From NCBI GenBank assembly GCA_030950365.1, contig JAUZRQ010000032.1:1-56609 (forward strand): 56,609 nt of DNA. The letters are read 5' to 3'. The stretch comes from Candidatus Zhuqueibacterota bacterium. Its GTDB lineage: Bacteria > Zhuqueibacterota > Zhuqueibacteria > Zhuqueibacterales > Geothermadaptataceae. Every line of letters starts with the position of its first letter. The stretch's first letter is position 1. The notes under the pieces were generated by a model. It did not search any database. It was not told the origin of the DNA and saw nothing but the letters and a program-made list of their open reading frames with translations. This document shows, piece by piece, positions 1 to 56,609 of the stretch. The position numbers and the translations under genes are program-made.

Positions 1-322
1 AAGCATCCCTGCTTGCGAACGGCGCGAGACCAGCTAGAAACAGTAAACCGCAAGCTGGAAGCTTGCGCTCCATGAACAGCCGAATCAATAATGGAGGTTT
101 TTCAATTTTCCTGAAGCAATAATAGGCAAAGCATTCAACAAAAAAGAGACAAGGTGGGCTTGCGAGGAATCTCTGCGTTCTCAGCGGTTCTTTATCAAGT
201 TAAGATGCGACCAGATGAATTGATATCAAGTTATCCTACACATTGATAACGCCCCATCAATCTTATCCAGGATCTCACCCTTTTACCAAAACACATCCCT
301 CACTGTTCCAGGATGCATGCCA
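1..322. other. Intergenic stretch with small repeats
   Basis: I see no gene I can support here. A short hairpin lies at 50-66 (GCAAGC, five-base loop, GCTTGC). Around 168-192 there is a phrase of the CTCTGCGTTCTCAGCGG type, which resembles the short ATCCGTG-like intergenic repeats found later in the window (29.6 and 46.1 kb). Positions 200-322 lie just downstream of the minus-strand PorD-like gene, and I see no clear intrinsic terminator in them. Confidence 0.5.
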
Positions 323-1186
323 TCAAAGATATTCGTTATACACATCCTCCCGTTCCGGATCAATGCGTTTTAAAATTTCAATAGCGGTCTTGTCTTCATC
401 GTTTTTAAAAATATCTAAGACCTCCTGATAATGCGCATCGATGAACTGCCTGGCCGCGTCCAGATCCGAGTCGTTCTCAAGCACCTCTTCCAACATCTTG
501 AGGGCTTGCACAATATATTGCTTGGCCTTGTCGCGCTCCTCATCCAGCGTGGCCATGGCGTAAAAGTAGTAATCCTTCATCTCGCGGAATTTCTGATAAT
601 TCTTGCCCAGAATCAGATCCAGCAGCTCTTCGCGGCGATCCCAACCGGTAAAAAAGCGGCTGAATTTGCCCTGCTGCAGCACTTCTTTCGCTTTGTCCAG
701 AAAAGGCGTGCCCTCCAGGTAGCCCAGTTTGTCATACTCATTGGCAATGACCAGATACACATAAAAATCAATGATGCCCTTGAGCGCGGTGAACTGGCCG
801 TCGTGTTCCATCTCTTCCCCTTCCTGAAAGGCGAACACGCAGCGCTTGTCGTAGTACTGGATATCCGGACCGGCAACGAGCAGGCTCGCCCTGTAGCGGT
901 CTTCAATATTGGACGGCAGGTCTTGAAGCACCATCTGAAAATTCAGATCAAACGGTGGCAGGTCTTTCGGGTTGAACCACTCATAGGTGGCAATATATTT
1001 ATAAACTTTGTCCTGGAAATCTCTCATCTTTTTTTGCTTTTCCAGGGACAGCTTTTTGAGGATGATCTTCACTTTGACCTTCATCGGCGATTCACTACCC
1101 GCCAGTCCCTGGTCCACAAAGCTCAGATTTGAGATCATCATCAACGCCAAGAAAACCCGACAGAAAGGACGACCGACCATTCTCAT
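323..1186 (-). CDS. PorD-like protein (DUF4835 family), putative type IX secretion accessory
   Basis: The protein is 287 residues with an N-terminal signal segment (hydrophobic FLALMMISNLSF). Its pattern matches my knowledge of the DUF4835/PorD family: a FYVYLVIANEYDKLG segment in the middle, then GTPFLDKAKE, and the closing LKRIDPE...YNEYL, which parallels the family's usual L-x-I-D-P-x-N ending. The length is also typical (about 290-300). PorD is needed for type IX secretion in Porphyromonas, although its mechanism is unclear. I chose the ATG at 1186 because GGAG lies six bases upstream; an ATG at 1198 has no such site. A near-perfect promoter lies at 1282-1310. The neighbours on the other strand are a PorV-like and a barrel protein, which agrees with an outer-membrane export role. 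The family call rests on remembered sequence features, not on a search. Confidence 0.7.
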   Translation of the reverse strand: MRMVGRPFCRVFLALMMISNLSFVDQGLAGSESPMKVKVKIILKKLSLEKQKKMRDFQDKVYKYIATYEWFNPKDLPPFDLNFQMVLQDLPSNIEDRYRASLLVAGPDIQYYDKRCVFAFQEGEEMEHDGQFTALKGIIDFYVYLVIANEYDKLGYLEGTPFLDKAKEVLQQGKFSRFFTGWDRREELLDLILGKNYQKFREMKDYYFYAMATLDEERDKAKQYIVQALKMLEEVLENDSDLDAARQFIDAHYQEVLDIFKNDEDKTAIEILKRIDPEREDVYNEYL

Positions 1187-1281
1187 AATTTGCTCCATAA
1201 AAATTGGGAAAATCGCATTTCCTCGGTTTCTATAACTAGTAAACCGAATGAGTAGCCTACCGTTTCATTGCATTTCTGTAA

Positions 1282-1310
1282 AATATAGTACGATTCCCGA
1301 GGGATGTCAA
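1282..1310 (-). promoter_or_regulatory. Sigma-70 type promoter of the PorD-like gene
   Basis: Read on the minus strand, TTGACA (1310-1305) is followed by exactly 17 bases and then TATATT (1287-1282). Transcription would start near 1275, giving a leader of about 90 bases before the chosen start at 1186. The -35 box is a perfect consensus and the -10 box matches at five of six positions. The intergenic region is shared with the divergent PorV-like gene at 1354. Confidence 0.75.
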
Positions 1311-1353
1311 GGAATACTCGTGGGTCGGAGTCATACAACCAGGGGGTAAAGAC

Positions 1354-2157
1354 ATGCGCGCTCTTTTGCTGATGTTCCTCTGCGCACAGCTCACCATGGC
1401 GCAGGATATGCGTTTCGGCGCACACTCCGCAGCGCTCGGAGGCCAGCGGACCCTGGTGCAGGATGCGGCCGGAACTGTGTTTTTGAACCCCGCGGTGCTA
1501 ATGAGCGCACCGCAATGGTCTTTCTGGGCTACCTATCTCCGCCCGTTTCAACTGCCGGGCCTGCATTCTCAGGCCATCGCCGCAAATCTGACCGCCCGCC
1601 ATGTTGCCATTGCCGCCGGCGCAGCGCAGTGGGGTAATTTGCTGTACCGCGAGCGGCTTCTCCGGATGGCGTTTGCCTGTCCTGTCACATCCCGGCTGGT
1701 TCTCGGCCTGGCGATACAGCAACGAACCGTGGAAATCGAACGGTACGGCCGCTATGGCCAGTGGACCGGCGATTTCGGCGCCCGTGTTCGTCTCAGTCAC
1801 CGGGCCGAGCTGGGCATTCTGATCCGCAATGCGATTTATCGGCGGTCGGCCTCGTTGCAGGAGACACCACGGCGCGAAGTCATGACCGGGCTGGTGGTTT
1901 CTTTTCCCATGCATCTCCGTGTGTTCGCGGAGCTGGCACGAGAAACCGGCTTCGAGCCAGAATTCCGGCTGGCGGTCGAATTGCGTCCCATATCGTACCT
2001 TTCCTTGCAGGCCGGTTCCGGCTTCAACACACCGGAGGAATTCGCCCTTGGCCTGTCACTGAACATGGCCGTTTTTCGTCTGCACTACGCGGTGACCTCG
2101 CACCCCGTGCTACCGATGACGCATGTGTTCGCCCTGTGGTTTGGGAGTGTGCCATGA
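1354..2157 (+). CDS. PorV/PorQ-like outer-membrane barrel protein
   Basis: This 267-residue protein has a signal peptide (MRALLLMFLCAQLTMAQ) and then a segment typical of the PorV/PorQ (UPF0164) group: FGAHSAALGGQ followed by QDAAGTVFLNPAVL, the analogue of the usual G-A-x-x-x-x-x-NPA motif. The rest is an alternating hydrophobic pattern that fits a beta barrel. PorV acts at the outer membrane in type IX secretion, where it shuttles cargo to the attachment complex; PorQ has related roles. The start is supported by a G-rich ribosome site about seven bases upstream. The stop overlaps the next start in an ATGA arrangement, so the two genes are translationally coupled. It is shorter than typical PorV (about 300-390), so a PorQ-like or specialised role is possible. 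Confidence 0.6.
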   Translation: MRALLLMFLCAQLTMAQDMRFGAHSAALGGQRTLVQDAAGTVFLNPAVLMSAPQWSFWATYLRPFQLPGLHSQAIAANLTARHVAIAAGAAQWGNLLYRERLLRMAFACPVTSRLVLGLAIQQRTVEIERYGRYGQWTGDFGARVRLSHRAELGILIRNAIYRRSASLQETPRREVMTGLVVSFPMHLRVFAELARETGFEPEFRLAVELRPISYLSLQAGSGFNTPEEFALGLSLNMAVFRLHYAVTSHPVLPMTHVFALWFGSVP

Positions 2158-4022
2158 GACGGCTGCGAGCGGCCTTGCTGTTGATCTTGCTGTGGCCTCG
2201 AGCGCTAATGCCGCAAAGTTACGAGGATATCATGGACCGGCTGGCCGGGGCGGAAATCGGCGATCTGGCCGATGTGCTGCAGCAGATGATCGTCGAACCG
2301 GTGGAGATCAATCAGCTTTCGCCGGATTCGGTGGCGGGCATCTGGTTCCTCACGGCGGCACAAAAGGAGCGCCTCGCTGAACTGCTGCGCCGCAAAGCAC
2401 CACGCATCACGTATCATGACTTGATGGACATCCTGGCGCTGCCGCCGGAGGCCATCCGGGTGATGTTCCACGCAGAGCCGGATCGGCGGCCGCAACGCCA
2501 CTTCTGGAGCCGATTGCAATGGCGGCGCCAGGCTGCGGGCGCGCAGCACTCCACGCGAGTTCGCTTTCAGCTCGGCGCTTACACCATGGGCAGCGTCACT
2601 GAAAAGGACGCCGGCGAACCGCGCTGGCTGGACTTCATTTCCGGTTTCGTGCAGTGGCAATCTCCCGAGCCGCGGGTGCAACTTCTATTTGGCGATTTCA
2701 CCCTGCAATGTGCCACAGGCCTGGCCTTTTCCGGTGCGTATGGCAATCCAGCGTTATCGCTGCCAGAGCATGCGCTGCGTTTTGCCGAACCAAAAATTGC
2801 ACCCTATGCATCGGTACTGGAAAACACCGCTTTCCGCGGTGCCGCTTTCCGCTGGCAGCGCGGCGCATTTTTGCTCATCGGCTTTTATTCGGCGGCATTG
2901 CGGGATGCCAGCCTCGATTCTACCGGCCGGGTCATTTCCCGGCCCCCGCACGGCTACCACCGTACCTCACGGGAGCAGGCGGCCGCACGCACTCTGCGCG
3001 AAACCACCGCCGGATGGATCGTACGGCTGTCTCCTGCACCCACGTTTCAACTCGGCATCGCTGGCTATGACCAACATTTCGACCGGTACATTGTGAACCC
3101 GGATCGGATTCGGCGACAGTTTGCCTTCGCCGGTCAGCATAAGCGGCTGTTCGATGCGTTTTTCCGCTGGCAATCGCGATCCGGCGCGCTGACACTATTT
3201 GGTGAGATGGCTACAATGGCGGACGACCGGGCAGCGATTGCCGGCCTGCAATATGGCGGCCCCCGCCACCGGTTTGTGGTTGCCGCCTGGCAGGCACAGC
3301 CCGCGTTCCAGAACGACCATGGCGCCCTACCTGGCGAACGGACCGGGGATACCAGCAATCAGACCGGCGCCTATCTGGGCTTGACGCTCAGGAGCCGCTC
3401 TGGCCGTTGGTCCAGTTACGTGCATCGCGTGCGAACCCTCTGGCGCACTTTTTTTCTGCCCATGCCCGTACAACACGGCGATCTGGCCCTTTTGTGGGAA
3501 CGGCGCGTAGCCCGCGGATTCTGGCTGCAATGGCGGTTACGGTTCCGCACACAGCAGGTGATGTCTCCACGCGTGCGGCTACCCCAGCAGGCGCGCGGCG
3601 AGGTTCTGATCGAATCCCGGCAGGCATCGCTGCGGATGCGATTGCGCATAAAGCTGGCGCGCCGCTTACTCTATCGATTTGGTGTGGATGCGCTCAACCA
3701 GAAACGCCCGGCCGAGCCCAACCGCATCGGCTATGCGCAATATCATGCCCTGCATGCCAGCTTCGGCCGCTGGCTGGATCTGCGCCTCAAATGGACTGAT
3801 TTTCTTGCGGATGATTACGACAGCCGGGTCTACCAGTTCGATGCATTTTTCCCGAACTGGGTTCAGCCGGTGGCCCTGTATAGCGAAGGCCAGCGATGGT
3901 TGGTCACCTTCCGCATCCGGGCGGGCCGCCGGGCGCATATCGCTGGCTACTGGCTACATGAAAAGCGCGATGCATCCGGTCGCAAACGCGAATTCGGCTT
4001 TCAACTGCAGTGGCAGCAATGA
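2154..4022 (+). CDS. Helix-hairpin-helix domain protein with C-terminal barrel-like region
   Basis: An open frame extends upstream to 1761, but the real start is the ATG at 2154, which overlaps the previous stop (ATGA) and opens a signal peptide (RAALLLILLWPRALMPQ). The product is 622 residues. The N-terminus, about residues 20-110, contains PVEINQLSPDSVAGIWFL and then LTAAQKERL, LLRRKAPRITYHDLMDI and ALPPEA. This is the layout of the tandem helix-hairpin-helix (ComEA-like) segment seen in large exported FCB proteins. The remaining 500 residues are rich in alternating aromatic and arginine strands, consistent with an outer-membrane beta barrel. The function is unknown. Coupling to a PorV-like gene and divergence from a PorD-like gene suggest an envelope or export role. 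Confidence 0.6.
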   Translation: MRRLRAALLLILLWPRALMPQSYEDIMDRLAGAEIGDLADVLQQMIVEPVEINQLSPDSVAGIWFLTAAQKERLAELLRRKAPRITYHDLMDILALPPEAIRVMFHAEPDRRPQRHFWSRLQWRRQAAGAQHSTRVRFQLGAYTMGSVTEKDAGEPRWLDFISGFVQWQSPEPRVQLLFGDFTLQCATGLAFSGAYGNPALSLPEHALRFAEPKIAPYASVLENTAFRGAAFRWQRGAFLLIGFYSAALRDASLDSTGRVISRPPHGYHRTSREQAAARTLRETTAGWIVRLSPAPTFQLGIAGYDQHFDRYIVNPDRIRRQFAFAGQHKRLFDAFFRWQSRSGALTLFGEMATMADDRAAIAGLQYGGPRHRFVVAAWQAQPAFQNDHGALPGERTGDTSNQTGAYLGLTLRSRSGRWSSYVHRVRTLWRTFFLPMPVQHGDLALLWERRVARGFWLQWRLRFRTQQVMSPRVRLPQQARGEVLIESRQASLRMRLRIKLARRLLYRFGVDALNQKRPAEPNRIGYAQYHALHASFGRWLDLRLKWTDFLADDYDSRVYQFDAFFPNWVQPVALYSEGQRWLVTFRIRAGRRAHIAGYWLHEKRDASGRKREFGFQLQWQQ

Positions 4023-4327
4023 AGAAGATTGCTTCTCCTGCTGCACAGTCAGGTCCCCCTATAGGCTCCAGTTGATTGGCGGTATTCCGAAACCGAACCC
4101 CCTAATCCGAAAATCTATATTGACAAGTTTGTTACATTTAGCTATATTTGATCAAATTTTTTCATATTTTTAAGGCGTTATCCCGCAAATATTTAGCATG
4201 TGCCTATTTATAGATAACGATTCAGTCTTCCTCGCAAAAATTTAACCCATTTTCAATGAAGGCTGAATCGTTGCATTCATAGAGAAACGCCTTGTGAGGA
4301 TCATTTTCTAAGCCCCGAACCTATTCC
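4023..4327. other. AT-rich intergenic region
   Basis: No gene is supported here. The stretch after about 4110 is AT-rich and probably holds the promoter of the gene at 4328, but I see no convincing -35/-10 pair at good spacing. A short imperfect hairpin (AGAAG/CTTCT) lies at about 4022-4036, just after the barrel gene. Confidence 0.4.
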
Positions 4328-4912
4328 ATGCTAAAATCAGTTCAGCACTCCGTCGCCAGGAAAAAACTCTTGTGGCAAAAACGCGCGCGGTCGCAAACGG
4401 AAACGATTGATATCCTCGCCCGACTTTCCAATGTGAAATCGGTCATCATTTTCATGCCGGAAATCCATGAAGACTTTGGTCTGGTGCTGAACCGCCTCAA
4501 CGAATTCAAAAGGTTTTTCCCCGGGGCTAAATTCAGCGGCGTGATCCGCGCCAATTATGCCAGCTTTGTCGGCAACAACACGTTTCAGCAAATTTATGTC
4601 CTCGGCCCTCAGAACATCGGTCTGCTTGGCCTGCCGAAGCGGGAATTTCTCACCGCAATCTCAAAATCCTCATATGATTTGCTTATCGATTTCAATAATG
4701 AATTTGACATTATTTCGACCTATTTGTGTAGTCGTATCGATGCCAATGTGAGGGTCTGTCTCGCACATCCATATCGTGAACCGTTTTATAATTTACAGAT
4801 TCGCGCCGATTCGTGCGAAACTCTGGACGAAAAAATCAACACGCTATTCAAGTATCTGGCAATTCTATCAAGACAATCCATGCCGACCGAGCAAAATCAA
4901 TTACCTGCCTGA
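4328..4912 (+). CDS. DUF6913-like protein
   Basis: This 194-residue soluble protein has no signal peptide. Residues about 40-170 follow the pattern of a small Rossmann-like family known in Bacteroidota as DUF6913: a basic N-terminus, VIIFMPEIHED, a strand with LGLPKREFL, then SSYDLLIDFNNEFD, where the family usually reads D-L-L-I-N-L. It ends with a DEKINTLFKYLAIL helix. Its function is not known. As I recall, DUF6913 and DUF4835 (PorD) genes lie close together in many Bacteroidota, so finding both within 4 kb here supports both calls. A degenerate glycosyltransferase-9-like fold is the main alternative. Confidence 0.45.
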   Translation: MLKSVQHSVARKKLLWQKRARSQTETIDILARLSNVKSVIIFMPEIHEDFGLVLNRLNEFKRFFPGAKFSGVIRANYASFVGNNTFQQIYVLGPQNIGLLGLPKREFLTAISKSSYDLLIDFNNEFDIISTYLCSRIDANVRVCLAHPYREPFYNLQIRADSCETLDEKINTLFKYLAILSRQSMPTEQNQLPA

Positions 4913-5410
4913 GTATTTGAGAACCACTGCTCCGGACGCACAACCCGCCCTCCCCATGGCCGAAAATCGCCACACCTCCATAAGGGAATTGACCATGACT
5001 GTACGCAAAACAACTATTTAGGTATCGTTAAACACCCTGAAACATCAATGGCATAAATATTGCTTTAATCTTTGCAGATATGCAGCAATCGCTATCTCTC
5101 GCTTCTTTTGTAAGATTTCTGAGGTATTTCATGGATCGGAAATATCAATCTCACGGCGTTTGCTTGAATAAAGGGTCAATAATCAGCTTAATACAATAAA
5201 TCTGTTATTTATTGTTAAATTGGGAGTTATCTATCGAAAAGATTAAAGCTTCCACAACCTTTCGCAAAAATCAAAATACTTTTAAATAGAAAAAAGGTTT
5301 CCATTGCGCATTCCTCTCAATTACCGGTAAATAGAATAAACAACACCAATTGGTCGATTATCGACTACTTAATTATCACCAGCGGATAAAAACTCATCCA
5401 GGGTCAAAAA
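4913..5410. other. AT-rich intergenic region upstream of the diguanylate cyclase
   Basis: About 500 bases without a supported gene. The short open frames over 4913-5021 look like shadows of the preceding gene and have no ribosome site. From about 5030 the sequence is strongly AT-rich, as expected for a long promoter or leader region of the gene at 5411. I found no hairpin that I would call a terminator or a riboswitch. Confidence 0.4.
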
Positions 5411-6577
5411 ATGATCGCAAGGCAGCAGGATTTCACGGAAAATTTGGGCGAGTTGAATCACATCTACGAGCGAATTGCGAAGATTGGTCAGGACGTTGCC
5501 GACAAGATTCTTGAAATATATTGCTTGTATCAAATTTCATCCACGCTGAGTGGCACGCTGGATCTGCATGCCTCGGTCAAGGTGTTTCAGAATCTACTCA
5601 AGGATGTTTTGAAGATGCATGGCTTTGCTTTATATATGATCAACGAATCAACGCACGAACTCGAATACACCCACGGTTTCGGTTTCAACCAGAGGTCAAT
5701 CAAACAATTGCTAAAAAAACTGAATCAGGGCACATTCCAATCGATAGTGCCACAGAAATCGATCTCAATTCACTCCTCGGTGCTACAAAAGGCCGACAGC
5801 GTTGGGTTACACCGGGTGCATCTGGACTCCAAAAGCACCTATCTGTTTTATCCGATCATCAGTGAGCTGGAAGAACCAGTGGGCTGTATCATATTGTTTC
5901 GCCGCTTTCCTCATCAAATCCCGCCAACGCAGATCAATCTGCTGGAAAAGGTGTGCAGCCAATTTGCCCGCGTGGTGGATAAAATTCTCATTTACCACCA
6001 TACTCGCGAACTATCCATCACCGATGACCTGACCCAGGTCTTTAACCGTCGCTATTTCAACCAGCGATTTGAACGCGAAATCCAGCGGGCGCTGCGCTAT
6101 AACCGTCCGCTGACGGTCATCATGGCGGATATCGATCATTTCAAAAGCGTGAATGACGCTCACGGCCACTTTTACGGCGATGAGGTGCTACAGACGGTGG
6201 CGGCCATCCTGGACCGGAATCTCCGCAAGACGGACATCCTCGCCCGCTTTGGCGGTGAAGAGTTCGTGGTTTTGCTGCCGGAAATCGACAAATATCATGG
6301 CATGAAAGTGGCGGAAAAGCTCCGCCGGGCAGTCGAGAAGTATCCCTTCCCAAAGGGCGCGCCAGGGAATGAAGACAAGATCACCCTGTCGTTGGGACTG
6401 TCCTCCTTTCCCGAAGATGCCACTTCCGGCGAGGTATTGTTGGAATTCGCCGACAAGGCGCTATACCGCGCCAAAACAAGGGGCCGCAACCGGGTGGTCA
6501 TGTACCAGAAAAATGGAGCCACGACAGAGAGTTTTTCAACCCGCTACAGGCTGGCGGCTGCGGGAACACGGAGATAA
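5411..6577 (+). CDS. GAF domain diguanylate cyclase (GGDEF)
   Basis: The protein is 388 residues with no membrane segment. The N-terminal 35 residues look helical and residues about 40-195 fit a GAF sensor domain. Residues about 205-372 form a GGDEF domain that begins with the conserved DDLTQVFNRRYF. The active-site loop is GGEEF at 281-285, a catalytically competent variant. The metal/substrate stretch reads ADIDHFKSVND. An intact inhibitory site RKTD lies at 272-275, five residues before the loop, so feedback inhibition by c-di-GMP is expected. It would make c-di-GMP from two GTP molecules in response to an unknown ligand bound by GAF. Its stop lies only two bases from the stop of the convergent glycosyltransferase gene. 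Confidence 0.92.
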   Translation: MIARQQDFTENLGELNHIYERIAKIGQDVADKILEIYCLYQISSTLSGTLDLHASVKVFQNLLKDVLKMHGFALYMINESTHELEYTHGFGFNQRSIKQLLKKLNQGTFQSIVPQKSISIHSSVLQKADSVGLHRVHLDSKSTYLFYPIISELEEPVGCIILFRRFPHQIPPTQINLLEKVCSQFARVVDKILIYHHTRELSITDDLTQVFNRRYFNQRFEREIQRALRYNRPLTVIMADIDHFKSVNDAHGHFYGDEVLQTVAAILDRNLRKTDILARFGGEEFVVLLPEIDKYHGMKVAEKLRRAVEKYPFPKGAPGNEDKITLSLGLSSFPEDATSGEVLLEFADKALYRAKTRGRNRVVMYQKNGATTESFSTRYRLAAAGTRR

Positions 6578-6579
6578 GG

Positions 6580-7341
6580 TCAATCGGGGGGGAAACGAGG
6601 CACTGCAATTTGGGCGGCCGGTTCGGTGCGCTGGCGCACTTTTTGAATCCCATACCGAAAAATCGTCCACAGAATAATGAACCCGGCTTTTATGGTACCG
6701 GACAGCGTCCCGGTCACTTTTGATTTACCAATCCGCTTGCGGTAGCGTACCGGGACTTCCTGCACGCGCAGTCCGTATTTCAGTGCCTTGATCTGCATCT
6801 CCACAGTCCAGCCATAGGTTTTGTCTTGCATGTTCAAGGCCAGCAACGCCGGCCAGCGAACCGCGCGAAACGGCCCCAGATCGGTGTAGCGAAATCCCCA
6901 GATTAGCCGGATCAATCGCGTAGCCAGCCAGTTTCCGAAGCGGGCCTGCGGCAAAAGGGCTCCGCGTTCGCGCTGGCCTAGCACCCGCGAGCCGATCACC
7001 ATATCGGCTTCTCCCGCCACAATCGGTCGCACCACCTCATGAATATCTTCGGGATAGTCGCTGAAATCGGCATCCAGAAAAACGCCGATGTCGGGATTAA
7101 ATTTTTTCGCCGCGGCCATGGCCGCAAGACACGCCCAGCCATACCCCCGGCGCGGTTCATGAACCACCTCCGCGCCGTGATGCCGGGCCACGACGGCGGT
7201 GGCATCGGTGGAACCGTTATCGGCTACGATCACATGCAAACGGAGATCATTCGGCAGGGCCGCCAGCACGCGGCCAATAGATTTTTCCTCGTTCAGAGCC
7301 GGGATCAAAACCACGATGTTTGGAGCTCTGTCTTCGCTCAT
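6580..7341 (-). CDS. Family 2 glycosyltransferase, dolichyl-phosphate mannosyltransferase-like
   Basis: This 253-residue protein has a GT-A fold. The visible motifs are PALNEEKSI near residue 14, the nucleotide-binding DNGSTD at 41-46, and DADFSDYPEDI from residue 90, the metal-binding equivalent of DxD. It then has GSRVLGQRERG and a W-x-VEMQIKAL segment typical of DPM1/polyprenyl-phosphate glycosyltransferases. It would transfer a sugar from a nucleotide donor, probably to a lipid carrier at the cytoplasmic membrane. A weakly hydrophobic stretch near the C-terminus could associate with the membrane. It starts nine bases after the DUF2064 gene and is probably the last gene of the sigma-factor transcript. 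The acceptor is unknown. Confidence 0.8.
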   Translation of the reverse strand: MSEDRAPNIVVLIPALNEEKSIGRVLAALPNDLRLHVIVADNGSTDATAVVARHHGAEVVHEPRRGYGWACLAAMAAAKKFNPDIGVFLDADFSDYPEDIHEVVRPIVAGEADMVIGSRVLGQRERGALLPQARFGNWLATRLIRLIWGFRYTDLGPFRAVRWPALLALNMQDKTYGWTVEMQIKALKYGLRVQEVPVRYRKRIGKSKVTGTLSGTIKAGFIILWTIFRYGIQKVRQRTEPAAQIAVPRFPPD

Positions 7342-7350
7342 TGCTTCCAG

Positions 7351-8010
7351 TCAGGGTTTTGGTTCGGTGCGTATAAGCATCTCCATTTCCGCGACAAGTT
7401 CAGGGGCCTGCTCCCGCAGCCGATGCAAATCGTCTATTTCATCCACATCAAAAAATTCGGGTAGCAACGCATGGCGTAACTGCAACCGCTGCAACGCCGC
7501 CAGGGTTTTCTGCAGCACCTGCGCCGTGCTCCAGGGAATGCCGCGGAACAGATCGGCGTGGGCTTCTTTGGCCCCGATCAAATAATAGCCGCCATCTTCC
7601 GCCGGACCGAGCACAACATCGTGGGAATCCAGTATGGCAAAAGCTTGTCGCACGTAGTCCGGCGGCAGGGTGGGACTGTCCGTGCCGATGATCACGGTTT
7701 TGCGCACGCCCTGGCGTCTGGCCTGTTCAAACACCGCCAGCATGCGCTCGCCAAGATCGCTCGATTCGGCCTGCGGCTCGTACGCATCCGCACCCGGGTA
7801 ACGGCTGGCGAACCGGTGCACGACATGCTGCGGCGAAACCGCCACTACCACGCGCTCGGCCACCCGCGAATGACACATGGTCGTCAAAATCCACTCGATG
7901 AAGCGGCCATACAGGTCGGCCGCAGCCTCATCGCCGATACGTGCAGCAAGACGGGTTTTCACGGTGCCCGGCTGCGGATATTTGGCGAAAATGACGAGTT
8001 GATCAATCAT
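7351..8010 (-). CDS. DUF2064 family nucleotidyltransferase-like protein (TIGR04282 type)
   Basis: The 219 residues show the family signature: FAKYPQPGTVKTRL at 8-21, GTDSPTLP at 109-116, and LGPAEDGGYYLIG at 134-146. These match a GT-A-like nucleotide-binding fold with conserved aspartates. Members are often annotated as glycosyltransferases of arsenosugar biosynthesis when beside a matching GT2 and a radical SAM enzyme. Here a GT2 lies next to it, but no arsenic genes are present, so I do not adopt the arsenosugar role. It lies in the minus-strand run from sigma factor to GT2, with gaps of 42 and 9 bases to its neighbours. A role in sugar or nucleotide transfer for an envelope lipid is inferred. 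Confidence 0.75.
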   Translation of the reverse strand: MIDQLVIFAKYPQPGTVKTRLAARIGDEAAADLYGRFIEWILTTMCHSRVAERVVVAVSPQHVVHRFASRYPGADAYEPQAESSDLGERMLAVFEQARRQGVRKTVIIGTDSPTLPPDYVRQAFAILDSHDVVLGPAEDGGYYLIGAKEAHADLFRGIPWSTAQVLQKTLAALQRLQLRHALLPEFFDVDEIDDLHRLREQAPELVAEMEMLIRTEPKP

Positions 8011-8052
8011 AAGATCGAATCCGAAAAGTTCTCCCGGTCTGAACAGATCCGA

Positions 8053-8940
8053 TTACAAATCGGAGTTTGGGCTCACAACCACTTTCAGCGCCTGCGGTAC
8101 AATCTCAATGGTCAGCGGCGATGGCACCACCACCGGTTCACCATCCACATGATACAAAATTTCGCCTTCCTTTTCGATAACCAATTTTTTGATTTTGTAA
8201 TAGGTGACATGCGGATGTCGGTCGAGGGTGCCGTTGAACAGCATGGGCACGGCGCTTACAATGCGCCATTTGGAGATATTGGGAACGAGACACAGGTCCA
8301 GCAGGCCATCATTGAAACGCGCTCGCGGCGCAATGATCGCGCCATTGCCGAATTGCTGGCCATTAGCGCAAGTCAGCAAAAATGGCGTGAATGGCTTCGC
8401 CTCACCGTCAATGTGCAAAGTCATGGGCCCGGGCTTATAACGCCAGAGTTCGCGCGCGCTAATAAAAAAATAGGGCAACGGCCCGCGCCATGACGTGCGA
8501 TCGAACGCATCGCCCACCACGGCATCGATGCCGGCCCCACTAACGGTACAGAAATACCGCTCCCCGGCCCGGCCAAGATCAATAGTTTTCACCACGCCGG
8601 TTTTCAGCGCCTGAAGCGCGTCGTCCGGATGCAGTGGCAATTTGAGTGAACGCGCCAGTCCGTTTCCCGATCCCGTAGGGATGATCCCCAGGGCGCTTGT
8701 GCTGTGCACCAGGGCCGTGGTCACTTCATTGATGGTACCATCCCCTCCGACTGCAGCGATCACATCATAGCCTTTTTCACTGGCATCACGCGCCGCGCGG
8801 GTGGCATCCCCCCGCCCGGTAGTTTGATAGATTTCGAATTTCAGGTCGCGGCAGGTGGTTTCAATGAGCCGTATCAGTTTCGATTTATCTTTCTTGAATC
8901 CAGCGATGGGATTCACAATAAAAAAAATCGATCGTTGCAT
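8053..8940 (-). CDS. Diacylglycerol kinase family lipid kinase
   Basis: The 295 residues match the DAGK/YegS/BmrU catalytic family. IVNPIAGFKK opens the protein, GGDGTINEV (65-73) is the nucleotide-binding core, and PTGSGNGLAR lies at 88-97. The C-terminal half carries the second domain, with FCTVSGAGIDA and a late HVDGEPV. It would phosphorylate a membrane lipid such as diacylglycerol using ATP at the inner face of the cytoplasmic membrane. The length is normal for the family. Its place between an anti-sigma factor and two sugar-transfer genes suggests an envelope-stress transcript that adjusts membrane lipids; this is inferred from context. Confidence 0.85.
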   Translation of the reverse strand: MQRSIFFIVNPIAGFKKDKSKLIRLIETTCRDLKFEIYQTTGRGDATRAARDASEKGYDVIAAVGGDGTINEVTTALVHSTSALGIIPTGSGNGLARSLKLPLHPDDALQALKTGVVKTIDLGRAGERYFCTVSGAGIDAVVGDAFDRTSWRGPLPYFFISARELWRYKPGPMTLHIDGEAKPFTPFLLTCANGQQFGNGAIIAPRARFNDGLLDLCLVPNISKWRIVSAVPMLFNGTLDRHPHVTYYKIKKLVIEKEGEILYHVDGEPVVVPSPLTIEIVPQALKVVVSPNSDL

Positions 8941-8978
8941 AGGCTTTCAGAACCATGGCGGCTAATGGGTTCAATTCG

Positions 8979-9638
8979 CTAAATCTTCTGAAATCGCTCC
9001 ACATTCAAATACACGCCTCCGGGATAGGCATATCCCCTGACCCGCAACTTTTTGTGCATGAGCTTGTCATTGTGCAGCAAGTTCTTGCCTTCTCCAGCCG
9101 GGATGATATTCCAGATTTTGCCATCCGGCGTTTTGATGCCCATGCGATGATCTGCCTCATGCGTATGCGTCAGATGGGCTTTTTCCAACAACTCGCAATC
9201 CACGCACAGCACCTCGCCTTCCACTTCGACGGGCTTGAGCTCCACATGATCGCGGCCCAGGGCAAAGCCGCTGATCCTCCCACCCGTCCGCACCACAGCA
9301 CTCAGGTAGGGATAGCCGACGAAGAACAGCAGCGTCACCAGCGCGAAAGCGCCCTTGAACCGATGCAGCGCAAACGCCTCGGCAAGCATTTCCATGAAAC
9401 CCGGCACCGGCCGGCTTCCGAAAAGCATGCGTCGAATGCGTGCGCGCACATGCAACGGTGTATTTTCGGTGCGGTAGCGCTCCCGCAACAGTTTTTTCAT
9501 CGAGCTTTGCAGGTCAATTTGTTCGCGGCAGGTACGGCATATTTGCAAATGCTCCTCAACTTCCACAATTTCCTTTTCTACCAGTTCTCCATCCACATAG
9601 GCGGTCAACAGGGGCTCAAGTTCTTGACATGCTTTCAT
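8979..9638 (-). CDS. Zinc-finger anti-sigma factor with extracytoplasmic C-terminal domain
   Basis: From the ATG at 9638 the protein is 219 residues. The cytoplasmic N-terminus holds a zinc-binding anti-sigma signature: Cys4, then His30-x3-Cys34-x2-Cys37. One membrane helix spans about 95-116. The roughly 100-residue outer part carries CVDCELLE, an HTHEADHRMG stretch and TPDGKIWNI, and I judge it a distant relative of small periplasmic domains that read G-x-C-x-x-G-x-x-x-x-DG. The anti-sigma part should hold the neighbouring ECF sigma factor inactive until an envelope signal releases it. I chose this start because AAAGGG lies ten bases upstream; the frame could begin at 9665. The Cys/His-rich outer domain may sense redox state, metal or heme. 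Confidence 0.8.
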   Translation of the reverse strand: MKACQELEPLLTAYVDGELVEKEIVEVEEHLQICRTCREQIDLQSSMKKLLRERYRTENTPLHVRARIRRMLFGSRPVPGFMEMLAEAFALHRFKGAFALVTLLFFVGYPYLSAVVRTGGRISGFALGRDHVELKPVEVEGEVLCVDCELLEKAHLTHTHEADHRMGIKTPDGKIWNIIPAGEGKNLLHNDKLMHKKLRVRGYAYPGGVYLNVERFQKI

Positions 9639-9717
9639 ACTCATCATTCCCTTTGACTGAAACATCTATTGGATAATTCATTGTTTTTTTGATTCCATCC
9701 TCTGGCATTTGGAAACC

Positions 9718-10314
9718 TCACCCATCCAATTTTCGCTTAATATAACCTTCCTGAATGGCATATTCTTCCAAAAATTTTTGTAATTGTTTGCGGCCCCGCG
9801 ACAGCCGCGACATGACCGTGCCAATGGGCACATCAACGATTTCAGCAATTTCTTTGTAGGAAAAGCCGTGGATATCGCATAGAATCACCACGATGCGGAA
9901 ATCTTCGGCCAGGCGATCAAGCGCATCCTTGATTTTGTCATCGAACAGCTCTTCATACACCTGATAATCGATCGTCTCCTGATGGGCACGATTCTCCGAC
10001 TTATCGTCGTCATCAGAATACGCAAACTCCACTTTGTCGAATTCGACTTTTTGCGGCTCACGCTGTTTCTTTCGATAGCGGTTGATGAAGGTATTGGTCA
10101 GTATTTTAAAAATCCAGGCCTTGAAATTGGTGCCTGGTGCAAATTTATTGAAAAAGCGATAGGCCCGCAGATACGTATCTTGCAGCAAATCCTCTGCATC
10201 AAGTGGATTTTTGGTGAGCCGCAGGGCCGTGCTGAACAACTGATCCATATATTCAAAAGCCAGGGACTCGAACTCACGCTTGATCTCGTCTCTGGATTTG
10301 CGTTTCATCAGCAT
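9718..10314 (-). CDS. ECF-family RNA polymerase sigma factor
   Basis: The 198-residue form begins at the ATG at 10314, with an AAAGG site nine bases upstream; an in-frame ATG at 10383 has no ribosome site and would sit about eleven bases from the predicted transcript start. Region 2 is clear ([14 protein letters not shown], then [18 protein letters not shown]). Region 4 has the DNA-binding helix pair [17 protein letters not shown] followed by [11 protein letters not shown]. An acidic linker with SDDDDKSE separates them. It should direct RNA polymerase to envelope-related promoters, and it is followed 79 bases later by its likely anti-sigma partner. A promoter is suggested at 10401-10428. Confidence 0.92.
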
Positions 10315-10400
10315 GGATGGCATCCTTTTTGATTTTCCTTCATCGAAATCGGGAAAACATGAATTAGCGGCTTCTATCATCACGACAGCCAGATCGGCGT

Positions 10401-10428
10401 TCTATAGTAGGGAAATTTCAGCAACAAA
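10401..10428 (-). promoter_or_regulatory. Possible promoter of the sigma factor operon
   Basis: On the minus strand TTGTTG (10428-10423) is followed by 16 bases and TATAGA (10406-10401). Transcription would begin near 10394, about 80 bases before the preferred sigma factor start. The match is moderate, and a second ECF-type autoregulated promoter could also exist but is not recognisable here. Confidence 0.35.
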
Positions 10429-10484
10429 AACAGCAAAAAATGCGGGGATATTCCAGGAATTGATCTACCGGCAATGAACTGTCC

Positions 10485-11024
10485 CTAAAGATGGGTCTCG
10501 TCCACCCACCGTTTGATGCGCCACTTGCCGTCAGCCCCTAACCGAAACGTGAAAATGGCGTACCCCTGCAGGGTGATACTCAGGTCCGAACCGATCAAGG
10601 TCAGGCGAAAATTTCGATACTGAATCTCCTCCTTATCACTTACCGTGTTCTGATAGATGATATTGAGCCACATCAACTCGATGGCGTCGAAAGCGCGAAA
10701 CAACCCACCGGTGGTTCGCAGCTCAACATCCCTGCCCCAGGATTCAAACGCACCGGACTCTCCGATGGTCGGATCGAAAAATTCGAACACAAATCCACTA
10801 TCCAAAAGGTCTGCATAAAGCAAAGAATCACGAAACGTATAGGCATAGACAAAGTTTTGCAGTACCTCGTCGGGTGACTTTTGTGAGGTAATGAGTGCAT
10901 TTTGCTGGCTGGATTTATCCACTTTTGGGGCGAACGGGTTCAGGCAGCCCACTAGCATGCCACCTAACAGAACAAACAGGGATAGAATAATTGGCAGGCC
11001 TGGTGTGAAACGCAAATTCAACAT
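10485..11024 (-). CDS. Putative lipoprotein with NTF2-like region
   Basis: The 179-residue protein has a lipoprotein signal peptide ending LVGC, followed by LNPFAPK. The mature part begins SPDEVLQNFVYAY and contains a segment with D-P-x(6)-G-x-F-E-x-W-x-RD and a C-terminal GKWRIKRWVDE strand, which suits an NTF2-like/SnoaL-type fold. It is clearly related to the lipoprotein at 25398-26018, which shares C-x-NPF after the lipobox, P-x-x-VL-x-N, D-P...G-x-FEFW-x-RD and a late tryptophan strand. The function is unknown. It lies between the sigma factor and the tonB operon, separated from tonB by a terminator, and is probably transcribed alone. Confidence 0.7.
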   Translation of the reverse strand: MLNLRFTPGLPIILSLFVLLGGMLVGCLNPFAPKVDKSSQQNALITSQKSPDEVLQNFVYAYTFRDSLLYADLLDSGFVFEFFDPTIGESGAFESWGRDVELRTTGGLFRAFDAIELMWLNIIYQNTVSDKEEIQYRNFRLTLIGSDLSITLQGYAIFTFRLGADGKWRIKRWVDETHL

Positions 11025-11044
11025 GTCCTCGATTCCGAACAGAT

Positions 11045-11075
11045 AAAAAAAGGCGGCTATGAAGGCCGCCTTTTT
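11045..11075 (-). terminator. Intrinsic terminator after tonB
   Basis: AGGCGGC (11051-11057) pairs with GCCGCCT (11065-11071) around a seven-base loop. On the minus strand a run of T follows the stem (11050-11045), just after the tonB stop at 11082. The T-run present on the other side as well makes it potentially bidirectional. Confidence 0.85.
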
Positions 11076-11081
11076 GCTTGC

Positions 11082-11720
11082 TTATTTCAGCTTGAAAATC
11101 ACCGGAATACCAACCCAGACCTTCACGGGCCTGTCGCGCTGCTTTGCCGGCTTCCAGCGCACACTGCGGATGGCCTCGATGGCTGCCTCATCACAGCCGC
11201 TGTGACCGAGCGAACGCAGAATCTTGGTATCCACCACACGGCCATCAACGTCGATGAGCACGTTCACAATCACGCGGCCTTCGATGCCGGCTTTCCGCGC
11301 GATATCCGGGTATTTCAGATTGCGTTGGATCGCCTCGAAACCGCCGATGGGCATCGGGGGTTCATCATAGGCCACGAAGATATTCGCACTTTCATCGGTC
11401 TGCGGAGGCTCCGGTGGCGGCGGAATATCGCTCAAGTCGATCTCCGTCGGTTCGATGGTTTCATCTTCCGGCACATCTTCGTTTTCGGTCGGAATTGGAA
11501 CCGCCGGACGGGCTGGAGGTGGCGGGCGTTTGATTTGTTCCGTGGGCGGAATCTCTTCCACCTTGAATTCCGGCACCTCAGCCGTAATGGTTTCTGATTC
11601 GACCTCAACCTGACGAAAGGCCATGAAAATGATTAAAATCAGCACCAGAGCGCCAATATACCCGATTTCCAGGGCCTTTTTATGTTTCAGCTTGAGGTCG
11701 GCTTCCGGATTTTTTCTCAT
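11082..11720 (-). CDS. tonB: Energy transducer TonB
   Basis: The 212 residues comprise a short cytoplasmic tail, one membrane helix at about 18-35, a proline/glutamate-rich periplasmic spacer (about 50-115, with PPPPARPAVP and PPPPEPP), and a TonB C-terminal domain at about 120-212. That domain has YPDIARKAGIEGRVIVNVLID, so it matches the usual YP..AR..G..G.V.V pattern, then a late RSVRWKPA and a closing VGIPVIFKL. TonB passes proton-motive energy from ExbB/ExbD to outer-membrane receptors such as the one at 31858. It is the last gene of the exbB-exbD-exbD-tonB operon, 22 bases after exbD. Confidence 0.92.
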   Translation of the reverse strand: MRKNPEADLKLKHKKALEIGYIGALVLILIIFMAFRQVEVESETITAEVPEFKVEEIPPTEQIKRPPPPARPAVPIPTENEDVPEDETIEPTEIDLSDIPPPPEPPQTDESANIFVAYDEPPMPIGGFEAIQRNLKYPDIARKAGIEGRVIVNVLIDVDGRVVDTKILRSLGHSGCDEAAIEAIRSVRWKPAKQRDRPVKVWVGIPVIFKLK

Positions 11721-11742
11721 GAATATCCCACCTCACGGTTGA

Positions 11743-12162
11743 TTAGCTTGCGGGTTTTGCCGAGTAATTGACGTTCAATGCATCGGCCTTTCTCAGTTCC
11801 TGTTGAATATCGGTCACCAGTCCCATCTTCACTTTGGCGTCGATTTTCATGGACACGACTTTTAACGGGTGCAGTCGATCGGCGCGCTTTTTATACATAA
11901 TGTCAGCGATTTCGCTGATTTGCACCAGTTTATCGTCGATCGAAATGCGCCCCGCAGCATCCGCCCACAGATAGGCCACATCTCGCTTTCCGGGCAACTT
12001 CTCAATCTGCTTGGCAGTCGGCAATTTCACCTGTAAGCCGGTGAATTCTTTAAAAACTGTCGTCACCATGAAAAAGATCAGCAGAAGGAAGACAATATCC
12101 GGAAGCGAGGCCGTTGGGATACCCGTCGTAACCTTCGACTTTCGATTGAATTCCATTGGCAT
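11743..12162 (-). CDS. exbD: Biopolymer transport protein ExbD (second copy)
   Basis: The 139-residue protein has a basic N-terminus, a single membrane helix at about 20-38 (LPDIVFLLLIFFMV) with the conserved proton-carrying aspartate at position 22, and a periplasmic domain of about 95 residues. It contains PLKVVSMKIDAKVKMG, matching the usual ExbD/TolR strand pattern. It would form the ExbB-ExbD motor that energises TonB. Two ExbD paralogues in one operon are common in FCB bacteria and may build a mixed dimer. It lies between the first exbD (39 bases) and tonB (22 bases). Confidence 0.9.
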   Translation of the reverse strand: MPMEFNRKSKVTTGIPTASLPDIVFLLLIFFMVTTVFKEFTGLQVKLPTAKQIEKLPGKRDVAYLWADAAGRISIDDKLVQISEIADIMYKKRADRLHPLKVVSMKIDAKVKMGLVTDIQQELRKADALNVNYSAKPAS

Positions 12163-12201
12163 GTTTTTTTAACCCAACTCTTTTGATTGAAATTTCATTG
12201 A

Positions 12202-12600
12202 TTAATCCGGTTCGGCCAGCGAGATTCGCTTGGCTCCTGCCTGCTTTAGCTGGTCCATTACTTTGATGTACACCTGATATTCCGTTTCCCGATCAGTTTT
12301 GACCGAAATGATCAGCTTATCGTTCTGGGCCAGCTTTTCCCGCACGATATTTTTGATCATCGGGATCGGCACCATTTCATTATCCAACATGACTTCCCCC
12401 TGGGCGTTCACCAGCAGATTGGCAATGTTTTCTTTGCGGATATCTTTGGTTTCGCCCTTGGCCGGAAGCACCAGACTGATGCCTTTATCCACGTCGATGG
12501 TCGAAGAGACCAAAAAGAATATCAGCACGAGAAAGGCGATATCGGCAAGAGAGGCCGTCGGGATTTCAGCATTACGCTCTTTTTTCTTTTCAACAACCAT
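12202..12600 (-). CDS. exbD: Biopolymer transport protein ExbD (first copy)
   Basis: The 132-residue protein has the ExbD architecture: a charged start (VVEKKKERN), one membrane helix with SLADIAFLVLIFFLV, in which Asp20 is the conserved ionisable residue, and a periplasmic domain with DNEMVPIPMIKNIV and IISVKTDRETEYQVY. It differs clearly from the second ExbD (for example the VDKGISLVLPAKGE segment), so the pair are old paralogues rather than a recent duplication. It starts 18 bases after exbB and is cotranscribed with it. Confidence 0.9.
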   Translation of the reverse strand: MVVEKKKERNAEIPTASLADIAFLVLIFFLVSSTIDVDKGISLVLPAKGETKDIRKENIANLLVNAQGEVMLDNEMVPIPMIKNIVREKLAQNDKLIISVKTDRETEYQVYIKVMDQLKQAGAKRISLAEPD

Positions 12601-12618
12601 GATGTTATGCTCCTGAAA

Positions 12619-13248
12619 TTAGGCCACTTTGCCGGTTTCTTTCATTTCGACCAGAGAATCCACCAGCTCAACCGAGCTCTCTTCCATATCGACGATGAGT
12701 TTATCGATGCGGGAAATGAAGTAGTTGTGCAATGTCTGGACGATAATGGCCACCACCAGCCCGAACAGGGTGGTGATCAGGGCCACTGAAATACCACCGG
12801 CCACGATCGACGGGCTGATATCGTTTGCACGCTTGATCGAATCGAAAGCCTGAATCATGCCCCAAACCGTTCCAAGGAAGCCCAACATCGGTGCCACCGA
12901 AATCACCGTGGCCAGCCAGATCAAATTTTTCTCCAAAAATGCCATCTCGATGGAGCCGGCATTCATAATGGCTTTTTCGACCTGATCGATACCACGATCC
13001 ACACGGAGCAAACCGGCGTGAAAAATTGAGGCAACCGGACCACGTGTATTCGCGCAAACTTCGGTTGCTGCGGAAACTCCACCCTCCTTCAAAGCTTGCT
13101 TTATTTTCGCAAGAAATTTCCGGTTGTTGATGGAGGCCATCGTCAGCGTATAAAAACGTTCGATACTAATACCCAATCCGAGAACCAGCAGTGCCAGAAT
13201 TGGATGCATGAAGCCTCCACCTTGAATGTACAATTCGAGCAGATTCAT
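12619..13248 (-). CDS. exbB: MotA/TolQ/ExbB proton channel family protein
   Basis: The 209 residues contain three membrane helices, at about 14-32, 105-130 and 148-172. The central cytoplasmic part has the family hallmark GSIEMAFLEKNLIWLATVIS and APMLGFLGTVWGMI, followed by AGGISVALITTLFGLVVAI. ExbB is the pentameric channel that encloses ExbD and converts the proton gradient into motion of TonB. It is the first gene of the operon, which has a consensus promoter at 13324-13352 and a leader of about 70 bases. Confidence 0.93.
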   Translation of the reverse strand: MNLLELYIQGGGFMHPILALLVLGLGISIERFYTLTMASINNRKFLAKIKQALKEGGVSAATEVCANTRGPVASIFHAGLLRVDRGIDQVEKAIMNAGSIEMAFLEKNLIWLATVISVAPMLGFLGTVWGMIQAFDSIKRANDISPSIVAGGISVALITTLFGLVVAIIVQTLHNYFISRIDKLIVDMEESSVELVDSLVEMKETGKVA

Positions 13249-13323
13249 ACGATAAATCCCTCCCGGTTTTAAACTGAAAGCTAATTAGGCTTGTAACGAC
13301 CCTGTGAATTGAAATTTTGGTGC

Positions 13324-13352
13324 AGTATAGCCAATTTTTAAAAAAAAGTCAA
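13324..13352 (-). promoter_or_regulatory. Sigma-70 type promoter of the exbB-exbD-exbD-tonB operon
   Basis: On the minus strand TTGACT (13352-13347) is followed by 17 bases, mostly T and A, and then TATACT (13329-13324). The predicted start is near 13317. The -35 box overlaps one arm of an A8/T8 inverted repeat (about 13339-13360), which could be a curved element or a binding site. Both boxes match at five of six positions with the ideal spacing. Confidence 0.75.
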
Positions 13353-13413
13353 CTTTTTTTTGACCAGTTACATAGAATTGAATAATTATAAATTTCAAGC
13401 CTTTATCCTGCAT

Positions 13414-13439
13414 AAAAAAAGCCTCCATTATGGAGGCTT
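13414..13439 (-). terminator. Intrinsic terminator after the processing protease
   Basis: AAGCCTCCA (13419-13427) pairs perfectly with TGGAGGCTT (13431-13439) around a three-base loop. On the minus strand the stem is followed by a T-run (13420-13414). It lies 22 bases after the stop of the protease gene at 13461 and separates it from the exbB operon. Confidence 0.85.
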
Positions 13440-13460
13440 GTGGCAATCTTAATGGTATAT

Positions 13461-15077
13461 TTATTCATTTCGGAACGGCTCTCGATCGCCCGGTTTTTGA
13501 TGGTATTCCGCTAATTCGGCCGCTTTCTGAAAGTTCTTTAGCGCAGCGAGAACCTGCCTGTCATAGCGGACTTCCACCTCGTAATATTTCTCCGAATTCC
13601 ACAAGCTGCGGGCGATTTCGCTCTTGATCCGCGCCTGGATGAAATCCAAATCCTTGTCCCAGGCCTCCTGCGAAAATTCGATGTCCTTTTTGCTCTTCAC
13701 CAGTTGCTTGAATTCCGCCAGCATCTGCGGCGTGGTCTCAAACCGCTCGATGAACCGTTTGGGCGATCTGGCTAGATCTTTGTGACGGGCGGCATAGTTG
13801 GATCCGTATTCGAAAAACAGCCGCTTGCGGATGAGGTTGGCCGTGAAACCGGTGATTTTTTCTGACTTCACCACGATATCCGGATGGATACCGCCACCGC
13901 CAAACACCACGCGGCCAGCCGACGTGTAAAATTTCGGCCGGGTGGAATCGGGTGTGGTGTCCTCATCCTCCTCTTTCCATGCCTCTTCATAGTACTTCCG
14001 CCGACCGTTGTTGTATGGCCGCTGAATCAGCCGACCGCTGGGCGTATAGTAACGCGCGATGGTGATACGCACGGCCGACCCGTCTTTCAGCGGGATCTGG
14101 TTTTGCACCAGCCCCTTACCGAAACTGCGCTCGCCCAAAATCAGGCCGCGATCCCAGTCCTGCACCGCGCCGGCAACAATCTCCGACGCACTGGCTGAAC
14201 CGTGATTAATGAGGATCACCAACGGAATATCGGTTTTCATCGGATCCTCGGTGGCGTAGAAGTCCTCGTTGGCCTGCGGAATGCGGCCGCGGGTGTATAC
14301 GATTTTCTTGCCGGTCGGGATGAATTTATTGGCCACCGCCACGGCCTGATCCAGAAAGCCGCCGCTGTTGAAGCGCAAATCGAGAATGAGGCGTTTCATG
14401 CCCTGCGCATTCAGTTTCTGCAGAGCTTTGATCAGCTCTTCATTGGTCGTGCGCGCAAAACGGTTCAGTTTAATGTATCCGGTCTGCTCATCGATCATGA
14501 ACGCTGCCAGCACGCTATAAATGGAAATCTGATCGCGAATGATGGCAAAGTGCAGCGGCTCGTCCACGCCGGGCCGCTTGATGGTCACGTTCACGGTGGT
14601 GCCACGCGGACCGCGCAGCTTCTTGATCACCTCGTCCTCGGTAATACCATAAGTGGACACGCCTTCGATTTCGATGATCTGGTCCCCGGGCCGTAGACCG
14701 AGCCGGTCGGACGGCGAATCGGGCACCGGCGAAACCACGGTGGGATACTTATTCTGAATGATAAATTCAATCCCGATGCCTTCGAAATGGCCCTCGAAGC
14801 GCTCGTTCACGTCGCGGAGCTGCTTTTCAGGAATGTACACCGAATGCGGATCCAGGGCCTCCAGCATGCCGTTGATGGCTTCGGTGACCAGCTTTTCTTC
14901 ATCCACATCCTCGACGTACAGCCGGGATACATCGGTGAGTACCTCGGCGAACCGGGCCAGTTGCTGATACACATTGCTGCCCGGGATCACCGATGCAGGA
15001 CGAAAAATCATCATGGCGGTAACGCCGACTGCCGCCCCCATAAAAAACATCAACGCCGTTTTGCGCATGCGTTTCAT
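13461..15077 (-). CDS. S41 family C-terminal processing peptidase
   Basis: From the ATG at 15077 the protein is 538 residues: an N-terminal signal anchor (about 6-24), an N-terminal helical region, a PDZ domain (about 80-165, with SDRLGLRPGDQIIEIEG) and the S41 catalytic core. The Ser-Lys dyad is Ser296, the middle serine of SASASE, and Lys321 in SFGKG, 25 residues apart as in E. coli Prc. A C-terminal helical tail of about 130 residues follows. It would cleave periplasmic or exported proteins from a C-terminal tail. The start is ambiguous: a TTG at 15119 has a perfect AGGAGG nine bases upstream and would add 14 residues, whereas the ATG has GAGG at good spacing and a cleaner signal segment. 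Confidence 0.92.
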   Translation of the reverse strand: MKRMRKTALMFFMGAAVGVTAMMIFRPASVIPGSNVYQQLARFAEVLTDVSRLYVEDVDEEKLVTEAINGMLEALDPHSVYIPEKQLRDVNERFEGHFEGIGIEFIIQNKYPTVVSPVPDSPSDRLGLRPGDQIIEIEGVSTYGITEDEVIKKLRGPRGTTVNVTIKRPGVDEPLHFAIIRDQISIYSVLAAFMIDEQTGYIKLNRFARTTNEELIKALQKLNAQGMKRLILDLRFNSGGFLDQAVAVANKFIPTGKKIVYTRGRIPQANEDFYATEDPMKTDIPLVILINHGSASASEIVAGAVQDWDRGLILGERSFGKGLVQNQIPLKDGSAVRITIARYYTPSGRLIQRPYNNGRRKYYEEAWKEEDEDTTPDSTRPKFYTSAGRVVFGGGGIHPDIVVKSEKITGFTANLIRKRLFFEYGSNYAARHKDLARSPKRFIERFETTPQMLAEFKQLVKSKKDIEFSQEAWDKDLDFIQARIKSEIARSLWNSEKYYEVEVRYDRQVLAALKNFQKAAELAEYHQKPGDREPFRNE

Positions 15078-15119
15078 TATAAAACCTCGCCTGATTTTCC
15101 CTTTAAAAAAACTGTACAA

Positions 15120-15616
15120 TTAACCTCGCCTCCTGCAGAAGGTTTTTCAATAATGGTCATCGTTGATCGGAGTCCCCTTCCCCCTATTCAATCCAACCCC
15201 GACCTTGCAATGACCGCCGTTATCGTATCAATTTGGTGATACACATCTGCAAAACCATTGTCCACTATGACGACGGCTGACAGCCCACCTCGTATCACCA
15301 TCCATTATTTGTCATTGCAGCTTTCAACGTCAAATGAAAATGAGCGCATTTCATGCCCGTCTCATTTCCTAAAAAAAGATTGCAGAATTCCTTACCCTTC
15401 TATATCAATCAGAGAATGGTAATAATCATCATAATAGGCCTACGCCCTAAACAGCTACTGTGTTTGAATATTCATCAACCACTCAAAGACATCTTATTGA
15501 TTTATCGAAAGTTAAATTGTTTTCTTTAGCCCTTGCCCGTCCGTGGGGCCATTTTTCACCATCTAACAAAGATTTCAATCGGTTCACTCAGTGAACGCAC
15601 AAACGCGCGCGAAAGT
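15120..15616. other. Intergenic region between the protease gene and the eight-gene operon
   Basis: About 500 bases with no supported gene. It should hold the protease promoter near 15130-15250 and the 3' end of the large minus-strand operon at its right side. I found neither a well-spaced -35/-10 pair nor a stable hairpin with a T-run. The stretch 15300-15540 is AT-rich and featureless to my reading. Confidence 0.4.
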
Positions 15617-16552
15617 TTATAAATTCAAACTGAAGCTGATCTGATGCACGTTGCCAAAGTCCAGTTGCGCTGGCGAATAGGCATAGTCGAGTTGGTAGCC
15701 GCCGCTAATAATGCCGATGCCGCCTGAAATGCCGCCGATTTCTACTCCCACGCGGTAACCCAGCCGCAAGGCGAACCGGCCGCGAAACACGCTTTCCACG
15801 CCAATGCCTGAAATGGTATTACCGCTGAACACTTTCCGTGTACCGGCAACCAGGGCTACATCCGCTTTGTCGCCAAACATTGCCGGACGGTAGGCCACAG
15901 CCAGACGAACCAATGCGGGTAGCTTGACCTTTTCATTGAGCACCGGATCCATCGCGCCGAAATTGTGTAACGACAACGCCACCGACAGCGTCGGCAAAAA
16001 AGCCGGCTTCCAGATGGCACCGATATCGATGGCCATACCGTTGGTGGTATAGGTCCAGATGCGCTCGCCGATGTATTTCAGCGTCACACCGCCCCAGAGA
16101 CTGCGCGTGATCTGCTGAGCAATACTGATACCAAAAGCGAAATCGTGCGCCTGCACCTCGCTGGTGGGCATTTCGGACGGCTGATCGCGCTGCTCTATGC
16201 CATCAATGCTTTGCAATTGCCAGAATAAACCGATCTGTGCACCGACCGCGGAAATTTTCACTGATAAAAATTCATTCCGAATGCCCTGCAACCATTCACT
16301 ATGGGCAAAAAAAGCCTGATTGCGCGCAAAATTCAATCCGGCGGGATTCCAATATACCGCAGAGCCGTCCTGCACCAGCGCGGCTGCGGCTTCACCCATG
16401 GCCACGCTCTGCCCGCCGATGCCGATTTTCAAAAACGCGAGGCCGGTGCCGCCGGCACTGCCCGCCTGCGCCTGTAGGCCCTGCGGTGCCGAAAGCAAAG
16501 CGATGCCTGTTAGCAAAATCAGACCTATGATCCAGAAGCGAGTGTCAGACAT
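15617..16552 (-). CDS. PorV/PorQ family outer-membrane protein
   Basis: The 311-residue protein has a signal peptide ending LQAQ, then the family opening: GGTGLAFLKIGIGGQSVAMGE, followed by AAALVQDGSAVYWNPAGL. The conserved G-A-x-x-x-x-x-x-G-x-A plus WNPAGL is the hallmark of PorV/PorQ-type barrel proteins. The remaining sequence shows repeated amphipathic strands and ends with an aromatic-poor FSLNL terminal strand. PorV helps move type IX cargo at the outer membrane. The start is supported by GGAG five bases upstream. It is the last of eight genes in the pdxJ-to-PorV run, 76 bases after a second PorV-like gene. Confidence 0.8.
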   Translation of the reverse strand: MSDTRFWIIGLILLTGIALLSAPQGLQAQAGSAGGTGLAFLKIGIGGQSVAMGEAAAALVQDGSAVYWNPAGLNFARNQAFFAHSEWLQGIRNEFLSVKISAVGAQIGLFWQLQSIDGIEQRDQPSEMPTSEVQAHDFAFGISIAQQITRSLWGGVTLKYIGERIWTYTTNGMAIDIGAIWKPAFLPTLSVALSLHNFGAMDPVLNEKVKLPALVRLAVAYRPAMFGDKADVALVAGTRKVFSGNTISGIGVESVFRGRFALRLGYRVGVEIGGISGGIGIISGGYQLDYAYSPAQLDFGNVHQISFSLNL

Positions 16553-16628
16553 GATGACTCCATCTCCAATTGTAGAAATCCATCAAAACCGCATCATCCG
16601 TGTAAGCTGCTGCACAGATTTGCACTGC

Positions 16629-17633
16629 TTAAAAACGAAATGACCACGAAAAGATGTGATCGGCGTTGAGTTCGTTCGCCTGATTGACAAACGCATAATG
16701 CAGCGCGGCCTGCTTGCTTAGGAACGAAAACGTGTAACTCGCTCCGAACGTGGGCTGGCCGCCGCGCAAGCCCACGCGCAGCCCAAGGTTGGCAGGCAAT
16801 TGATAATACGCACCGGCGTAGGTTTTCACCGCAAACACCTCCGAGCCTTCGAGATCAAACGACAGCCACAGGTTCTGCAGCACGCGCGAGGTGGACACGC
16901 CCACACGCCAGATCTTTGGGAAGCGGTCGATTTTCTGCGTGCCACGCTCGTACAGCTTGTTGGAATCCCACGAATATTTGCCGTTCAGATGCCGCAGGGT
17001 GACGCCAAGCCACAGGCCTTCCACCGGCATGACCAGTACGCCGATATCCAGCGAGGCCGAATTGCTGCTCACGGTCTCACCGCCCTTGCCGAGCCGCGGA
17101 AACCGGTTCCAGATGATGTGCGCCCCGATCCCGATGGCCAGTTCCTTGCGCAGGCGCAGCGCGAAACTGAAGCGCAACGCGTTCTGCTGGTTGGAATATT
17201 CACCGAATTTGACGCCGTCGAAATCGCGGCCCTCGATGTTGTTCACCGAGGCATGAATCCAGCTCAGCGACAGGCCGCCATACTGATAATCTTCGGTGTG
17301 CGTGGGCGCATATTTGCTTTTCGGGCGCAGCCGAGTGGCGAACCCGAAATAGGCAAATGTCCGGTCCAGCGGTAGCGCACGCACGGAAATATCGATGATG
17401 CGCGCCTCGAGAAACGGTATGGTCGCCGGATTGTAGTACGCGCTTTCCGGATCGCCGATGAATGCCGTGTAGGCCCGGCCCATGGCCTCGGAACGCGAGC
17501 CGATACCCATGCGCAAAATGCTGCCGGCATAGCCGCCCTGTGCCTGCAAAGCGAGCGGCATCAACAGGCCCGCCAGCAAAACCATCCCTGCTACGATATG
17601 TCCAGTTCGATCATTCACCCGGAATCGTCCCAT
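16629..17633 (-). CDS. PorV/PorQ family outer-membrane protein
   Basis: The 334 residues begin with a long signal peptide (hydrophobic HIVAGMVLLAGLLMPLAL, ending LQAQ), followed by ILRMGIGSRSEAMGRAYTA and DPESAYYNPATIPFL. This is the PorV/UPF0164 opening with YYNPA in place of WNPAG. The C-terminus ends in FSWSFRF, a typical outer-membrane terminal strand with a final aromatic residue. It begins three bases after the stop of the sorted propeller gene, so it is almost certainly cotranscribed with it. It differs strongly from the next PorV-like protein, so the two may handle different cargo or form a pair. A lack of close similarity to classical PorV leaves PorQ-like function open. Confidence 0.75.
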   Translation of the reverse strand: MGRFRVNDRTGHIVAGMVLLAGLLMPLALQAQGGYAGSILRMGIGSRSEAMGRAYTAFIGDPESAYYNPATIPFLEARIIDISVRALPLDRTFAYFGFATRLRPKSKYAPTHTEDYQYGGLSLSWIHASVNNIEGRDFDGVKFGEYSNQQNALRFSFALRLRKELAIGIGAHIIWNRFPRLGKGGETVSSNSASLDIGVLVMPVEGLWLGVTLRHLNGKYSWDSNKLYERGTQKIDRFPKIWRVGVSTSRVLQNLWLSFDLEGSEVFAVKTYAGAYYQLPANLGLRVGLRGGQPTFGASYTFSFLSKQAALHYAFVNQANELNADHIFSWSFRF

Positions 17634-17636
17634 AGT

Positions 17637-19088
17637 TCAGTCCATGACAATGAATTTGCCCCAGAACACACCTTCGCCTTCCAGTTGCAGGCTATAAAAA
17701 TACACGCCATTGGCGACGACTTCGCCGCGATCGTTGCGGCCGTTCCAGATTTCAAAAAACGTCCCGTTGGCCGGGCGCTCTTTGCCGCTCACCACCTCGG
17801 CGACCTTTTCCATGGCCATATTGTAAATGCGAATGGTGACGCGCGTGGCCCGGGTGGTGTTGTACTGAAACCGGATGTAGCCATCGCTGCCGAGGGTATT
17901 GTGGCGCTGCGGCGAGAACGGGCTCGGGTAGGCAAAGGTGCGCGGCTCGCCGTCGCTGCCTGGCCGCACCGTGCCGCGCAAAATCTGCCAGCTCTGCCCA
18001 TCATCGGCGGTTCTGGCCAGTCCATCCGGGCCGCCCACCCAGAGCACGTGATAGCGATCCACGCCGGCGGTAAAAAATTCTTCGGAAAGATACTCAATGC
18101 CCTGATTTGCATCCACGATGGGTGGGAATTTCGCCCAGGTGTGGCCGAAATCCAGCGATTTGAACAGGCCGGCATCCGCGGCCACATAGGCGGCCGAATC
18201 GTCAAAGGCGAAATTGTGCGCAAACACGCCTTCCAGGGTGGTGCGCCAGGTGAAGCCGCCGTCATCGGTGATGGACACGGCACGAAATTCGTTGGGGTCC
18301 TCGGCATTCACCGTGGCGGCCCAGATGTACTCCACGCTACCGAATGGCTGATGGCCAATGGCTACCACGAAATTGCCGGAGATCGGCTGCTCCTGATTCT
18401 GATGCCGGAAATTGGTCCATGTGCGACCGTTATCCAGCGATTTGTTGATGCCGCCGGCGGTGCCCACCCAGAGCACGCCGTTAGCGCTGATCACCGAGAA
18501 GCCGCGGTGATTCAATTGGCCGAGCGGATCGAAAAAAAACGTATCAGGCGGCACCACTTCCCAGGTTTGTCCGAGGTCAAACGTGCGCTGGATGCCGCCG
18601 CCCCAACTGGTGATCCACACGCTGCCGTCGGTGTGCAGGGCGATGTCGAACGTCACATTTTGCACCGGGGTCGGGCCGGGCTGTTCGATATAGGTCCAGG
18701 TTTTGCCGCCGTCCAGTGAATACGCCAGACCGCCGCCCGTGGGCAACTCGCCGGCATCACGGGTGAGCGAATCGAACGCCGTGGCCACCCACACAATGGT
18801 GTCGTTCACCGCAATGGCCGAGACACTGCCCCGTCCGATGCCGTCTTCGTGCGAAAAGGTCTCCCAGGTCACGCCGCCGTCGCGCGACACGGTGATGCCT
18901 TTGTCCGTTCCCAGCCAGATGGCATCGCCGTAAATGACGATGTCGGTAATGGAATTGGATCGCAGGCCGACCCGGCTCTGTGCATATTCGATTTCTGCAG
19001 AAGGAAGCCGTTTGTACAGCACGTCCTGCGCCAGGGCCTCCCCGGCGATGAGCAATGTCAGGAGAATCAATCGGATTCGCGTTTTCAT
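17637..19088 (-). CDS. Secreted BNR/sortilin-like beta-propeller with C-terminal sorting domain
   Basis: The 483-residue protein has a signal peptide (LILLTLLIAGEALAQ). Seven S-x-D-x-G-x-T-W-type Asp-box motifs follow in order: SRDGGVTW, SLDGGKTW, TFDLGQTW, SLDNGRTW, TDDGGFTW, SLDFGHTW and TADDGQSW. This predicts a seven-bladed propeller of the BNR/YCF48/sortilin kind. The last 95 residues form a sorting/FlgD-like domain with AYPSPFSP, IRIYNMAMEKVAEV, WNGRNDRGEVVANGVYFY and a closing KFIVMD. Such proteins are exported and often bind surface polymers or proteins; enzymatic activity is not evident. It overlaps the lipoprotein gene upstream by four bases and lies three bases before a PorV-like gene, its likely transport partner. 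Confidence 0.85.
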   Translation of the reverse strand: MKTRIRLILLTLLIAGEALAQDVLYKRLPSAEIEYAQSRVGLRSNSITDIVIYGDAIWLGTDKGITVSRDGGVTWETFSHEDGIGRGSVSAIAVNDTIVWVATAFDSLTRDAGELPTGGGLAYSLDGGKTWTYIEQPGPTPVQNVTFDIALHTDGSVWITSWGGGIQRTFDLGQTWEVVPPDTFFFDPLGQLNHRGFSVISANGVLWVGTAGGINKSLDNGRTWTNFRHQNQEQPISGNFVVAIGHQPFGSVEYIWAATVNAEDPNEFRAVSITDDGGFTWRTTLEGVFAHNFAFDDSAAYVAADAGLFKSLDFGHTWAKFPPIVDANQGIEYLSEEFFTAGVDRYHVLWVGGPDGLARTADDGQSWQILRGTVRPGSDGEPRTFAYPSPFSPQRHNTLGSDGYIRFQYNTTRATRVTIRIYNMAMEKVAEVVSGKERPANGTFFEIWNGRNDRGEVVANGVYFYSLQLEGEGVFWGKFIVMD

Positions 19089-20260
19089 TCAACAACCGTA
19101 ATTCGGTGAACCACTATTTCACTCTTTTGCCCGCTCTTGTCTTCGGCCTGGAATTCAAACCGGAATGTGCCGAGAGTGCTGGTGTTGCCGATGCCAATGG
19201 TCAGAGAATACACGCCGTCGCCGGCCACGGCATCGCCCAGCCCATTTTGATCTTTTTTGCCGTCGTCGCGCATGAGAAACGGATTGCCGCTGGATGGCGT
19301 GCCGTCCGGGAAGTAGCTGTTGAAATACACGCGCGCGATATCGCCGAGCCCGTTCGGATCGGTCACGGTGCAGGTGATCACGAACGGCCCGGTTTGCGAA
19401 CGCGACACCGTATCCGGTACGGAGATGCTGACGATCTCGGGCGGAAGGTTTTGCAGCCTCGTTTGCACCACAAAAATCACCACCCTGCCCGGACTGCGGT
19501 TGCCTTCTTTATCAATGGCGCGCAGCACGATGCTATACACGCCCCGTTCCACGCCAAAAGCATCGCTGGCGAAGATGGCCCCATACGTGCCGTTGCCGGC
19601 CACGCCGTCATCGTTGTTGCCGTCATCCAGCAATTGTCCCTGAATGCTGGTGGTGGCCCGTCCCGGGGCATACACGGCGTACTGAATTTCTGCGATGTCC
19701 GCCAGCCCGTCCGGGTCGTCGGCCTGAACCAGAAGCGGAATTTGATAGTTGATATCCGCCCACACGGTATCGGGAAAGGTGACGCGCTGAATGACCGGAG
19801 CGGCGCCGCTTTTACCGGGTACGATCGCAATGCTCCGCGGCTCGCTCTCCGCCCGGTTGCCGCTGCGATCGACGGCAAACACACGCACTTCGCCGCGACC
19901 GGTATCGCTCCACGCCGCACCCGGTATGCGCACCGCGAACTGACCATCACCGGCGAGGATGTCGCCCTCGAGACCATCATCACGCATGGCAAAATCGGCC
20001 TCGCTGCCATCGGGCCGCTGGATGCGGCAGGTCACCTCAGACAGATCGGCCGGTCCCTGCGGGTCGAAAATGCGGGCATGCACCAGAATGCCGGTGGTAT
20101 CGGCAAGGAATGCGCGCTCAGGCAGGAAAATCCGCACGATTTCGGGGAATTGCGCCGGCTCAGGCAGGTTTGGCTGCTTTTCGCAGGCCATGAAAAATAC
20201 AGGCAACAGCAACAGCCAGAAAGCGTTTTTCCTCATACTCCAAAAAATCCTGTCGGTCAC
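19085..20260 (-). CDS. Lipoprotein with three choice-of-anchor X-like/Ig-like repeats
   Basis: The protein (391 residues from a GTG at 20260 that overlaps the HAD stop as GTGA) carries a lipoprotein signal ending FMACEKQPN. An ATG at 20236 is the alternative start and directly opens the signal peptide. The mature part has three Ig-like modules, each containing a DDG...D..AGDG.(Y/F) signature: MRDDGLEGDILAGDGQF, LLDDGNNDDGVAGNGTY, and MRDDGKK followed by DAVAGDGVY. This fits the family called choice-of-anchor X domains, where the acidic loop may bind calcium. It is probably displayed in the outer membrane. It overlaps the next gene, the sorted propeller, by four bases, so the two probably act together at the surface. 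Confidence 0.75.
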   Translation of the reverse strand: MTDRIFWSMRKNAFWLLLLPVFFMACEKQPNLPEPAQFPEIVRIFLPERAFLADTTGILVHARIFDPQGPADLSEVTCRIQRPDGSEADFAMRDDGLEGDILAGDGQFAVRIPGAAWSDTGRGEVRVFAVDRSGNRAESEPRSIAIVPGKSGAAPVIQRVTFPDTVWADINYQIPLLVQADDPDGLADIAEIQYAVYAPGRATTSIQGQLLDDGNNDDGVAGNGTYGAIFASDAFGVERGVYSIVLRAIDKEGNRSPGRVVIFVVQTRLQNLPPEIVSISVPDTVSRSQTGPFVITCTVTDPNGLGDIARVYFNSYFPDGTPSSGNPFLMRDDGKKDQNGLGDAVAGDGVYSLTIGIGNTSTLGTFRFEFQAEDKSGQKSEIVVHRITVVE

Positions 20261-20931
20261 CAATTGGCCGCCTTTTTCTCGAAAAGGTTCAATTGCTCAA
20301 GCAAAAGCTCGCGTAGCTCCTGAAAATTGTGCACCACCCAATCGGCTTCAGTGAGCGCCGATTCCGGGAGCGTGGTGGTGATCGCCACCACACGCATACC
20401 GGCGGCCCGCGCCGATTGGATGCCCAGAGGAGCATTTTCCACCACCAGGCTGTGTTCCGGTGAAATATGCAGTTTTTCGGCGGCGGTCATGTACGGATCC
20501 GGCGCTGGCTTGCCGTGCTCCACATCATCGGCCGTGATCACGGCACCGAACATCTGCAGGAGCGCCGACGGGAGTACCGCCGTTACGCTGCGTCGCGGCG
20601 AGCCAGTCACCAGAGCCAGGGCCACCGGAGTCTGCCGCAGCGCTGCAATCAACCGCTGCGCCTCCGGGAACAACGTGGCTTTATGGGAACTAATATAACG
20701 CTTTTCTTTTTCTTGCGCAATCTCTCTTGCGGTTTTTTCATCAACCGACCGCCCGTGTTTCTCGAACAAATAGCGCACCACATCGGTGGTCGGGCGGCCT
20801 TCCTGCATGTAAATCTCTCGTTCGTCAATCTGAATCCCGTATCTCGCAAAAATCTTTTGCCACGCCCGCGCGTGGTACGACATGCTGTCCACGATCACCC
20901 CGTCATAGTCGAAACAGATCAGCCGGATCAA
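20257..20931 (-). CDS. HAD superfamily phosphatase, beta-phosphoglucomutase-like
   Basis: The 224-residue protein carries all four HAD motifs: FDYDGVIVDS at the N-terminus (nucleophile Asp8 and acid/base Asp10), VTGSPRRS (motif II), KPAPDPY with its conserved lysine (motif III) and VVENAPLGIQSA (motif IV). The helical cap after motif I makes it a subclass I enzyme of the beta-phosphoglucomutase/phosphoglycolate phosphatase group. The substrate cannot be predicted. Motif I reads DYDG rather than DxDGT, common in beta-PGM-like members. It overlaps the tryptophanase gene by four bases upstream and the lipoprotein gene downstream, so it is tightly coupled in the operon. Confidence 0.85.
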   Translation of the reverse strand: MIRLICFDYDGVIVDSMSYHARAWQKIFARYGIQIDEREIYMQEGRPTTDVVRYLFEKHGRSVDEKTAREIAQEKEKRYISSHKATLFPEAQRLIAALRQTPVALALVTGSPRRSVTAVLPSALLQMFGAVITADDVEHGKPAPDPYMTAAEKLHISPEHSLVVENAPLGIQSARAAGMRVVAITTTLPESALTEADWVVHNFQELRELLLEQLNLFEKKAANW

Positions 20932-22304
20932 TCCACTTCCTCCAGTCTTGCGGTAAAATGGCGCAGATACGGCGCCTCGTACACGATTCGTAGCCCTTTG
21001 ATTTTATCGCGTTCCTGGTAGATTTTGGCGATGGACTCGGCCACGTAAATCATGTGCTGGGTGGTGTACACCCGCCGCGGAATGGCCAGCCGCACCAGCT
21101 CCAACCTGGGATAGTTCACCTCGCCGGTTTCCGGGTCTTTGCTGGCGAACATCAGGCTGCCGATTTCTACCGCCCGAATGCCAGCCTCGCGGTACAGCGC
21201 CACAGTCAGCGCCTGGGCCGGAAACTGCTCCTGCGGAATGTGCGGCACGAACTCGCGCGCATTCAAATAAACGGCATGGCCGCCCACGGGTTCCAAAATC
21301 GGCACACCGGCGTCTTTGAGCATCTCGCCGAGATAGCGCACCTGGCCGATGCGGAAGGCCAGATAATCTTCATCGAGCACCTCTTTGAGACCGCGCGCAA
21401 TAGCCTCGAGGTCGCGGCCGGCGAGGCCGCCGTAGGTCGGGAACCCTTCCACCAGAATCAGCAGATTGGTCACTTTTTCCGCCCACTCGCGGTTGTTTAG
21501 CGCCAGAAAGCCGCCGATGTTGACCAGGCCATCTTTTTTGGCGCTCATGGTGCAGCCGTCGCCATGGCTGAACAGCTCGCGCGCAATCTCGAGAATCGAT
21601 TTGTTCTGATAGCCGGGCTCACGCTCTTTGATGAAATAGCAATTCTCTGCAAACCGGCAGGCATCGAAGATCAGCGGGATATCGTATTTATGCACCAGTT
21701 CGCTGGTTTGCCGGATGTTTTCCATAGACACCGGCTGGCCGCCGCCGCTGTTATTGGTGATGGTCAGCATCACCAGTGGAATGCGCTCGCGGCCGTACTC
21801 CTTGATGGTGCGCTCCAGTTTCTCAAGGTCCATGTTGCCCTTGAATGGATGCTGGTGATGCGGATCCATGGCCTCATCGATGACCTGATCCAGCGCCAGC
21901 GCGCCGTGGTATTCGGCATTGGCGCGTGTGGTGTCGAAATGAATGTTGTTGGGCACCACATCGCCCTTTTTCACCGTGACCGAAAACAGCAAATTTTCCG
22001 CCACCCGGCCCTGGTGGGTGGGAATCACGTGCTTAAAACCAAAGATGGAGCGCACGGTTTCTTCAAAATGAAAATAATTGCGGCTGCCGGCATACGACTC
22101 ATCGCCCAGCATCAGCCCGGCCCACTGATTGTCGCTCATGGCCGAGGTGCCGCTATCGGTGAGAAGGTCGATGTAAATCTTCTCCGCTGGAATGCTGAAC
22201 ACGTTGTATCCGGCCTCGCGAATCAGCCGGTCGCGCTCCTCCCGCGAGGTTTTTTGCAGCCGTTCGACGACTTTGATTTTAAATGGCTCGCTCGGGAATT
22301 CCAT
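20928..22304 (-). CDS. tnaA: Tryptophanase (tryptophan indole-lyase), tyrosine phenol-lyase-like
   Basis: This 458-residue PLP enzyme belongs to the beta-eliminating lyase family: EPFKIK, IDLLTDSGT, PTHQGR, GGQPVSM and the PLP-lysine site SAKKD, with Lys257 as the expected Schiff-base residue. Overall it resembles tyrosine phenol-lyase (MSDNQWAG, NIGGF, GGLAGRD), but the three known specificity positions are those of tryptophanase. Asp124 replaces TPL Thr124, Ile381 replaces the tyrosine-recognising Arg381, and His449 replaces Phe448. It should split tryptophan into indole, pyruvate and ammonia. It lies eleven bases after the asparaginase gene and, through the operon, close to pdxJ, which supplies PLP. 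No TnaC-like leader peptide is visible. Confidence 0.85.
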   Translation of the reverse strand: MEFPSEPFKIKVVERLQKTSREERDRLIREAGYNVFSIPAEKIYIDLLTDSGTSAMSDNQWAGLMLGDESYAGSRNYFHFEETVRSIFGFKHVIPTHQGRVAENLLFSVTVKKGDVVPNNIHFDTTRANAEYHGALALDQVIDEAMDPHHQHPFKGNMDLEKLERTIKEYGRERIPLVMLTITNNSGGGQPVSMENIRQTSELVHKYDIPLIFDACRFAENCYFIKEREPGYQNKSILEIARELFSHGDGCTMSAKKDGLVNIGGFLALNNREWAEKVTNLLILVEGFPTYGGLAGRDLEAIARGLKEVLDEDYLAFRIGQVRYLGEMLKDAGVPILEPVGGHAVYLNAREFVPHIPQEQFPAQALTVALYREAGIRAVEIGSLMFASKDPETGEVNYPRLELVRLAIPRRVYTTQHMIYVAESIAKIYQERDKIKGLRIVYEAPYLRHFTARLEEVD

Positions 22305-22315
22305 GGCATTCTCCC

Positions 22316-23329
22316 TCAGTTCGTGAACCAGTCCACCGGGCAGTCAATGCGCCCGACGAGGATATTGCGGTGATTGCGGATCTCCGGCGCCACATAGCGA
22401 CGCAGTGGCAGCAGATCGCGTTCTTGCAACACCCCCAGATACAGCAACAATTTCAACGCCACCGGCGGCACGGCGCGGCTGTGGCCGTCCGCAATTTTGA
22501 TGGCCACGCCCATGGGCTGTGGCTCGCGGATAGCAAAGCATTGCAGCCCCTCGGCGCCGGTTTTGGCCACCAGCCGGCCTTTCAACGCTCGCATGAGATC
22601 GGTATCTAACCGGTGTCGTCCGGCGACGAACTCGCTATGATGCCACATGGCGTCAAAAATCACCCGGCCGGGGCCGTCATCATCGGCCAGCCGGGCATAC
22701 ATGCATGCGATGCGATGAAGCGGCAGGCTAAACACCGGCGCGGAACAGCCATCGATTGCAATGGCGATGTCCTTTTCCGGCACGCTGGAATAGTCCGAAA
22801 TGGTCTTGCGAATGGCACGTTGATGCGGATGGTCCGGATCAAGATACGATTCCGTGGGCCACTCCTGCATGCGGCAGGCGGCGAGCATGCCTGCATGTTT
22901 ACCGGAGCAATTATTCTGCAGCACGGTGTAATCGCCGGTTTCCGGCACAACTTTCAGATCCATACCCAGCGGACGATGCACGCCGCACTGCAGCGCGCGC
23001 TCATCCAGACCGATTTTGCGCAAAATGGATTGCACGGCGCGCACGTGCATGGCCTCGCCGTTGTGCGATGCGCAAATCACCGCCAGTTCCTCGCCGTTTA
23101 AACCAAAGTGCCCCACAGCGCCCATAGCCACCAGCGGCATAGCCTGAAACGGCTTGGCGGCCGAACGCATGAACACGCTCACCCCTGGATTTCCCCTTGA
23201 AGTCAAAAGCTGCCCGTCGGCCTGCACGACGGCCACATGCCCGAAATGCACGCTTTCGACCTGCCGGCCGCGAAACACCCGGGCCAGCAGATCGGCGCGG
23301 GCTGCCGCCCCTGTGCGCATTTCGGCCAT
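22316..23329 (-). CDS. Class-3 (Rhizobium etli AV-type) L-asparaginase
   Basis: The 337 residues match the asparaginase II family of the R. etli AV type, structurally a serine-beta-lactamase-like enzyme unrelated to E. coli asparaginases. All key positions are present at the spacing known for ReAV: Ser56 and Lys59 (RSAAKPF; ReAV Ser48/Lys51), Ser88 (CASHNGE; Ser80), and the zinc-site set Cys141, Lys144 (NNCSGKHAG; Cys135/Lys138) and Cys195 (DGCSAP; Cys189). It should hydrolyse asparagine to aspartate and ammonia in the cytoplasm, since no signal peptide is seen. Its start overlaps the pdxJ stop by one base (TGATG), and tryptophanase follows after eleven bases. Confidence 0.9.
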   Translation of the reverse strand: MAEMRTGAAARADLLARVFRGRQVESVHFGHVAVVQADGQLLTSRGNPGVSVFMRSAAKPFQAMPLVAMGAVGHFGLNGEELAVICASHNGEAMHVRAVQSILRKIGLDERALQCGVHRPLGMDLKVVPETGDYTVLQNNCSGKHAGMLAACRMQEWPTESYLDPDHPHQRAIRKTISDYSSVPEKDIAIAIDGCSAPVFSLPLHRIACMYARLADDDGPGRVIFDAMWHHSEFVAGRHRLDTDLMRALKGRLVAKTGAEGLQCFAIREPQPMGVAIKIADGHSRAVPPVALKLLLYLGVLQERDLLPLRRYVAPEIRNHRNILVGRIDCPVDWFTN

Positions 23330-24045
23330 CAGCGTTTGATCAGCTCCAGCATTTCGCGTACGGCGCGTTCCATGCCCACCATCACCGCTTTGCTGACGAT
23401 GGAATGGCCGATGTTGAGTTCTTCGATCTGCGGAATGCGCGCAATCTCCCGCACGTTCTGGTAGTTCAATCCGTGTCCGGCGCTCACCCCCAGTCCCAGC
23501 TTGGCCGCGGCTGCCGCCATGGAGCGGATTTTCTCCAGCTCATCCAGCGCCCTACCCAGGTCTTCGGCGTTGGCATACAAACCCGTGTGGATTTCCACAT
23601 AATCGGCGCCCAGCCGCGCCGCCGATTTGATCTGCTGAATCTCCGGATCGATGAACAGGCTCACCACAATGCCCTGCTGCCGCAGCATTTCCACCACTTC
23701 TTCGAGGTAATCGTAATGGCGAACCACATCAAGACCGCCCTCGGTGGTCAATTCTTCGCGGCGCTCGGGCACCAGCGTCACCATGTCCGGCAAAACGTCA
23801 AGGGCGATTTTGATCATCTCCTCGGTGGCGGCCATTTCCATATTCAAATGCGTCTTCACCACATCTTTCAGCAGATACAGGTCTTTATCCTTGATGTGTC
23901 GCCGGTCTTCCCGCAGGTGGCAAACGATGCCGTCGGCGCCGGCCATTTCCACCACCACCGCCGCCGCCACAGGATCGGGCAATTTGCCCTTGCGCGCCTC
24001 TCGCAAGGTGGCCACGTGATCGATATTGACTCCAAGTCTCGGCAT
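23329..24045 (-). CDS. pdxJ: Pyridoxine 5'-phosphate synthase
   Basis: From the ATG at 24045, with AGGAG six bases upstream, the protein is 238 residues, the normal PdxJ length. It has the family pattern: [15 protein letters not shown], then [66 protein letters not shown] and [12 protein letters not shown]. PdxJ condenses 1-deoxyxylulose 5-phosphate with 3-amino-2-oxopropyl phosphate to form pyridoxine 5'-phosphate on the DXP-dependent vitamin B6 route. It is the first gene of the eight-gene run and could raise the PLP supply for the tryptophanase encoded two genes later. Confidence 0.95.
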
Positions 24046-24230
24046 GATCACTCCTGTTTCTGAGTTACGAACTCAATCTCCGCAATCGCGTGAATCTATC
24101 GGACAATGATTATCCACAAATGGCTGGCCAGGGGAAGCATTCCGCCGATAAAGCCAGCATACGAAAAACCTGATTTCGAGCCGCCAGAACCGGCAGTGCC
24201 ATGAAAACGGAGATTTGCGGCTATGCGCCG

Positions 24231-25373
24231 CTACCGCTGCTCTGGCCCGCTCCTTTTCAGTACCAGGGCCGAGGCGGAAACTTGTTTTAGCAATTGATCC
24301 ACCGTGACGAATTCAAAGCCCCGAACCTGCAACATGGGAACAACCTCATTCATTGCAGCCAGAGTATTCTTGCGTGGATGGCCGATGCCCACGGCCTCGC
24401 CATTTTGCTCCGCCAGTCGCGCCAGCCGCATCAATTTGGCCACCACCCTGGCGGAGTCGTTTACTGCATCCAGGAACAGGGCGTTTTGCAGCGCTGGCAG
24501 GCCCATCTGCCGGGCCAGATCAAACGCAATGGATTTCAGGTTGGTGCGGCTGTCCACAAAAAAATACCCTGCCCGAGCTATTTCTTCAAACGCGGCCGTC
24601 AGTAACATACTATCCAGGGTAGCTTTCGAGCCCATGTGATTATTTAGACCCACGGCATACGGCACCGCTTCAATGGCCTTGCGGACACGCTGGCGAATTT
24701 CCTCGGGTTGCAAATCGGTGAATAGCGTGAAGCCGTCGTTCTCGACCCGGCCCTGCATGGGTTCCATGGGCAGGTGAATGATGACGGTTTTGCCGCGCTC
24801 GTGCAGTTCGCGCGCAATCTCTTCGGATTTGGCAAGCCCGGGAATCACGGCATAGGTCAGCGGCACCGGATAATCGATAAGCGCATCCACCACCGCACTG
24901 CGTTTGTAACCGAAATCATCGATAATGATGGCGATCTTGCCCGTCGGCTGCGTTCGGCTGCGATCCGGCACCAGCCGAACGCGCTCCGCAAGCCGGCGCC
25001 CGATGCCGTAGCTAAATGTCAATGCGCCGGTTTCCCGGTTCTGCTCACCCTGGACATAGCCCCCGGCCTTTTCGATATAGGCCGAAATCTGCTGATAAAT
25101 CACAAGCGGGTGCACATTGCCCGGAACGTTTATCACCATGGTTCGCGATCCCGGCATCAGCACCGGCTGCAATCCCATCCGGGCAAACTGTTCCTGCACG
25201 CCCTGCCGGATCTGCATCAGCCGTTCGCTCCGGCTGCCGAACCAATCCAGCCGATTGGGCCGCACCTTGAACCAGGCACCGACGGCGCCGGCGAGCAGCA
25301 ACAGGATGATCAGGCTGCCCAGCGAGAATCGATGTCGAGGCGGCTTCTGCGTTCTGCGTCTTCTACGGGCCAT
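24231..25373 (-). CDS. Divergent polysaccharide deacetylase family protein
   Basis: The 380-residue protein starts with a very basic tail (MARRRRRTQKPPRHR) and one membrane helix at about 18-35. Then comes a region of unknown fold, and a C-terminal catalytic-like domain from about 145 with IAIIIDDFGYK, VIPGLAKSEEIA, VIIHLPMEPM, GLNNHMGSKAT, YFFVDSRT and GEAVGIGHP. This is the divergent polysaccharide deacetylase (DUF610) family, related to NodB-type enzymes but with altered metal ligands. It would act on periplasmic glycans such as peptidoglycan-linked sugars. It lies 185 bases before pdxJ and 24 bases after the upstream lipoprotein gene, so it may share that lipoprotein's transcript. Confidence 0.85.
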   Translation of the reverse strand: MARRRRRTQKPPRHRFSLGSLIILLLLAGAVGAWFKVRPNRLDWFGSRSERLMQIRQGVQEQFARMGLQPVLMPGSRTMVINVPGNVHPLVIYQQISAYIEKAGGYVQGEQNRETGALTFSYGIGRRLAERVRLVPDRSRTQPTGKIAIIIDDFGYKRSAVVDALIDYPVPLTYAVIPGLAKSEEIARELHERGKTVIIHLPMEPMQGRVENDGFTLFTDLQPEEIRQRVRKAIEAVPYAVGLNNHMGSKATLDSMLLTAAFEEIARAGYFFVDSRTNLKSIAFDLARQMGLPALQNALFLDAVNDSARVVAKLMRLARLAEQNGEAVGIGHPRKNTLAAMNEVVPMLQVRGFEFVTVDQLLKQVSASALVLKRSGPEQR

Positions 25374-25397
25374 GTGCTCCAGTGGATGGCAAAAGGA

Positions 25398-26018
25398 TCA
25401 TTTTCCAAAAATGGCTTTCAGGACACTCCAGGTGGGCTGATCGCCAAGCGATCGATCCTCCCAACGGTAAATCGACCAGTCGCCGAACTGATCAATGCCC
25501 ATCCAGAATCTGGCCTGGCCGGCGACCTGTCCAGGCACACCCTGCCATTGCTGCGTGTGCCGCACGGTAAGTGTGTAATTTTGCACGAACAGCGCCGAAT
25601 CGGCGTATTGTGCAAATTGTACCGGCACCAGACTTAAAAAATGCAAGGAGTCATCGGGCAAAAAGGCGCGCAACTGGCTGAAATAAGTGCGCTCGTCGTC
25701 GCGTGTCCAGAATTCGAATGTGCCGGGATTTTCCGCCGCTACCTGCGGATCGGCGATGAAGCGGAACGGCCGTGCGTTGCGCGTGGAATCGCTGAGGCAG
25801 CGCAAATAGTTTTCCACGTTCTGTTCCAGGATGGCGTTTTTGAGATTTTCCAGCACAATTTCCGGCCGCCTTGGCGGTACCCAGGAGAACCGTCCGCTCT
25901 CCGGCGGATTGGGCTGGCGGGTCTGAAACGGGTTGGTGCACGCATTTATAATCGAGATCAACAACAATGCCCGGACCAGTGCCCGTACCGTCTGTGAGAT
26001 TTCCCGCCGCAATTCCAT
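25398..26018 (-). CDS. Putative lipoprotein, paralogue of the one at 10485
   Basis: From the ATG at 26018 the protein is 206 residues with a lipoprotein signal (RALVRALLLISIINAC) followed by TNPF. The mature region has RPEIVLENLKNAIL, an FIADPQVAAENPGTFEFW strand followed by RDDE, and late W-x-I-Y-R-W. It shares with the lipoprotein at 10485-11024 the C-x-NPF opening, the VL-x-N helix and the DP...G-x-FE-x-W-x-RD segment, so the two belong to one unnamed family, possibly NTF2-like. No function can be assigned. It lies 24 bases upstream of the deacetylase gene, an arrangement suggesting a shared envelope role. Confidence 0.65.
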   Translation of the reverse strand: MELRREISQTVRALVRALLLISIINACTNPFQTRQPNPPESGRFSWVPPRRPEIVLENLKNAILEQNVENYLRCLSDSTRNARPFRFIADPQVAAENPGTFEFWTRDDERTYFSQLRAFLPDDSLHFLSLVPVQFAQYADSALFVQNYTLTVRHTQQWQGVPGQVAGQARFWMGIDQFGDWSIYRWEDRSLGDQPTWSVLKAIFGK

Positions 26019-26136
26019 CGATAACTTATAGTGAAAACATTGATTTGTCAATATATCATCTTCGCGCTACTTTTTCAAGCAGATTTTGGCCTTTTTGCCG
26101 TTGCAATACCAGGCGCACTCTGGAAATGCGTGGTAT

Positions 26137-27390
26137 CTATCTGAGCAGCAACATTTTCCGCTGCTGCGTCCAGTTGCCCACACGCGCGCGCACGATGTAC
26201 ACGCCGGTCGGCAGATCGCCGGCTTCGATGAGCAGGGTGTGCTCGCCGGCTGGCCGCTGTGCATTCAGCAGCCGCTTCACCCGCCGGCCCAGCGGATCCA
26301 GCAAATCGATGGTCACCCGCATGGTTCGAGCCAGGCTGTAGCGAATGCGCGTATCGGCATTGAACGGGTTGGGGTAATTCTGACTCAGGGTAAACGCCCT
26401 CGGCACATCGGGATGCGAATCGCGGACCCCGGTCGTGGCATCCACCACGAAATCGGCCACCACCGGCAGATGATCCGAGGCATCGTGCATGGCATCGGCA
26501 ATGCTGTCCGGCACGGCAAAGTTGCGGTTGTCGTTAATCGCCATATTGTAGTGGCGGCCGTCGTTGCCAAAGGCCCGATAACTGCCCGGCACCATCCACA
26601 TGGCATTTTTGTCCAGAATGGCCTGGGATACCAGGATCATATCAAAACGGTCATCCAGTCCGCCCCAGGAGCCCCCATCGGGCAATTGCTGCGTGCGCGT
26701 GGATTGGGTATGGATTTTCGCCACCAGCGGATTGTTGTGCCAGTTACCGGTCAGATTCAGCGGATCGAACACCCGGCCGTCGTTATCGGCTTCATCGGCA
26801 TTGAGTTTGAGAAACGCCGGCTCCTTCGAGCCGCGCATGTTGAAATCGCCCACCACCAGAAACCGCGTGCCCGTAGGCAGCTTATTCAGATGCGCGCGCA
26901 GCACCGAGGCTTCGTTCCAGCGTTCGGTGCTATCTCCGGGACTGCTGCCGGCTTTGAGATGCACCGAGTAAATGTAAAATCTCACCCCGCTGGCTTCCAG
27001 CCGATATTCCATGATCAGCCGCGGCCAGGCATACAGCGATGAAACGCCAAGCAGTGAAACCTTATCGCGATTGTACAGCAGGCCGCTGTCCGTATCCGGG
27101 CCATCTTTGAACGGTGCCGCATCGTAATAATCTTTGCCATCGACGTTGAGCACGTCATTGAGCAGGGTTTCCAGGCCCTGGCGGGTTTCCAGCTCCTGCA
27201 CCACGAGAATATCCGGCTCGATCGCCTGAACCACCCGGCGGAAATCATCCACGCGCTGAGCGCCGTAACTTCGCGGGAATTTCAACAAATTGTATGTGAC
27301 AATACGCAGGGTATCGCGCTGTGCAAACGTGACACTGGTTACCGTAATCAGCAACAACCACACCCAAAATAGCCATCGCAACTGACGCAT
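26137..27390 (-). CDS. Secreted endonuclease/exonuclease/phosphatase-fold protein with sorting domain
   Basis: The 417-residue protein has a signal peptide (LLLITVTSVTFAQ). Residues about 25-325 show the endonuclease/exonuclease/phosphatase fold: RIVTYNLLKFP, VVQELETRQGL, a YSVHLKAGSS strand, VVGDFNMRG and the final SDHLPVVADF. All the metal and catalytic residues expected in these motifs are visible. The last 85 residues are a sorting domain starting LSQNYPNPFNADTRI and ending RKMLLLR. It would be an extracellular nuclease or lipid/sugar phosphatase. I chose the ATG at 27390, with GAGG six bases upstream, over the one at 27402. A propeller fold is absent. The substrate is unknown. Confidence 0.85.
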   Translation of the reverse strand: MRQLRWLFWVWLLLITVTSVTFAQRDTLRIVTYNLLKFPRSYGAQRVDDFRRVVQAIEPDILVVQELETRQGLETLLNDVLNVDGKDYYDAAPFKDGPDTDSGLLYNRDKVSLLGVSSLYAWPRLIMEYRLEASGVRFYIYSVHLKAGSSPGDSTERWNEASVLRAHLNKLPTGTRFLVVGDFNMRGSKEPAFLKLNADEADNDGRVFDPLNLTGNWHNNPLVAKIHTQSTRTQQLPDGGSWGGLDDRFDMILVSQAILDKNAMWMVPGSYRAFGNDGRHYNMAINDNRNFAVPDSIADAMHDASDHLPVVADFVVDATTGVRDSHPDVPRAFTLSQNYPNPFNADTRIRYSLARTMRVTIDLLDPLGRRVKRLLNAQRPAGEHTLLIEAGDLPTGVYIVRARVGNWTQQRKMLLLR

Positions 27391-27776
27391 GCAGGTCCTC
27401 ATTCGTTAAGTGTGAACCGTTCGAACTCATTTTCCTCTCCCCTGTCGGCCAATAATATAAAAATTTTTTGGTATTTGCACAGTAAATTTATGCGGCATCC
27501 CTCCTTCCCTTTTTCCTCCTTCCCAAGTTAAACTTGGGAAGGAGGAAAAAGAGGAGAGGCAAAGTCAGGTGCCCCGGCGAGAGCATTAGCTGACAGTGGC
27601 TATTCAAACCCAATTCTCGAAAATAAGCTTGATTTTTATGCATGGGCAATGTATCCTTTAGCTGAACCGCTCGTTGAAAATTGCACAGACCAATAGAGAA
27701 GGGAAGTTAATCTAAATAAATGGAAATGCATTGAAATTTTGAAATTGTATGTAATTGGAGAGAGCGAGGTGAGACA
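27391..27776. other. Divergent intergenic region with a long palindrome
   Basis: This region lies between the minus-strand nuclease gene and the plus-strand CcmH-like gene, so it should hold promoters for both. A perfect palindrome with 20-base arms occupies 27510-27550 (separate entry). I see no well-spaced promoter pair. Upstream of 27777 there is a good ribosome site (GAGGTGA). Confidence 0.5.
27510..27550. repeat. Perfect 20-bp palindrome centred on TTaAA
   Basis: The left arm (27510-27529) is exactly complementary to the right arm (27531-27550) around a single A. The centre reads CCCAAGTTAAACTTGGG and the outer parts are TTTTTCCTCC and GGAGGAAAAA. A second, slightly imperfect copy of the same design lies at 29693-29731. 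It is probably a dispersed palindromic (REP-like) element, not a simple terminator, because it lies between divergent genes. Confidence 0.85.
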
Positions 27777-28304
27777 ATGCGGTTCAAAATATGGCTTCTC
27801 GCGGGAATTTGGGCAGTGGGAATGGCCTTCATCCAGCCGCTGCCGGCGTTACCGGAAAGGCTTGCAGCCCAGGATAGCACGCAACAGGTCCGCACAACAA
27901 CCACCGAAGAAGTCCGGGAAATTGCCAGGCTGCTCATCGCGCCATGCTGCTGGTCGGAGACGGCAGACATGCACCAGTCGCAGGCGGCGCGACAGGTGCG
28001 AGAGCAGATTCGTCAATTGCTGATGCAGGGCTACACCAAACAGCAAATTCTGGATGCCTTTGAGGAAGCCTATGGTGAACGTATCCTTGCAAAACCGCAC
28101 GCGCGCGGATTTAACCTGCTCGTCTGGGTGCTCCCCGGTGTGGTGCTTATGGTTTCCATGATCGGCACATGGAAATTTCTCAAACGCATTCAGGTAATTC
28201 CTCCGGCAAATGCTGGCTCCAAAGCCAGGTCTCCGCGCCAAACGGAACGCGACCGGGCTTACCTGGAGCGCGTAGAAAAGGAGTTGGATGAGATTGAAGG
28301 CTGA
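27777..28304 (+). CDS. CcmH-like cytochrome c biogenesis protein with a CC motif
   Basis: The 175-residue protein has a signal peptide, a CcmH/NrfF-like domain at about 43-110, one membrane helix at about 111-135 and a charged helical tail. The helical part follows CcmH: VREQIRQLLMQGYTKQQI, FEEAYGERILAKP. The usual LRCxxCQ redox motif is replaced by APCCW, with adjacent Cys57 and Cys58. CcmH proteins keep the apocytochrome cysteines reduced for heme attachment; two adjacent cysteines may act differently. No other ccm genes lie nearby, so it is an orphan. GAGGTGA upstream supports the start. Confidence 0.7.
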   Translation: MRFKIWLLAGIWAVGMAFIQPLPALPERLAAQDSTQQVRTTTTEEVREIARLLIAPCCWSETADMHQSQAARQVREQIRQLLMQGYTKQQILDAFEEAYGERILAKPHARGFNLLVWVLPGVVLMVSMIGTWKFLKRIQVIPPANAGSKARSPRQTERDRAYLERVEKELDEIEG

Positions 28305-28416
28305 GGCCATGAGGAACAGGCTGACTATTGCCGCACACGCCGGTACTCTCTGCAGCAGCATGAAATTGCATTAAGGCAGGATGCAATTGCCGTTTGTACA
28401 CCCGGCATGCCGTTAG

Positions 28417-28812
28417 CTACCACAATGTGGGTATCATCTCAGCGCTCAACAAGTTGCGATCGGCGGTAATCAGGGGGACATTTTCGATAACGGCTGTGGC
28501 GGCGATAATTCGGTCGGCTGGATCCAGATTGACTTGTGGTGGTAAATGCGCGGAGAGCTGCGCAATTTCAGGAGTGATGCCTTTGAATACAAATGGATAG
28601 GCAGAAACAATCAATTCAATAAACTTTAAATAATCCACATCTACTTTGAGCCGCCCCTTTCGCATCAACATGGCGATTCCCCACAACGATATCTCGCAAA
28701 ATATCATGCCATTTCCCTGATTGGCTTTGCGGATCGCTTGCTTCGCTTTTGTCGAAAGTTTTTTCGGTTGCAAGGCCAACCAAATGATTACGTGCGTATC
28801 CAAAACCATCAT
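28417..28812 (-). CDS. PIN-domain toxin (VapC family)
   Basis: The 131-residue PIN-domain protein starts at the ATG at 28812, which overlaps the antitoxin stop (ATGA). The acidic residues expected for a metal-dependent ribonuclease are present: Asp5 in MMVLDTHVIIW, Glu40 in FCEISLWG, Asp97/Asp100 in DPADRIIAA and Asp118 in ITADRNL. The LLSAEMIPTLW ending is typical of type II VapC-like toxins. Such toxins cleave RNA and are held inactive by their antitoxin. It converges on the CcmH-like gene, with 112 bases between their stops. Confidence 0.9.
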   Translation of the reverse strand: MMVLDTHVIIWLALQPKKLSTKAKQAIRKANQGNGMIFCEISLWGIAMLMRKGRLKVDVDYLKFIELIVSAYPFVFKGITPEIAQLSAHLPPQVNLDPADRIIAATAVIENVPLITADRNLLSAEMIPTLW

Positions 28813-29039
28813 TTCATGGCTTCCCATGATTCATGCAGTGGTGACACAACATCTCCGACGACGGCGGTTTTTGCTAATTTTTTTAAAGCTTTTCGAGCAT
28901 TTTCACGAGTATCTTCCACCGGACAAAGGCGCGCTATGGGCTGGCCATGATCCATAATAATGATAGTCTCCCCGGACTGCACTTTCTTGAGTAACTGCTC
29001 CATGTTGGCACGAAATTCATGAATAAGGACCGTGTCCAT
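28809..29039 (-). CDS. Phd/YefM-type antitoxin
   Basis: The 76-residue protein starts at the ATG at 29039, with AAGGA eight bases upstream. It has the Phd/YefM pattern: LIHEFRANMEQLLKKVQSGE, then the II-x-x-HG-x-PIARL strand (IIIMDHGQPIARLCPVED), and a C-terminal helical tail that binds the toxin. These antitoxins neutralise the toxin and bind their own promoter as autorepressors. Its stop overlaps the start of the PIN toxin gene by four bases. Use of a Phd-type antitoxin with a PIN toxin is a known combination. Confidence 0.9.
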   Translation of the reverse strand: MDTVLIHEFRANMEQLLKKVQSGETIIIMDHGQPIARLCPVEDTRENARKALKKLAKTAVVGDVVSPLHESWEAMK

Positions 29040-29123
29040 GACCAAAATCCTTATTTATCCAGAGACAAGTTGTTTCATGTACTTTGTAATTATTTAGCCG
29101 TATCAACAATTTCGACATTTAAA

Positions 29124-29269
29124 TTGTCATTCCGTTTTTTTCGCCATTCCGCGAAAGAGGAATGGCGAAAAATAAAAATACCGAAATCTCTTTCCTTGGA
29201 ACAAAAGGATATGAGATTCCGGCATTTCAGCGTCTCCCTTGCGGTCGCCGCTGAAAGCCGGAATGACAA
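29124..29269. repeat. MITE-like palindromic element with GTCATTCCG ends
   Basis: The ends are 11-bp inverted repeats, TTGTCATTCCG at 29124-29134 and CGGAATGACAA at 29259-29269. Inside lie two hairpins. The first is a perfect 14-base stem at 29137-29150/29159-29172 around GCGAAAGA. The second, about 29216-29265, pairs CCGGC-A-TTTCAGCG with CGCTGAAAGCCGG. A degenerate copy of the first hairpin lies at 49389-49432 (CATTCCCGCGAAAGC..AATGGCGAAA). No coding capacity is seen. Such GTCATTCC-type repeats are known in many bacteria. Confidence 0.7.
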
Positions 29270-29600
29270 ATAACGGCATATGCTGAATAGTTACTGTACG
29301 TTTAATGGTACTCATTGATTTTATGAAATTCAAGCCCATTTGTTCATAGAAAGGCAGTCGGATCGCTATTAGTCATTACGAGAATCCTCCTATTGGCAGT
29401 AGCAGTACTATTTCCCTTTCCGGCATCCTGGAAATCGCCGCGCTCATGGAGACACGCGTGATGCGGGATTCATTCGCGATAACGGATCATATCACCGCTG
29501 TCCCGTAGAAATGCACAAAAATGCACCTGAAAGCGCTTAATACATTAGCTTTTTTCTTCAGATGAATAGCTACCGATGGATTCCTGGAAGCATCTGGCTT

Positions 29601-29640
29601 TCATCCGTGTTCAATCCGCGTTAATCCGTGGCTTAAAAAT
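29601..29640. repeat. Phased ATCCGTG decamer repeat, short copy
   Basis: Three consecutive degenerate units of 10-11 bases are visible: TCATCCGTGT, TCAATCCGCG and TTAATCCGTG, followed by GCTTAAAAA. The unit resembles the six-unit array at 46109-46170. The spacing is near one helical turn. Confidence 0.6.
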
Positions 29641-29692
29641 CCTGCCTGTTCATCCCCGTGCTGACATATGTCGTTCCAGCTTTGACCTTCCC

Positions 29693-29731
29693 TTCTCCTC
29701 ATTCCCAGGTTAAACCTTGGAATGAGGAGAA
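29693..29731. repeat. Imperfect TTaAA palindrome, second copy
   Basis: Arms of 19 bases (29693-29711 and 29713-29731) pair with one mismatch around a single A, centred on AGGTTAAACCT, with flanks TTCTCCTCATTCC and GGAATGAGGAGAA. The design and flanks match the palindrome at 27510-27550. It lies 15 bases after the stop of the minus-strand NHL lipoprotein gene, so it could also act as a transcript-stabilising or terminating hairpin, although no T-run follows. Confidence 0.75.
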
Positions 29732-29745
29732 ATACATCGCTATAT

Positions 29746-30852
29746 TCACCGCTTCGGAAATCCGCTGTCGAAATCGCTGGATAGTTTGAAACGCAGAATG
29801 CGGTTATTGCCGGTGTCGGCGACGTACAGCACCTGATCGTCGTCCGCATCCAGGAAGGCGATGCCTTTGGGATTGCGGAATTGCTTCTCACCGTCGCCGG
29901 TACCGCCGAAAGAAAGAATATGGATCTGATTTCGATCCATGAGAAACTCGCCGTTGCGGTTGAAGATGAACACGCTGTCGGCCTGCGCATCGATGACGTA
30001 AATACGGCCGGAATTATCCACGGCGACGTCCTCCGGCAAGTAATCGATATCGCCGTCAAGGCCGTCGTTTTTGAAATGGTTGAAAAAATCCACATTGTCG
30101 GAAGGGGAAATCTGCGGCGCAAACGGCGGAAACACATTGCCCCCGCCGATCCACTGGATTTTGAACACCTCGCGCATCTGCGTGAAGATAAACCCCTCGT
30201 TATCCAGCGCGTTGGCAATATTGCCCGACGGAATTAAAAACGAAGTGATACCTGTCGGCGCATTGGCGGTGCCAACTCCCGTGCCCTGGAAGATCACCGG
30301 CTTCAGCGCATCGCCATCCCAGCGCCAGATGCGGCTGTTGGCTTTATCCGTAACATAAAAATGGCCCTGATCGCCGAAAGCGGCCACGCCGGTAAAGATC
30401 GCGTTGTCCACGCCCACCGCCAGGGTCTCCACCGGCGCTTCGGCAATGAGATGCCGGTGCGCCACCAGATCGATTTTGTACACCACGTTGGTTTCATTGA
30501 CGATCAGCAGATTGAGCAGATTGTCCTGCCCGATGGCCACCGGATGCGGCACGGGCTGGGAAATCCCCTGCACCCGGCCGGCTTTGTCCAGCATAATGAT
30601 GCGATCATTGCCGGTATCGGCGACGTACAGCAGCCGATCCAGTCCAGTAAAAATATCCTCGGGGGCGTTCAAGTCAACCTGCAAGGCATCTGTGCCCCAT
30701 GCAAATGGCAGGTATTGCTCGAGGGTTGTGGATGGTTCCTCCGGTGGCGGCGGCAGCGGGATCTTCTGGCCACAGGAAGCCATCAAACCTACGGAAAGCA
30801 AGAAAGAAGCTACGAGCGGAATTTGCCAGGGGGTTGCCATCGTTTTTTTCAT
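29746..30852 (-). CDS. NHL-repeat beta-propeller lipoprotein
   Basis: The 368-residue protein starts at the ATG at 30852 (MKKTMATPW), with a lipoprotein signal ending LMASCGQ. A proline-rich linker (IPLPPPPEEP) precedes a six-bladed NHL-type propeller. The first and last blades carry near-identical strands, LYVADTGNDRI and LYVADTGNNRI, as expected when the ring closes. Middle blades have FYVTDKANSRI and IYVIDAQADSV. NHL propellers bind proteins or polymers and are seldom catalytic by themselves. It follows a PorV-like gene by five bases and closes an operon with a TonB-dependent receptor and another lipoprotein, so a role in surface binding or uptake is likely. Confidence 0.82.
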   Translation of the reverse strand: MKKTMATPWQIPLVASFLLSVGLMASCGQKIPLPPPPEEPSTTLEQYLPFAWGTDALQVDLNAPEDIFTGLDRLLYVADTGNDRIIMLDKAGRVQGISQPVPHPVAIGQDNLLNLLIVNETNVVYKIDLVAHRHLIAEAPVETLAVGVDNAIFTGVAAFGDQGHFYVTDKANSRIWRWDGDALKPVIFQGTGVGTANAPTGITSFLIPSGNIANALDNEGFIFTQMREVFKIQWIGGGNVFPPFAPQISPSDNVDFFNHFKNDGLDGDIDYLPEDVAVDNSGRIYVIDAQADSVFIFNRNGEFLMDRNQIHILSFGGTGDGEKQFRNPKGIAFLDADDDQVLYVADTGNNRILRFKLSSDFDSGFPKR

Positions 30853-30857
30853 ATCCA

Positions 30858-31853
30858 CTAAAAGTCCAGATTCAACGTGAACCGGTTGATGTTTCCGAGC
30901 AAGCCAAATTCAGTAAAGGCATAATCCAGAGTAAAACGCATGACGCGCATGGGCAGCACCAGTCCGAATCCGGCGCTGATGCCGCCGATGGGACCGTTGC
31001 GCTTATAACCGGCCCGCAGCGCGATGTTGCGTTGGAACCAGTATTCCGCACCAAAATTGAAATGTTCGGCATCGTCGTTGGGATGATCGAGCTGGAAGGC
31101 GACGATGGCATGACTGCCGTCACGCTCCAATACGTTCATCGAAAAGCCGATGCGAAACATGAGCGGCGCTGGGAAAGTCTGATATTGCGGGTTCGGCACC
31201 GGGTTGCCGAGAAAATCCCAGATTTCGCCGCTGGCGTTAAACTCCGCACCGAAATTGGAAATGCTGACGGCAAACCGCGATCCCATCCAACCGGTGTCGT
31301 AAATGGTACCGACATCCACCAGGAAGCCGGTGAGGTGCACCGTGGCCAGGTCTTCACGGATGACCTTTGCCGTGATGCCGGCGCTGAATTTGTCGGTGAG
31401 CTGGCGCGCATACGAAATGCCCACCATCAGGTCATTGAACGTAAACGTCTGGCCGGTGCCGAACGGCTGCACCTCGGTGGTCACATTCATCTCGCCGGTG
31501 TTCAGCGCGATGATGCTGATGCCAATGGCATCCGACGGCGTGAGCTTTTTGACGATGCCGACGTACTGATGGGCGATGTCGGCCACATATTGCAAATGTG
31601 AAAAATATAGGGAGAAATTATTGAGCTGGGTCATGCCCGCGGGATTCCAGTACATGGCCGAGGCGTCGCCGGAAAGCGAAATAAACGCCTCGCCCATGGC
31701 CGCGGCGCGGGCGCCCACGCCGATTTTCAGAAACGTGGCGGCGGCAGTACCGGCGCGCTCCCGCCCCAAAGCCGGGATGAGCTGCGCCCGACTCTGCTGC
31801 ACCACCATCAGGACAAGGAGACTGCCTACAAAACTGTAAATCGATTTCTTCAT
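30858..31853 (-). CDS. PorV/PorQ family outer-membrane protein
   Basis: The open frame extends to 31988 inside the receptor gene, but the true start is the ATG at 31853, five bases after the receptor stop, opening a signal peptide (VGSLLVLMVVQQSRAQ). The 331-residue protein has the classical PorV opening: GTAAATFLKIGVGARAAAMGEAF, then DASAMYWNPAGM. The C-terminal strand ends FTLNLDF. Of the four PorV-like proteins here it matches the PorV consensus best. PorV binds type IX cargo signals at the outer membrane and carries cargo to the attachment complex. Linkage to a TonB-dependent receptor and two lipoproteins suggests one surface assembly. Confidence 0.87.
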   Translation of the reverse strand: MKKSIYSFVGSLLVLMVVQQSRAQLIPALGRERAGTAAATFLKIGVGARAAAMGEAFISLSGDASAMYWNPAGMTQLNNFSLYFSHLQYVADIAHQYVGIVKKLTPSDAIGISIIALNTGEMNVTTEVQPFGTGQTFTFNDLMVGISYARQLTDKFSAGITAKVIREDLATVHLTGFLVDVGTIYDTGWMGSRFAVSISNFGAEFNASGEIWDFLGNPVPNPQYQTFPAPLMFRIGFSMNVLERDGSHAIVAFQLDHPNDDAEHFNFGAEYWFQRNIALRAGYKRNGPIGGISAGFGLVLPMRVMRFTLDYAFTEFGLLGNINRFTLNLDF

Positions 31854-31857
31854 GGTT

Positions 31858-34701
31858 TCACCATTCCACTGAAAGCCCAATAAGAACCTGCCGTGGGGCG
31901 CGGAACCGCGCAGGATTGAACGGATCGATGATCGGACGTCCCGGTTCGCGACTGTTGTACGCCAGCGGATCCGTGGGCTCGCCGTCAATAATGATCAAAT
32001 CGCCCGTACGGTAGGCGCGGCCGGTATAGCCATTGATCAGGTTATCGTTGCGACGGTTGGTTAGGTTCTTGATTTCCGAAAACAGCGTCCACTTCATGCC
32101 GAAAAAGTCGAAATATTTCTCGAAATTCAGGTCGATCCACGACCAGTAGCGCGACACCCGGCTGTACGGATTCTGAAAATCCAGCACATAATTGCCGGAC
32201 GGGCTGAGTTTGTACGGCGTGTACCGCCGGCCGGATTCCATGAACCAGCGGAGATTCAGGTTCCAGTTTTCCGGCAGACGATAGCCGAACAGGGTAGGGG
32301 CGCGGTCCTTCGCCACATAAAAATTAAGCACCATATTGACCTGAATCGGCCGGTCCCAGCGCAAATAGTTTTCTTTGATCGGCTCTTCTTCCAGCTCGCC
32401 AGCAAACACAAGCAGGTTGTCCTGAGGGGATGAATTTTTGCCCTTGGCGATGGCGAAAGTAGCACTGAGCGAACCCGATAGAAATCCTCCTGCACGTTTC
32501 CGATATTCAATTTCCACGCCGCGCACGCGCGCGAAATCTAAATTGATGTATGTTAAAAAATCCGACTGCCGGCCACGGCCGCGTACGTTTTTAGTGGTCA
32601 CGTAATCATAAATATCGCGATTATACAGCGTGATGGTCAGCACATCATCCTTGGTAAATTGATGTTTCACGCCCAATTCATAACTGATGGTCGTCTCGGG
32701 ATTCAAATTTGGATTGCCCTTGATCTGAAATGTGGAACGAGCGCTGGATGCGCCGAGCTGCGTGTACACAAATTGCGGTTTGGGGCGCTTGGAAAAATGG
32801 CCGTATGAAAAAAAGAAGACCTGGCGATCGGTAATCGGATGTGAAATCCCCAGCCGGGGCATGAGCCGACCTTTGACGCGTTGACCGAGAAAACCGAAGG
32901 TCTCGCGGAAATATACATCGTAACGCCGCTGCCACACCTCGCGATCTTCCGGCGACAGGTTGGGATCGTTACGGAAGCGGTTCAGGGCATCCACCACGAG
33001 CTGCCCCGGCACCCAGTAATCGTACCGCAGGCCAAGATTGGCGATGAGGCCTTTGTAGGTAATGCGATCCTGAATATAAAACGCACCGGCGCGCGGCTGC
33101 ACGCGGTAAATATCGTTGTTCAATCCGAGGCCACCAAACCACGGCTTGATGATTTCAATCATCTGCATGGTCTGAAAGCTGGCCTCAAAACCGGCCTTGA
33201 GCTCGTGTCCCTGCTCCGAGATGTAGGAGATATCGCCCTTAATGGTATATTCTTCGACATAATGATCATGCCAGGTATCACCGTTGCCCACGTCATAAAA
33301 GCCATCCGGTTTAACAGTAATGAACCGGCCGCGTGGATCGAAGAAATACTGGTCGCTTGGAATGCCATCCGGTGGGACGGTCACGATATCTTCGGCCTTG
33401 ACATATTCAGTCCAGTGTAGATTATCCACCTGGCTGCGCAGGTTGGTAAAAAAGCGGCTAAAGCGCAATTCGTAAAACGTTTTCGTGCCCAGGGTATGCG
33501 TCCAGCTCAACGATTGCTGATTGATGTCGTGGGTAAACACATTGAAATCATCCAGAATTTTTTCGTAGCGGTATGGGTATCCAGGGCCAGCGCGCTCAAA
33601 ATCCAGGGTGGTTTGCAACGTGCGTGTGTTCTGACTGATGGTGATGGACCGGTTGTAGCCGATTTTCAGTTTATGCCGCGGGGTGATGCGCCAGGTCACA
33701 TTGGCCAGTCCCGACCACTCGTTGTTCTGTCGGGGCGAGAAAAACTCGGCCGCCAACGGCGACATCAGTTTGGAGGCTTTTCTCAGATAGCTATCCGTAA
33801 GGTAAATGGAACCGCTGGCAAAAAACACCAGCTCGCCCGGCAGTTTGATGCCCAGCGGCCGCAGCAAAAAATGTGTCAGCGGCTCCGGGCCGGACAGGCT
33901 CACGTCGGCGGCATCGGTATTGAAATTGCCCTCCCAATCGACGCCGAAATGATCCAGCTTGTAACTCAGGCTGCCTCGGAATTTTTGCGAGCCCTCCTTC
34001 AGTTTGATTTGCACCACGCCGGACATGGCCTGCCCGAATTCCGCTGCAAAGCCGCCGGTGACCACCTCAAGCTCTTTGATAGAGCTGGCGCTGATGCGCA
34101 GGCCGAAGCCGGTGCCGGAGAGCGGATCCTGCACCGAAATGCCATCGAGCAAATAGGCGTTTTCATAAGCCCGGCCGCCCCGAATGTGGATGGCATTGTC
34201 CATTTCCACAACGCCGGCCTGCTGCGACACAATATCCACCGCACTCTCGACGATAGAGCGCGCGATTTCCTCAGCATCCACCGCGCGCCGGGTGGCGGTT
34301 TCTTCCACATCGAGCAGCGGTCGGTCGCCTATGACAGTGATTTCCTGACCGAAGGCCAACACCGTCGGCTCGAGCTTGACATTGACCACCGTCTCTTCAC
34401 CGGCGTTGACCTGCACGCCGGTGCGCTGCACGATTTTATAGCCAATAAATGAAATTTTCAGATTATAACTTCCGGGACTGATGTTGCGAATGATGAATTC
34501 GCCGTTGATATCGGTGGCGGCACCGTGATAAGTTCCCTGCACCAGCACGTTCACGCCGGGCAACGGCTCACCAGTTTCTGCATCCACAATGCGCCCCCGG
34601 ATGACGCCCTTCTGCGCAAAGACGGTTTCCTGCAACACCAGTAAAAACAGCAGCGCGAGCGGCGCCCAAATCCAACGATGATTTTGCGTCTTCAGCCTCA
34701 T
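31858..34701 (-). CDS. TonB-dependent receptor with carboxypeptidase-like regulatory domain
   Basis: The 947-residue protein has a signal peptide (LLFLLVLQETVFAQ), a carboxypeptidase regulatory-like domain at about 31-115 (IRGRIVDAETGEPLPGVNVLV, ISFIGYK), a plug domain at about 130-240 (GDRPLLD, IHIRGGRAYENAYLLDG) and a 22-strand barrel with many aromatic strands. It ends in QVLIGLSVEW, with a terminal aromatic residue. It imports a large ligand through the outer membrane with energy from TonB (the tonB operon lies at 11-13 kb). No SusD partner is present, so it is not a standard SusC. It is flanked by a GAT-like lipoprotein (19 bases) and PorV (4 bases). The ligand is unknown. Confidence 0.9.
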   Translation of the reverse strand: MRLKTQNHRWIWAPLALLFLLVLQETVFAQKGVIRGRIVDAETGEPLPGVNVLVQGTYHGAATDINGEFIIRNISPGSYNLKISFIGYKIVQRTGVQVNAGEETVVNVKLEPTVLAFGQEITVIGDRPLLDVEETATRRAVDAEEIARSIVESAVDIVSQQAGVVEMDNAIHIRGGRAYENAYLLDGISVQDPLSGTGFGLRISASSIKELEVVTGGFAAEFGQAMSGVVQIKLKEGSQKFRGSLSYKLDHFGVDWEGNFNTDAADVSLSGPEPLTHFLLRPLGIKLPGELVFFASGSIYLTDSYLRKASKLMSPLAAEFFSPRQNNEWSGLANVTWRITPRHKLKIGYNRSITISQNTRTLQTTLDFERAGPGYPYRYEKILDDFNVFTHDINQQSLSWTHTLGTKTFYELRFSRFFTNLRSQVDNLHWTEYVKAEDIVTVPPDGIPSDQYFFDPRGRFITVKPDGFYDVGNGDTWHDHYVEEYTIKGDISYISEQGHELKAGFEASFQTMQMIEIIKPWFGGLGLNNDIYRVQPRAGAFYIQDRITYKGLIANLGLRYDYWVPGQLVVDALNRFRNDPNLSPEDREVWQRRYDVYFRETFGFLGQRVKGRLMPRLGISHPITDRQVFFFSYGHFSKRPKPQFVYTQLGASSARSTFQIKGNPNLNPETTISYELGVKHQFTKDDVLTITLYNRDIYDYVTTKNVRGRGRQSDFLTYINLDFARVRGVEIEYRKRAGGFLSGSLSATFAIAKGKNSSPQDNLLVFAGELEEEPIKENYLRWDRPIQVNMVLNFYVAKDRAPTLFGYRLPENWNLNLRWFMESGRRYTPYKLSPSGNYVLDFQNPYSRVSRYWSWIDLNFEKYFDFFGMKWTLFSEIKNLTNRRNDNLINGYTGRAYRTGDLIIIDGEPTDPLAYNSREPGRPIIDPFNPARFRAPRQVLIGLSVEW

Positions 34702-34720
34702 GGTTCAATCATGGTTTCGA

Positions 34721-36178
34721 TTACAGTCCGAAATCTTCGAACGCCTTGCGCAAAAATGCCGCGGCCGCCTCTGCATCGATCTTGGTCAGCGGGAACTCCA
34801 GCAAAATAATCCGGCGGTCGCGACTGATGATGCCGATGATCGGCTCCCCGGGATACACGTTGCCGCGCACCGTGGATGCCGGTGGCAATTGATACAGCGG
34901 CAGGCCGTCGGCGGCGGGATACAGCCCGAAAATGCTGCCAATGATGGTCAGCCCAGCTGTGCCTTTGGCCACCGGTAACGCCGGATAGCCATCCACCAGT
35001 GCCTCGAAGGTCGTTCCCTGTAAAATTCGCCGGATTTCCCGGCCTACCGTGTCGCTGACCGCTATAATGGGGAGAAAAGTAAGCAGGCTATCCTGACTAT
35101 CACGAAAATTGAACACCCAGCGGCTGCGATCGCGCAGGGCCGCACCCTCGAAACCGGTCAGCAGCAGGTGGCCGTCGGCGGCGAGGTAGCGGATCAGCGC
35201 TTGCTGGCTGGCCGCCAGGGTGGGGCTGCCATCGGCCCACCAGATCACGGTTTTGAACAGCTTCAGCGTTTCGGTGAAATCCACCAGCGTGGCTGGCAGG
35301 CCATCGCGGGCCAGATCATAAATGGAGAACGGCTGGCCGAGGGTTTGCAGTACGCTGCTGAAATAGGCCCGGCTCAGCGCATTGTCTTCGTTAGTAAAAT
35401 CATCGACAAACAGGATATCGCCGACTTTGTCGCGAACATACCACACCTTGCCCGAATCGGGATGCACCAGCGTGGGGCTATAAGCCTGGCCACGGTCCAC
35501 CGCGCGCAGCATGAACACGTTATCGGCATTGAGCCGCAATCCGCTGTCGGGCGTGAGGGAGACAAACTCGCGCTCCGGTGGCAGCCGGCGCCACGGGATC
35601 TCACCACCCGGCGGTGGATTAAGCGCGTATTCGTAATACGCAATATCTTCTTTGCCATCGATATCCGAGCCGTTCCACAGAAACGTGACCACGGCAAACG
35701 TGGTATCGGTCGGCAGCGAATTGAGCCGGAAAGACACACTCGGCGGCGAGTTGCGAACCGGAAACGCCTGTTTGGCTGGCGTCGGATCGATGAGCCATTT
35801 GTCATCCACAGCAGATATATAAAACGTAAAGGTGGTATCGCGCGGTCCCACGGGCACGTGGAAGGTATCGCTCGTTTGAGTGGTGAAGCCTTTCAGGCCG
35901 CTGGCATCGACCGTATCGTTCAGGCTGGGCGGGCCGTAAAATGAATACACAAAGCCAATCACCAGCCCATCCGGATCATCGCCCCACCAATGCAGCACAA
36001 GCTGGCTGGATGAGGTATCCACGATGGCCTCTGGACTGCCGAGGAAAATGCTCAGGTGCGTTTCCGGCGGCAGGTTGGTCGGCGTACCGCTGATATCCCG
36101 ATCGCAGCCTGCCAGTCCTGCAGCCAGCAGCCAGATCAGGATGGCAATGAAAGCATTTATCAATCGTGTCGGTTGCAT
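34721..36178 (-). CDS. Lipoprotein with Ig-like domains and a glutamine-amidotransferase-like fold
   Basis: The 485-residue protein has a lipoprotein signal ending LAGCDRD. Residues about 40-235 form two Ig/FN3-like modules (LVLHWWGDDPDGLVIGFVYS; VTFLWNGSDIDGKEDIAYYEY). Residues about 252-485 look like a class I glutamine-amidotransferase-like Rossmann domain: GDILFVDDFTNED, FKTVIWWADGSP, ALIRYLAADGHLLLTGFEG. This layout is seen in surface proteins of FCB bacteria, where the domain usually lacks the catalytic cysteine and is of unknown function. It is the first gene of the receptor operon, 19 bases before the TonB-dependent receptor, so it may be the receptor's surface-exposed binding partner. 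Confidence 0.65.
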   Translation of the reverse strand: MQPTRLINAFIAILIWLLAAGLAGCDRDISGTPTNLPPETHLSIFLGSPEAIVDTSSSQLVLHWWGDDPDGLVIGFVYSFYGPPSLNDTVDASGLKGFTTQTSDTFHVPVGPRDTTFTFYISAVDDKWLIDPTPAKQAFPVRNSPPSVSFRLNSLPTDTTFAVVTFLWNGSDIDGKEDIAYYEYALNPPPGGEIPWRRLPPEREFVSLTPDSGLRLNADNVFMLRAVDRGQAYSPTLVHPDSGKVWYVRDKVGDILFVDDFTNEDNALSRAYFSSVLQTLGQPFSIYDLARDGLPATLVDFTETLKLFKTVIWWADGSPTLAASQQALIRYLAADGHLLLTGFEGAALRDRSRWVFNFRDSQDSLLTFLPIIAVSDTVGREIRRILQGTTFEALVDGYPALPVAKGTAGLTIIGSIFGLYPAADGLPLYQLPPASTVRGNVYPGEPIIGIISRDRRIILLEFPLTKIDAEAAAAFLRKAFEDFGL

Positions 36179-36222
36179 GTTTTATGGTTACACAGGTTTT
36201 TGCGCAACATCTCACAAAGCAC

Positions 36223-36255
36223 CAACACCAGGCACCTTAAAGGTGCCTGGTGTTG
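36223..36255. repeat. Perfect 16-bp palindrome (CACCAGGCACCTTaAAGGTGCCTGGTG type)
   Basis: Left arm 36223-36238 and right arm 36240-36255 are perfectly complementary around one A. The core is GGCACCTT/AAGGTGCC. It lies 18 bases after the stop of the minus-strand OB-fold gene and 45 bases before the lipoprotein gene. It could act as a transcript-processing or weak termination hairpin, but no T-run follows. The TTaAA centre is the same as in the two palindromes near 27.5 and 29.7 kb, while the arms are unrelated. Confidence 0.8.
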
Positions 36256-36273
36256 AGCATTCGATCACTATCT

Positions 36274-38334
36274 TTACTTCAACAATAGCATGCGTTTTTG
36301 CGCTTTGAAATCACCTGCTTCCAGGCGGTAGAAATACAGACCGCTGGGCACAAGCTGTCCCCACTGATTGCGGCCGTCCCACACTACCTTGTAGCTGCCC
36401 GCTGCCTGAGGTTCGTTGATCAACGTGATCACCTGCTGTCCCATCACGTTGTAAATGGTTAATTTCACCTGTTGCGACGTGGGCAAACGGTACAGAATCG
36501 TGGTCTGCGGGTTGAATGGATTCGGGTAGTTCTGCAGCAGAACGAAATCAGACGGAATCACCGGCGCATATTCCACCGAGGTGGCTACATCGACAAAATC
36601 GTCGTTGTTACGCGGCTGCAGTTTGAAATTGCCGAAGCTGTAATCGAGAATGGCAATCAACTGGCCGATGGTCGCGCCGGTTGGCAGGAAGTACTGCGAC
36701 GCGCTGTCGGACGTGGTATAGCTGTACGCGCCGCGATCATCCACGCGCACGCCGCCCGTGCCGTCATCCACGACCCACTCGCCAAAATTGCGCGGCGCGT
36801 CGGGATTCGGATCGGTCACGGTGACGTTAGACACGCGCACCAGCACGCTTTCATAGCTTTCGGCGGCCGCCGAGCCGGTGGCAATATCGCCGGTATTCAC
36901 ATCCACCGGATCCGGCACGGCATGGCCGCTGCTAATGACTTTGAACGAATCCATACGCACCTGGGTCAGGCCGAAGCGTTCCTGCACCTGCCCCCAAACC
37001 ACCACCGAATCGCCGCGCGCCACCATGGGCGTGCCACTGAGTGAGATCATGATACCGTTCCAGGCGCCACTGCCCTGTTGCAGATAGAACCGGCCTCGAA
37101 AGTCTGTGGAATCCGACACGGTAATTCCAGCTACCATGACGCGCATATCCATGTATGGACTCTTTTCGCCGTACGGGCTCTTTTGAATATCCATGATCAT
37201 CAGACCGTCATCCCGAACATGGTAAAGCATACGCATGTCGTTTGGCGCGCCGGTGGGGAACACCGTCGAATTGCCATCGTTATCGGTGGCGGTGATGTAG
37301 TAGGTCACGGTAGCGCCATTGGCCTGGGCCGGAATCTCCACCGCGAACGAATCGCCGGTGGTCGGGTTCATCGCCAGGTCCTGCACGCCGCCGCCATCGA
37401 CTTCATAAGACAGCACCACCTGCGCCACGGTGCCATCGGCATCGTTCACTTCCACTACCACCTGCACGTTGTCGTTGGAGGTGGGTACGACCGGATTGCG
37501 AGAATGACTCTGGAAAGCCGGCGGCTGTCCGGCACCGTAAATGATATCCGTAGATGGGAAGCGCGGATTCAGGGTGTTAGCGCCGAAACGGGTATCCACA
37601 TAGCCGATGATAGCATCCAGCTTGGTTCCCACCGGCGGAATTTTGAATGCGGCATCCGGATCGACATTGCCGGTACCGCGGGAATCTGCTGCGGTGCGCA
37701 TGGAATCGGAATCTGCAGCGATGACCACCTGGTTGCCGTTTTCATCCTCCACCACCCAGCCGCTAAAGTTATCAAAATTGTCGTTCACCACGGTGACATT
37801 TTGAATTTTCACCAGCACGCCTTCCCACTGTTCCGCAGTAGCCCAATCGGAAGTATCCTGCGCTGTACCGCCCAGATCGGCCGGATTGATCGGAATGGGT
37901 GCAGGAGGGTCCACAATTCCTAATACTTCGGGGGCCGCGATGGGCACCACCTGAGTAAAACCTCGAAATTCACCTACCACGCCGGTGATCCGCACGCTGT
38001 CACCCACCTGGATCCCGGCCAACAGATTGCCATTTCCTCCCAGGGTAATCACGTTCACACCGCTAAATGGCAGTCCGTTGGTCGTATCCATGATAAACAT
38101 TTTGGCATCGCCGGTTGGCACACTGCTGGACAGCCCCGGTGGCATGAACACCACGCCGGTGACTCGCACGGTATCACCCTGCAAAGGAGATGCGTCCTTC
38201 GCCACGGCCAACGATTCCGGCGGCACCGTCTGAATCTGCTGAATGGTCACGTCCGGATACTGTGCCATGGCATCTGAAAATGTGCCCCCGACAACCATTG
38301 GCAGGCAAAGCACAACCCATAGCCATTTGCGCAT
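36274..38334 (-). CDS. Large secreted protein with OB-fold/Ig modules and sorting domain
   Basis: The open frame continues upstream to 38472, but the ATG at 38334 has a strong GGAGAAGG site and opens a signal peptide (MRKWLWVVLCLPMVVGG). The 686-residue protein has three OB-fold-like modules of the kind found beside secreted nucleases (VRVTGVVF, VGDSVRITGVVGEFRG, VWGQVQERFGLTQV). An Ig-like module at about 275-370 interrupts them (VQVVVEVNDADGTVAQVVLSYEV). The sorting domain starts LLQNYPNPFNPQTT and ends WDGRNQWGQLVPSGLYFYR then KRMLLLK. No nuclease active site is visible. It is probably a surface-attached binding protein exported by the PorV-type pathway. Confidence 0.75.
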   Translation of the reverse strand: MRKWLWVVLCLPMVVGGTFSDAMAQYPDVTIQQIQTVPPESLAVAKDASPLQGDTVRVTGVVFMPPGLSSSVPTGDAKMFIMDTTNGLPFSGVNVITLGGNGNLLAGIQVGDSVRITGVVGEFRGFTQVVPIAAPEVLGIVDPPAPIPINPADLGGTAQDTSDWATAEQWEGVLVKIQNVTVVNDNFDNFSGWVVEDENGNQVVIAADSDSMRTAADSRGTGNVDPDAAFKIPPVGTKLDAIIGYVDTRFGANTLNPRFPSTDIIYGAGQPPAFQSHSRNPVVPTSNDNVQVVVEVNDADGTVAQVVLSYEVDGGGVQDLAMNPTTGDSFAVEIPAQANGATVTYYITATDNDGNSTVFPTGAPNDMRMLYHVRDDGLMIMDIQKSPYGEKSPYMDMRVMVAGITVSDSTDFRGRFYLQQGSGAWNGIMISLSGTPMVARGDSVVVWGQVQERFGLTQVRMDSFKVISSGHAVPDPVDVNTGDIATGSAAAESYESVLVRVSNVTVTDPNPDAPRNFGEWVVDDGTGGVRVDDRGAYSYTTSDSASQYFLPTGATIGQLIAILDYSFGNFKLQPRNNDDFVDVATSVEYAPVIPSDFVLLQNYPNPFNPQTTILYRLPTSQQVKLTIYNVMGQQVITLINEPQAAGSYKVVWDGRNQWGQLVPSGLYFYRLEAGDFKAQKRMLLLK

Positions 38335-38553
38335 AACCTTCTCCTTTTTATTTAGTGAACCACCCTTTAATTTGTAAAACGATGACAACGCATTTGTGTA
38401 CACGACGCAATCATGGGCAACAACGAAAGCAGCAAAAGACACCTTTTTGCAAAGTCTCTGTTCTTCACCCAACAGTTAAAAATGCAGGCACACCCATGGT
38501 AAAAAATTCTATTTTGTCATCGCTCCCGCAAGCTCAGATAGCAATAGCATGGC

Positions 38554-40746
38554 TTACTTAATAATCACGAATTTGCCCACCTGCTCCTTGCCGGTATTCA
38601 AATCTTTCACATGAAACAGATACAGGCCGGTGGCCGTGGCCTGATCGTCTCGGGTCAACGTATCCCAGGCATGAATGCCGCCGGCGAAAACGCGCTTGCC
38701 GGGAGCAAACTGATCGAACCAACGGATATCGTCACCGGTATAACTGTCCGCATGATGTTCAATTTCTTTAATCAGCGTACCATCGAGCGTGAATATGCGA
38801 ATGATGCAATCTTGGGGCAGGTTGTAGAAATAGAGTTTCCGCTCGCGTTCCAGCCGACCGTCCCACTGGGCCCGCACCCGGTATGGATTCGGGAACACCC
38901 CCACACGTAACTCCTCGGCAGGATCGTTGGATTCGATAGGCCGGGCCGGCGTTCCCGGGAATACCCGCACTGCTGTCAATAGCGGATCGCTCTCCAGACT
39001 TTCGAGATTGTTGATCGGATCGCCGGCATCGTAGGATGTGATGGCAAAGGCGTACTGCCAGCCGTCGTGCAAATTTTCAATAATAAATTGGTAACGGTAA
39101 AACGTGGTGTCGAGATAGGTTTCGCCGGTGCGTGGATCGATGCGCTCGCGGATTTCGTCTTCAAAATAGATCGGCTCCGGCAACCGGATGTAATCGAAGC
39201 CGGTATTCAGGCCGATATCATCGTCAGCGCGGTCGAAATCCGCGATCAGGCTGAACGTGCTCAATATATCGCCGATGCCCAGATCAGCGCCAAACTGCGA
39301 GCGATAAATGCGATAGCCCTCGAAATCCTTCTTGCCGCTGAGCGGATCGACAAAGTCCTCAGGGGATGCATCCCACAGCAGGGTTACCTTTTGCCGGTCC
39401 GGAAGGACTTTGAAGCGCGGCGGTGGTGGCGGACTCGGCAGCACATAGCGGTCGAGCTTTCCATTTTGATTCAAATCCTCACCTTCATCCAGCCGGTTGT
39501 TGCGGTTGCGATCTTCGCCGTCGTAGGCAATTTGCGCCCAGAAGCTGTTCAGGAACAGGTTCTTTTTGTTGCGTTCGGTGTCCTCTTCCATCGGATCCGG
39601 GCCGAACTTTTTGGCGCAGACTACGGCGAATACCACGTTGATCGACTCGCCCGGCTCCAGCCGCTGAAACGGTCCGGTGGACAGCAGCATGGTTCGGTTG
39701 TTCGGCCCAATAGCCCCGGGCAGTTTGCGCCAGTACAAATCGCTGTTCGGATTGCTCCAGTTCGGGTCGGTATTCAGGCCGCGGCTCATCTTTTCGTAGC
39801 GCTGGTCATCCGTGGTGGGCGAAAAGAACACGGCGTCGTCATTGTTGCGGAACTGCCACATGTTGAAGATCGCGCGCACGGAATCCCCCGCCGGAAACGG
39901 GGTACTGCCGAGCAGTTTGATGCCGATATAATTCTCCGCGAATCCATCCTCGCCGTCGTAATCGTACTCGTACGCCAGCCGCAGGGAATCCACATAGCCG
40001 TTTCCGTCATCGCGGAAATTCCAGGTGCGGTTCGGCCCCATGTTGGGCGTCAATTTGGTATTGCCCACCATCGTATCCATCCACAAACCGACATATACGT
40101 TTTCGATCGGTTCGTTGCTGGCGTTGGTAATGGTGTAGTTCAAAATCACGAACGCATTGGCGAAGCTAAGCGCCCAGGCGTACGATTCCAGATGCACATC
40201 GATGCCCAGCGGCTTGTGCTCCGGGATGCGGTCGCCGGTTTCCGGCACCACCGTATTGCGATCGGTGAAATCGGCAATGAAATCCTGATGCGAAACAGCG
40301 TCGAGAGAGAAAAACTTGGAATCTAACAGGGTTGAACGCTGCAACACGACATCGGTGGGATCGGCACTATTGGTAAACTCGAAACCCTGCAACACGTTTA
40401 CCACGGAAGCCGCGTCCACGGCGGCCGTGGTCACCAGCTTTTCGCCAGCCTTGATGCCCCCCACCCACAGGCCGCCATCAAACAGATGCTCGATGCCCGA
40501 GCCTTTGGGATATTCGCACGAAGGCTGGCCACTTTTCGAAAAACCATGACCAAGGGTTCCAAAATTAGTTATCGTCAGTAGGATATTGCCAATGTTGGTA
40601 TATTTGGAATCATCATCGATGAGCGGTCGGGCCAGAAAGGGGCGGCTGGATTGGATATCGCTTTGTGGGAAGGCCGTCGAGGCCAGAAGCCAAATAGCCG
40701 CGCCGAGCATGATCCATCGCCTGGTATTCATTTTCGAAGATCGCAT
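38554..40746 (-). CDS. Large secreted protein with calcium-binding-like segment and sorting domain
   Basis: The 730-residue protein has a signal peptide (LGAAIWLLASTAFPQ) and no domain I recognise in its first 400 residues, which include LFDGGLWVGGIKAGEK, a W-M-D-T strand and many short beta strands. Residues about 400-430 form an acidic, EF-hand or thrombospondin-3-like stretch (DRNRNNRLDEGEDLNQNGK) that probably binds calcium. A proline run then leads to an FN3-like domain (VTLLWDASPEDFVDP, EGYRIYRS). The C-terminal block reads VFPNPYRVR, FTLDGTLIKEIE and ATGLYLFHVKD, a variant sorting/FlgD-like domain. The function is unknown. No clear ribosome site distinguishes the ATGs at 40746 and 40731. 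Confidence 0.7.
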   Translation of the reverse strand: MRSSKMNTRRWIMLGAAIWLLASTAFPQSDIQSSRPFLARPLIDDDSKYTNIGNILLTITNFGTLGHGFSKSGQPSCEYPKGSGIEHLFDGGLWVGGIKAGEKLVTTAAVDAASVVNVLQGFEFTNSADPTDVVLQRSTLLDSKFFSLDAVSHQDFIADFTDRNTVVPETGDRIPEHKPLGIDVHLESYAWALSFANAFVILNYTITNASNEPIENVYVGLWMDTMVGNTKLTPNMGPNRTWNFRDDGNGYVDSLRLAYEYDYDGEDGFAENYIGIKLLGSTPFPAGDSVRAIFNMWQFRNNDDAVFFSPTTDDQRYEKMSRGLNTDPNWSNPNSDLYWRKLPGAIGPNNRTMLLSTGPFQRLEPGESINVVFAVVCAKKFGPDPMEEDTERNKKNLFLNSFWAQIAYDGEDRNRNNRLDEGEDLNQNGKLDRYVLPSPPPPPRFKVLPDRQKVTLLWDASPEDFVDPLSGKKDFEGYRIYRSQFGADLGIGDILSTFSLIADFDRADDDIGLNTGFDYIRLPEPIYFEDEIRERIDPRTGETYLDTTFYRYQFIIENLHDGWQYAFAITSYDAGDPINNLESLESDPLLTAVRVFPGTPARPIESNDPAEELRVGVFPNPYRVRAQWDGRLERERKLYFYNLPQDCIIRIFTLDGTLIKEIEHHADSYTGDDIRWFDQFAPGKRVFAGGIHAWDTLTRDDQATATGLYLFHVKDLNTGKEQVGKFVIIK

Positions 40747-41410
40747 GAGTTCGCCATTGGTTTAAAGGGTCCCTTCAGACACCAGTCCTCTGATCCGCAA
40801 ACGTTCCATCAAAGGCGAAAATCAATGACTGCGGCAAGCAACGATGAGCACGATTCGACCATTCTGCTTATCCAGGGAATTCCGCTTTATGCGGTCACAA
40901 AGCGCTGGGAAGCCATGGCAAGAACGGCATCGCACTCCACCTCGGGCCTGACCTGTGCCGGCTCGCCACCCGTACAGGCAACCTGAGCGCCTAAATCAGG
41001 CATCACATCGGCTTCCTTCACCAGACCCAAGGCTCTGTTTCATGCATTTAAGAAGGGTCGCGCAGAATACTTAATTATAATGGCTGAAAATTTGATAAGC
41101 AACAAAAATTTACGGAAATCCGTTGATTTAAGCTACTCCCGTAGTGGCAAAAGGTCCCTTCCGAGTATGTCCCCTCCCTTCATGGCGTCATAGAGAGAAA
41201 TCCTGACAGAGATAAGCTCCGCCAGGATTTCTCTTTTCCATTATAACCATGACAGAAAATGGGTGGCACTTTTGGCCGTATCCTGCCCTCTCTTACCCCA
41301 AGGAAAACCCTCAGAGATTAAAAACAACAGCGCAAGCCTTCTTCTGAATTCCCTGCGGCACTGATCACCAGGCTCAAGCGGCGCTGGTTTCATCCCTTTG
41401 GATGCCATGG
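40747..41410. other. Intergenic region with a long hairpin and possible coding remnant
   Basis: No gene is firmly supported. On the minus strand, 41030-40887 forms a 47-codon frame from a TTG that reads like coding sequence (for example VRPEVECDAVLAMASQRF), but it has no ribosome site and no recognised family, so it may be a gene remnant. A 12-bp perfect hairpin lies at 41194-41234 (separate entry). The stretch 41030-41150 is AT-rich. Confidence 0.4.
41194..41234. terminator. Hairpin, possible terminator of the fabH transcript
   Basis: AGAGAAATCCTG (41194-41205) pairs perfectly with CAGGATTTCTCT (41223-41234) around a 17-base loop. Short T-rich tracts lie on both sides, but neither is a full T-run. 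It lies about 180 bases beyond the fabH stop on the minus strand. It might end that transcript or be an unrelated structured element. Confidence 0.4.
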
Positions 41411-42421
41411 TTATGACCAGCGAATGGCCGCCGAAGCCCAGGTGAACCCCGAACCAAACGCCGCCATGACGATGACATCGTCTTTTTCGATCAGGCCTTT
41501 TTCCAGTGCCTCATCCAGGGCGATCGGAATCGAAGCAGCGGTGGTATTGCCGTATCGCTGAATGTTACTGTACAACTGGCCAGGCTTCAACTTCATGCGC
41601 TGCGCCACCGCCTCGCTGATGCGCAAATTAGCCTGGTGTGGGATCACCAGCTTCACATCGTCGAGGGTCAGACCATTGGCCTCTATGGCCTCCATAATCG
41701 CCTTTGGAAATTTGGTTACCGCATGCTTGAACACTTCACGGCCGTTCATATGCGGATACATGCTGTGATCGGTGAGCATTTCCGGGTAAATACGCGGCAC
41801 TCGGCGGCTGCCCGGATTGACGGCGCACAGCTCCAGCGCATAGCGGCCATCCGCGTGCAGGTGCGTGGACAGGATGCCGTGCTCGTCATCCTCACTCGGT
41901 CCCAGTATCACCACACCTGCGCCATCGCCGAACAATACTGTGACGTGCCGGCCGTGTTCGTTGTACTCGAGTCCGGTGGAATGAATCTCCGCGCCGGCGA
42001 TGAGAATGCGATCATAAATCCCCGCGCGAATATAGGCATCGGCCACGGACAGGGCATAAATAAACCCACTGCACTGATTGCGCACATCCAGGGCGCCCAC
42101 ACCCGGAATACCCAGATTTTTACCCAGCAACACGCCCGAGCCAGGGAACACGTAATCCGGACTCAATGTGGCGAAAATGATCAGATCGATATCCGAAGGC
42201 TGCATGCCGGCGCGCTCCAGCGCAATTTTGCTGGCCTCATAGGCCAGATCGGATACACCCAACTCCTCCCCGGGTTCCAGATCCACAAAATGCCGCTGTT
42301 CGATTCCCGTCCGCTCCCGGATCCACTCATCCGATGTGGGCACCAGTTTTTCCATATCTTTATTCGTGACCACTTTGGGAGGAACATACCGTGCGGTACT
42401 GATAATTTTCGCTCTACGCAT
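41411..42421 (-). CDS. fabH: Beta-ketoacyl-ACP synthase III
   Basis: The 336-residue protein is a type III ketoacyl synthase. The catalytic triad is Cys117 (RNQCSGF), His262 (PHQANLRI) and Asn292 (YGNTTAAS); the His-Asn distance of 30 equals that of E. coli FabH. It also has the N-terminal YVPPKVVTN, SDEWIRERTGI and the FGDGAG loop. FabH starts fatty acid chains by joining acetyl-CoA (or branched acyl-CoA) to malonyl-ACP. It is slightly longer than E. coli FabH (317), with an insertion near residues 195-230. It lies 55 bases after the PAP2 gene and is the last gene of its run. No other fab genes are adjacent, so a specialised synthase remains possible. Confidence 0.9.
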   Translation of the reverse strand: MRRAKIISTARYVPPKVVTNKDMEKLVPTSDEWIRERTGIEQRHFVDLEPGEELGVSDLAYEASKIALERAGMQPSDIDLIIFATLSPDYVFPGSGVLLGKNLGIPGVGALDVRNQCSGFIYALSVADAYIRAGIYDRILIAGAEIHSTGLEYNEHGRHVTVLFGDGAGVVILGPSEDDEHGILSTHLHADGRYALELCAVNPGSRRVPRIYPEMLTDHSMYPHMNGREVFKHAVTKFPKAIMEAIEANGLTLDDVKLVIPHQANLRISEAVAQRMKLKPGQLYSNIQRYGNTTAASIPIALDEALEKGLIEKDDVIVMAAFGSGFTWASAAIRWS

Positions 42422-42476
42422 AAGCCTTCCTCGAGTTTGGTTATGGTATAATTTTCAAATTTGTTGCCGTATCCAC

Positions 42477-43487
42477 TCACATCAAATCGGCTGTCACATC
42501 CACGTTGCTCAGCGCAGGCCGGTGGGACTTGCTTTCCAGCAATCGGGCAAATACGCGTCGATACAACCACCGCGTGGCGATCCAATAGGCAACGACAATA
42601 TATAGGCAAGCAATTAATAAATCAACTACATAATGCTGATTGAGATATACCGCTGAAAACCAGGTGGCCGCCGGATATAGCGCCAACCAGAGGCCATGTT
42701 TGCGAAATTTGCGGTACACAAAAAAGGACACCACAATGGGATAGGCCCCGTGCAGCGAGGGGATGGCCGCAAAATGGTTGGCGTTAAACGAATCCCACAG
42801 GGTGGTGAAGAATTTGACTCCCAGCAACCGATCCACGTCGATGAGGTTGCCAGCACTGGTGCCCCAGAAGCTGGAATTGGGCTCGGGCTGAATGAAGCCG
42901 TAATTGAATACATACCACGGCGGCGCCGCTGGAAACAGCATGAAAGTAATCAGTGCGAGGATATTAAGTACGGTGAGGGTGTACACGAATTGATAAAACA
43001 GCGGCCGATCATCCACGGTGTGCCAGAAAATCCAGCCGACCAGAAGTGGCACGGCAAAATGAGCAGTGTAAAAATTGGCTGCCAGCAGATTTACCACCGC
43101 TTTGACCGCCACAGGCCAGCTCTCCCGCACCACCTGAAGAAAAAAGGCCGGGATATTGCCATGCAAAATAGGTGAGAACAGCCACTGCTCCCAACGATAT
43201 GGCTCGGCGATATGAATCACGCCGCGAACGGAGTCAGCCACACCCCGCATCATATCGTAAGCGATCCAAAAAAACACAAACGGCGACCAATCGATGAGGA
43301 ATCGGCGCGCGCGCTCCTTCCCCAGAAGAAAGCTCAGAATCACCAGCGCCAGAAAGATGTGATCCGGGCGGACGTGAATGATTTGATTGATGGTCACAAA
43401 ATAAGTCAGGACACCCAGTAGGACGTAAAGTTTCCAGCGGTGTTCGTCTTTTCGCAGTTCATGCAGCTTTCGGCTCAGGCGGTGCAT
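42477..43487 (-). CDS. PAP2-superfamily membrane protein, inositol phosphotransferase-like
   Basis: The 336-residue integral membrane protein has about six to eight helices. The PAP2 motifs are PSLHGAYP (C2, with catalytic His) and NQHYVVDLL (C3, with nucleophile His), preceded by a PAAPPWY loop. This pattern is that of the PAP2_3/inositolphosphorylceramide-synthase-like group, which moves a phosphoryl head group between lipids or hydrolyses lipid phosphates on the outer face of the membrane. I chose the ATG at 43487, with AGGAAGGA upstream. A GTG at 43514 overlapping the mogA-like stop (GTGA) would add nine residues. Confidence 0.8.
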   Translation of the reverse strand: MHRLSRKLHELRKDEHRWKLYVLLGVLTYFVTINQIIHVRPDHIFLALVILSFLLGKERARRFLIDWSPFVFFWIAYDMMRGVADSVRGVIHIAEPYRWEQWLFSPILHGNIPAFFLQVVRESWPVAVKAVVNLLAANFYTAHFAVPLLVGWIFWHTVDDRPLFYQFVYTLTVLNILALITFMLFPAAPPWYVFNYGFIQPEPNSSFWGTSAGNLIDVDRLLGVKFFTTLWDSFNANHFAAIPSLHGAYPIVVSFFVYRKFRKHGLWLALYPAATWFSAVYLNQHYVVDLLIACLYIVVAYWIATRWLYRRVFARLLESKSHRPALSNVDVTADLM

Positions 43488-43510
43488 CGGTTTCGTGGTT
43501 CCTTCCTCCC

Positions 43511-44026
43511 TCACGATCGTGGTTGATGATCCCGGTCACTGACCTGCTTTTCGCTCAACAACTGGACGGCATGCGGAATGGCAGGCAAAATGGCCTCCAG
43601 ATTTTCCACCGCGCCTTTGGGGTTTCCAGGAAGATTGATGATCAGCGTTTTGCCACGAGTACCGGCTACGGCCCGCGACAACATGGCGTGCGGCGTTTTC
43701 TGCAACCCGGCTTGCATCATGGCCCATTCCATGCCCGGCAGCCGCTTTTCGATCACGGCCTGGGTGGCTTCCGGTGTGACATCGAACTCTGTGACGCCGG
43801 TGCCACCGGTGGTCACAATCACGTCCACGCGATGTTCATCACACAGGGCCTGCAACCGCGCCTGTAACGCATCGCGGTCATCGGCGATAACATGCCGCTC
43901 AGCGATCTGCATGCCCGCCTGCTGCATTCGGCTTGCGACGGCATCGCCGCCAAGGTCCTCACGCTGGCCCTGAGCCACACGCATGGACAGGGTGATCACG
44001 GCGACACGCAAGGGCTGTTGGCTCAA
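43511..44026 (-). CDS. MogA/MoaB-family molybdopterin adenylyltransferase-like protein
   Basis: The 171-residue protein belongs to the MogA/MoaB/CinA fold: VAVITLSMRVAQGQRED with DLGGDAVA, the nucleotide/MPT-binding TTGGTGVTEFDVTPEAT, AVAGTRGKTLIINLPGNPKGA. These match MogA/MoaB, which adenylate molybdopterin during molybdenum cofactor synthesis. The start is a TTG at 44026 with GAGG seven bases upstream. It begins 12 bases after the ptsN-like gene. No other molybdenum cofactor genes are in the window, so the cofactor role is inferred from the family alone. Confidence 0.87.
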   Translation of the reverse strand: MSQQPLRVAVITLSMRVAQGQREDLGGDAVASRMQQAGMQIAERHVIADDRDALQARLQALCDEHRVDVIVTTGGTGVTEFDVTPEATQAVIEKRLPGMEWAMMQAGLQKTPHAMLSRAVAGTRGKTLIINLPGNPKGAVENLEAILPAIPHAVQLLSEKQVSDRDHQPRS

Positions 44027-44038
44027 AGCATCGCCTCA

Positions 44039-44506
44039 TTAAAACATGTGCATAGATTCTTTTTCGGAAATGATCTCGATGATCTCGGTCGGCTTGCGGG
44101 CTTTCAAGAGCTTCTGCCGAACCTCTTTGCGACGCAGCAATTTACAAAGATTTCCCAAAATACGCAAATAAGTATTTGGATCTTCTTTGGGAGTGCCCAT
44201 GAGGAAAATCATCTCGACATGGTCATCGGGCTGCTGGCTGAAGGCAATGGGCTTGCGGGTTCGGGCAAAAGCAATGATGGGGCGATCAACAAAAATAGTG
44301 CGGGTATGAGGGAGAGCGATCCCACGGCCAATACATGTGGGCGCCTGCGCTTCACGATGAATGATCTCCTCTAAAAAGGCCCGGGGATGCTCAATGACAT
44401 GACTTTGGGCCATACGCTCGATGATTTCCCGAAAAATCTCATACTTATCGCGACCTTCCAAATCCAAAAAGATTAGATCAGGTCGCATGAACTGGGAAAT
44501 ATCCAC
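44039..44506 (-). CDS. PTS EIIA-type (PtsN-like) regulatory phosphoprotein
   Basis: The 155 residues make a complete EIIA-fructose/nitrogen domain: a start like that of PtsN (DISQFMRPDLIFLDLEGRDKYEI), IGRGIALPHTR with phosphorylatable His67, and VEMIFLMGTPKEDPNTYLRILGNL. The protein accepts phosphate from HPr or NPr and usually regulates transport or metabolism. No EIIB/EIIC partner is nearby, so a regulatory PtsN-type role is more likely than sugar uptake. The start is a GTG at 44506; the family's usual N-terminus begins there, although an ATG at 44488 exists. Confidence 0.85.
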   Translation of the reverse strand: MDISQFMRPDLIFLDLEGRDKYEIFREIIERMAQSHVIEHPRAFLEEIIHREAQAPTCIGRGIALPHTRTIFVDRPIIAFARTRKPIAFSQQPDDHVEMIFLMGTPKEDPNTYLRILGNLCKLLRRKEVRQKLLKARKPTEIIEIISEKESMHMF

Positions 44507-44629
44507 CTTACTTACCCTATTCCCGTTTTGAGCCGATTAGCAAAAGCACCGGCCACCGAATGTGGAAGCGTTTTCATTAATTTAGCTTATTGAAAACGAA
44601 ATTGCAAGACACACTTGCCCATTTTTTCA

Positions 44630-44911
44630 TCATTCGCCCGGGCCCGAAATCCGGTCAATCTCTCTGGCGATGGCGAAGTCCTTTGCCGTCAATCCGCCAG
44701 CATCGTGCGTGGAAAAGCGCAGCTCCACATGGTTGTACACATTGAACAGTTCAGGATGATGATCGTGCTTTTCCGCCAGTTCGGCAACCTGGTTGATGAA
44801 CCGCATGGCCTCGGCAAAATCACGGAATTGCCAGGCTTTTTTTATGGCATTGCCATCCAGCTCCCAGCCGTTCAGTTCGGCCAGTTTTTGCTGAATTTCT
44901 TGCTCCGTCAT
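44630..44911 (-). CDS. phhB: 4a-hydroxytetrahydrobiopterin dehydratase
   Basis: The 93-residue protein is a full pterin-4a-carbinolamine dehydratase. It has the signature EKHDHHPELFNVYNHVELR, in which the HH-P and later tyrosine and histidine residues form the active site, followed by THDAGGLTAKD. It dehydrates the 4a-hydroxypterin made by aromatic amino acid hydroxylases, so tetrahydrobiopterin can be recycled. No hydroxylase gene is in the window. In many bacteria the protein is present without one, and a second role in molybdopterin-related or other pathways has been suggested; the nearby mogA-like gene is in line with that, but this is inference. Confidence 0.92.
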   Translation of the reverse strand: MTEQEIQQKLAELNGWELDGNAIKKAWQFRDFAEAMRFINQVAELAEKHDHHPELFNVYNHVELRFSTHDAGGLTAKDFAIAREIDRISGPGE

Positions 44912-45219
44912 GGATATTCCACTCGGTTTTGGGTGTCTATTTGGCCGCTCACCCCAGAGGAGGCGGTTCTATTTTCAATTTCGGAACCGCGTCACCGCTT
45001 CGTGACCATCTTACAAAATCGTAGAAAGCCGGCATGCTAATTCCAAAAAAAATTATACCCGTTCTGTAACGGGTTTCAAGAAAAAAATAGCCGAATTGTT
45101 GTAAAATTTTCTTAATTTTAGACCGTATTTCGCCCCAAGCGTTTATATTCTTTTTAAAAAATTTGCATCCACACACAACAGGAAGTCGGACAAAGCCACA
45201 AGGGGATGGAGGTCTCTCC
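44912..45219. other. Divergent intergenic region with a terminator-like hairpin
   Basis: This region lies between phhB (minus) and the MauE-rhodanese gene (plus). A hairpin, ACCCGTT (45057-45063) and AACGGGT (45068-45074), is followed on the minus strand by ATAATTTTTTTT, which looks like an intrinsic terminator lying upstream of phhB. It might attenuate phhB or end a small RNA. Upstream, 45075-45160 is very AT-rich and promoter-like. On the plus strand GGAGG seven bases before 45220 sets the next gene's start. Confidence 0.5.
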
Positions 45220-46035
45220 ATGCTCATGCGCATTTTGCAAGGCACCCTGGCGGCGATTTTCCTTTTGTCTGCCATCGGCAAGGGATTGCATCCCACGGAC
45301 ACGGCCATGGATCTGGCCGGTTTGTTTTTACTGCCGGCAGGCCTCGCCAGAGCGGCCGTGTACGCCCTGATTCTGTTTGAGCTAACCGTAGCCATTCTCA
45401 TCCTCGTGCGCCGCTATCTCGGGCTCATCCTGTGGATTCCGGTGTTCTTTTTCGCGGTTTTCCTTTATAGCCTATGGCAAAATCAGTCCTGTAGTTGCTT
45501 CGGCGAGCTGCCGCTATTGCGCGCATTGCCAGCCACAGGTCATGGGCTGCTACTGGCCGGCATGTTTCTCGGCCTGTATTGCCTACAGCGCGATGCCTCT
45601 GTCACAAACCGTCGCAGCGACCGCCCGCGGCCGGCGATACTGGCCGGATTTGCGCTGATTTTGCTGGCAGCCGCTTTGCTCACGATTCCCCTTGCCGGCA
45701 GCAATCCCGAAGTCCGCCCGTCCTCCCTGGACACTGTGACGCTGGACGACGTCTGGCAGGCCATTGACACCGGCAGCGCCGTGCTTATCGATGCGCGCTC
45801 GCCGTTTCAGTACGACATCGGCCATATCCCGGGCGCTATCAACATTCCGGTCGATGCGGAAAACCTGCCGGCGCTATACGAAAACCACGATCTGCGGGAC
45901 CGCGAGCTCATTATTTACTGCGCCGGTCCGCACTGCGATGCCGCCGAGCGGCTGGCCGCGAGGCTCCGCGAGCTCGGTCACCGACGGGTTCGCGTGTTTT
46001 CCGGCGGCTGGGAAGCATGGAGCGCGCAGCAGTAA
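45220..46035 (+). CDS. MauE/DoxX-like membrane protein fused to a rhodanese domain
   Basis: The 271-residue protein starts at the ATG at 45220, with GGAGG seven bases upstream. Residues 1-160 hold four membrane helices of the MauE/DoxX type, ending with a fifth helix at about 148-168. A CSCFG motif (in QSCSCFGELPLL) after the third helix is typical of MauE-like proteins that handle disulfides. Residues about 175-271 form a rhodanese domain, with VLIDARSPFQYDIGHIPGA and an active-site loop starting at Cys234 (YCAGPHCDAAERLA). The rhodanese part would face the periplasm and could transfer sulfur or sense persulfides with electrons passed by the membrane part. This is inferred from the domains. 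Confidence 0.8.
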   Translation: MLMRILQGTLAAIFLLSAIGKGLHPTDTAMDLAGLFLLPAGLARAAVYALILFELTVAILILVRRYLGLILWIPVFFFAVFLYSLWQNQSCSCFGELPLLRALPATGHGLLLAGMFLGLYCLQRDASVTNRRSDRPRPAILAGFALILLAAALLTIPLAGSNPEVRPSSLDTVTLDDVWQAIDTGSAVLIDARSPFQYDIGHIPGAINIPVDAENLPALYENHDLRDRELIIYCAGPHCDAAERLAARLRELGHRRVRVFSGGWEAWSAQQ

Positions 46036-46423
46036 ATTCCAATAGGTGCGATCCACTATCGTTCGAAATCCATTCTGTTGTGGACCGAGCCCGTTTTTGA
46101 AAGAGCAAGCATCCGCGTTTGATCCGTGTCCATCCTTGGCCCAATCTGGTGCAATCTGTATCATCCGTGGTTTTTGGAATCATGATCGTCTTTCAGCATA
46201 CAGGCTTCGAGGAGAGGACGTCCCCGGTCAATTGTTCACATTTTTCCCATTTCGCGCCTGCTCAATCGCTCCAACTTGCCGGTACATTTAAAATAGAACC
46301 ATGCATTCGGGTGTCTGCGACCGCGGGGGTCGCATCCTTCACCGTTATTCCTCCCCCATGGATGAACTTCCTGCATCAGGACGGCCTCAATCGCAACCGA
46401 CTCAAACATCGAGGGCATTTGCC
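46036..46423. other. Intergenic region with a phased repeat array
   Basis: About 390 bases without a supported gene. A decamer array occupies 46109-46170 (separate entry). An open frame extends upstream of the lamin-tail gene from 46301, but a better start lies at 46424, so this stretch is more likely leader and promoter DNA. No clear -35/-10 pair was found. Confidence 0.45.
46109..46170. repeat. Phased ATCCGTG decamer repeat, six units
   Basis: Six successive degenerate 10-base units can be read: ATCCGCGTTT, GATCCGTGTC, CATCCTTGGC, CCAATCTGGT, GCAATCTGTA and TCATCCGTGG, then a T-run. The common core is (A)ATC(C/T)GTG. The ten-base spacing places each core on the same face of the helix. A shorter, clearly related array lies at 29601-29640. 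Confidence 0.65.
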
Positions 46424-49216
46424 ATGTGGAAATCCAGCTCAACTCGCAGGGCAATCCTGGCAACCGGACTGGCCGCTGCCATGCTATCCCTTCTGCCGCC
46501 ATCGCTTTTCGCGCAGACGGTCAGGGTGGTTATCAATGAAATCCTTGCCGATCCGCCGTCCGGTCCCGCGGGCGATGCCAACAGCGACGGCACTCGTAGC
46601 GCTACTCAAGATGAATTCATCGAGCTGGTCAACGCCGACACCATGGCCGTAGATATGAGCGGCTGGACGATTTCCGATGCTGTCGGCGTGCGCCACATTT
46701 TTGCCGACGGCACACGGTTGCCGGCCGGCGGCGCCATCGTCGTGTTCGGCGGCGGCACCCCCACCGGCAATTTCGGCGGCGCGCTGGTGCAAACCGCCAG
46801 CACCGGCCGTCTCGGCCTCAACAACACCGGCGACGAGATCCTGCTGCGCAATGCCTTCAGCACGGTGGTGGCCAGCAAAATTTACGGCGGCGAGGCCAAT
46901 GATAATCAATCGATCACCCGCTATCCGGACGTCACCGGCGATTTTTTCAAGCATACCGAAATTCCGGAGGCCGGCGGAGCGTTTTTTTCGCCGGGCACGC
47001 GCGTGGATGGCACTCCGTTCATCGAAACAAACCATCCGCCGGTGCTGGCGCCGATTGGCGATAAAATGGCCACGGTGGGCGAGCTGCTGGAATTTACCGT
47101 TTCCGCTACCGATAAGGACGGCGATTCGCTGGTCTTTTCGGCGGACAATCTGCCCCCCGGCGCGGTGTTCGTCGGCCGCACGTTTACCTGGGTGCCGGAT
47201 GCGCCGGGCGCGTTTATGGATGTCCTGTTCCGCGTGGAAGACAGCCACGATGGCGCCGATGAAGAACGCATCACCATCACCGTGCAGCCGGCCGTGATGA
47301 GCATTGCCACAGTCAAATCCGATGCCGATGGCGATTTTGTGCCCGACCGGCTTGGCGAGCGCGTGCGCATCCAGGGCCAGGTCATCAGCATCAACTTTGC
47401 CGGTGACACCGGATTCGATTTCTTCGTGCAGGACAGCACGGGCGGCATCCGCGTAGTGTTTCAGCAGCCGGTGGATCCTCTCACACCTGGCGATTGGCTG
47501 GATGTGACCGGAACGCTCGAGCAGCTCAACGGCAGCGAACGCCTCGTTCCGGGTTCGGTTACCGACATCCGCCTTCTTGATCGCACCTCACTGCCGGTTC
47601 CTCCCCGGCCTATAACAGCCGATAAGATCGGCGAAGCCGTGCAGGGGCAACTGGCGTTTCTGGCCGGACTGCGCCTGGCCGACGGCGCGGTCTTCCCAGC
47701 CATGGGCGAGGATGGCGAGGTGGTTGCCGTGGATCGTGATGGCCGCGAGCTGGTTTTGTGGATCGATGCCGACACCGATATTGGCGGCAGCGCCCCGCCG
47801 CAGGGGTTGTTTAGCCTGGTGGCGATTGTGGATCAAAACGATCCCGATGCGCCGCCGGACAGCCATTACGTGCTTCTGCCTCGCTCGCGGCAGGATTTGG
47901 CCGATTATGATCTCGTGGTCAATGAATTTTTCGCCGATCCGGATGCCGATTTCCAGACCGACGCCAATGGCGACGGCCGCACCGATGCGCTGGACGATCA
48001 GTTTGTGGAGCTGGCGAACCGCACTGGCGAGCGACTGGATGTGTCTGGCTATGAGCTGCGCATCGATGGCGAACTGCGGCATACTTTCCCGGAGGGCACG
48101 GTCATTGAACCGGGGGAAGCCGTGGTGGTATTTGGCGGCGGCGAGCCGCAGGGCTACTTTGGCTTCGCCGGCGTGCAAAACAAGGTGATACTGGCTTCCG
48201 GCGGCGCGCTACTCCTGTTCCCGGCCGGCGGCGCGATCGAGGTCCTGAATCCATCGGGCGGACTGGTGGAACGAATCGTTTACGGCGATGAAGCCGGCGC
48301 GGCGCAGTCGCTCAACCGTGATCCGGAGATCGTCGGGCCGTTTCGACCCCATACCGAGCTGGCGCAAACCTTTGGCGCCCGCTTTTCGCCGGGCTACCGC
48401 GCCGACGGCTCCAGCTTCATCGGCTTCCGGCTGTTCACCGAGGGTGAAGTGGATGTCATCAAACACGGCGCGAAGGTGGTTTTCCGGAACCCCCACTGGG
48501 ACGAAGACAAAGCCATCTTTTCGGTGGAGGCGGCCATTTACAACAAACGGCACGAAACCATCATCCCGCCGCTCATTGGCCGCATCCGCAAAATTCGTTC
48601 GAAATCCAAAAACATCCGCTTTTTGAATGCGGACGGCGGCGGCGACCGCGTCGGAGCGTATTACAACTACACCCGTTTCCTCGGCCCGGACTTTCTGCTC
48701 AAACGCAAGGAAACCTCGGGCTACCGGCGCATCGAGATCGCCAATCCGGACCGCAAGCGGTTCAAAGTTCGCTACCGGATTCTGGCGCTGGATGCCGAGC
48801 TGCCCCGCATGGGCAAGTTCGCCGAACCCACGGATAGGCTGCCGGACCGGCCGCTGGCGGAAGTGGAACTGGATGTGGATATCGAAAACCGCACGGTGAC
48901 GCTGCGCGATATCGCCATAGAGGATGCTGGCCAGACGCTGGCGTTTCGCCTGCACCCGGCCTTTCCCAATCCGTTCAATCCGGAGACGCGGCTGCGCTTC
49001 GATCTGCCCGAGCTGGCTAAAGTGACCGTGGTGGTGTACGACACGCGCGGCCGGAGAGTCCGCCTGCTGGCGCGGAGCGCCTACCCGGCCGGCCGCCACG
49101 AGCTCATCTGGGACGGCCGCAATGAGCTGGGCCAACCGGTATCATCCGGCCTGTATTTCGTGCGCATTCGTGCGGCACGGTGGCAGGCCGTGCAGAAAGT
49201 CATTCTGGCGCGCTGA
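46424..49216 (+). CDS. Secreted protein with two lamin-tail domains, Ig and OB modules, and sorting domain
   Basis: From the ATG at 46424 (GAGG nine bases upstream) the protein is 930 residues with a signal peptide (ATGLAAAMLSLLPPSLFAQ). Two lamin-tail (LTD) domains are visible, at about 35-150 (VVINEILADPPSG, DEFIELVNADTMAVDMSGW) and about 495-620 (LVVNEFFADPDAD, DQFVELANRTGERLDVSGY). Between them lie an Ig-like module (ATVGELLEFTVSATDKDGDSL) and an OB-fold-like module (VRIQGQVISINFAGDTGFDF). A long beta-rich stretch leads to the sorting domain from about 845 (AFPNPFNPETRLRF, WDGRNELGQPVSSGLYFVR). LTD modules often accompany secreted nucleases or act in attachment; no catalytic site is seen here. 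It is a probable surface-attached cargo of the type IX-like pathway. Confidence 0.82.
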   Translation: MWKSSSTRRAILATGLAAAMLSLLPPSLFAQTVRVVINEILADPPSGPAGDANSDGTRSATQDEFIELVNADTMAVDMSGWTISDAVGVRHIFADGTRLPAGGAIVVFGGGTPTGNFGGALVQTASTGRLGLNNTGDEILLRNAFSTVVASKIYGGEANDNQSITRYPDVTGDFFKHTEIPEAGGAFFSPGTRVDGTPFIETNHPPVLAPIGDKMATVGELLEFTVSATDKDGDSLVFSADNLPPGAVFVGRTFTWVPDAPGAFMDVLFRVEDSHDGADEERITITVQPAVMSIATVKSDADGDFVPDRLGERVRIQGQVISINFAGDTGFDFFVQDSTGGIRVVFQQPVDPLTPGDWLDVTGTLEQLNGSERLVPGSVTDIRLLDRTSLPVPPRPITADKIGEAVQGQLAFLAGLRLADGAVFPAMGEDGEVVAVDRDGRELVLWIDADTDIGGSAPPQGLFSLVAIVDQNDPDAPPDSHYVLLPRSRQDLADYDLVVNEFFADPDADFQTDANGDGRTDALDDQFVELANRTGERLDVSGYELRIDGELRHTFPEGTVIEPGEAVVVFGGGEPQGYFGFAGVQNKVILASGGALLLFPAGGAIEVLNPSGGLVERIVYGDEAGAAQSLNRDPEIVGPFRPHTELAQTFGARFSPGYRADGSSFIGFRLFTEGEVDVIKHGAKVVFRNPHWDEDKAIFSVEAAIYNKRHETIIPPLIGRIRKIRSKSKNIRFLNADGGGDRVGAYYNYTRFLGPDFLLKRKETSGYRRIEIANPDRKRFKVRYRILALDAELPRMGKFAEPTDRLPDRPLAEVELDVDIENRTVTLRDIAIEDAGQTLAFRLHPAFPNPFNPETRLRFDLPELAKVTVVVYDTRGRRVRLLARSAYPAGRHELIWDGRNELGQPVSSGLYFVRIRAARWQAVQKVILAR

Positions 49217-49624
49217 TGGAATTGCAACCGCAATCTGGCCGCCGACAACGGGGCGCATTGCCTGCGCCCCGTTGTGCGGCTATAAAACGCGGATACAAGG
49301 TTGATCGCGGAAAGATTTTCGCGTCCATTCAGGCAAAAACCCGTATCAGGTATTCCGGTTCGTTCGGTGAAAAGAAATTTGGGTATTTTTCATCATTCCC
49401 GCGAAAGCAAAATGGCGAAACAATCGGAATGCCATAATTGCATCCAGAAGAATGCCTGCCGTCGTTCGCCTTGCCGCCAGGTGCATTTGTCCCACCTTTC
49501 TCAAGCTGCGCTGTCCCAAAACCGGCCGGGCCGATTTTTTGGCGCACGCGCAACAAAATGGTTGCGTCACTAAAAAAATAATTTATCTTACAGAAAAGAA
49601 GGTTGAAACCGGCAAATCCACCGG
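49217..49624. other. Intergenic region with a strong hairpin and a degenerate repeat copy
   Basis: A strong hairpin lies at 49245-49275 (separate entry), soon after the lamin-tail gene. At 49389-49432 there is a degenerate copy (CATTCCCGCGAAAGC..AATGGCGAAA) of the first hairpin of the MITE-like element at 29124-29269. The remainder up to 49624 shows no gene I can support. Confidence 0.5.
49245..49275 (+). terminator. Terminator-like hairpin after the lamin-tail gene
   Basis: ACAACGGGGCGCA (49245-49257) pairs perfectly with TGCGCCCCGTTGT (49263-49275) around a five-base loop, 28 bases after the stop at 49216. The stem can be lengthened by GCCG/CGGC with one bulge. No proper T-run follows, so termination may depend on other factors or the hairpin may protect the transcript. 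Confidence 0.6.
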
Positions 49625-50365
49625 ATGCTGCGCATGGCCCGCACCTCTCGCGCCAAAGTGATTGTGGTGTTTCCCGCTTATTACGCCGAAAAGACCCTCG
49701 AACGCACCGTCAACGATGTGCCGCGCGATCTCGTGAACGAAATGATTCTGGTGGATGATGCCAGCTGCGACCGCACGGTGGACATCGCGCGCAGTTTGGG
49801 GCTGACGGTTTTCCAGCACGAACAGAACCGGGGCTATGGCGCCAATCAAAAAACCTGCTACCGGCTCGCCCTCGAGCGCGGCGCCGATATCATTGTCATG
49901 ATTCATCCGGATTACCAGTACGATCCCAGGCTCATCCGCTATTTCGTCGATTTCCTGCAGGACGACTACTTCGATGTCATGCTGGGCACGCGCATTCGCA
50001 CTCGCCGCGAGGCGCTGGAGGGCGGCATGCCGCGCTACAAGTATTTTGCCAACCGGTTTCTCACCCTCATTGAGAACATCATCACCGGCCAGAATCTCTC
50101 CGAATGGCATACCGGCATGCGGGCGTACAAGCGTGGCGTTCTTGAATCCATTGATTTCGAGGGCAACTCGGATGGTTTTCTTTTCGATACCCAGATTCTG
50201 TTTCAAATCGTGGAAAAGGGCTTCCGCATTGGGGAAATCCCTGTGCCGGTGCGTTACTTCAAAGAAGCCTCGTCGATCAATTTCTGGCAAAGCCTGCAGT
50301 ACGGGCTGGGGACTATATGGACAGCATTTTGTTTTTTACTAAAAAAAATTTTTGCAAGGCATTGA
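49625..50365 (+). CDS. Family 2 glycosyltransferase
   Basis: The 246-residue protein is a GT2 enzyme with a GT-A fold: VIVVFPAYYAEKTLERTV, the nucleotide-binding DDASCDRT at 44-51, and HPDYQYDP at 94-101, which includes the metal-binding aspartates. EWHTGMRAYKR and the EIPVPVRYFKEASSINF strand follow. It resembles the polyprenyl-phosphate or glycan GT2 enzymes that read PDYQYDP. A weakly hydrophobic C-terminus (LGTIWTAFCFLLKKIF) may tether it to the membrane. It stands alone, with large gaps on both sides, so its glycan product cannot be inferred. The start is uncertain: ATGs lie at 49625 and 49634 and neither has a strong ribosome site. Confidence 0.85.
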   Translation: MLRMARTSRAKVIVVFPAYYAEKTLERTVNDVPRDLVNEMILVDDASCDRTVDIARSLGLTVFQHEQNRGYGANQKTCYRLALERGADIIVMIHPDYQYDPRLIRYFVDFLQDDYFDVMLGTRIRTRREALEGGMPRYKYFANRFLTLIENIITGQNLSEWHTGMRAYKRGVLESIDFEGNSDGFLFDTQILFQIVEKGFRIGEIPVPVRYFKEASSINFWQSLQYGLGTIWTAFCFLLKKIFARH

Positions 50366-50750
50366 GCGTGCGGGTACTGTAGGTTTAAGGATTATTGTAG
50401 CCAGGGAAGGGGCGCGCGTTTTAAATTCAAAAATCACTACCCTGGCTAGCCCGCTCGCATCAATTAAAGGGACAGCCCACCATAGCTCAAAACATCGGGG
50501 ATACGTTTGGGATTACCCCCTGAAAATAAAAAAGCGAATCAGGCAACTCCAATCTTGGCTTTCATTAAAGAAAAAATGATTTTTTTCTTTCATTTTGCTA
50601 TTGCTTTTTCGTGTTTTGATTTTTATCATTTAAGCCAAATTTGCCTGTCTTCCTTTCTTGTTTTCTCACCAGATGGACTTGCATCAGCTCTCACGGATGG
50701 GGCAATTCGAAAGGATAGGGGCGTGAACGGTTAACTGAAAGGAGAGGCTG
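50366..50750. other. Intergenic region upstream of the secreted subtilisin
   Basis: No gene is supported. A 9-bp inverted repeat (TAGCCAGGG at 50398-50406 and CCCTGGCTA at 50440-50448) encloses a 33-base loop. The stretch 50575-50650 is T-rich and probably holds the promoter. An AAGGAG site lies just before the start at 50751. I see no known riboswitch. Confidence 0.4.
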
Positions 50751-53204
50751 ATGAAGAAGTGCTATTTCCACACTTTCCTGCTGTCCTTTTTCATCCTCAG
50801 CATGGCTGTTGCTCCGGCTTGGGCACAGGTGAAAGTTGCCAACGTCGAAGCGCACCAGGTTCCCAATTTTGTAGGTTATGTCCCTGATGAAATCGTAGTC
50901 AAATTTGACCGTTCCATTTTGCAGTCTCTGAAAAAGGAGCTGTTCAGTCAGGGGGAAACAGGAGTTTTTGCTCTGGATGCGCTGGGTGCAAAATTCCAGG
51001 TACAACGCATTAAACAGCAATTTCCCGGTGCGAAAATTCGCCGTTATCGCGGCCGCATCGTGGACCTGTCCGGCTGGCATAAAATCAAATTTGCCAATGC
51101 GCAGGACGTTCTGCAGGTGGTGAAAGAATACCAGGCGCTTGCCGGAGTGATCAAAGCGGAGCCCATCGGTATTCATGCGGTCACGATCACGCCCAACGAT
51201 CCGAAATTCCCGGATCAATGGCATCTGAATCAGGCCAACGATGCTGACGTCGATGCCCCGGAAGCCTGGGATATCGAATCGGGCAACGGCGCCATCATCG
51301 TCGCCGATATGGATACCGGCGTTCGCTATTTCCACAAAGACCTTGGCGGTGCCAATGCCTCGTACAGCAATCCCTCTGCTACCGATGGTAACATATGGAT
51401 CAATACCGACGAAATCCCGGATAACGGCATCGATGACGACGGCAATGGCTATGTCGATGACTGGATCGGCTATGACTTCGTGGATAATGTGAGTTCCTGC
51501 TATTCCGGAGAGGACTGTAGCACTCCAGACAACGATCCGCGGGATTTTAACGGACACGGCACGCACGTGGCCGGCATCATTGCGGCCATGAACAACAATG
51601 GCTACGCAGTGTCCGGAATTGCCGGTGGAATGGGCAACGGCACCAACACAGCTAGCGGCACTGGCGTGAAAATCATGCCCCTGCGTATCGGCTGGTCGGG
51701 TGTGTTTATTATATGGGAGACAGGCTACGTTCGTATGGACTTCGCCGCCGAAGCGTTCCATTATGCTGCGGACAACGGCGCCCGGCTCGCCAACTGTTCT
51801 TGGGGCTCGTCCAATACCGGCGGACTCGGCGAAGCTATTGATTATTTCCTGGCAGCCGGCGGTTTGATTTTCAAAGCCGCGGGCAATGACGGTACCGATT
51901 CACCGGATTACATGGGCCAGCGCACCGATATCATCAATGTGGCCTCTACCGATGAAAATGATCTCAAATCGGATTTTTCAAATTTCGGCACCTGGGTTGA
52001 CATCTCCGCCCCAGGCAGTAACATCTGGAGTACCTATCACGAAAGTAATGATCCAGCAAACGACTACATCGCATCCTTAAGTGGCACCTCCATGGCCACC
52101 CCGGCGGCTCTGGCTGTGGCCGCGCTTATCTGGTCCAAACATCCGGATTGGAGCGCGGCTCAGGTGAAACAGCGTCTGTTCGATACAGCCGATGATCTGG
52201 ATGCGAAAAATCCGACATACGCTGGCAAACTGGGCGCTGGACGCGTCAATGCCTTTAATGCGGTCAATGATGGCGGCACCACCCCCAATCCGCCGGCCGC
52301 GCCATCCAACCTGACCGCCACCGCGGTGAGCACCTCGCAGATCGACCTGAGCTGGACGGACAATTCCAACAACGAGGACGGATTCAAAATCGAACGCAAA
52401 GACCCGGGATCGACCACGTTTGTCGAAATCGCCCAGGTCGGCGCCAACGTCACCAATTACAGCGACACCGGTTTGAATCCCAACTCGACCTACACCTACC
52501 GCGTGCGGGCGTTCAACGCCGATGGCAACTCTGGCTATTCAAACGAAGCCTCGGCCACGACCCAGACGCCGCCGAACCAGCCGCCCACGGCCACCATCAC
52601 CCAGCCTGCGGACGGCTCGACCTTCACCGTCGGTCAGACCGTGAACTATGCCGGTGACGGCACCGATCCCGAGGATGGCGTGCTGCCGGCGTCGGCTTTC
52701 ACCTGGGAAGTGGACCTGCCCAATGGCAAGACCCACGTGCTGGCCACGGGCGTCAAATCCGGATCGGCCACGCCGACCGCACCCGGAACCTACATTCTGC
52801 GACTCATCGTGGAGGATAGCGGGGGCCTGACCGGTACCGATCAAGTCACAGTATACGTAGTGGCCGCCAAAGGCATGGCGCCCAACGCCGAAGCGGATAT
52901 GATCGCCACGGATAAAATCCCGACCGGGTACGCACTGTACGATGCTTTCCCCAATCCGTTCAATCCCGAGACCCGTATCCGTTTCTCGATTCCGAAAACG
53001 GAAAAGGTCACGCTAAAGATTCTGAACGTGATGGGCAAGGAAGTGCGCTCACTGGTGAACGGCGTTCGCATGGCGGCCGGCACGTACACCTACAAATGGG
53101 ATGGCAAGAACAATGCGGGTAACACGGTGCCAAGCGGGGTTTATTATGTACGTATTGAAGCGGGCCCGCTAAAAACCATGAAGAAACTCAGTCTGTTGAA
53201 ATAG
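50751..53204 (+). CDS. Secreted subtilisin-like serine protease with FN3, Ig-like and sorting domains
   Basis: The 817-residue protein has a signal peptide (LLSFFILSMAVAPAWAQ), a prodomain-like segment at about 35-145 and an S8 peptidase domain at about 155-500. The catalytic triad is Asp188 (DMDTGV), His269 (NGHGTHVAG) and Ser447 (SGTSMATP). An acidic loop (NGIDDDGNGYVDDW) probably binds calcium. A fibronectin type III domain lies at about 514-608, an Ig/PKD-like module at about 609-705, and a sorting domain from about 725 (FPNPFNPETRIRF, ending KKLSLLK). It should digest proteins outside the cell. A terminator follows. Part of its FN3 domain is almost identical to one in the sulfatase at 54705. 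Confidence 0.93.
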   Translation: MKKCYFHTFLLSFFILSMAVAPAWAQVKVANVEAHQVPNFVGYVPDEIVVKFDRSILQSLKKELFSQGETGVFALDALGAKFQVQRIKQQFPGAKIRRYRGRIVDLSGWHKIKFANAQDVLQVVKEYQALAGVIKAEPIGIHAVTITPNDPKFPDQWHLNQANDADVDAPEAWDIESGNGAIIVADMDTGVRYFHKDLGGANASYSNPSATDGNIWINTDEIPDNGIDDDGNGYVDDWIGYDFVDNVSSCYSGEDCSTPDNDPRDFNGHGTHVAGIIAAMNNNGYAVSGIAGGMGNGTNTASGTGVKIMPLRIGWSGVFIIWETGYVRMDFAAEAFHYAADNGARLANCSWGSSNTGGLGEAIDYFLAAGGLIFKAAGNDGTDSPDYMGQRTDIINVASTDENDLKSDFSNFGTWVDISAPGSNIWSTYHESNDPANDYIASLSGTSMATPAALAVAALIWSKHPDWSAAQVKQRLFDTADDLDAKNPTYAGKLGAGRVNAFNAVNDGGTTPNPPAAPSNLTATAVSTSQIDLSWTDNSNNEDGFKIERKDPGSTTFVEIAQVGANVTNYSDTGLNPNSTYTYRVRAFNADGNSGYSNEASATTQTPPNQPPTATITQPADGSTFTVGQTVNYAGDGTDPEDGVLPASAFTWEVDLPNGKTHVLATGVKSGSATPTAPGTYILRLIVEDSGGLTGTDQVTVYVVAAKGMAPNAEADMIATDKIPTGYALYDAFPNPFNPETRIRFSIPKTEKVTLKILNVMGKEVRSLVNGVRMAAGTYTYKWDGKNNAGNTVPSGVYYVRIEAGPLKTMKKLSLLK
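52371..52541 (+). repeat. FN3 segment shared with the sulfatase (copy 1)
   Basis: This 171-base segment encodes 57 residues of the protease FN3 domain. It aligns without gaps to 56439-56609. I count 16 base differences (about 91% identity), 15 of them synonymous, leaving one amino-acid change (Arg to Leu). Confidence 0.85.
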
Positions 53205-53225
53205 CCCGAAGGCTCGACAAGCCTA

Positions 53226-53262
53226 AAGCCCGGCATGCCATCGATGCCGGGCTTTTTTATTT
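53226..53262 (+). terminator. Intrinsic terminator after the subtilisin gene
   Basis: AAGCCCGGCAT (53226-53236) pairs perfectly with ATGCCGGGCTT (53244-53254) around a seven-base loop, followed by TTTTATTTTA. It lies 22 bases after the stop at 53204. Confidence 0.9.
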
Positions 53263-53514
53263 TATGCCATTATGCAATTCGAAACTTTGCCAAGAAAAAG
53301 CAAAATGACACGCATGGCAACAGGTGGTGCGAAAACGCCGTTCGGTACCGATGATCCTTGTATCGCATGAAAAGCGGAGCTGGGCTTTTTCGTTTGAGAG
53401 CATATTCGCGAAATTGGCACTCTCGAAAAGCACTGAGAATCGCCTCTGCGGCCTAAGCGGCCGCTTCGAGAGATGAATCTTCGGGGGCCTTGCGGATGAT
53501 TCGGAATTATTTAT

Positions 53515-53543
53515 TTGACTATCGCCAATTTGTGATGTATATA
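53515..53543 (+). promoter_or_regulatory. Sigma-70 type promoter of the small membrane protein gene
   Basis: TTGACT (53515-53520) is followed by 17 bases and TATATA (53538-53543), or by 19 bases and TATAGT (53540-53545). Transcription would begin near 53551. The downstream gene at 53816 has a perfect AGGAGG site but a long untranslated leader. Confidence 0.55.
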
Positions 53544-53815
53544 GTGTTCAATGGTGCCAATCTTCATCCGGGAATGGGTATTGTGGAGGCCGCGTCTTCG
53601 TTATCCGTCTGGATTCGTTAGGGTTGGCGGCCACTCGATCGCAAGGGGATATAATTCGTCGCCGCTTGTGATGTCAGGATTGGATGCATAGGTTCCCATC
53701 CGGGCCCTGGGCCGGAACCGGCACGCCTTCCCGAAGCTGAAACCGCTCCTGGATTTTTGCAGGTCGTTTACAATCCTACCCGTTTTAGGGGGCATAACCA
53801 AACGCAGGAGGTCTT

Positions 53816-54058
53816 ATGAGCTTACGGGAAATCATTCTTCAGTTGGTACAAATCGCCATCTTTTTTGCCTTTCCCACTATCTGGGGCTGGATCATGCAAT
53901 ATCTGCCCTGGTGGCCATTTGATCCGGAATCCACTATGAACATTCTCATTTTTCTTGCCGTCACAATTGTCTCCTGGTTACTCGGATTTCTGGGGATTCG
54001 CAAATTCATCAACAACCTCAAAATCCGCGGCCTGGCTGCCGATATGACCGCCGGCTGA
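53816..54058 (+). CDS. Small two-helix membrane protein of unknown function
   Basis: The 80-residue protein has a strong ribosome site (AGGAGGTCTT before the ATG). It has two hydrophobic segments, about residues 9-29 (IAIFFAFPTIWGWIM) and 41-62 (MNILIFLAVTIVSWLLGFLGI), joined by a YLPWWPFDPE loop. The C-terminal tail is short and basic-polar. I do not recognise a family. It is preceded by a likely promoter and stands alone. Its size and layout fit small membrane proteins such as holin-like, stress or transporter-regulating peptides, but no role can be assigned. Confidence 0.7.
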   Translation: MSLREIILQLVQIAIFFAFPTIWGWIMQYLPWWPFDPESTMNILIFLAVTIVSWLLGFLGIRKFINNLKIRGLAADMTAG

Positions 54059-54377
54059 GCCAGTCGAATTGGTCACGATCAACCGGTCGGTAACCGGTCG
54101 GTGTCCGAATAAGGTAAATATCGTCCGGGTGTCGACCGGTGACTTATTATTGCTCCGCCCGATCGCCTTTCTTTGCGCCATCCGTGCGCCAGTCACGCCA
54201 TTCGTAAGATAATCTTTGTTCTGCAAATAGCAGGCGACGCAGGTATTATTTTACAACCAGCCAATAAACGGAACGGCGGCGTGTCGCGGAACGCCGAAAC
54301 AGAAGCAGGACGGCCATCCTTCAATTCCGAGAATTCCGCTCTAGTGATAGAAGGACCTACCTAGGGCCAACCACTGG

Positions 54378-54485
54378 CTAAATTTCATTTTCCAACCGTT
54401 GCCAATATTTCAAGAAACCACGGAAATCGGTTCGTTGGCTGAGGATTTCCAGGGGATTGAGATCGTCATACCAGAGGTTCGGGAA
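54378..54485 (-). pseudogene. Possible C-terminal remnant of a degraded gene
   Basis: On the minus strand a 35-codon stretch ending in TAG at 54378 reads like real protein: LWYDDLNPLEILSQRTDF and GFLKYWQRLENEI. It is cut off upstream by a TGA at 54486-54488 and has no start. Farther upstream, another frame (about 54580-54490) also reads plausibly (RAFRGDYFRPENWAMDSKN), suggesting a frameshifted gene. I do not recognise the family. The call is weak and rests only on codon-like appearance. Confidence 0.25.
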
Positions 54486-54559
54486 TCATCCAATTTCATC
54501 GATAAATCAGCGTTTTTGCTGTCCATTGCCCAATTTTCAGGACGAAAATAATCTCCACG

Positions 54560-54600
54560 AAATGCCCTGGCTTTTGCCGGGGCGTTTCTTAATTTTTTTA
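54560..54600 (+). terminator. Terminator-like hairpin with a T-run
   Basis: AAATGCCCTGGC (54560-54571) pairs with GCCGGGGCGTTT (54576-54587), including two G-U pairs, around a TTTT loop. CTTAATTTTTTTA follows. The nearest plus-strand gene ends 500 bases upstream, so it may end an untranslated or unrecognised transcript, or be fortuitous. Confidence 0.4.
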
Positions 54601-54704
54601 TAATACACCCCAGACTTTAGGATTGGCTTTTTCCAAGAATAGATATGGCAGCGGGTGGTTTTAATCGAATCCAGTTATACCCAGCAAAGGTAAGAGGATC
54701 TTCC

Positions 54705-56609
54705 ATGAAACAGGGTCGAATCTCCATCGTGCGTCGGTTCTCATTCTTTATTGTTGCTTTAGTCGTGTTGCTAATTTGGCTTCAAACCGGTGCAATTGCA
54801 CAGCAAACCAGTACACAGCCTAATCTTATCATCATCCTGACTGATGATCAGCATTTCGAATCCATCAATTATTTGCCGACAATACAGAAGTATTTTATCG
54901 AAAAAGGCTTGAATTTCCAAAAGGCCTTTGCAACCACGGCCCTCTGCTGCCCAAGCCGGTCCAGCATCCTTACGGGGCTCTATGCGCGGAATCATGGCAT
55001 CCACTACAATGGAGGCCCGGAAGGTGGATTCAGCAACTTCAACGATCAATCTACCCTGGCCACCTGGCTCCACGATGCTGGTTATCAGACCGCACTTGTG
55101 GGGAAATATTTGAACAATTATACATCCACCTATATCCCACCAGGTTGGGATGAATGGCAAGCCCTTCTTTCTGGCGGATGGTACTACAATTATGAAATCA
55201 ACGAAAACGGTACCATAGTAAGCTATGGATCGGCAGATAGCGTGTATTCCACTGATGTGTTAGCCCGGAAGGCAGTAAATTTCATCAAAACGGCTACCAT
55301 TCCATTTTTTCTCTATTTTTCACCTATAGCTCCGCATGAACCAGCCACACCTGCAGCGAGGCACGATACGCTATTTTCGGACCTGGCACCTTATCGTCCC
55401 CCAAACTACAATGAAGAAGATATTTCTGACAAACCTTCATGGATGCAAAATCTGCCTCTACTTAGTACTCAGGATCAACAAAATCTGGACGCATTCCGAC
55501 TCGATCAAATACGCACCCTGATGGCTGTCGATGAAGCCATTCAATCTTTTATTGATGCACTAACGGAGATCGGCCAATTGGAGAATACCATCATGGTATT
55601 CACAAGTGATCATGGCCTGGGCTGGGGGGAACACCGCTATGCCAAAGAAAAAGCAGCGCAAATCGATGAAGTGCTTCGGGTGCCCTTCTTGGTGTATGCC
55701 CCTGGTATCGACAGCACAGCTCGATCCGAATCCACCGAATTTGCATTGAATATCGACATCGCGTCGACTTTCGCCGAATTTGCTGGCGTGACGCCACCGG
55801 ATTCGGTGGACGGTGTCAGCCTGGTGCCTGCCATCAAAGGAACTGGCCGTTCCGGCAGAAATGATTTTGTTTTCGAGCAATGGGAAATCGGCAAATATGG
55901 TATCACCATCCCCAGTTTCCAGGGACTTCGCAACCACGAGTGGAAATACGTCGAATATGCAAACGGTGAAAAAGAATTATATGATCTTTTCAATGATCCT
56001 CATGAGTTAACTAACGTGGCAGGAGATTCAGCCTATATAGACATTCAATCGCAAATGGCGGCAAGGCTGCATGAATTACTCGGTAATCAACCCCCAAATG
56101 CAGTGGCCACGGTTGATCCGGATAGCGGCGAAGCGCCATTGACTGTTCAATTCACTGGCTCAAATTCCTCAGATCCTGATGGTACCATCCAAAGCTATGA
56201 TTGGGATTTCGGCGATGGAGGCACGTCAACGTTGGCTGATCCTCAGCATACATATCAAAATGTGGGAAATTACACGGCCCGGTTGATTGTCACTGATGAT
56301 GCCAGTCTCACCGATACGGCCTATGTTGATATAATTGTAACCGATCCAGGGCCGCAGCCTCCGCAAGCGCCTACAACTTTAACAGCAACCGCCGTCGATA
56401 CCAGCCGAATCGATCTTTCATGGACCGATAATGCCAACAACGAAGACGGCTTTAAAATCGAACGCAAAGACCCGGGTTCCACCACCTTCGTGGAAATCGC
56501 CCAGGTCGGCGCCAATGTCACCAACTACAGCGACACCGGTCTGAATCCCAACTCGACCTACACCTACCGTGTGCTGGCCTTCAACGCCGACGGCAACTCT
56601 GGTTATTCA
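54705..56609 (+). CDS. Secreted sulfatase with PKD and FN3 domains (3' end outside the window)
   Basis: The gene runs off the window after 635 codons. The start is the ATG at 54705, with GAGGA upstream, opening a signal peptide (FFIVALVVLLIWLQTGAIAQ). The alkaline-phosphatase-superfamily sulfatase domain spans about 38-450. LIIILTDDQH holds metal ligands Asp47 and Asp48, and CCPSRSSILTG carries the formylglycine site at Cys81 within C-x-P-S-R. TSDHGLGWGEHR has Asp302 and His303. It is closest in pattern to N-acetylglucosamine-6-sulfatases. A PKD domain (about 465-545, with FGDGG) and an FN3 domain (from about 553) follow. It would remove sulfate from an extracellular polysaccharide and needs a formylglycine-forming enzyme, which is not in the window. 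Confidence 0.93.
   Translation, partial: MKQGRISIVRRFSFFIVALVVLLIWLQTGAIAQQTSTQPNLIIILTDDQHFESINYLPTIQKYFIEKGLNFQKAFATTALCCPSRSSILTGLYARNHGIHYNGGPEGGFSNFNDQSTLATWLHDAGYQTALVGKYLNNYTSTYIPPGWDEWQALLSGGWYYNYEINENGTIVSYGSADSVYSTDVLARKAVNFIKTATIPFFLYFSPIAPHEPATPAARHDTLFSDLAPYRPPNYNEEDISDKPSWMQNLPLLSTQDQQNLDAFRLDQIRTLMAVDEAIQSFIDALTEIGQLENTIMVFTSDHGLGWGEHRYAKEKAAQIDEVLRVPFLVYAPGIDSTARSESTEFALNIDIASTFAEFAGVTPPDSVDGVSLVPAIKGTGRSGRNDFVFEQWEIGKYGITIPSFQGLRNHEWKYVEYANGEKELYDLFNDPHELTNVAGDSAYIDIQSQMAARLHELLGNQPPNAVATVDPDSGEAPLTVQFTGSNSSDPDGTIQSYDWDFGDGGTSTLADPQHTYQNVGNYTARLIVTDDASLTDTAYVDIIVTDPGPQPPQAPTTLTATAVDTSRIDLSWTDNANNEDGFKIERKDPGSTTFVEIAQVGANVTNYSDTGLNPNSTYTYRVLAFNADGNSGYS
56439..56609 (+). repeat. 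FN3 segment shared with the subtilisin (copy 2)
   Basis: This 171-base segment at the window edge encodes the sulfatase FN3 residues that match the subtilisin copy at 52371-52541. The protein segments are 56 of 57 identical. The repeat may continue beyond the window. Confidence 0.85.

Follow-up and report, generated by a model that had tools for sequence, protein, structure and literature searches.

Exchange between FN3 copies of secreted enzymes, followed by purifying selection, probably explains a near-identical segment in a subtilisin and a sulfatase of a KSB1 genus

Bacterial FN3 domains are mobile among enzymes. The two domains described here belong to the same Pfam family as the FN3 domains of other secreted bacterial enzymes (PF00041; e.g. 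chitinase A1, PDB 1k85), scoring 50.9 and 41.6 bits against a cut-off of 25; the chitinase structure matches FN3 at 3.9e-5, behind titin, contactin and designed consensus FN3 chains. Unlike ordinary bacterial FN3 domains, the copies found here in different genes of one genus are near-identical in protein and differ at synonymous sites. A related pattern comes from Apilactobacillus kunkeei, where the extracellular proteins giant4b and giant5b have very low dN and dS, which the authors put down to homologous recombination; they saw no sign that giant genes within one genome had recently undergone gene conversion with each other (PMC12863079). There the same gene is compared between strains, whereas here the exchange would be between different genes and would concern one domain only. 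A third point of comparison is type IX cargo carrying a Por_Secre_tail (TIGR04183/PF18962). The C-terminal domain (CTD) of the subtilisin clears both cut-offs (PF18962, 28.7 bits against 27; TIGR04183, 25 bits against 23), and SprA_N, the one component of the type IX secretion machinery that was searched for, was found elsewhere in the window genome. The sorting domains are nonetheless diverged between genes (mostly below 55% identity among the matches listed), while the FN3 beside them is nearly identical. A literature search over titles and abstract openings returned no report of FN3 homogenisation between genes in KSB1, and no paper joining 'KSB1' with 'type IX secretion' was found.

The window, by which we mean the whole stretch of 56,609 nucleotides that was analysed, is the entire contig C63 of G000, a genome of 4.98 Mb assembled into 136 contigs; there is no contig sequence past 56609. 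Its features are collected in Table 1, with the codons of the FN3 domain numbered from 0. The closest comparison is provided by a sister genome, the candidate division KSB1 MAG G001.

Table 1. Features of the protease and sulfatase genes at the end of the window
Feature	Position	Strand	Basis and remarks
Subtilisin-type secreted protease, 817 aa	50751..53204	+	ORF; Pfam; layout: N-terminal S8 prodomain, S8 catalytic domain, FN3, Ig-like domain, C-terminal sorting/FlgD-like domain
S8 catalytic domain, subtilisin	51291-52238	+	Pfam PF00082 1.2e-41
FN3 domain, subtilisin	52290..52565	+	92 codons, GC3 0.82; Pfam (PF00041 at 1.8e-13) and AlphaFold2 model
Putative exchange breakpoint, FN3 codon 24	52362..52364	+	max-chi; sulfatase equivalent 56430
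57-codon near-identical segment, subtilisin copy	52371..52541	+	16/171 differences, 15 synonymous
Ig-like domain 3' of subtilisin FN3, not homogenised	52575..52871	+	codon identity comparison
C-terminal type IX-type sorting domain (FlgD-like Ig), subtilisin	52872..53201	+	profile matches
80-aa ORF	53816..54058	+	synteny marker after FN3-Ig-CTD gene in both species
Sulfatase gene, cut by contig end	54645..56609	+	GC3 0.46 up to 56429
Sulfatase domain with SGSH_C-type C-terminal part	54819-55790	+	PF00884 1.8e-45, PF16347 6.2e-23
PKD domain, sulfatase	56085..56330	+	PF18911 1.2e-22; GC3 0.42 over 56082-56357
FN3 domain, sulfatase, incomplete	56358..56609	+	Pfam, codon and GC3 comparison
FN3 parts, sulfatase			codons 0-23 taken as native, GC3 0.42; codons 24-83 putative exchanged tract, GC3 0.73
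57-codon near-identical segment, sulfatase copy	56439..56609	+	base-level comparison with subtilisin copy

The initial annotation had singled out a 57-codon FN3 segment shared by the two genes, and its counts of the nucleotide and synonymous differences proved exact. The single nonsynonymous change is CGG/CTG (Arg/Leu) at domain codon 72. By the NG86 method pS is 0.375 and pN 0.008 (dS 0.52, dN 0.008), a dN/dS of approximately 0.015, and over the whole 83 shared FN3 codons subtilisin and sulfatase have 7 residue differences. An AlphaFold2 model of the FN3 (pLDDT 98) predicts eight beta strands, and with the strands assigned from this model the segment corresponds to strands C-G of an ordinary FN3 domain. 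Positions W22 and Y68 are invariant in an FN3 family alignment of 23 sequences. Because 56609 is the contig end, the right boundary of the sulfatase copy is hidden.

The left boundary lies inside the domain. A max-chi comparison of subtilisin and sulfatase at conserved residues found 5 of 18 codons identical before codon 24 and 43 of 58 from it (P=0.0016); in the first 27 FN3 codons, 7 of 20 are identical where 9.5 would be expected from between-species orthologue rates, such that identity begins abruptly mid-domain. Base composition changes at the same place. Third-position GC in the sulfatase gene rises from 0.46 (275/595) before 56430 to 0.73 (44/60) after it (Fisher 6.6e-5), and none of the 535 overlapping upstream 60-codon windows reaches the GC3 of the tract. 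The jump in codon identity and the step in GC3 are partly dependent, since shared codons also bring GC3. The step nevertheless gives the direction of exchange, identifying the sulfatase as the recipient. In the AlphaFold2 model the breakpoint sits in a loop between the strands at 17-23 and 31-37. With its junction in this B-C loop the sulfatase would retain its own A and B strands, and strands C-G were probably received from a resident FN3.

We therefore favour a probable, though by no means certain, explanation in which FN3 copies of secreted, type-IX-type proteins recombine ectopically and purifying selection acts as well. According to this model, several secreted type IX-type enzymes of the KSB1 genus would have the FN3 in common as a spacer module, and its copies would swap sequence by ectopic homologous recombination (gene conversion or unequal exchange). 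Strands C to G of a resident, GC3-rich FN3 would have taken the place of the corresponding stretch in the GC3-poor FN3 native to the sulfatase, leaving the left junction of the exchanged tract in the B-C loop near 56430. The donor may have been the neighbouring subtilisin, which lies ~4 kb upstream, or some other copy in this pool. The sulfatase copy and the sister's subtilisin copy have 29 of 40 codons identical, compared with 27 of 40 between the sister's subtilisin copy and its own orthologue, and the donor therefore need not be the neighbouring gene. The exchange would predate the 15 synonymous changes, which would have accumulated by drift while purifying selection held the protein almost unchanged. 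The simplest reason for this constraint would be that the module works as a rigid spacer, resistant to proteases, with an exact fold that suits the secreted proteins carrying it.

A possible though unlikely alternative is a fusion, in which a horizontally acquired gene comprising the sulfatase, the PKD domain and the start of an FN3 was joined, at a point within the FN3, to a tail of resident origin (FN3, Ig and sorting domain), which would make all sequence past 56430 resident. The GC3 of the sulfatase gene, which stays at 0.46 until 56430 and then steps to 0.73, is as this reading predicts, and so is the distribution of the gene. A sulfatase query found no match in the sister genome at E 1e-20; at E 1e-80 it matched in 4 of 15 genomes of the order, the window's own included, at 39-47% identity elsewhere. 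With a GC3 below the 0.61-0.73 of the five neighbouring genes measured, the sulfatase gene (54645-56429) may have been horizontally acquired. Its missing 3' end was sought by gene order. In the sister contig C173 the end of an FN3-FN3-Ig-CTD gene is followed by an 80-aa ORF, a STAS-type gene, a MacB cluster and two esterase-like genes (all three family names being putative, read from sequence). The window genome keeps this order split over C63, C67 and C117, of which C67 and C117 overlap by exactly 141 bases; the sulfatase is placed between the 80-aa ORF and the STAS-type gene, two ORFs that in the sister have only 325 bases between them. On this synteny, the sulfatase gene probably has its 3' end on C67. 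We discarded the idea that the two contigs overlap directly, since the 39 bases shared by the start of C67 and the end of the window differ at 4 positions and no exact overlap was found. Such a mismatch would perhaps fit a gap with a second tandem FN3.

The composition of C67 supports a resident tail, with GC3 of 0.88 in its FN3 tail, 0.68 in the Ig domain and 0.74 in the CTD, like the five neighbouring genes and unlike the sulfatase. Since the Ig domain and CTD share this resident composition, the fusion stays a rival to a conversion with two ends. Against it, these two domains are old: they share 78% (Ig) and 41% (CTD) of residues with those of the subtilisin, and no other CTD among the matches listed from seven genomes was above 53%; the tail was therefore not copied from the neighbour. 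The adjacency of C63 and C67 is moreover itself read from synteny. A query made of the subtilisin Ig-like and sorting domains gave 64 matches in the window genome at E 1e-10, which suggests that this genome encodes many type IX-type cargo proteins whose sorting domains have diverged strongly.

Ectopic exchange, the reading that we prefer, concerns a pool of copies rather than a single pair. In the window genome these are the subtilisin and sulfatase copies plus a partial one with which contig C67 ends; in the sister they are the copy in the subtilisin orthologue (C70), a tandem pair in C173 (C173a, C173b) and two more in C37 (C37d, C37e), which makes four or five copies in three contigs there. 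The sister's C37 also holds two more diverged FN3 copies. Across the 57 codons, 32 vary among the eight pool copies (three of them incomplete), and one of these changes the residue. The ends of the sister's C37 and C173 overlap by 303 bases at 95.7%; they may represent one esterase-like gene with strain variants (alleles) or two loci, and C37e may thus be the same copy as C173a. Both species have contigs that break off within an FN3 (the window at 56609, the end of C67, the start of the sister's C37 and the end of its C70), and genes with the FN3 module are therefore truncated in these MAGs.

A mosaic is present within the sister pool. Where C173b and the incomplete subtilisin copy differ, C37d matches C173b at 7 sites and then the subtilisin copy at 10, without exception; the exact chance of this order is 1/19448, or 0.009 after correction for the 182 triplets tested. 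The excess of identity is also confined to the domain. The share of identical codons was higher in the FN3 than in the adjoining Ig domain in 4 of 4 comparisons, two of them between species, where GC3 contributes: 73/91 against 18/54 for C173b and C37d, 59/92 against 39/93 for the window subtilisin and the tail of the sister's C173, and 22/24 in the FN3 tail against 41/76 in the Ig domain (and 20/41 in the CTD) for the window subtilisin and C67. The mean share of identical codons over codons 27-63 was 0.744 within a genome and 0.662 between genomes, from few copies. A PHI-like recombination test among copies over the same codons was not significant (P=0.27). Although 45 of 91 site pairs are incompatible among the FN3 copies, recurrent mutation at saturated third positions can give the same result. 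The putative exchanged tract is short.

Conversion alone would erase synonymous differences as well, and purifying selection is therefore also needed. Orthologues of the two species are near synonymous saturation, with pS of 0.70-0.76 in four genes and 0.62 in a fifth whose protein is more diverged. At matched synonymous divergence, the genus copies change few residues. With the other-genome pairs limited to residue identity above 0.75, and with pairs that are not independent, 2 genus pairs at pS 0.15-0.30 differ by 0-1 residues and 13 other-genome pairs by 4-19, while at pS 0.30-0.45 the figures are 0-2 residues for 9 genus pairs and 4-21 for 23 other-genome pairs. The contrast is weak at pS 0.45-0.60 (genus pairs 1, 1, 2, 7, 7, 8, 17 and 21 residues; other pairs 9-22). 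Within the 57-codon segment there is no residue difference between the window subtilisin and any of the five sister pool copies. The S8 domain differs between the two species at 28 of 316 residues. Against this rate, the FN3 of the window subtilisin differs at 1 of 92 residues from C173b and from C37d (binomial P 0.002 each), at 2 of 92 from C173a (P 0.0097), at 2 of 67 from its true orthologue on C70 (P=0.057) and at 2 of 64 from C37e (P=0.069). Greater conservation of the FN3 than of the S8 domain thus holds against C173b and C37d and not clearly against the C70 orthologue or C37e, and we give it weak weight; the case for exchange, built on the breakpoint, the GC3 step, the mosaic and 15 synonymous changes against one nonsynonymous, stands without it.

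These observations bear on a simpler history, an old duplication of the whole FN3 maintained by purifying selection without any later exchange. The dN/dS of the window pair would suit it, as would the conservation of core FN3 positions across phyla in the 23 aligned sequences. We regard it as improbable in view of the internal breakpoint, the GC3 step, the mosaic C37d and the fact that identical codons are more frequent in the FN3 than in the Ig domain beside it. What the initial annotation had proposed, duplication or gene conversion followed by strong constraint on the protein, is supported by the breakpoint, the GC3 step, the sister mosaic and a protein that has hardly changed alongside 15 synonymous substitutions.

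The two genomes are fragmented. Four contigs end inside an FN3, a repeat in which assemblies break, and the final ~180 bases of the window could accordingly be a chimera with another FN3 copy. This is quite improbable. The contig tail has no exact match to either of the other two copies found in the genome, although the genome may hold a further one; its longest exact run with the subtilisin copy is 28 nt and the run that spans codon 24 is only 3 nt. By contrast, the exact 141-nt overlap of the neighbouring contigs C67 and C117 is what would be expected of a large final k-mer, and the phenomenon also occurs inside the sister contigs C173 and C37.

The pool FN3 copies are rich in GC3 (0.80-0.86, with 0.64 in the sulfatase copy, compared with 0.60 for the part of the subtilisin that precedes the FN3 and 0.47 for the catalytic part of the sulfatase), and chance codon identity is therefore raised. 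At the 56 conserved residues of the window pair, 41 codons are identical, where between-species orthologue rates predict 27.9 (P=0.0003) and a GC3-matched null built on the domain's own codon usage predicts 30.2 (P=0.0019). Under the GC3-matched null the subtilisin and the partial C67 copy have 19 of 21 codons identical against 10.4 expected (P=5e-5), and 9 of 11 within-genome pool pairs fall below P=0.05, as do 3 of 10 between-species pairs (range 0.013-0.25). Exchange between species was considered and set aside: the FN3 codon excess over orthologous flanks and an island of low synonymous divergence mostly vanish under the same null, and we therefore make no claim of it. Chance similarity from a common consensus and codon bias, which a widespread FN3 consensus and a GC3-rich domain might invite, is refuted by two controls, since C37c, a genus copy outside the pool, shows no codon-identity excess in 7 of 7 comparisons (lowest P 0.28) and FN3 copies of other genomes have 0.26-0.50 of codons in common with the two window copies. 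The similarity of the window segments is more than codon bias.

A search of the window genome for further copies returned 20 protein matches at E 10 or better: the two window copies, the partial near-identical one (C67:6622-6684) and 17 at 27-41% identity, with one 21-residue stretch at 65% among these weaker matches; at the DNA level only the subtilisin, sulfatase and C67 copies stand out. In a scan of named genomes, from which the window genome's own records may be absent, the best 80 of 364 relatives were kept and represent 78 loci. Three of these are near-identical (97-99%), all from candidate division KSB1 isolate S140_5, and the other 75 show 51-72% identity and come from many phyla, a patchy spread that fits the mobility of bacterial FN3. 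Of 40 genomes searched, including the window's own, 15 had a match at E 1e-15 or better, and 13 of these, leaving out G022 and G024 with one weak match each, supplied a comparison set of 121 FN3 copies, of which the 120 with at least 50 codons were compared. Copies from separate genomes had a median residue identity of 57%, as did copies on separate contigs of a single genome, and for copies on the same contig the median was 64%; outside the genus, the closest two copies from separate contigs of a genome were 78% identical. In a midpoint-rooted FastTree of the 120 copies, all 9 genus copies of at least 50 codons fall in one clade, with support of 0.975 for its seven-copy core. Long tandem FN3 arrays occur in order-level relatives (G008 contigs C34 and C69; G012 contig C67), with 41 and 38 matches per genome, and some adjacent repeats of G008 are identical in protein. 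The initial annotation had allowed that many widely diverged copies might make the similarity ordinary for this family. Such copies do describe the FN3 family at large, as the best loci and the between-genome median show, but they do not account for the window pair, which is far outside that range. The FN3 family is ordinary; the window pair is not.

The most likely history of the segment is thus an exchange of DNA between domain copies, after which the protein was kept nearly unchanged. Domain recycling of this kind is already known, and the locus is a clear instance of it and not a new system, although it is somewhat unusual for a single FN3 version to be frozen in unrelated enzymes within one genus. 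On a more speculative and rather doubtful view, the FN3 would act as a landing pad for recombination: incoming enzyme genes with a related FN3 would recombine inside resident copies and thereby acquire, in a single step, the resident FN3-Ig-type IX sorting tail; the FN3 protein would be frozen across unrelated enzymes because the junction has to work. That the module has a common ligand-binding role, as the initial annotation had ventured, is a guess. The locus provides a fairly well-resolved natural example of how the secreted enzymes of uncultured bacteria are built from shared parts, in which a spacer domain is swapped between genes and then fixed while the remainder diverges. It also suggests why assemblies of these genomes break within FN3-bearing genes and, if the landing-pad view were true, would offer a testable route by which foreign enzymes gain a host secretion tail.
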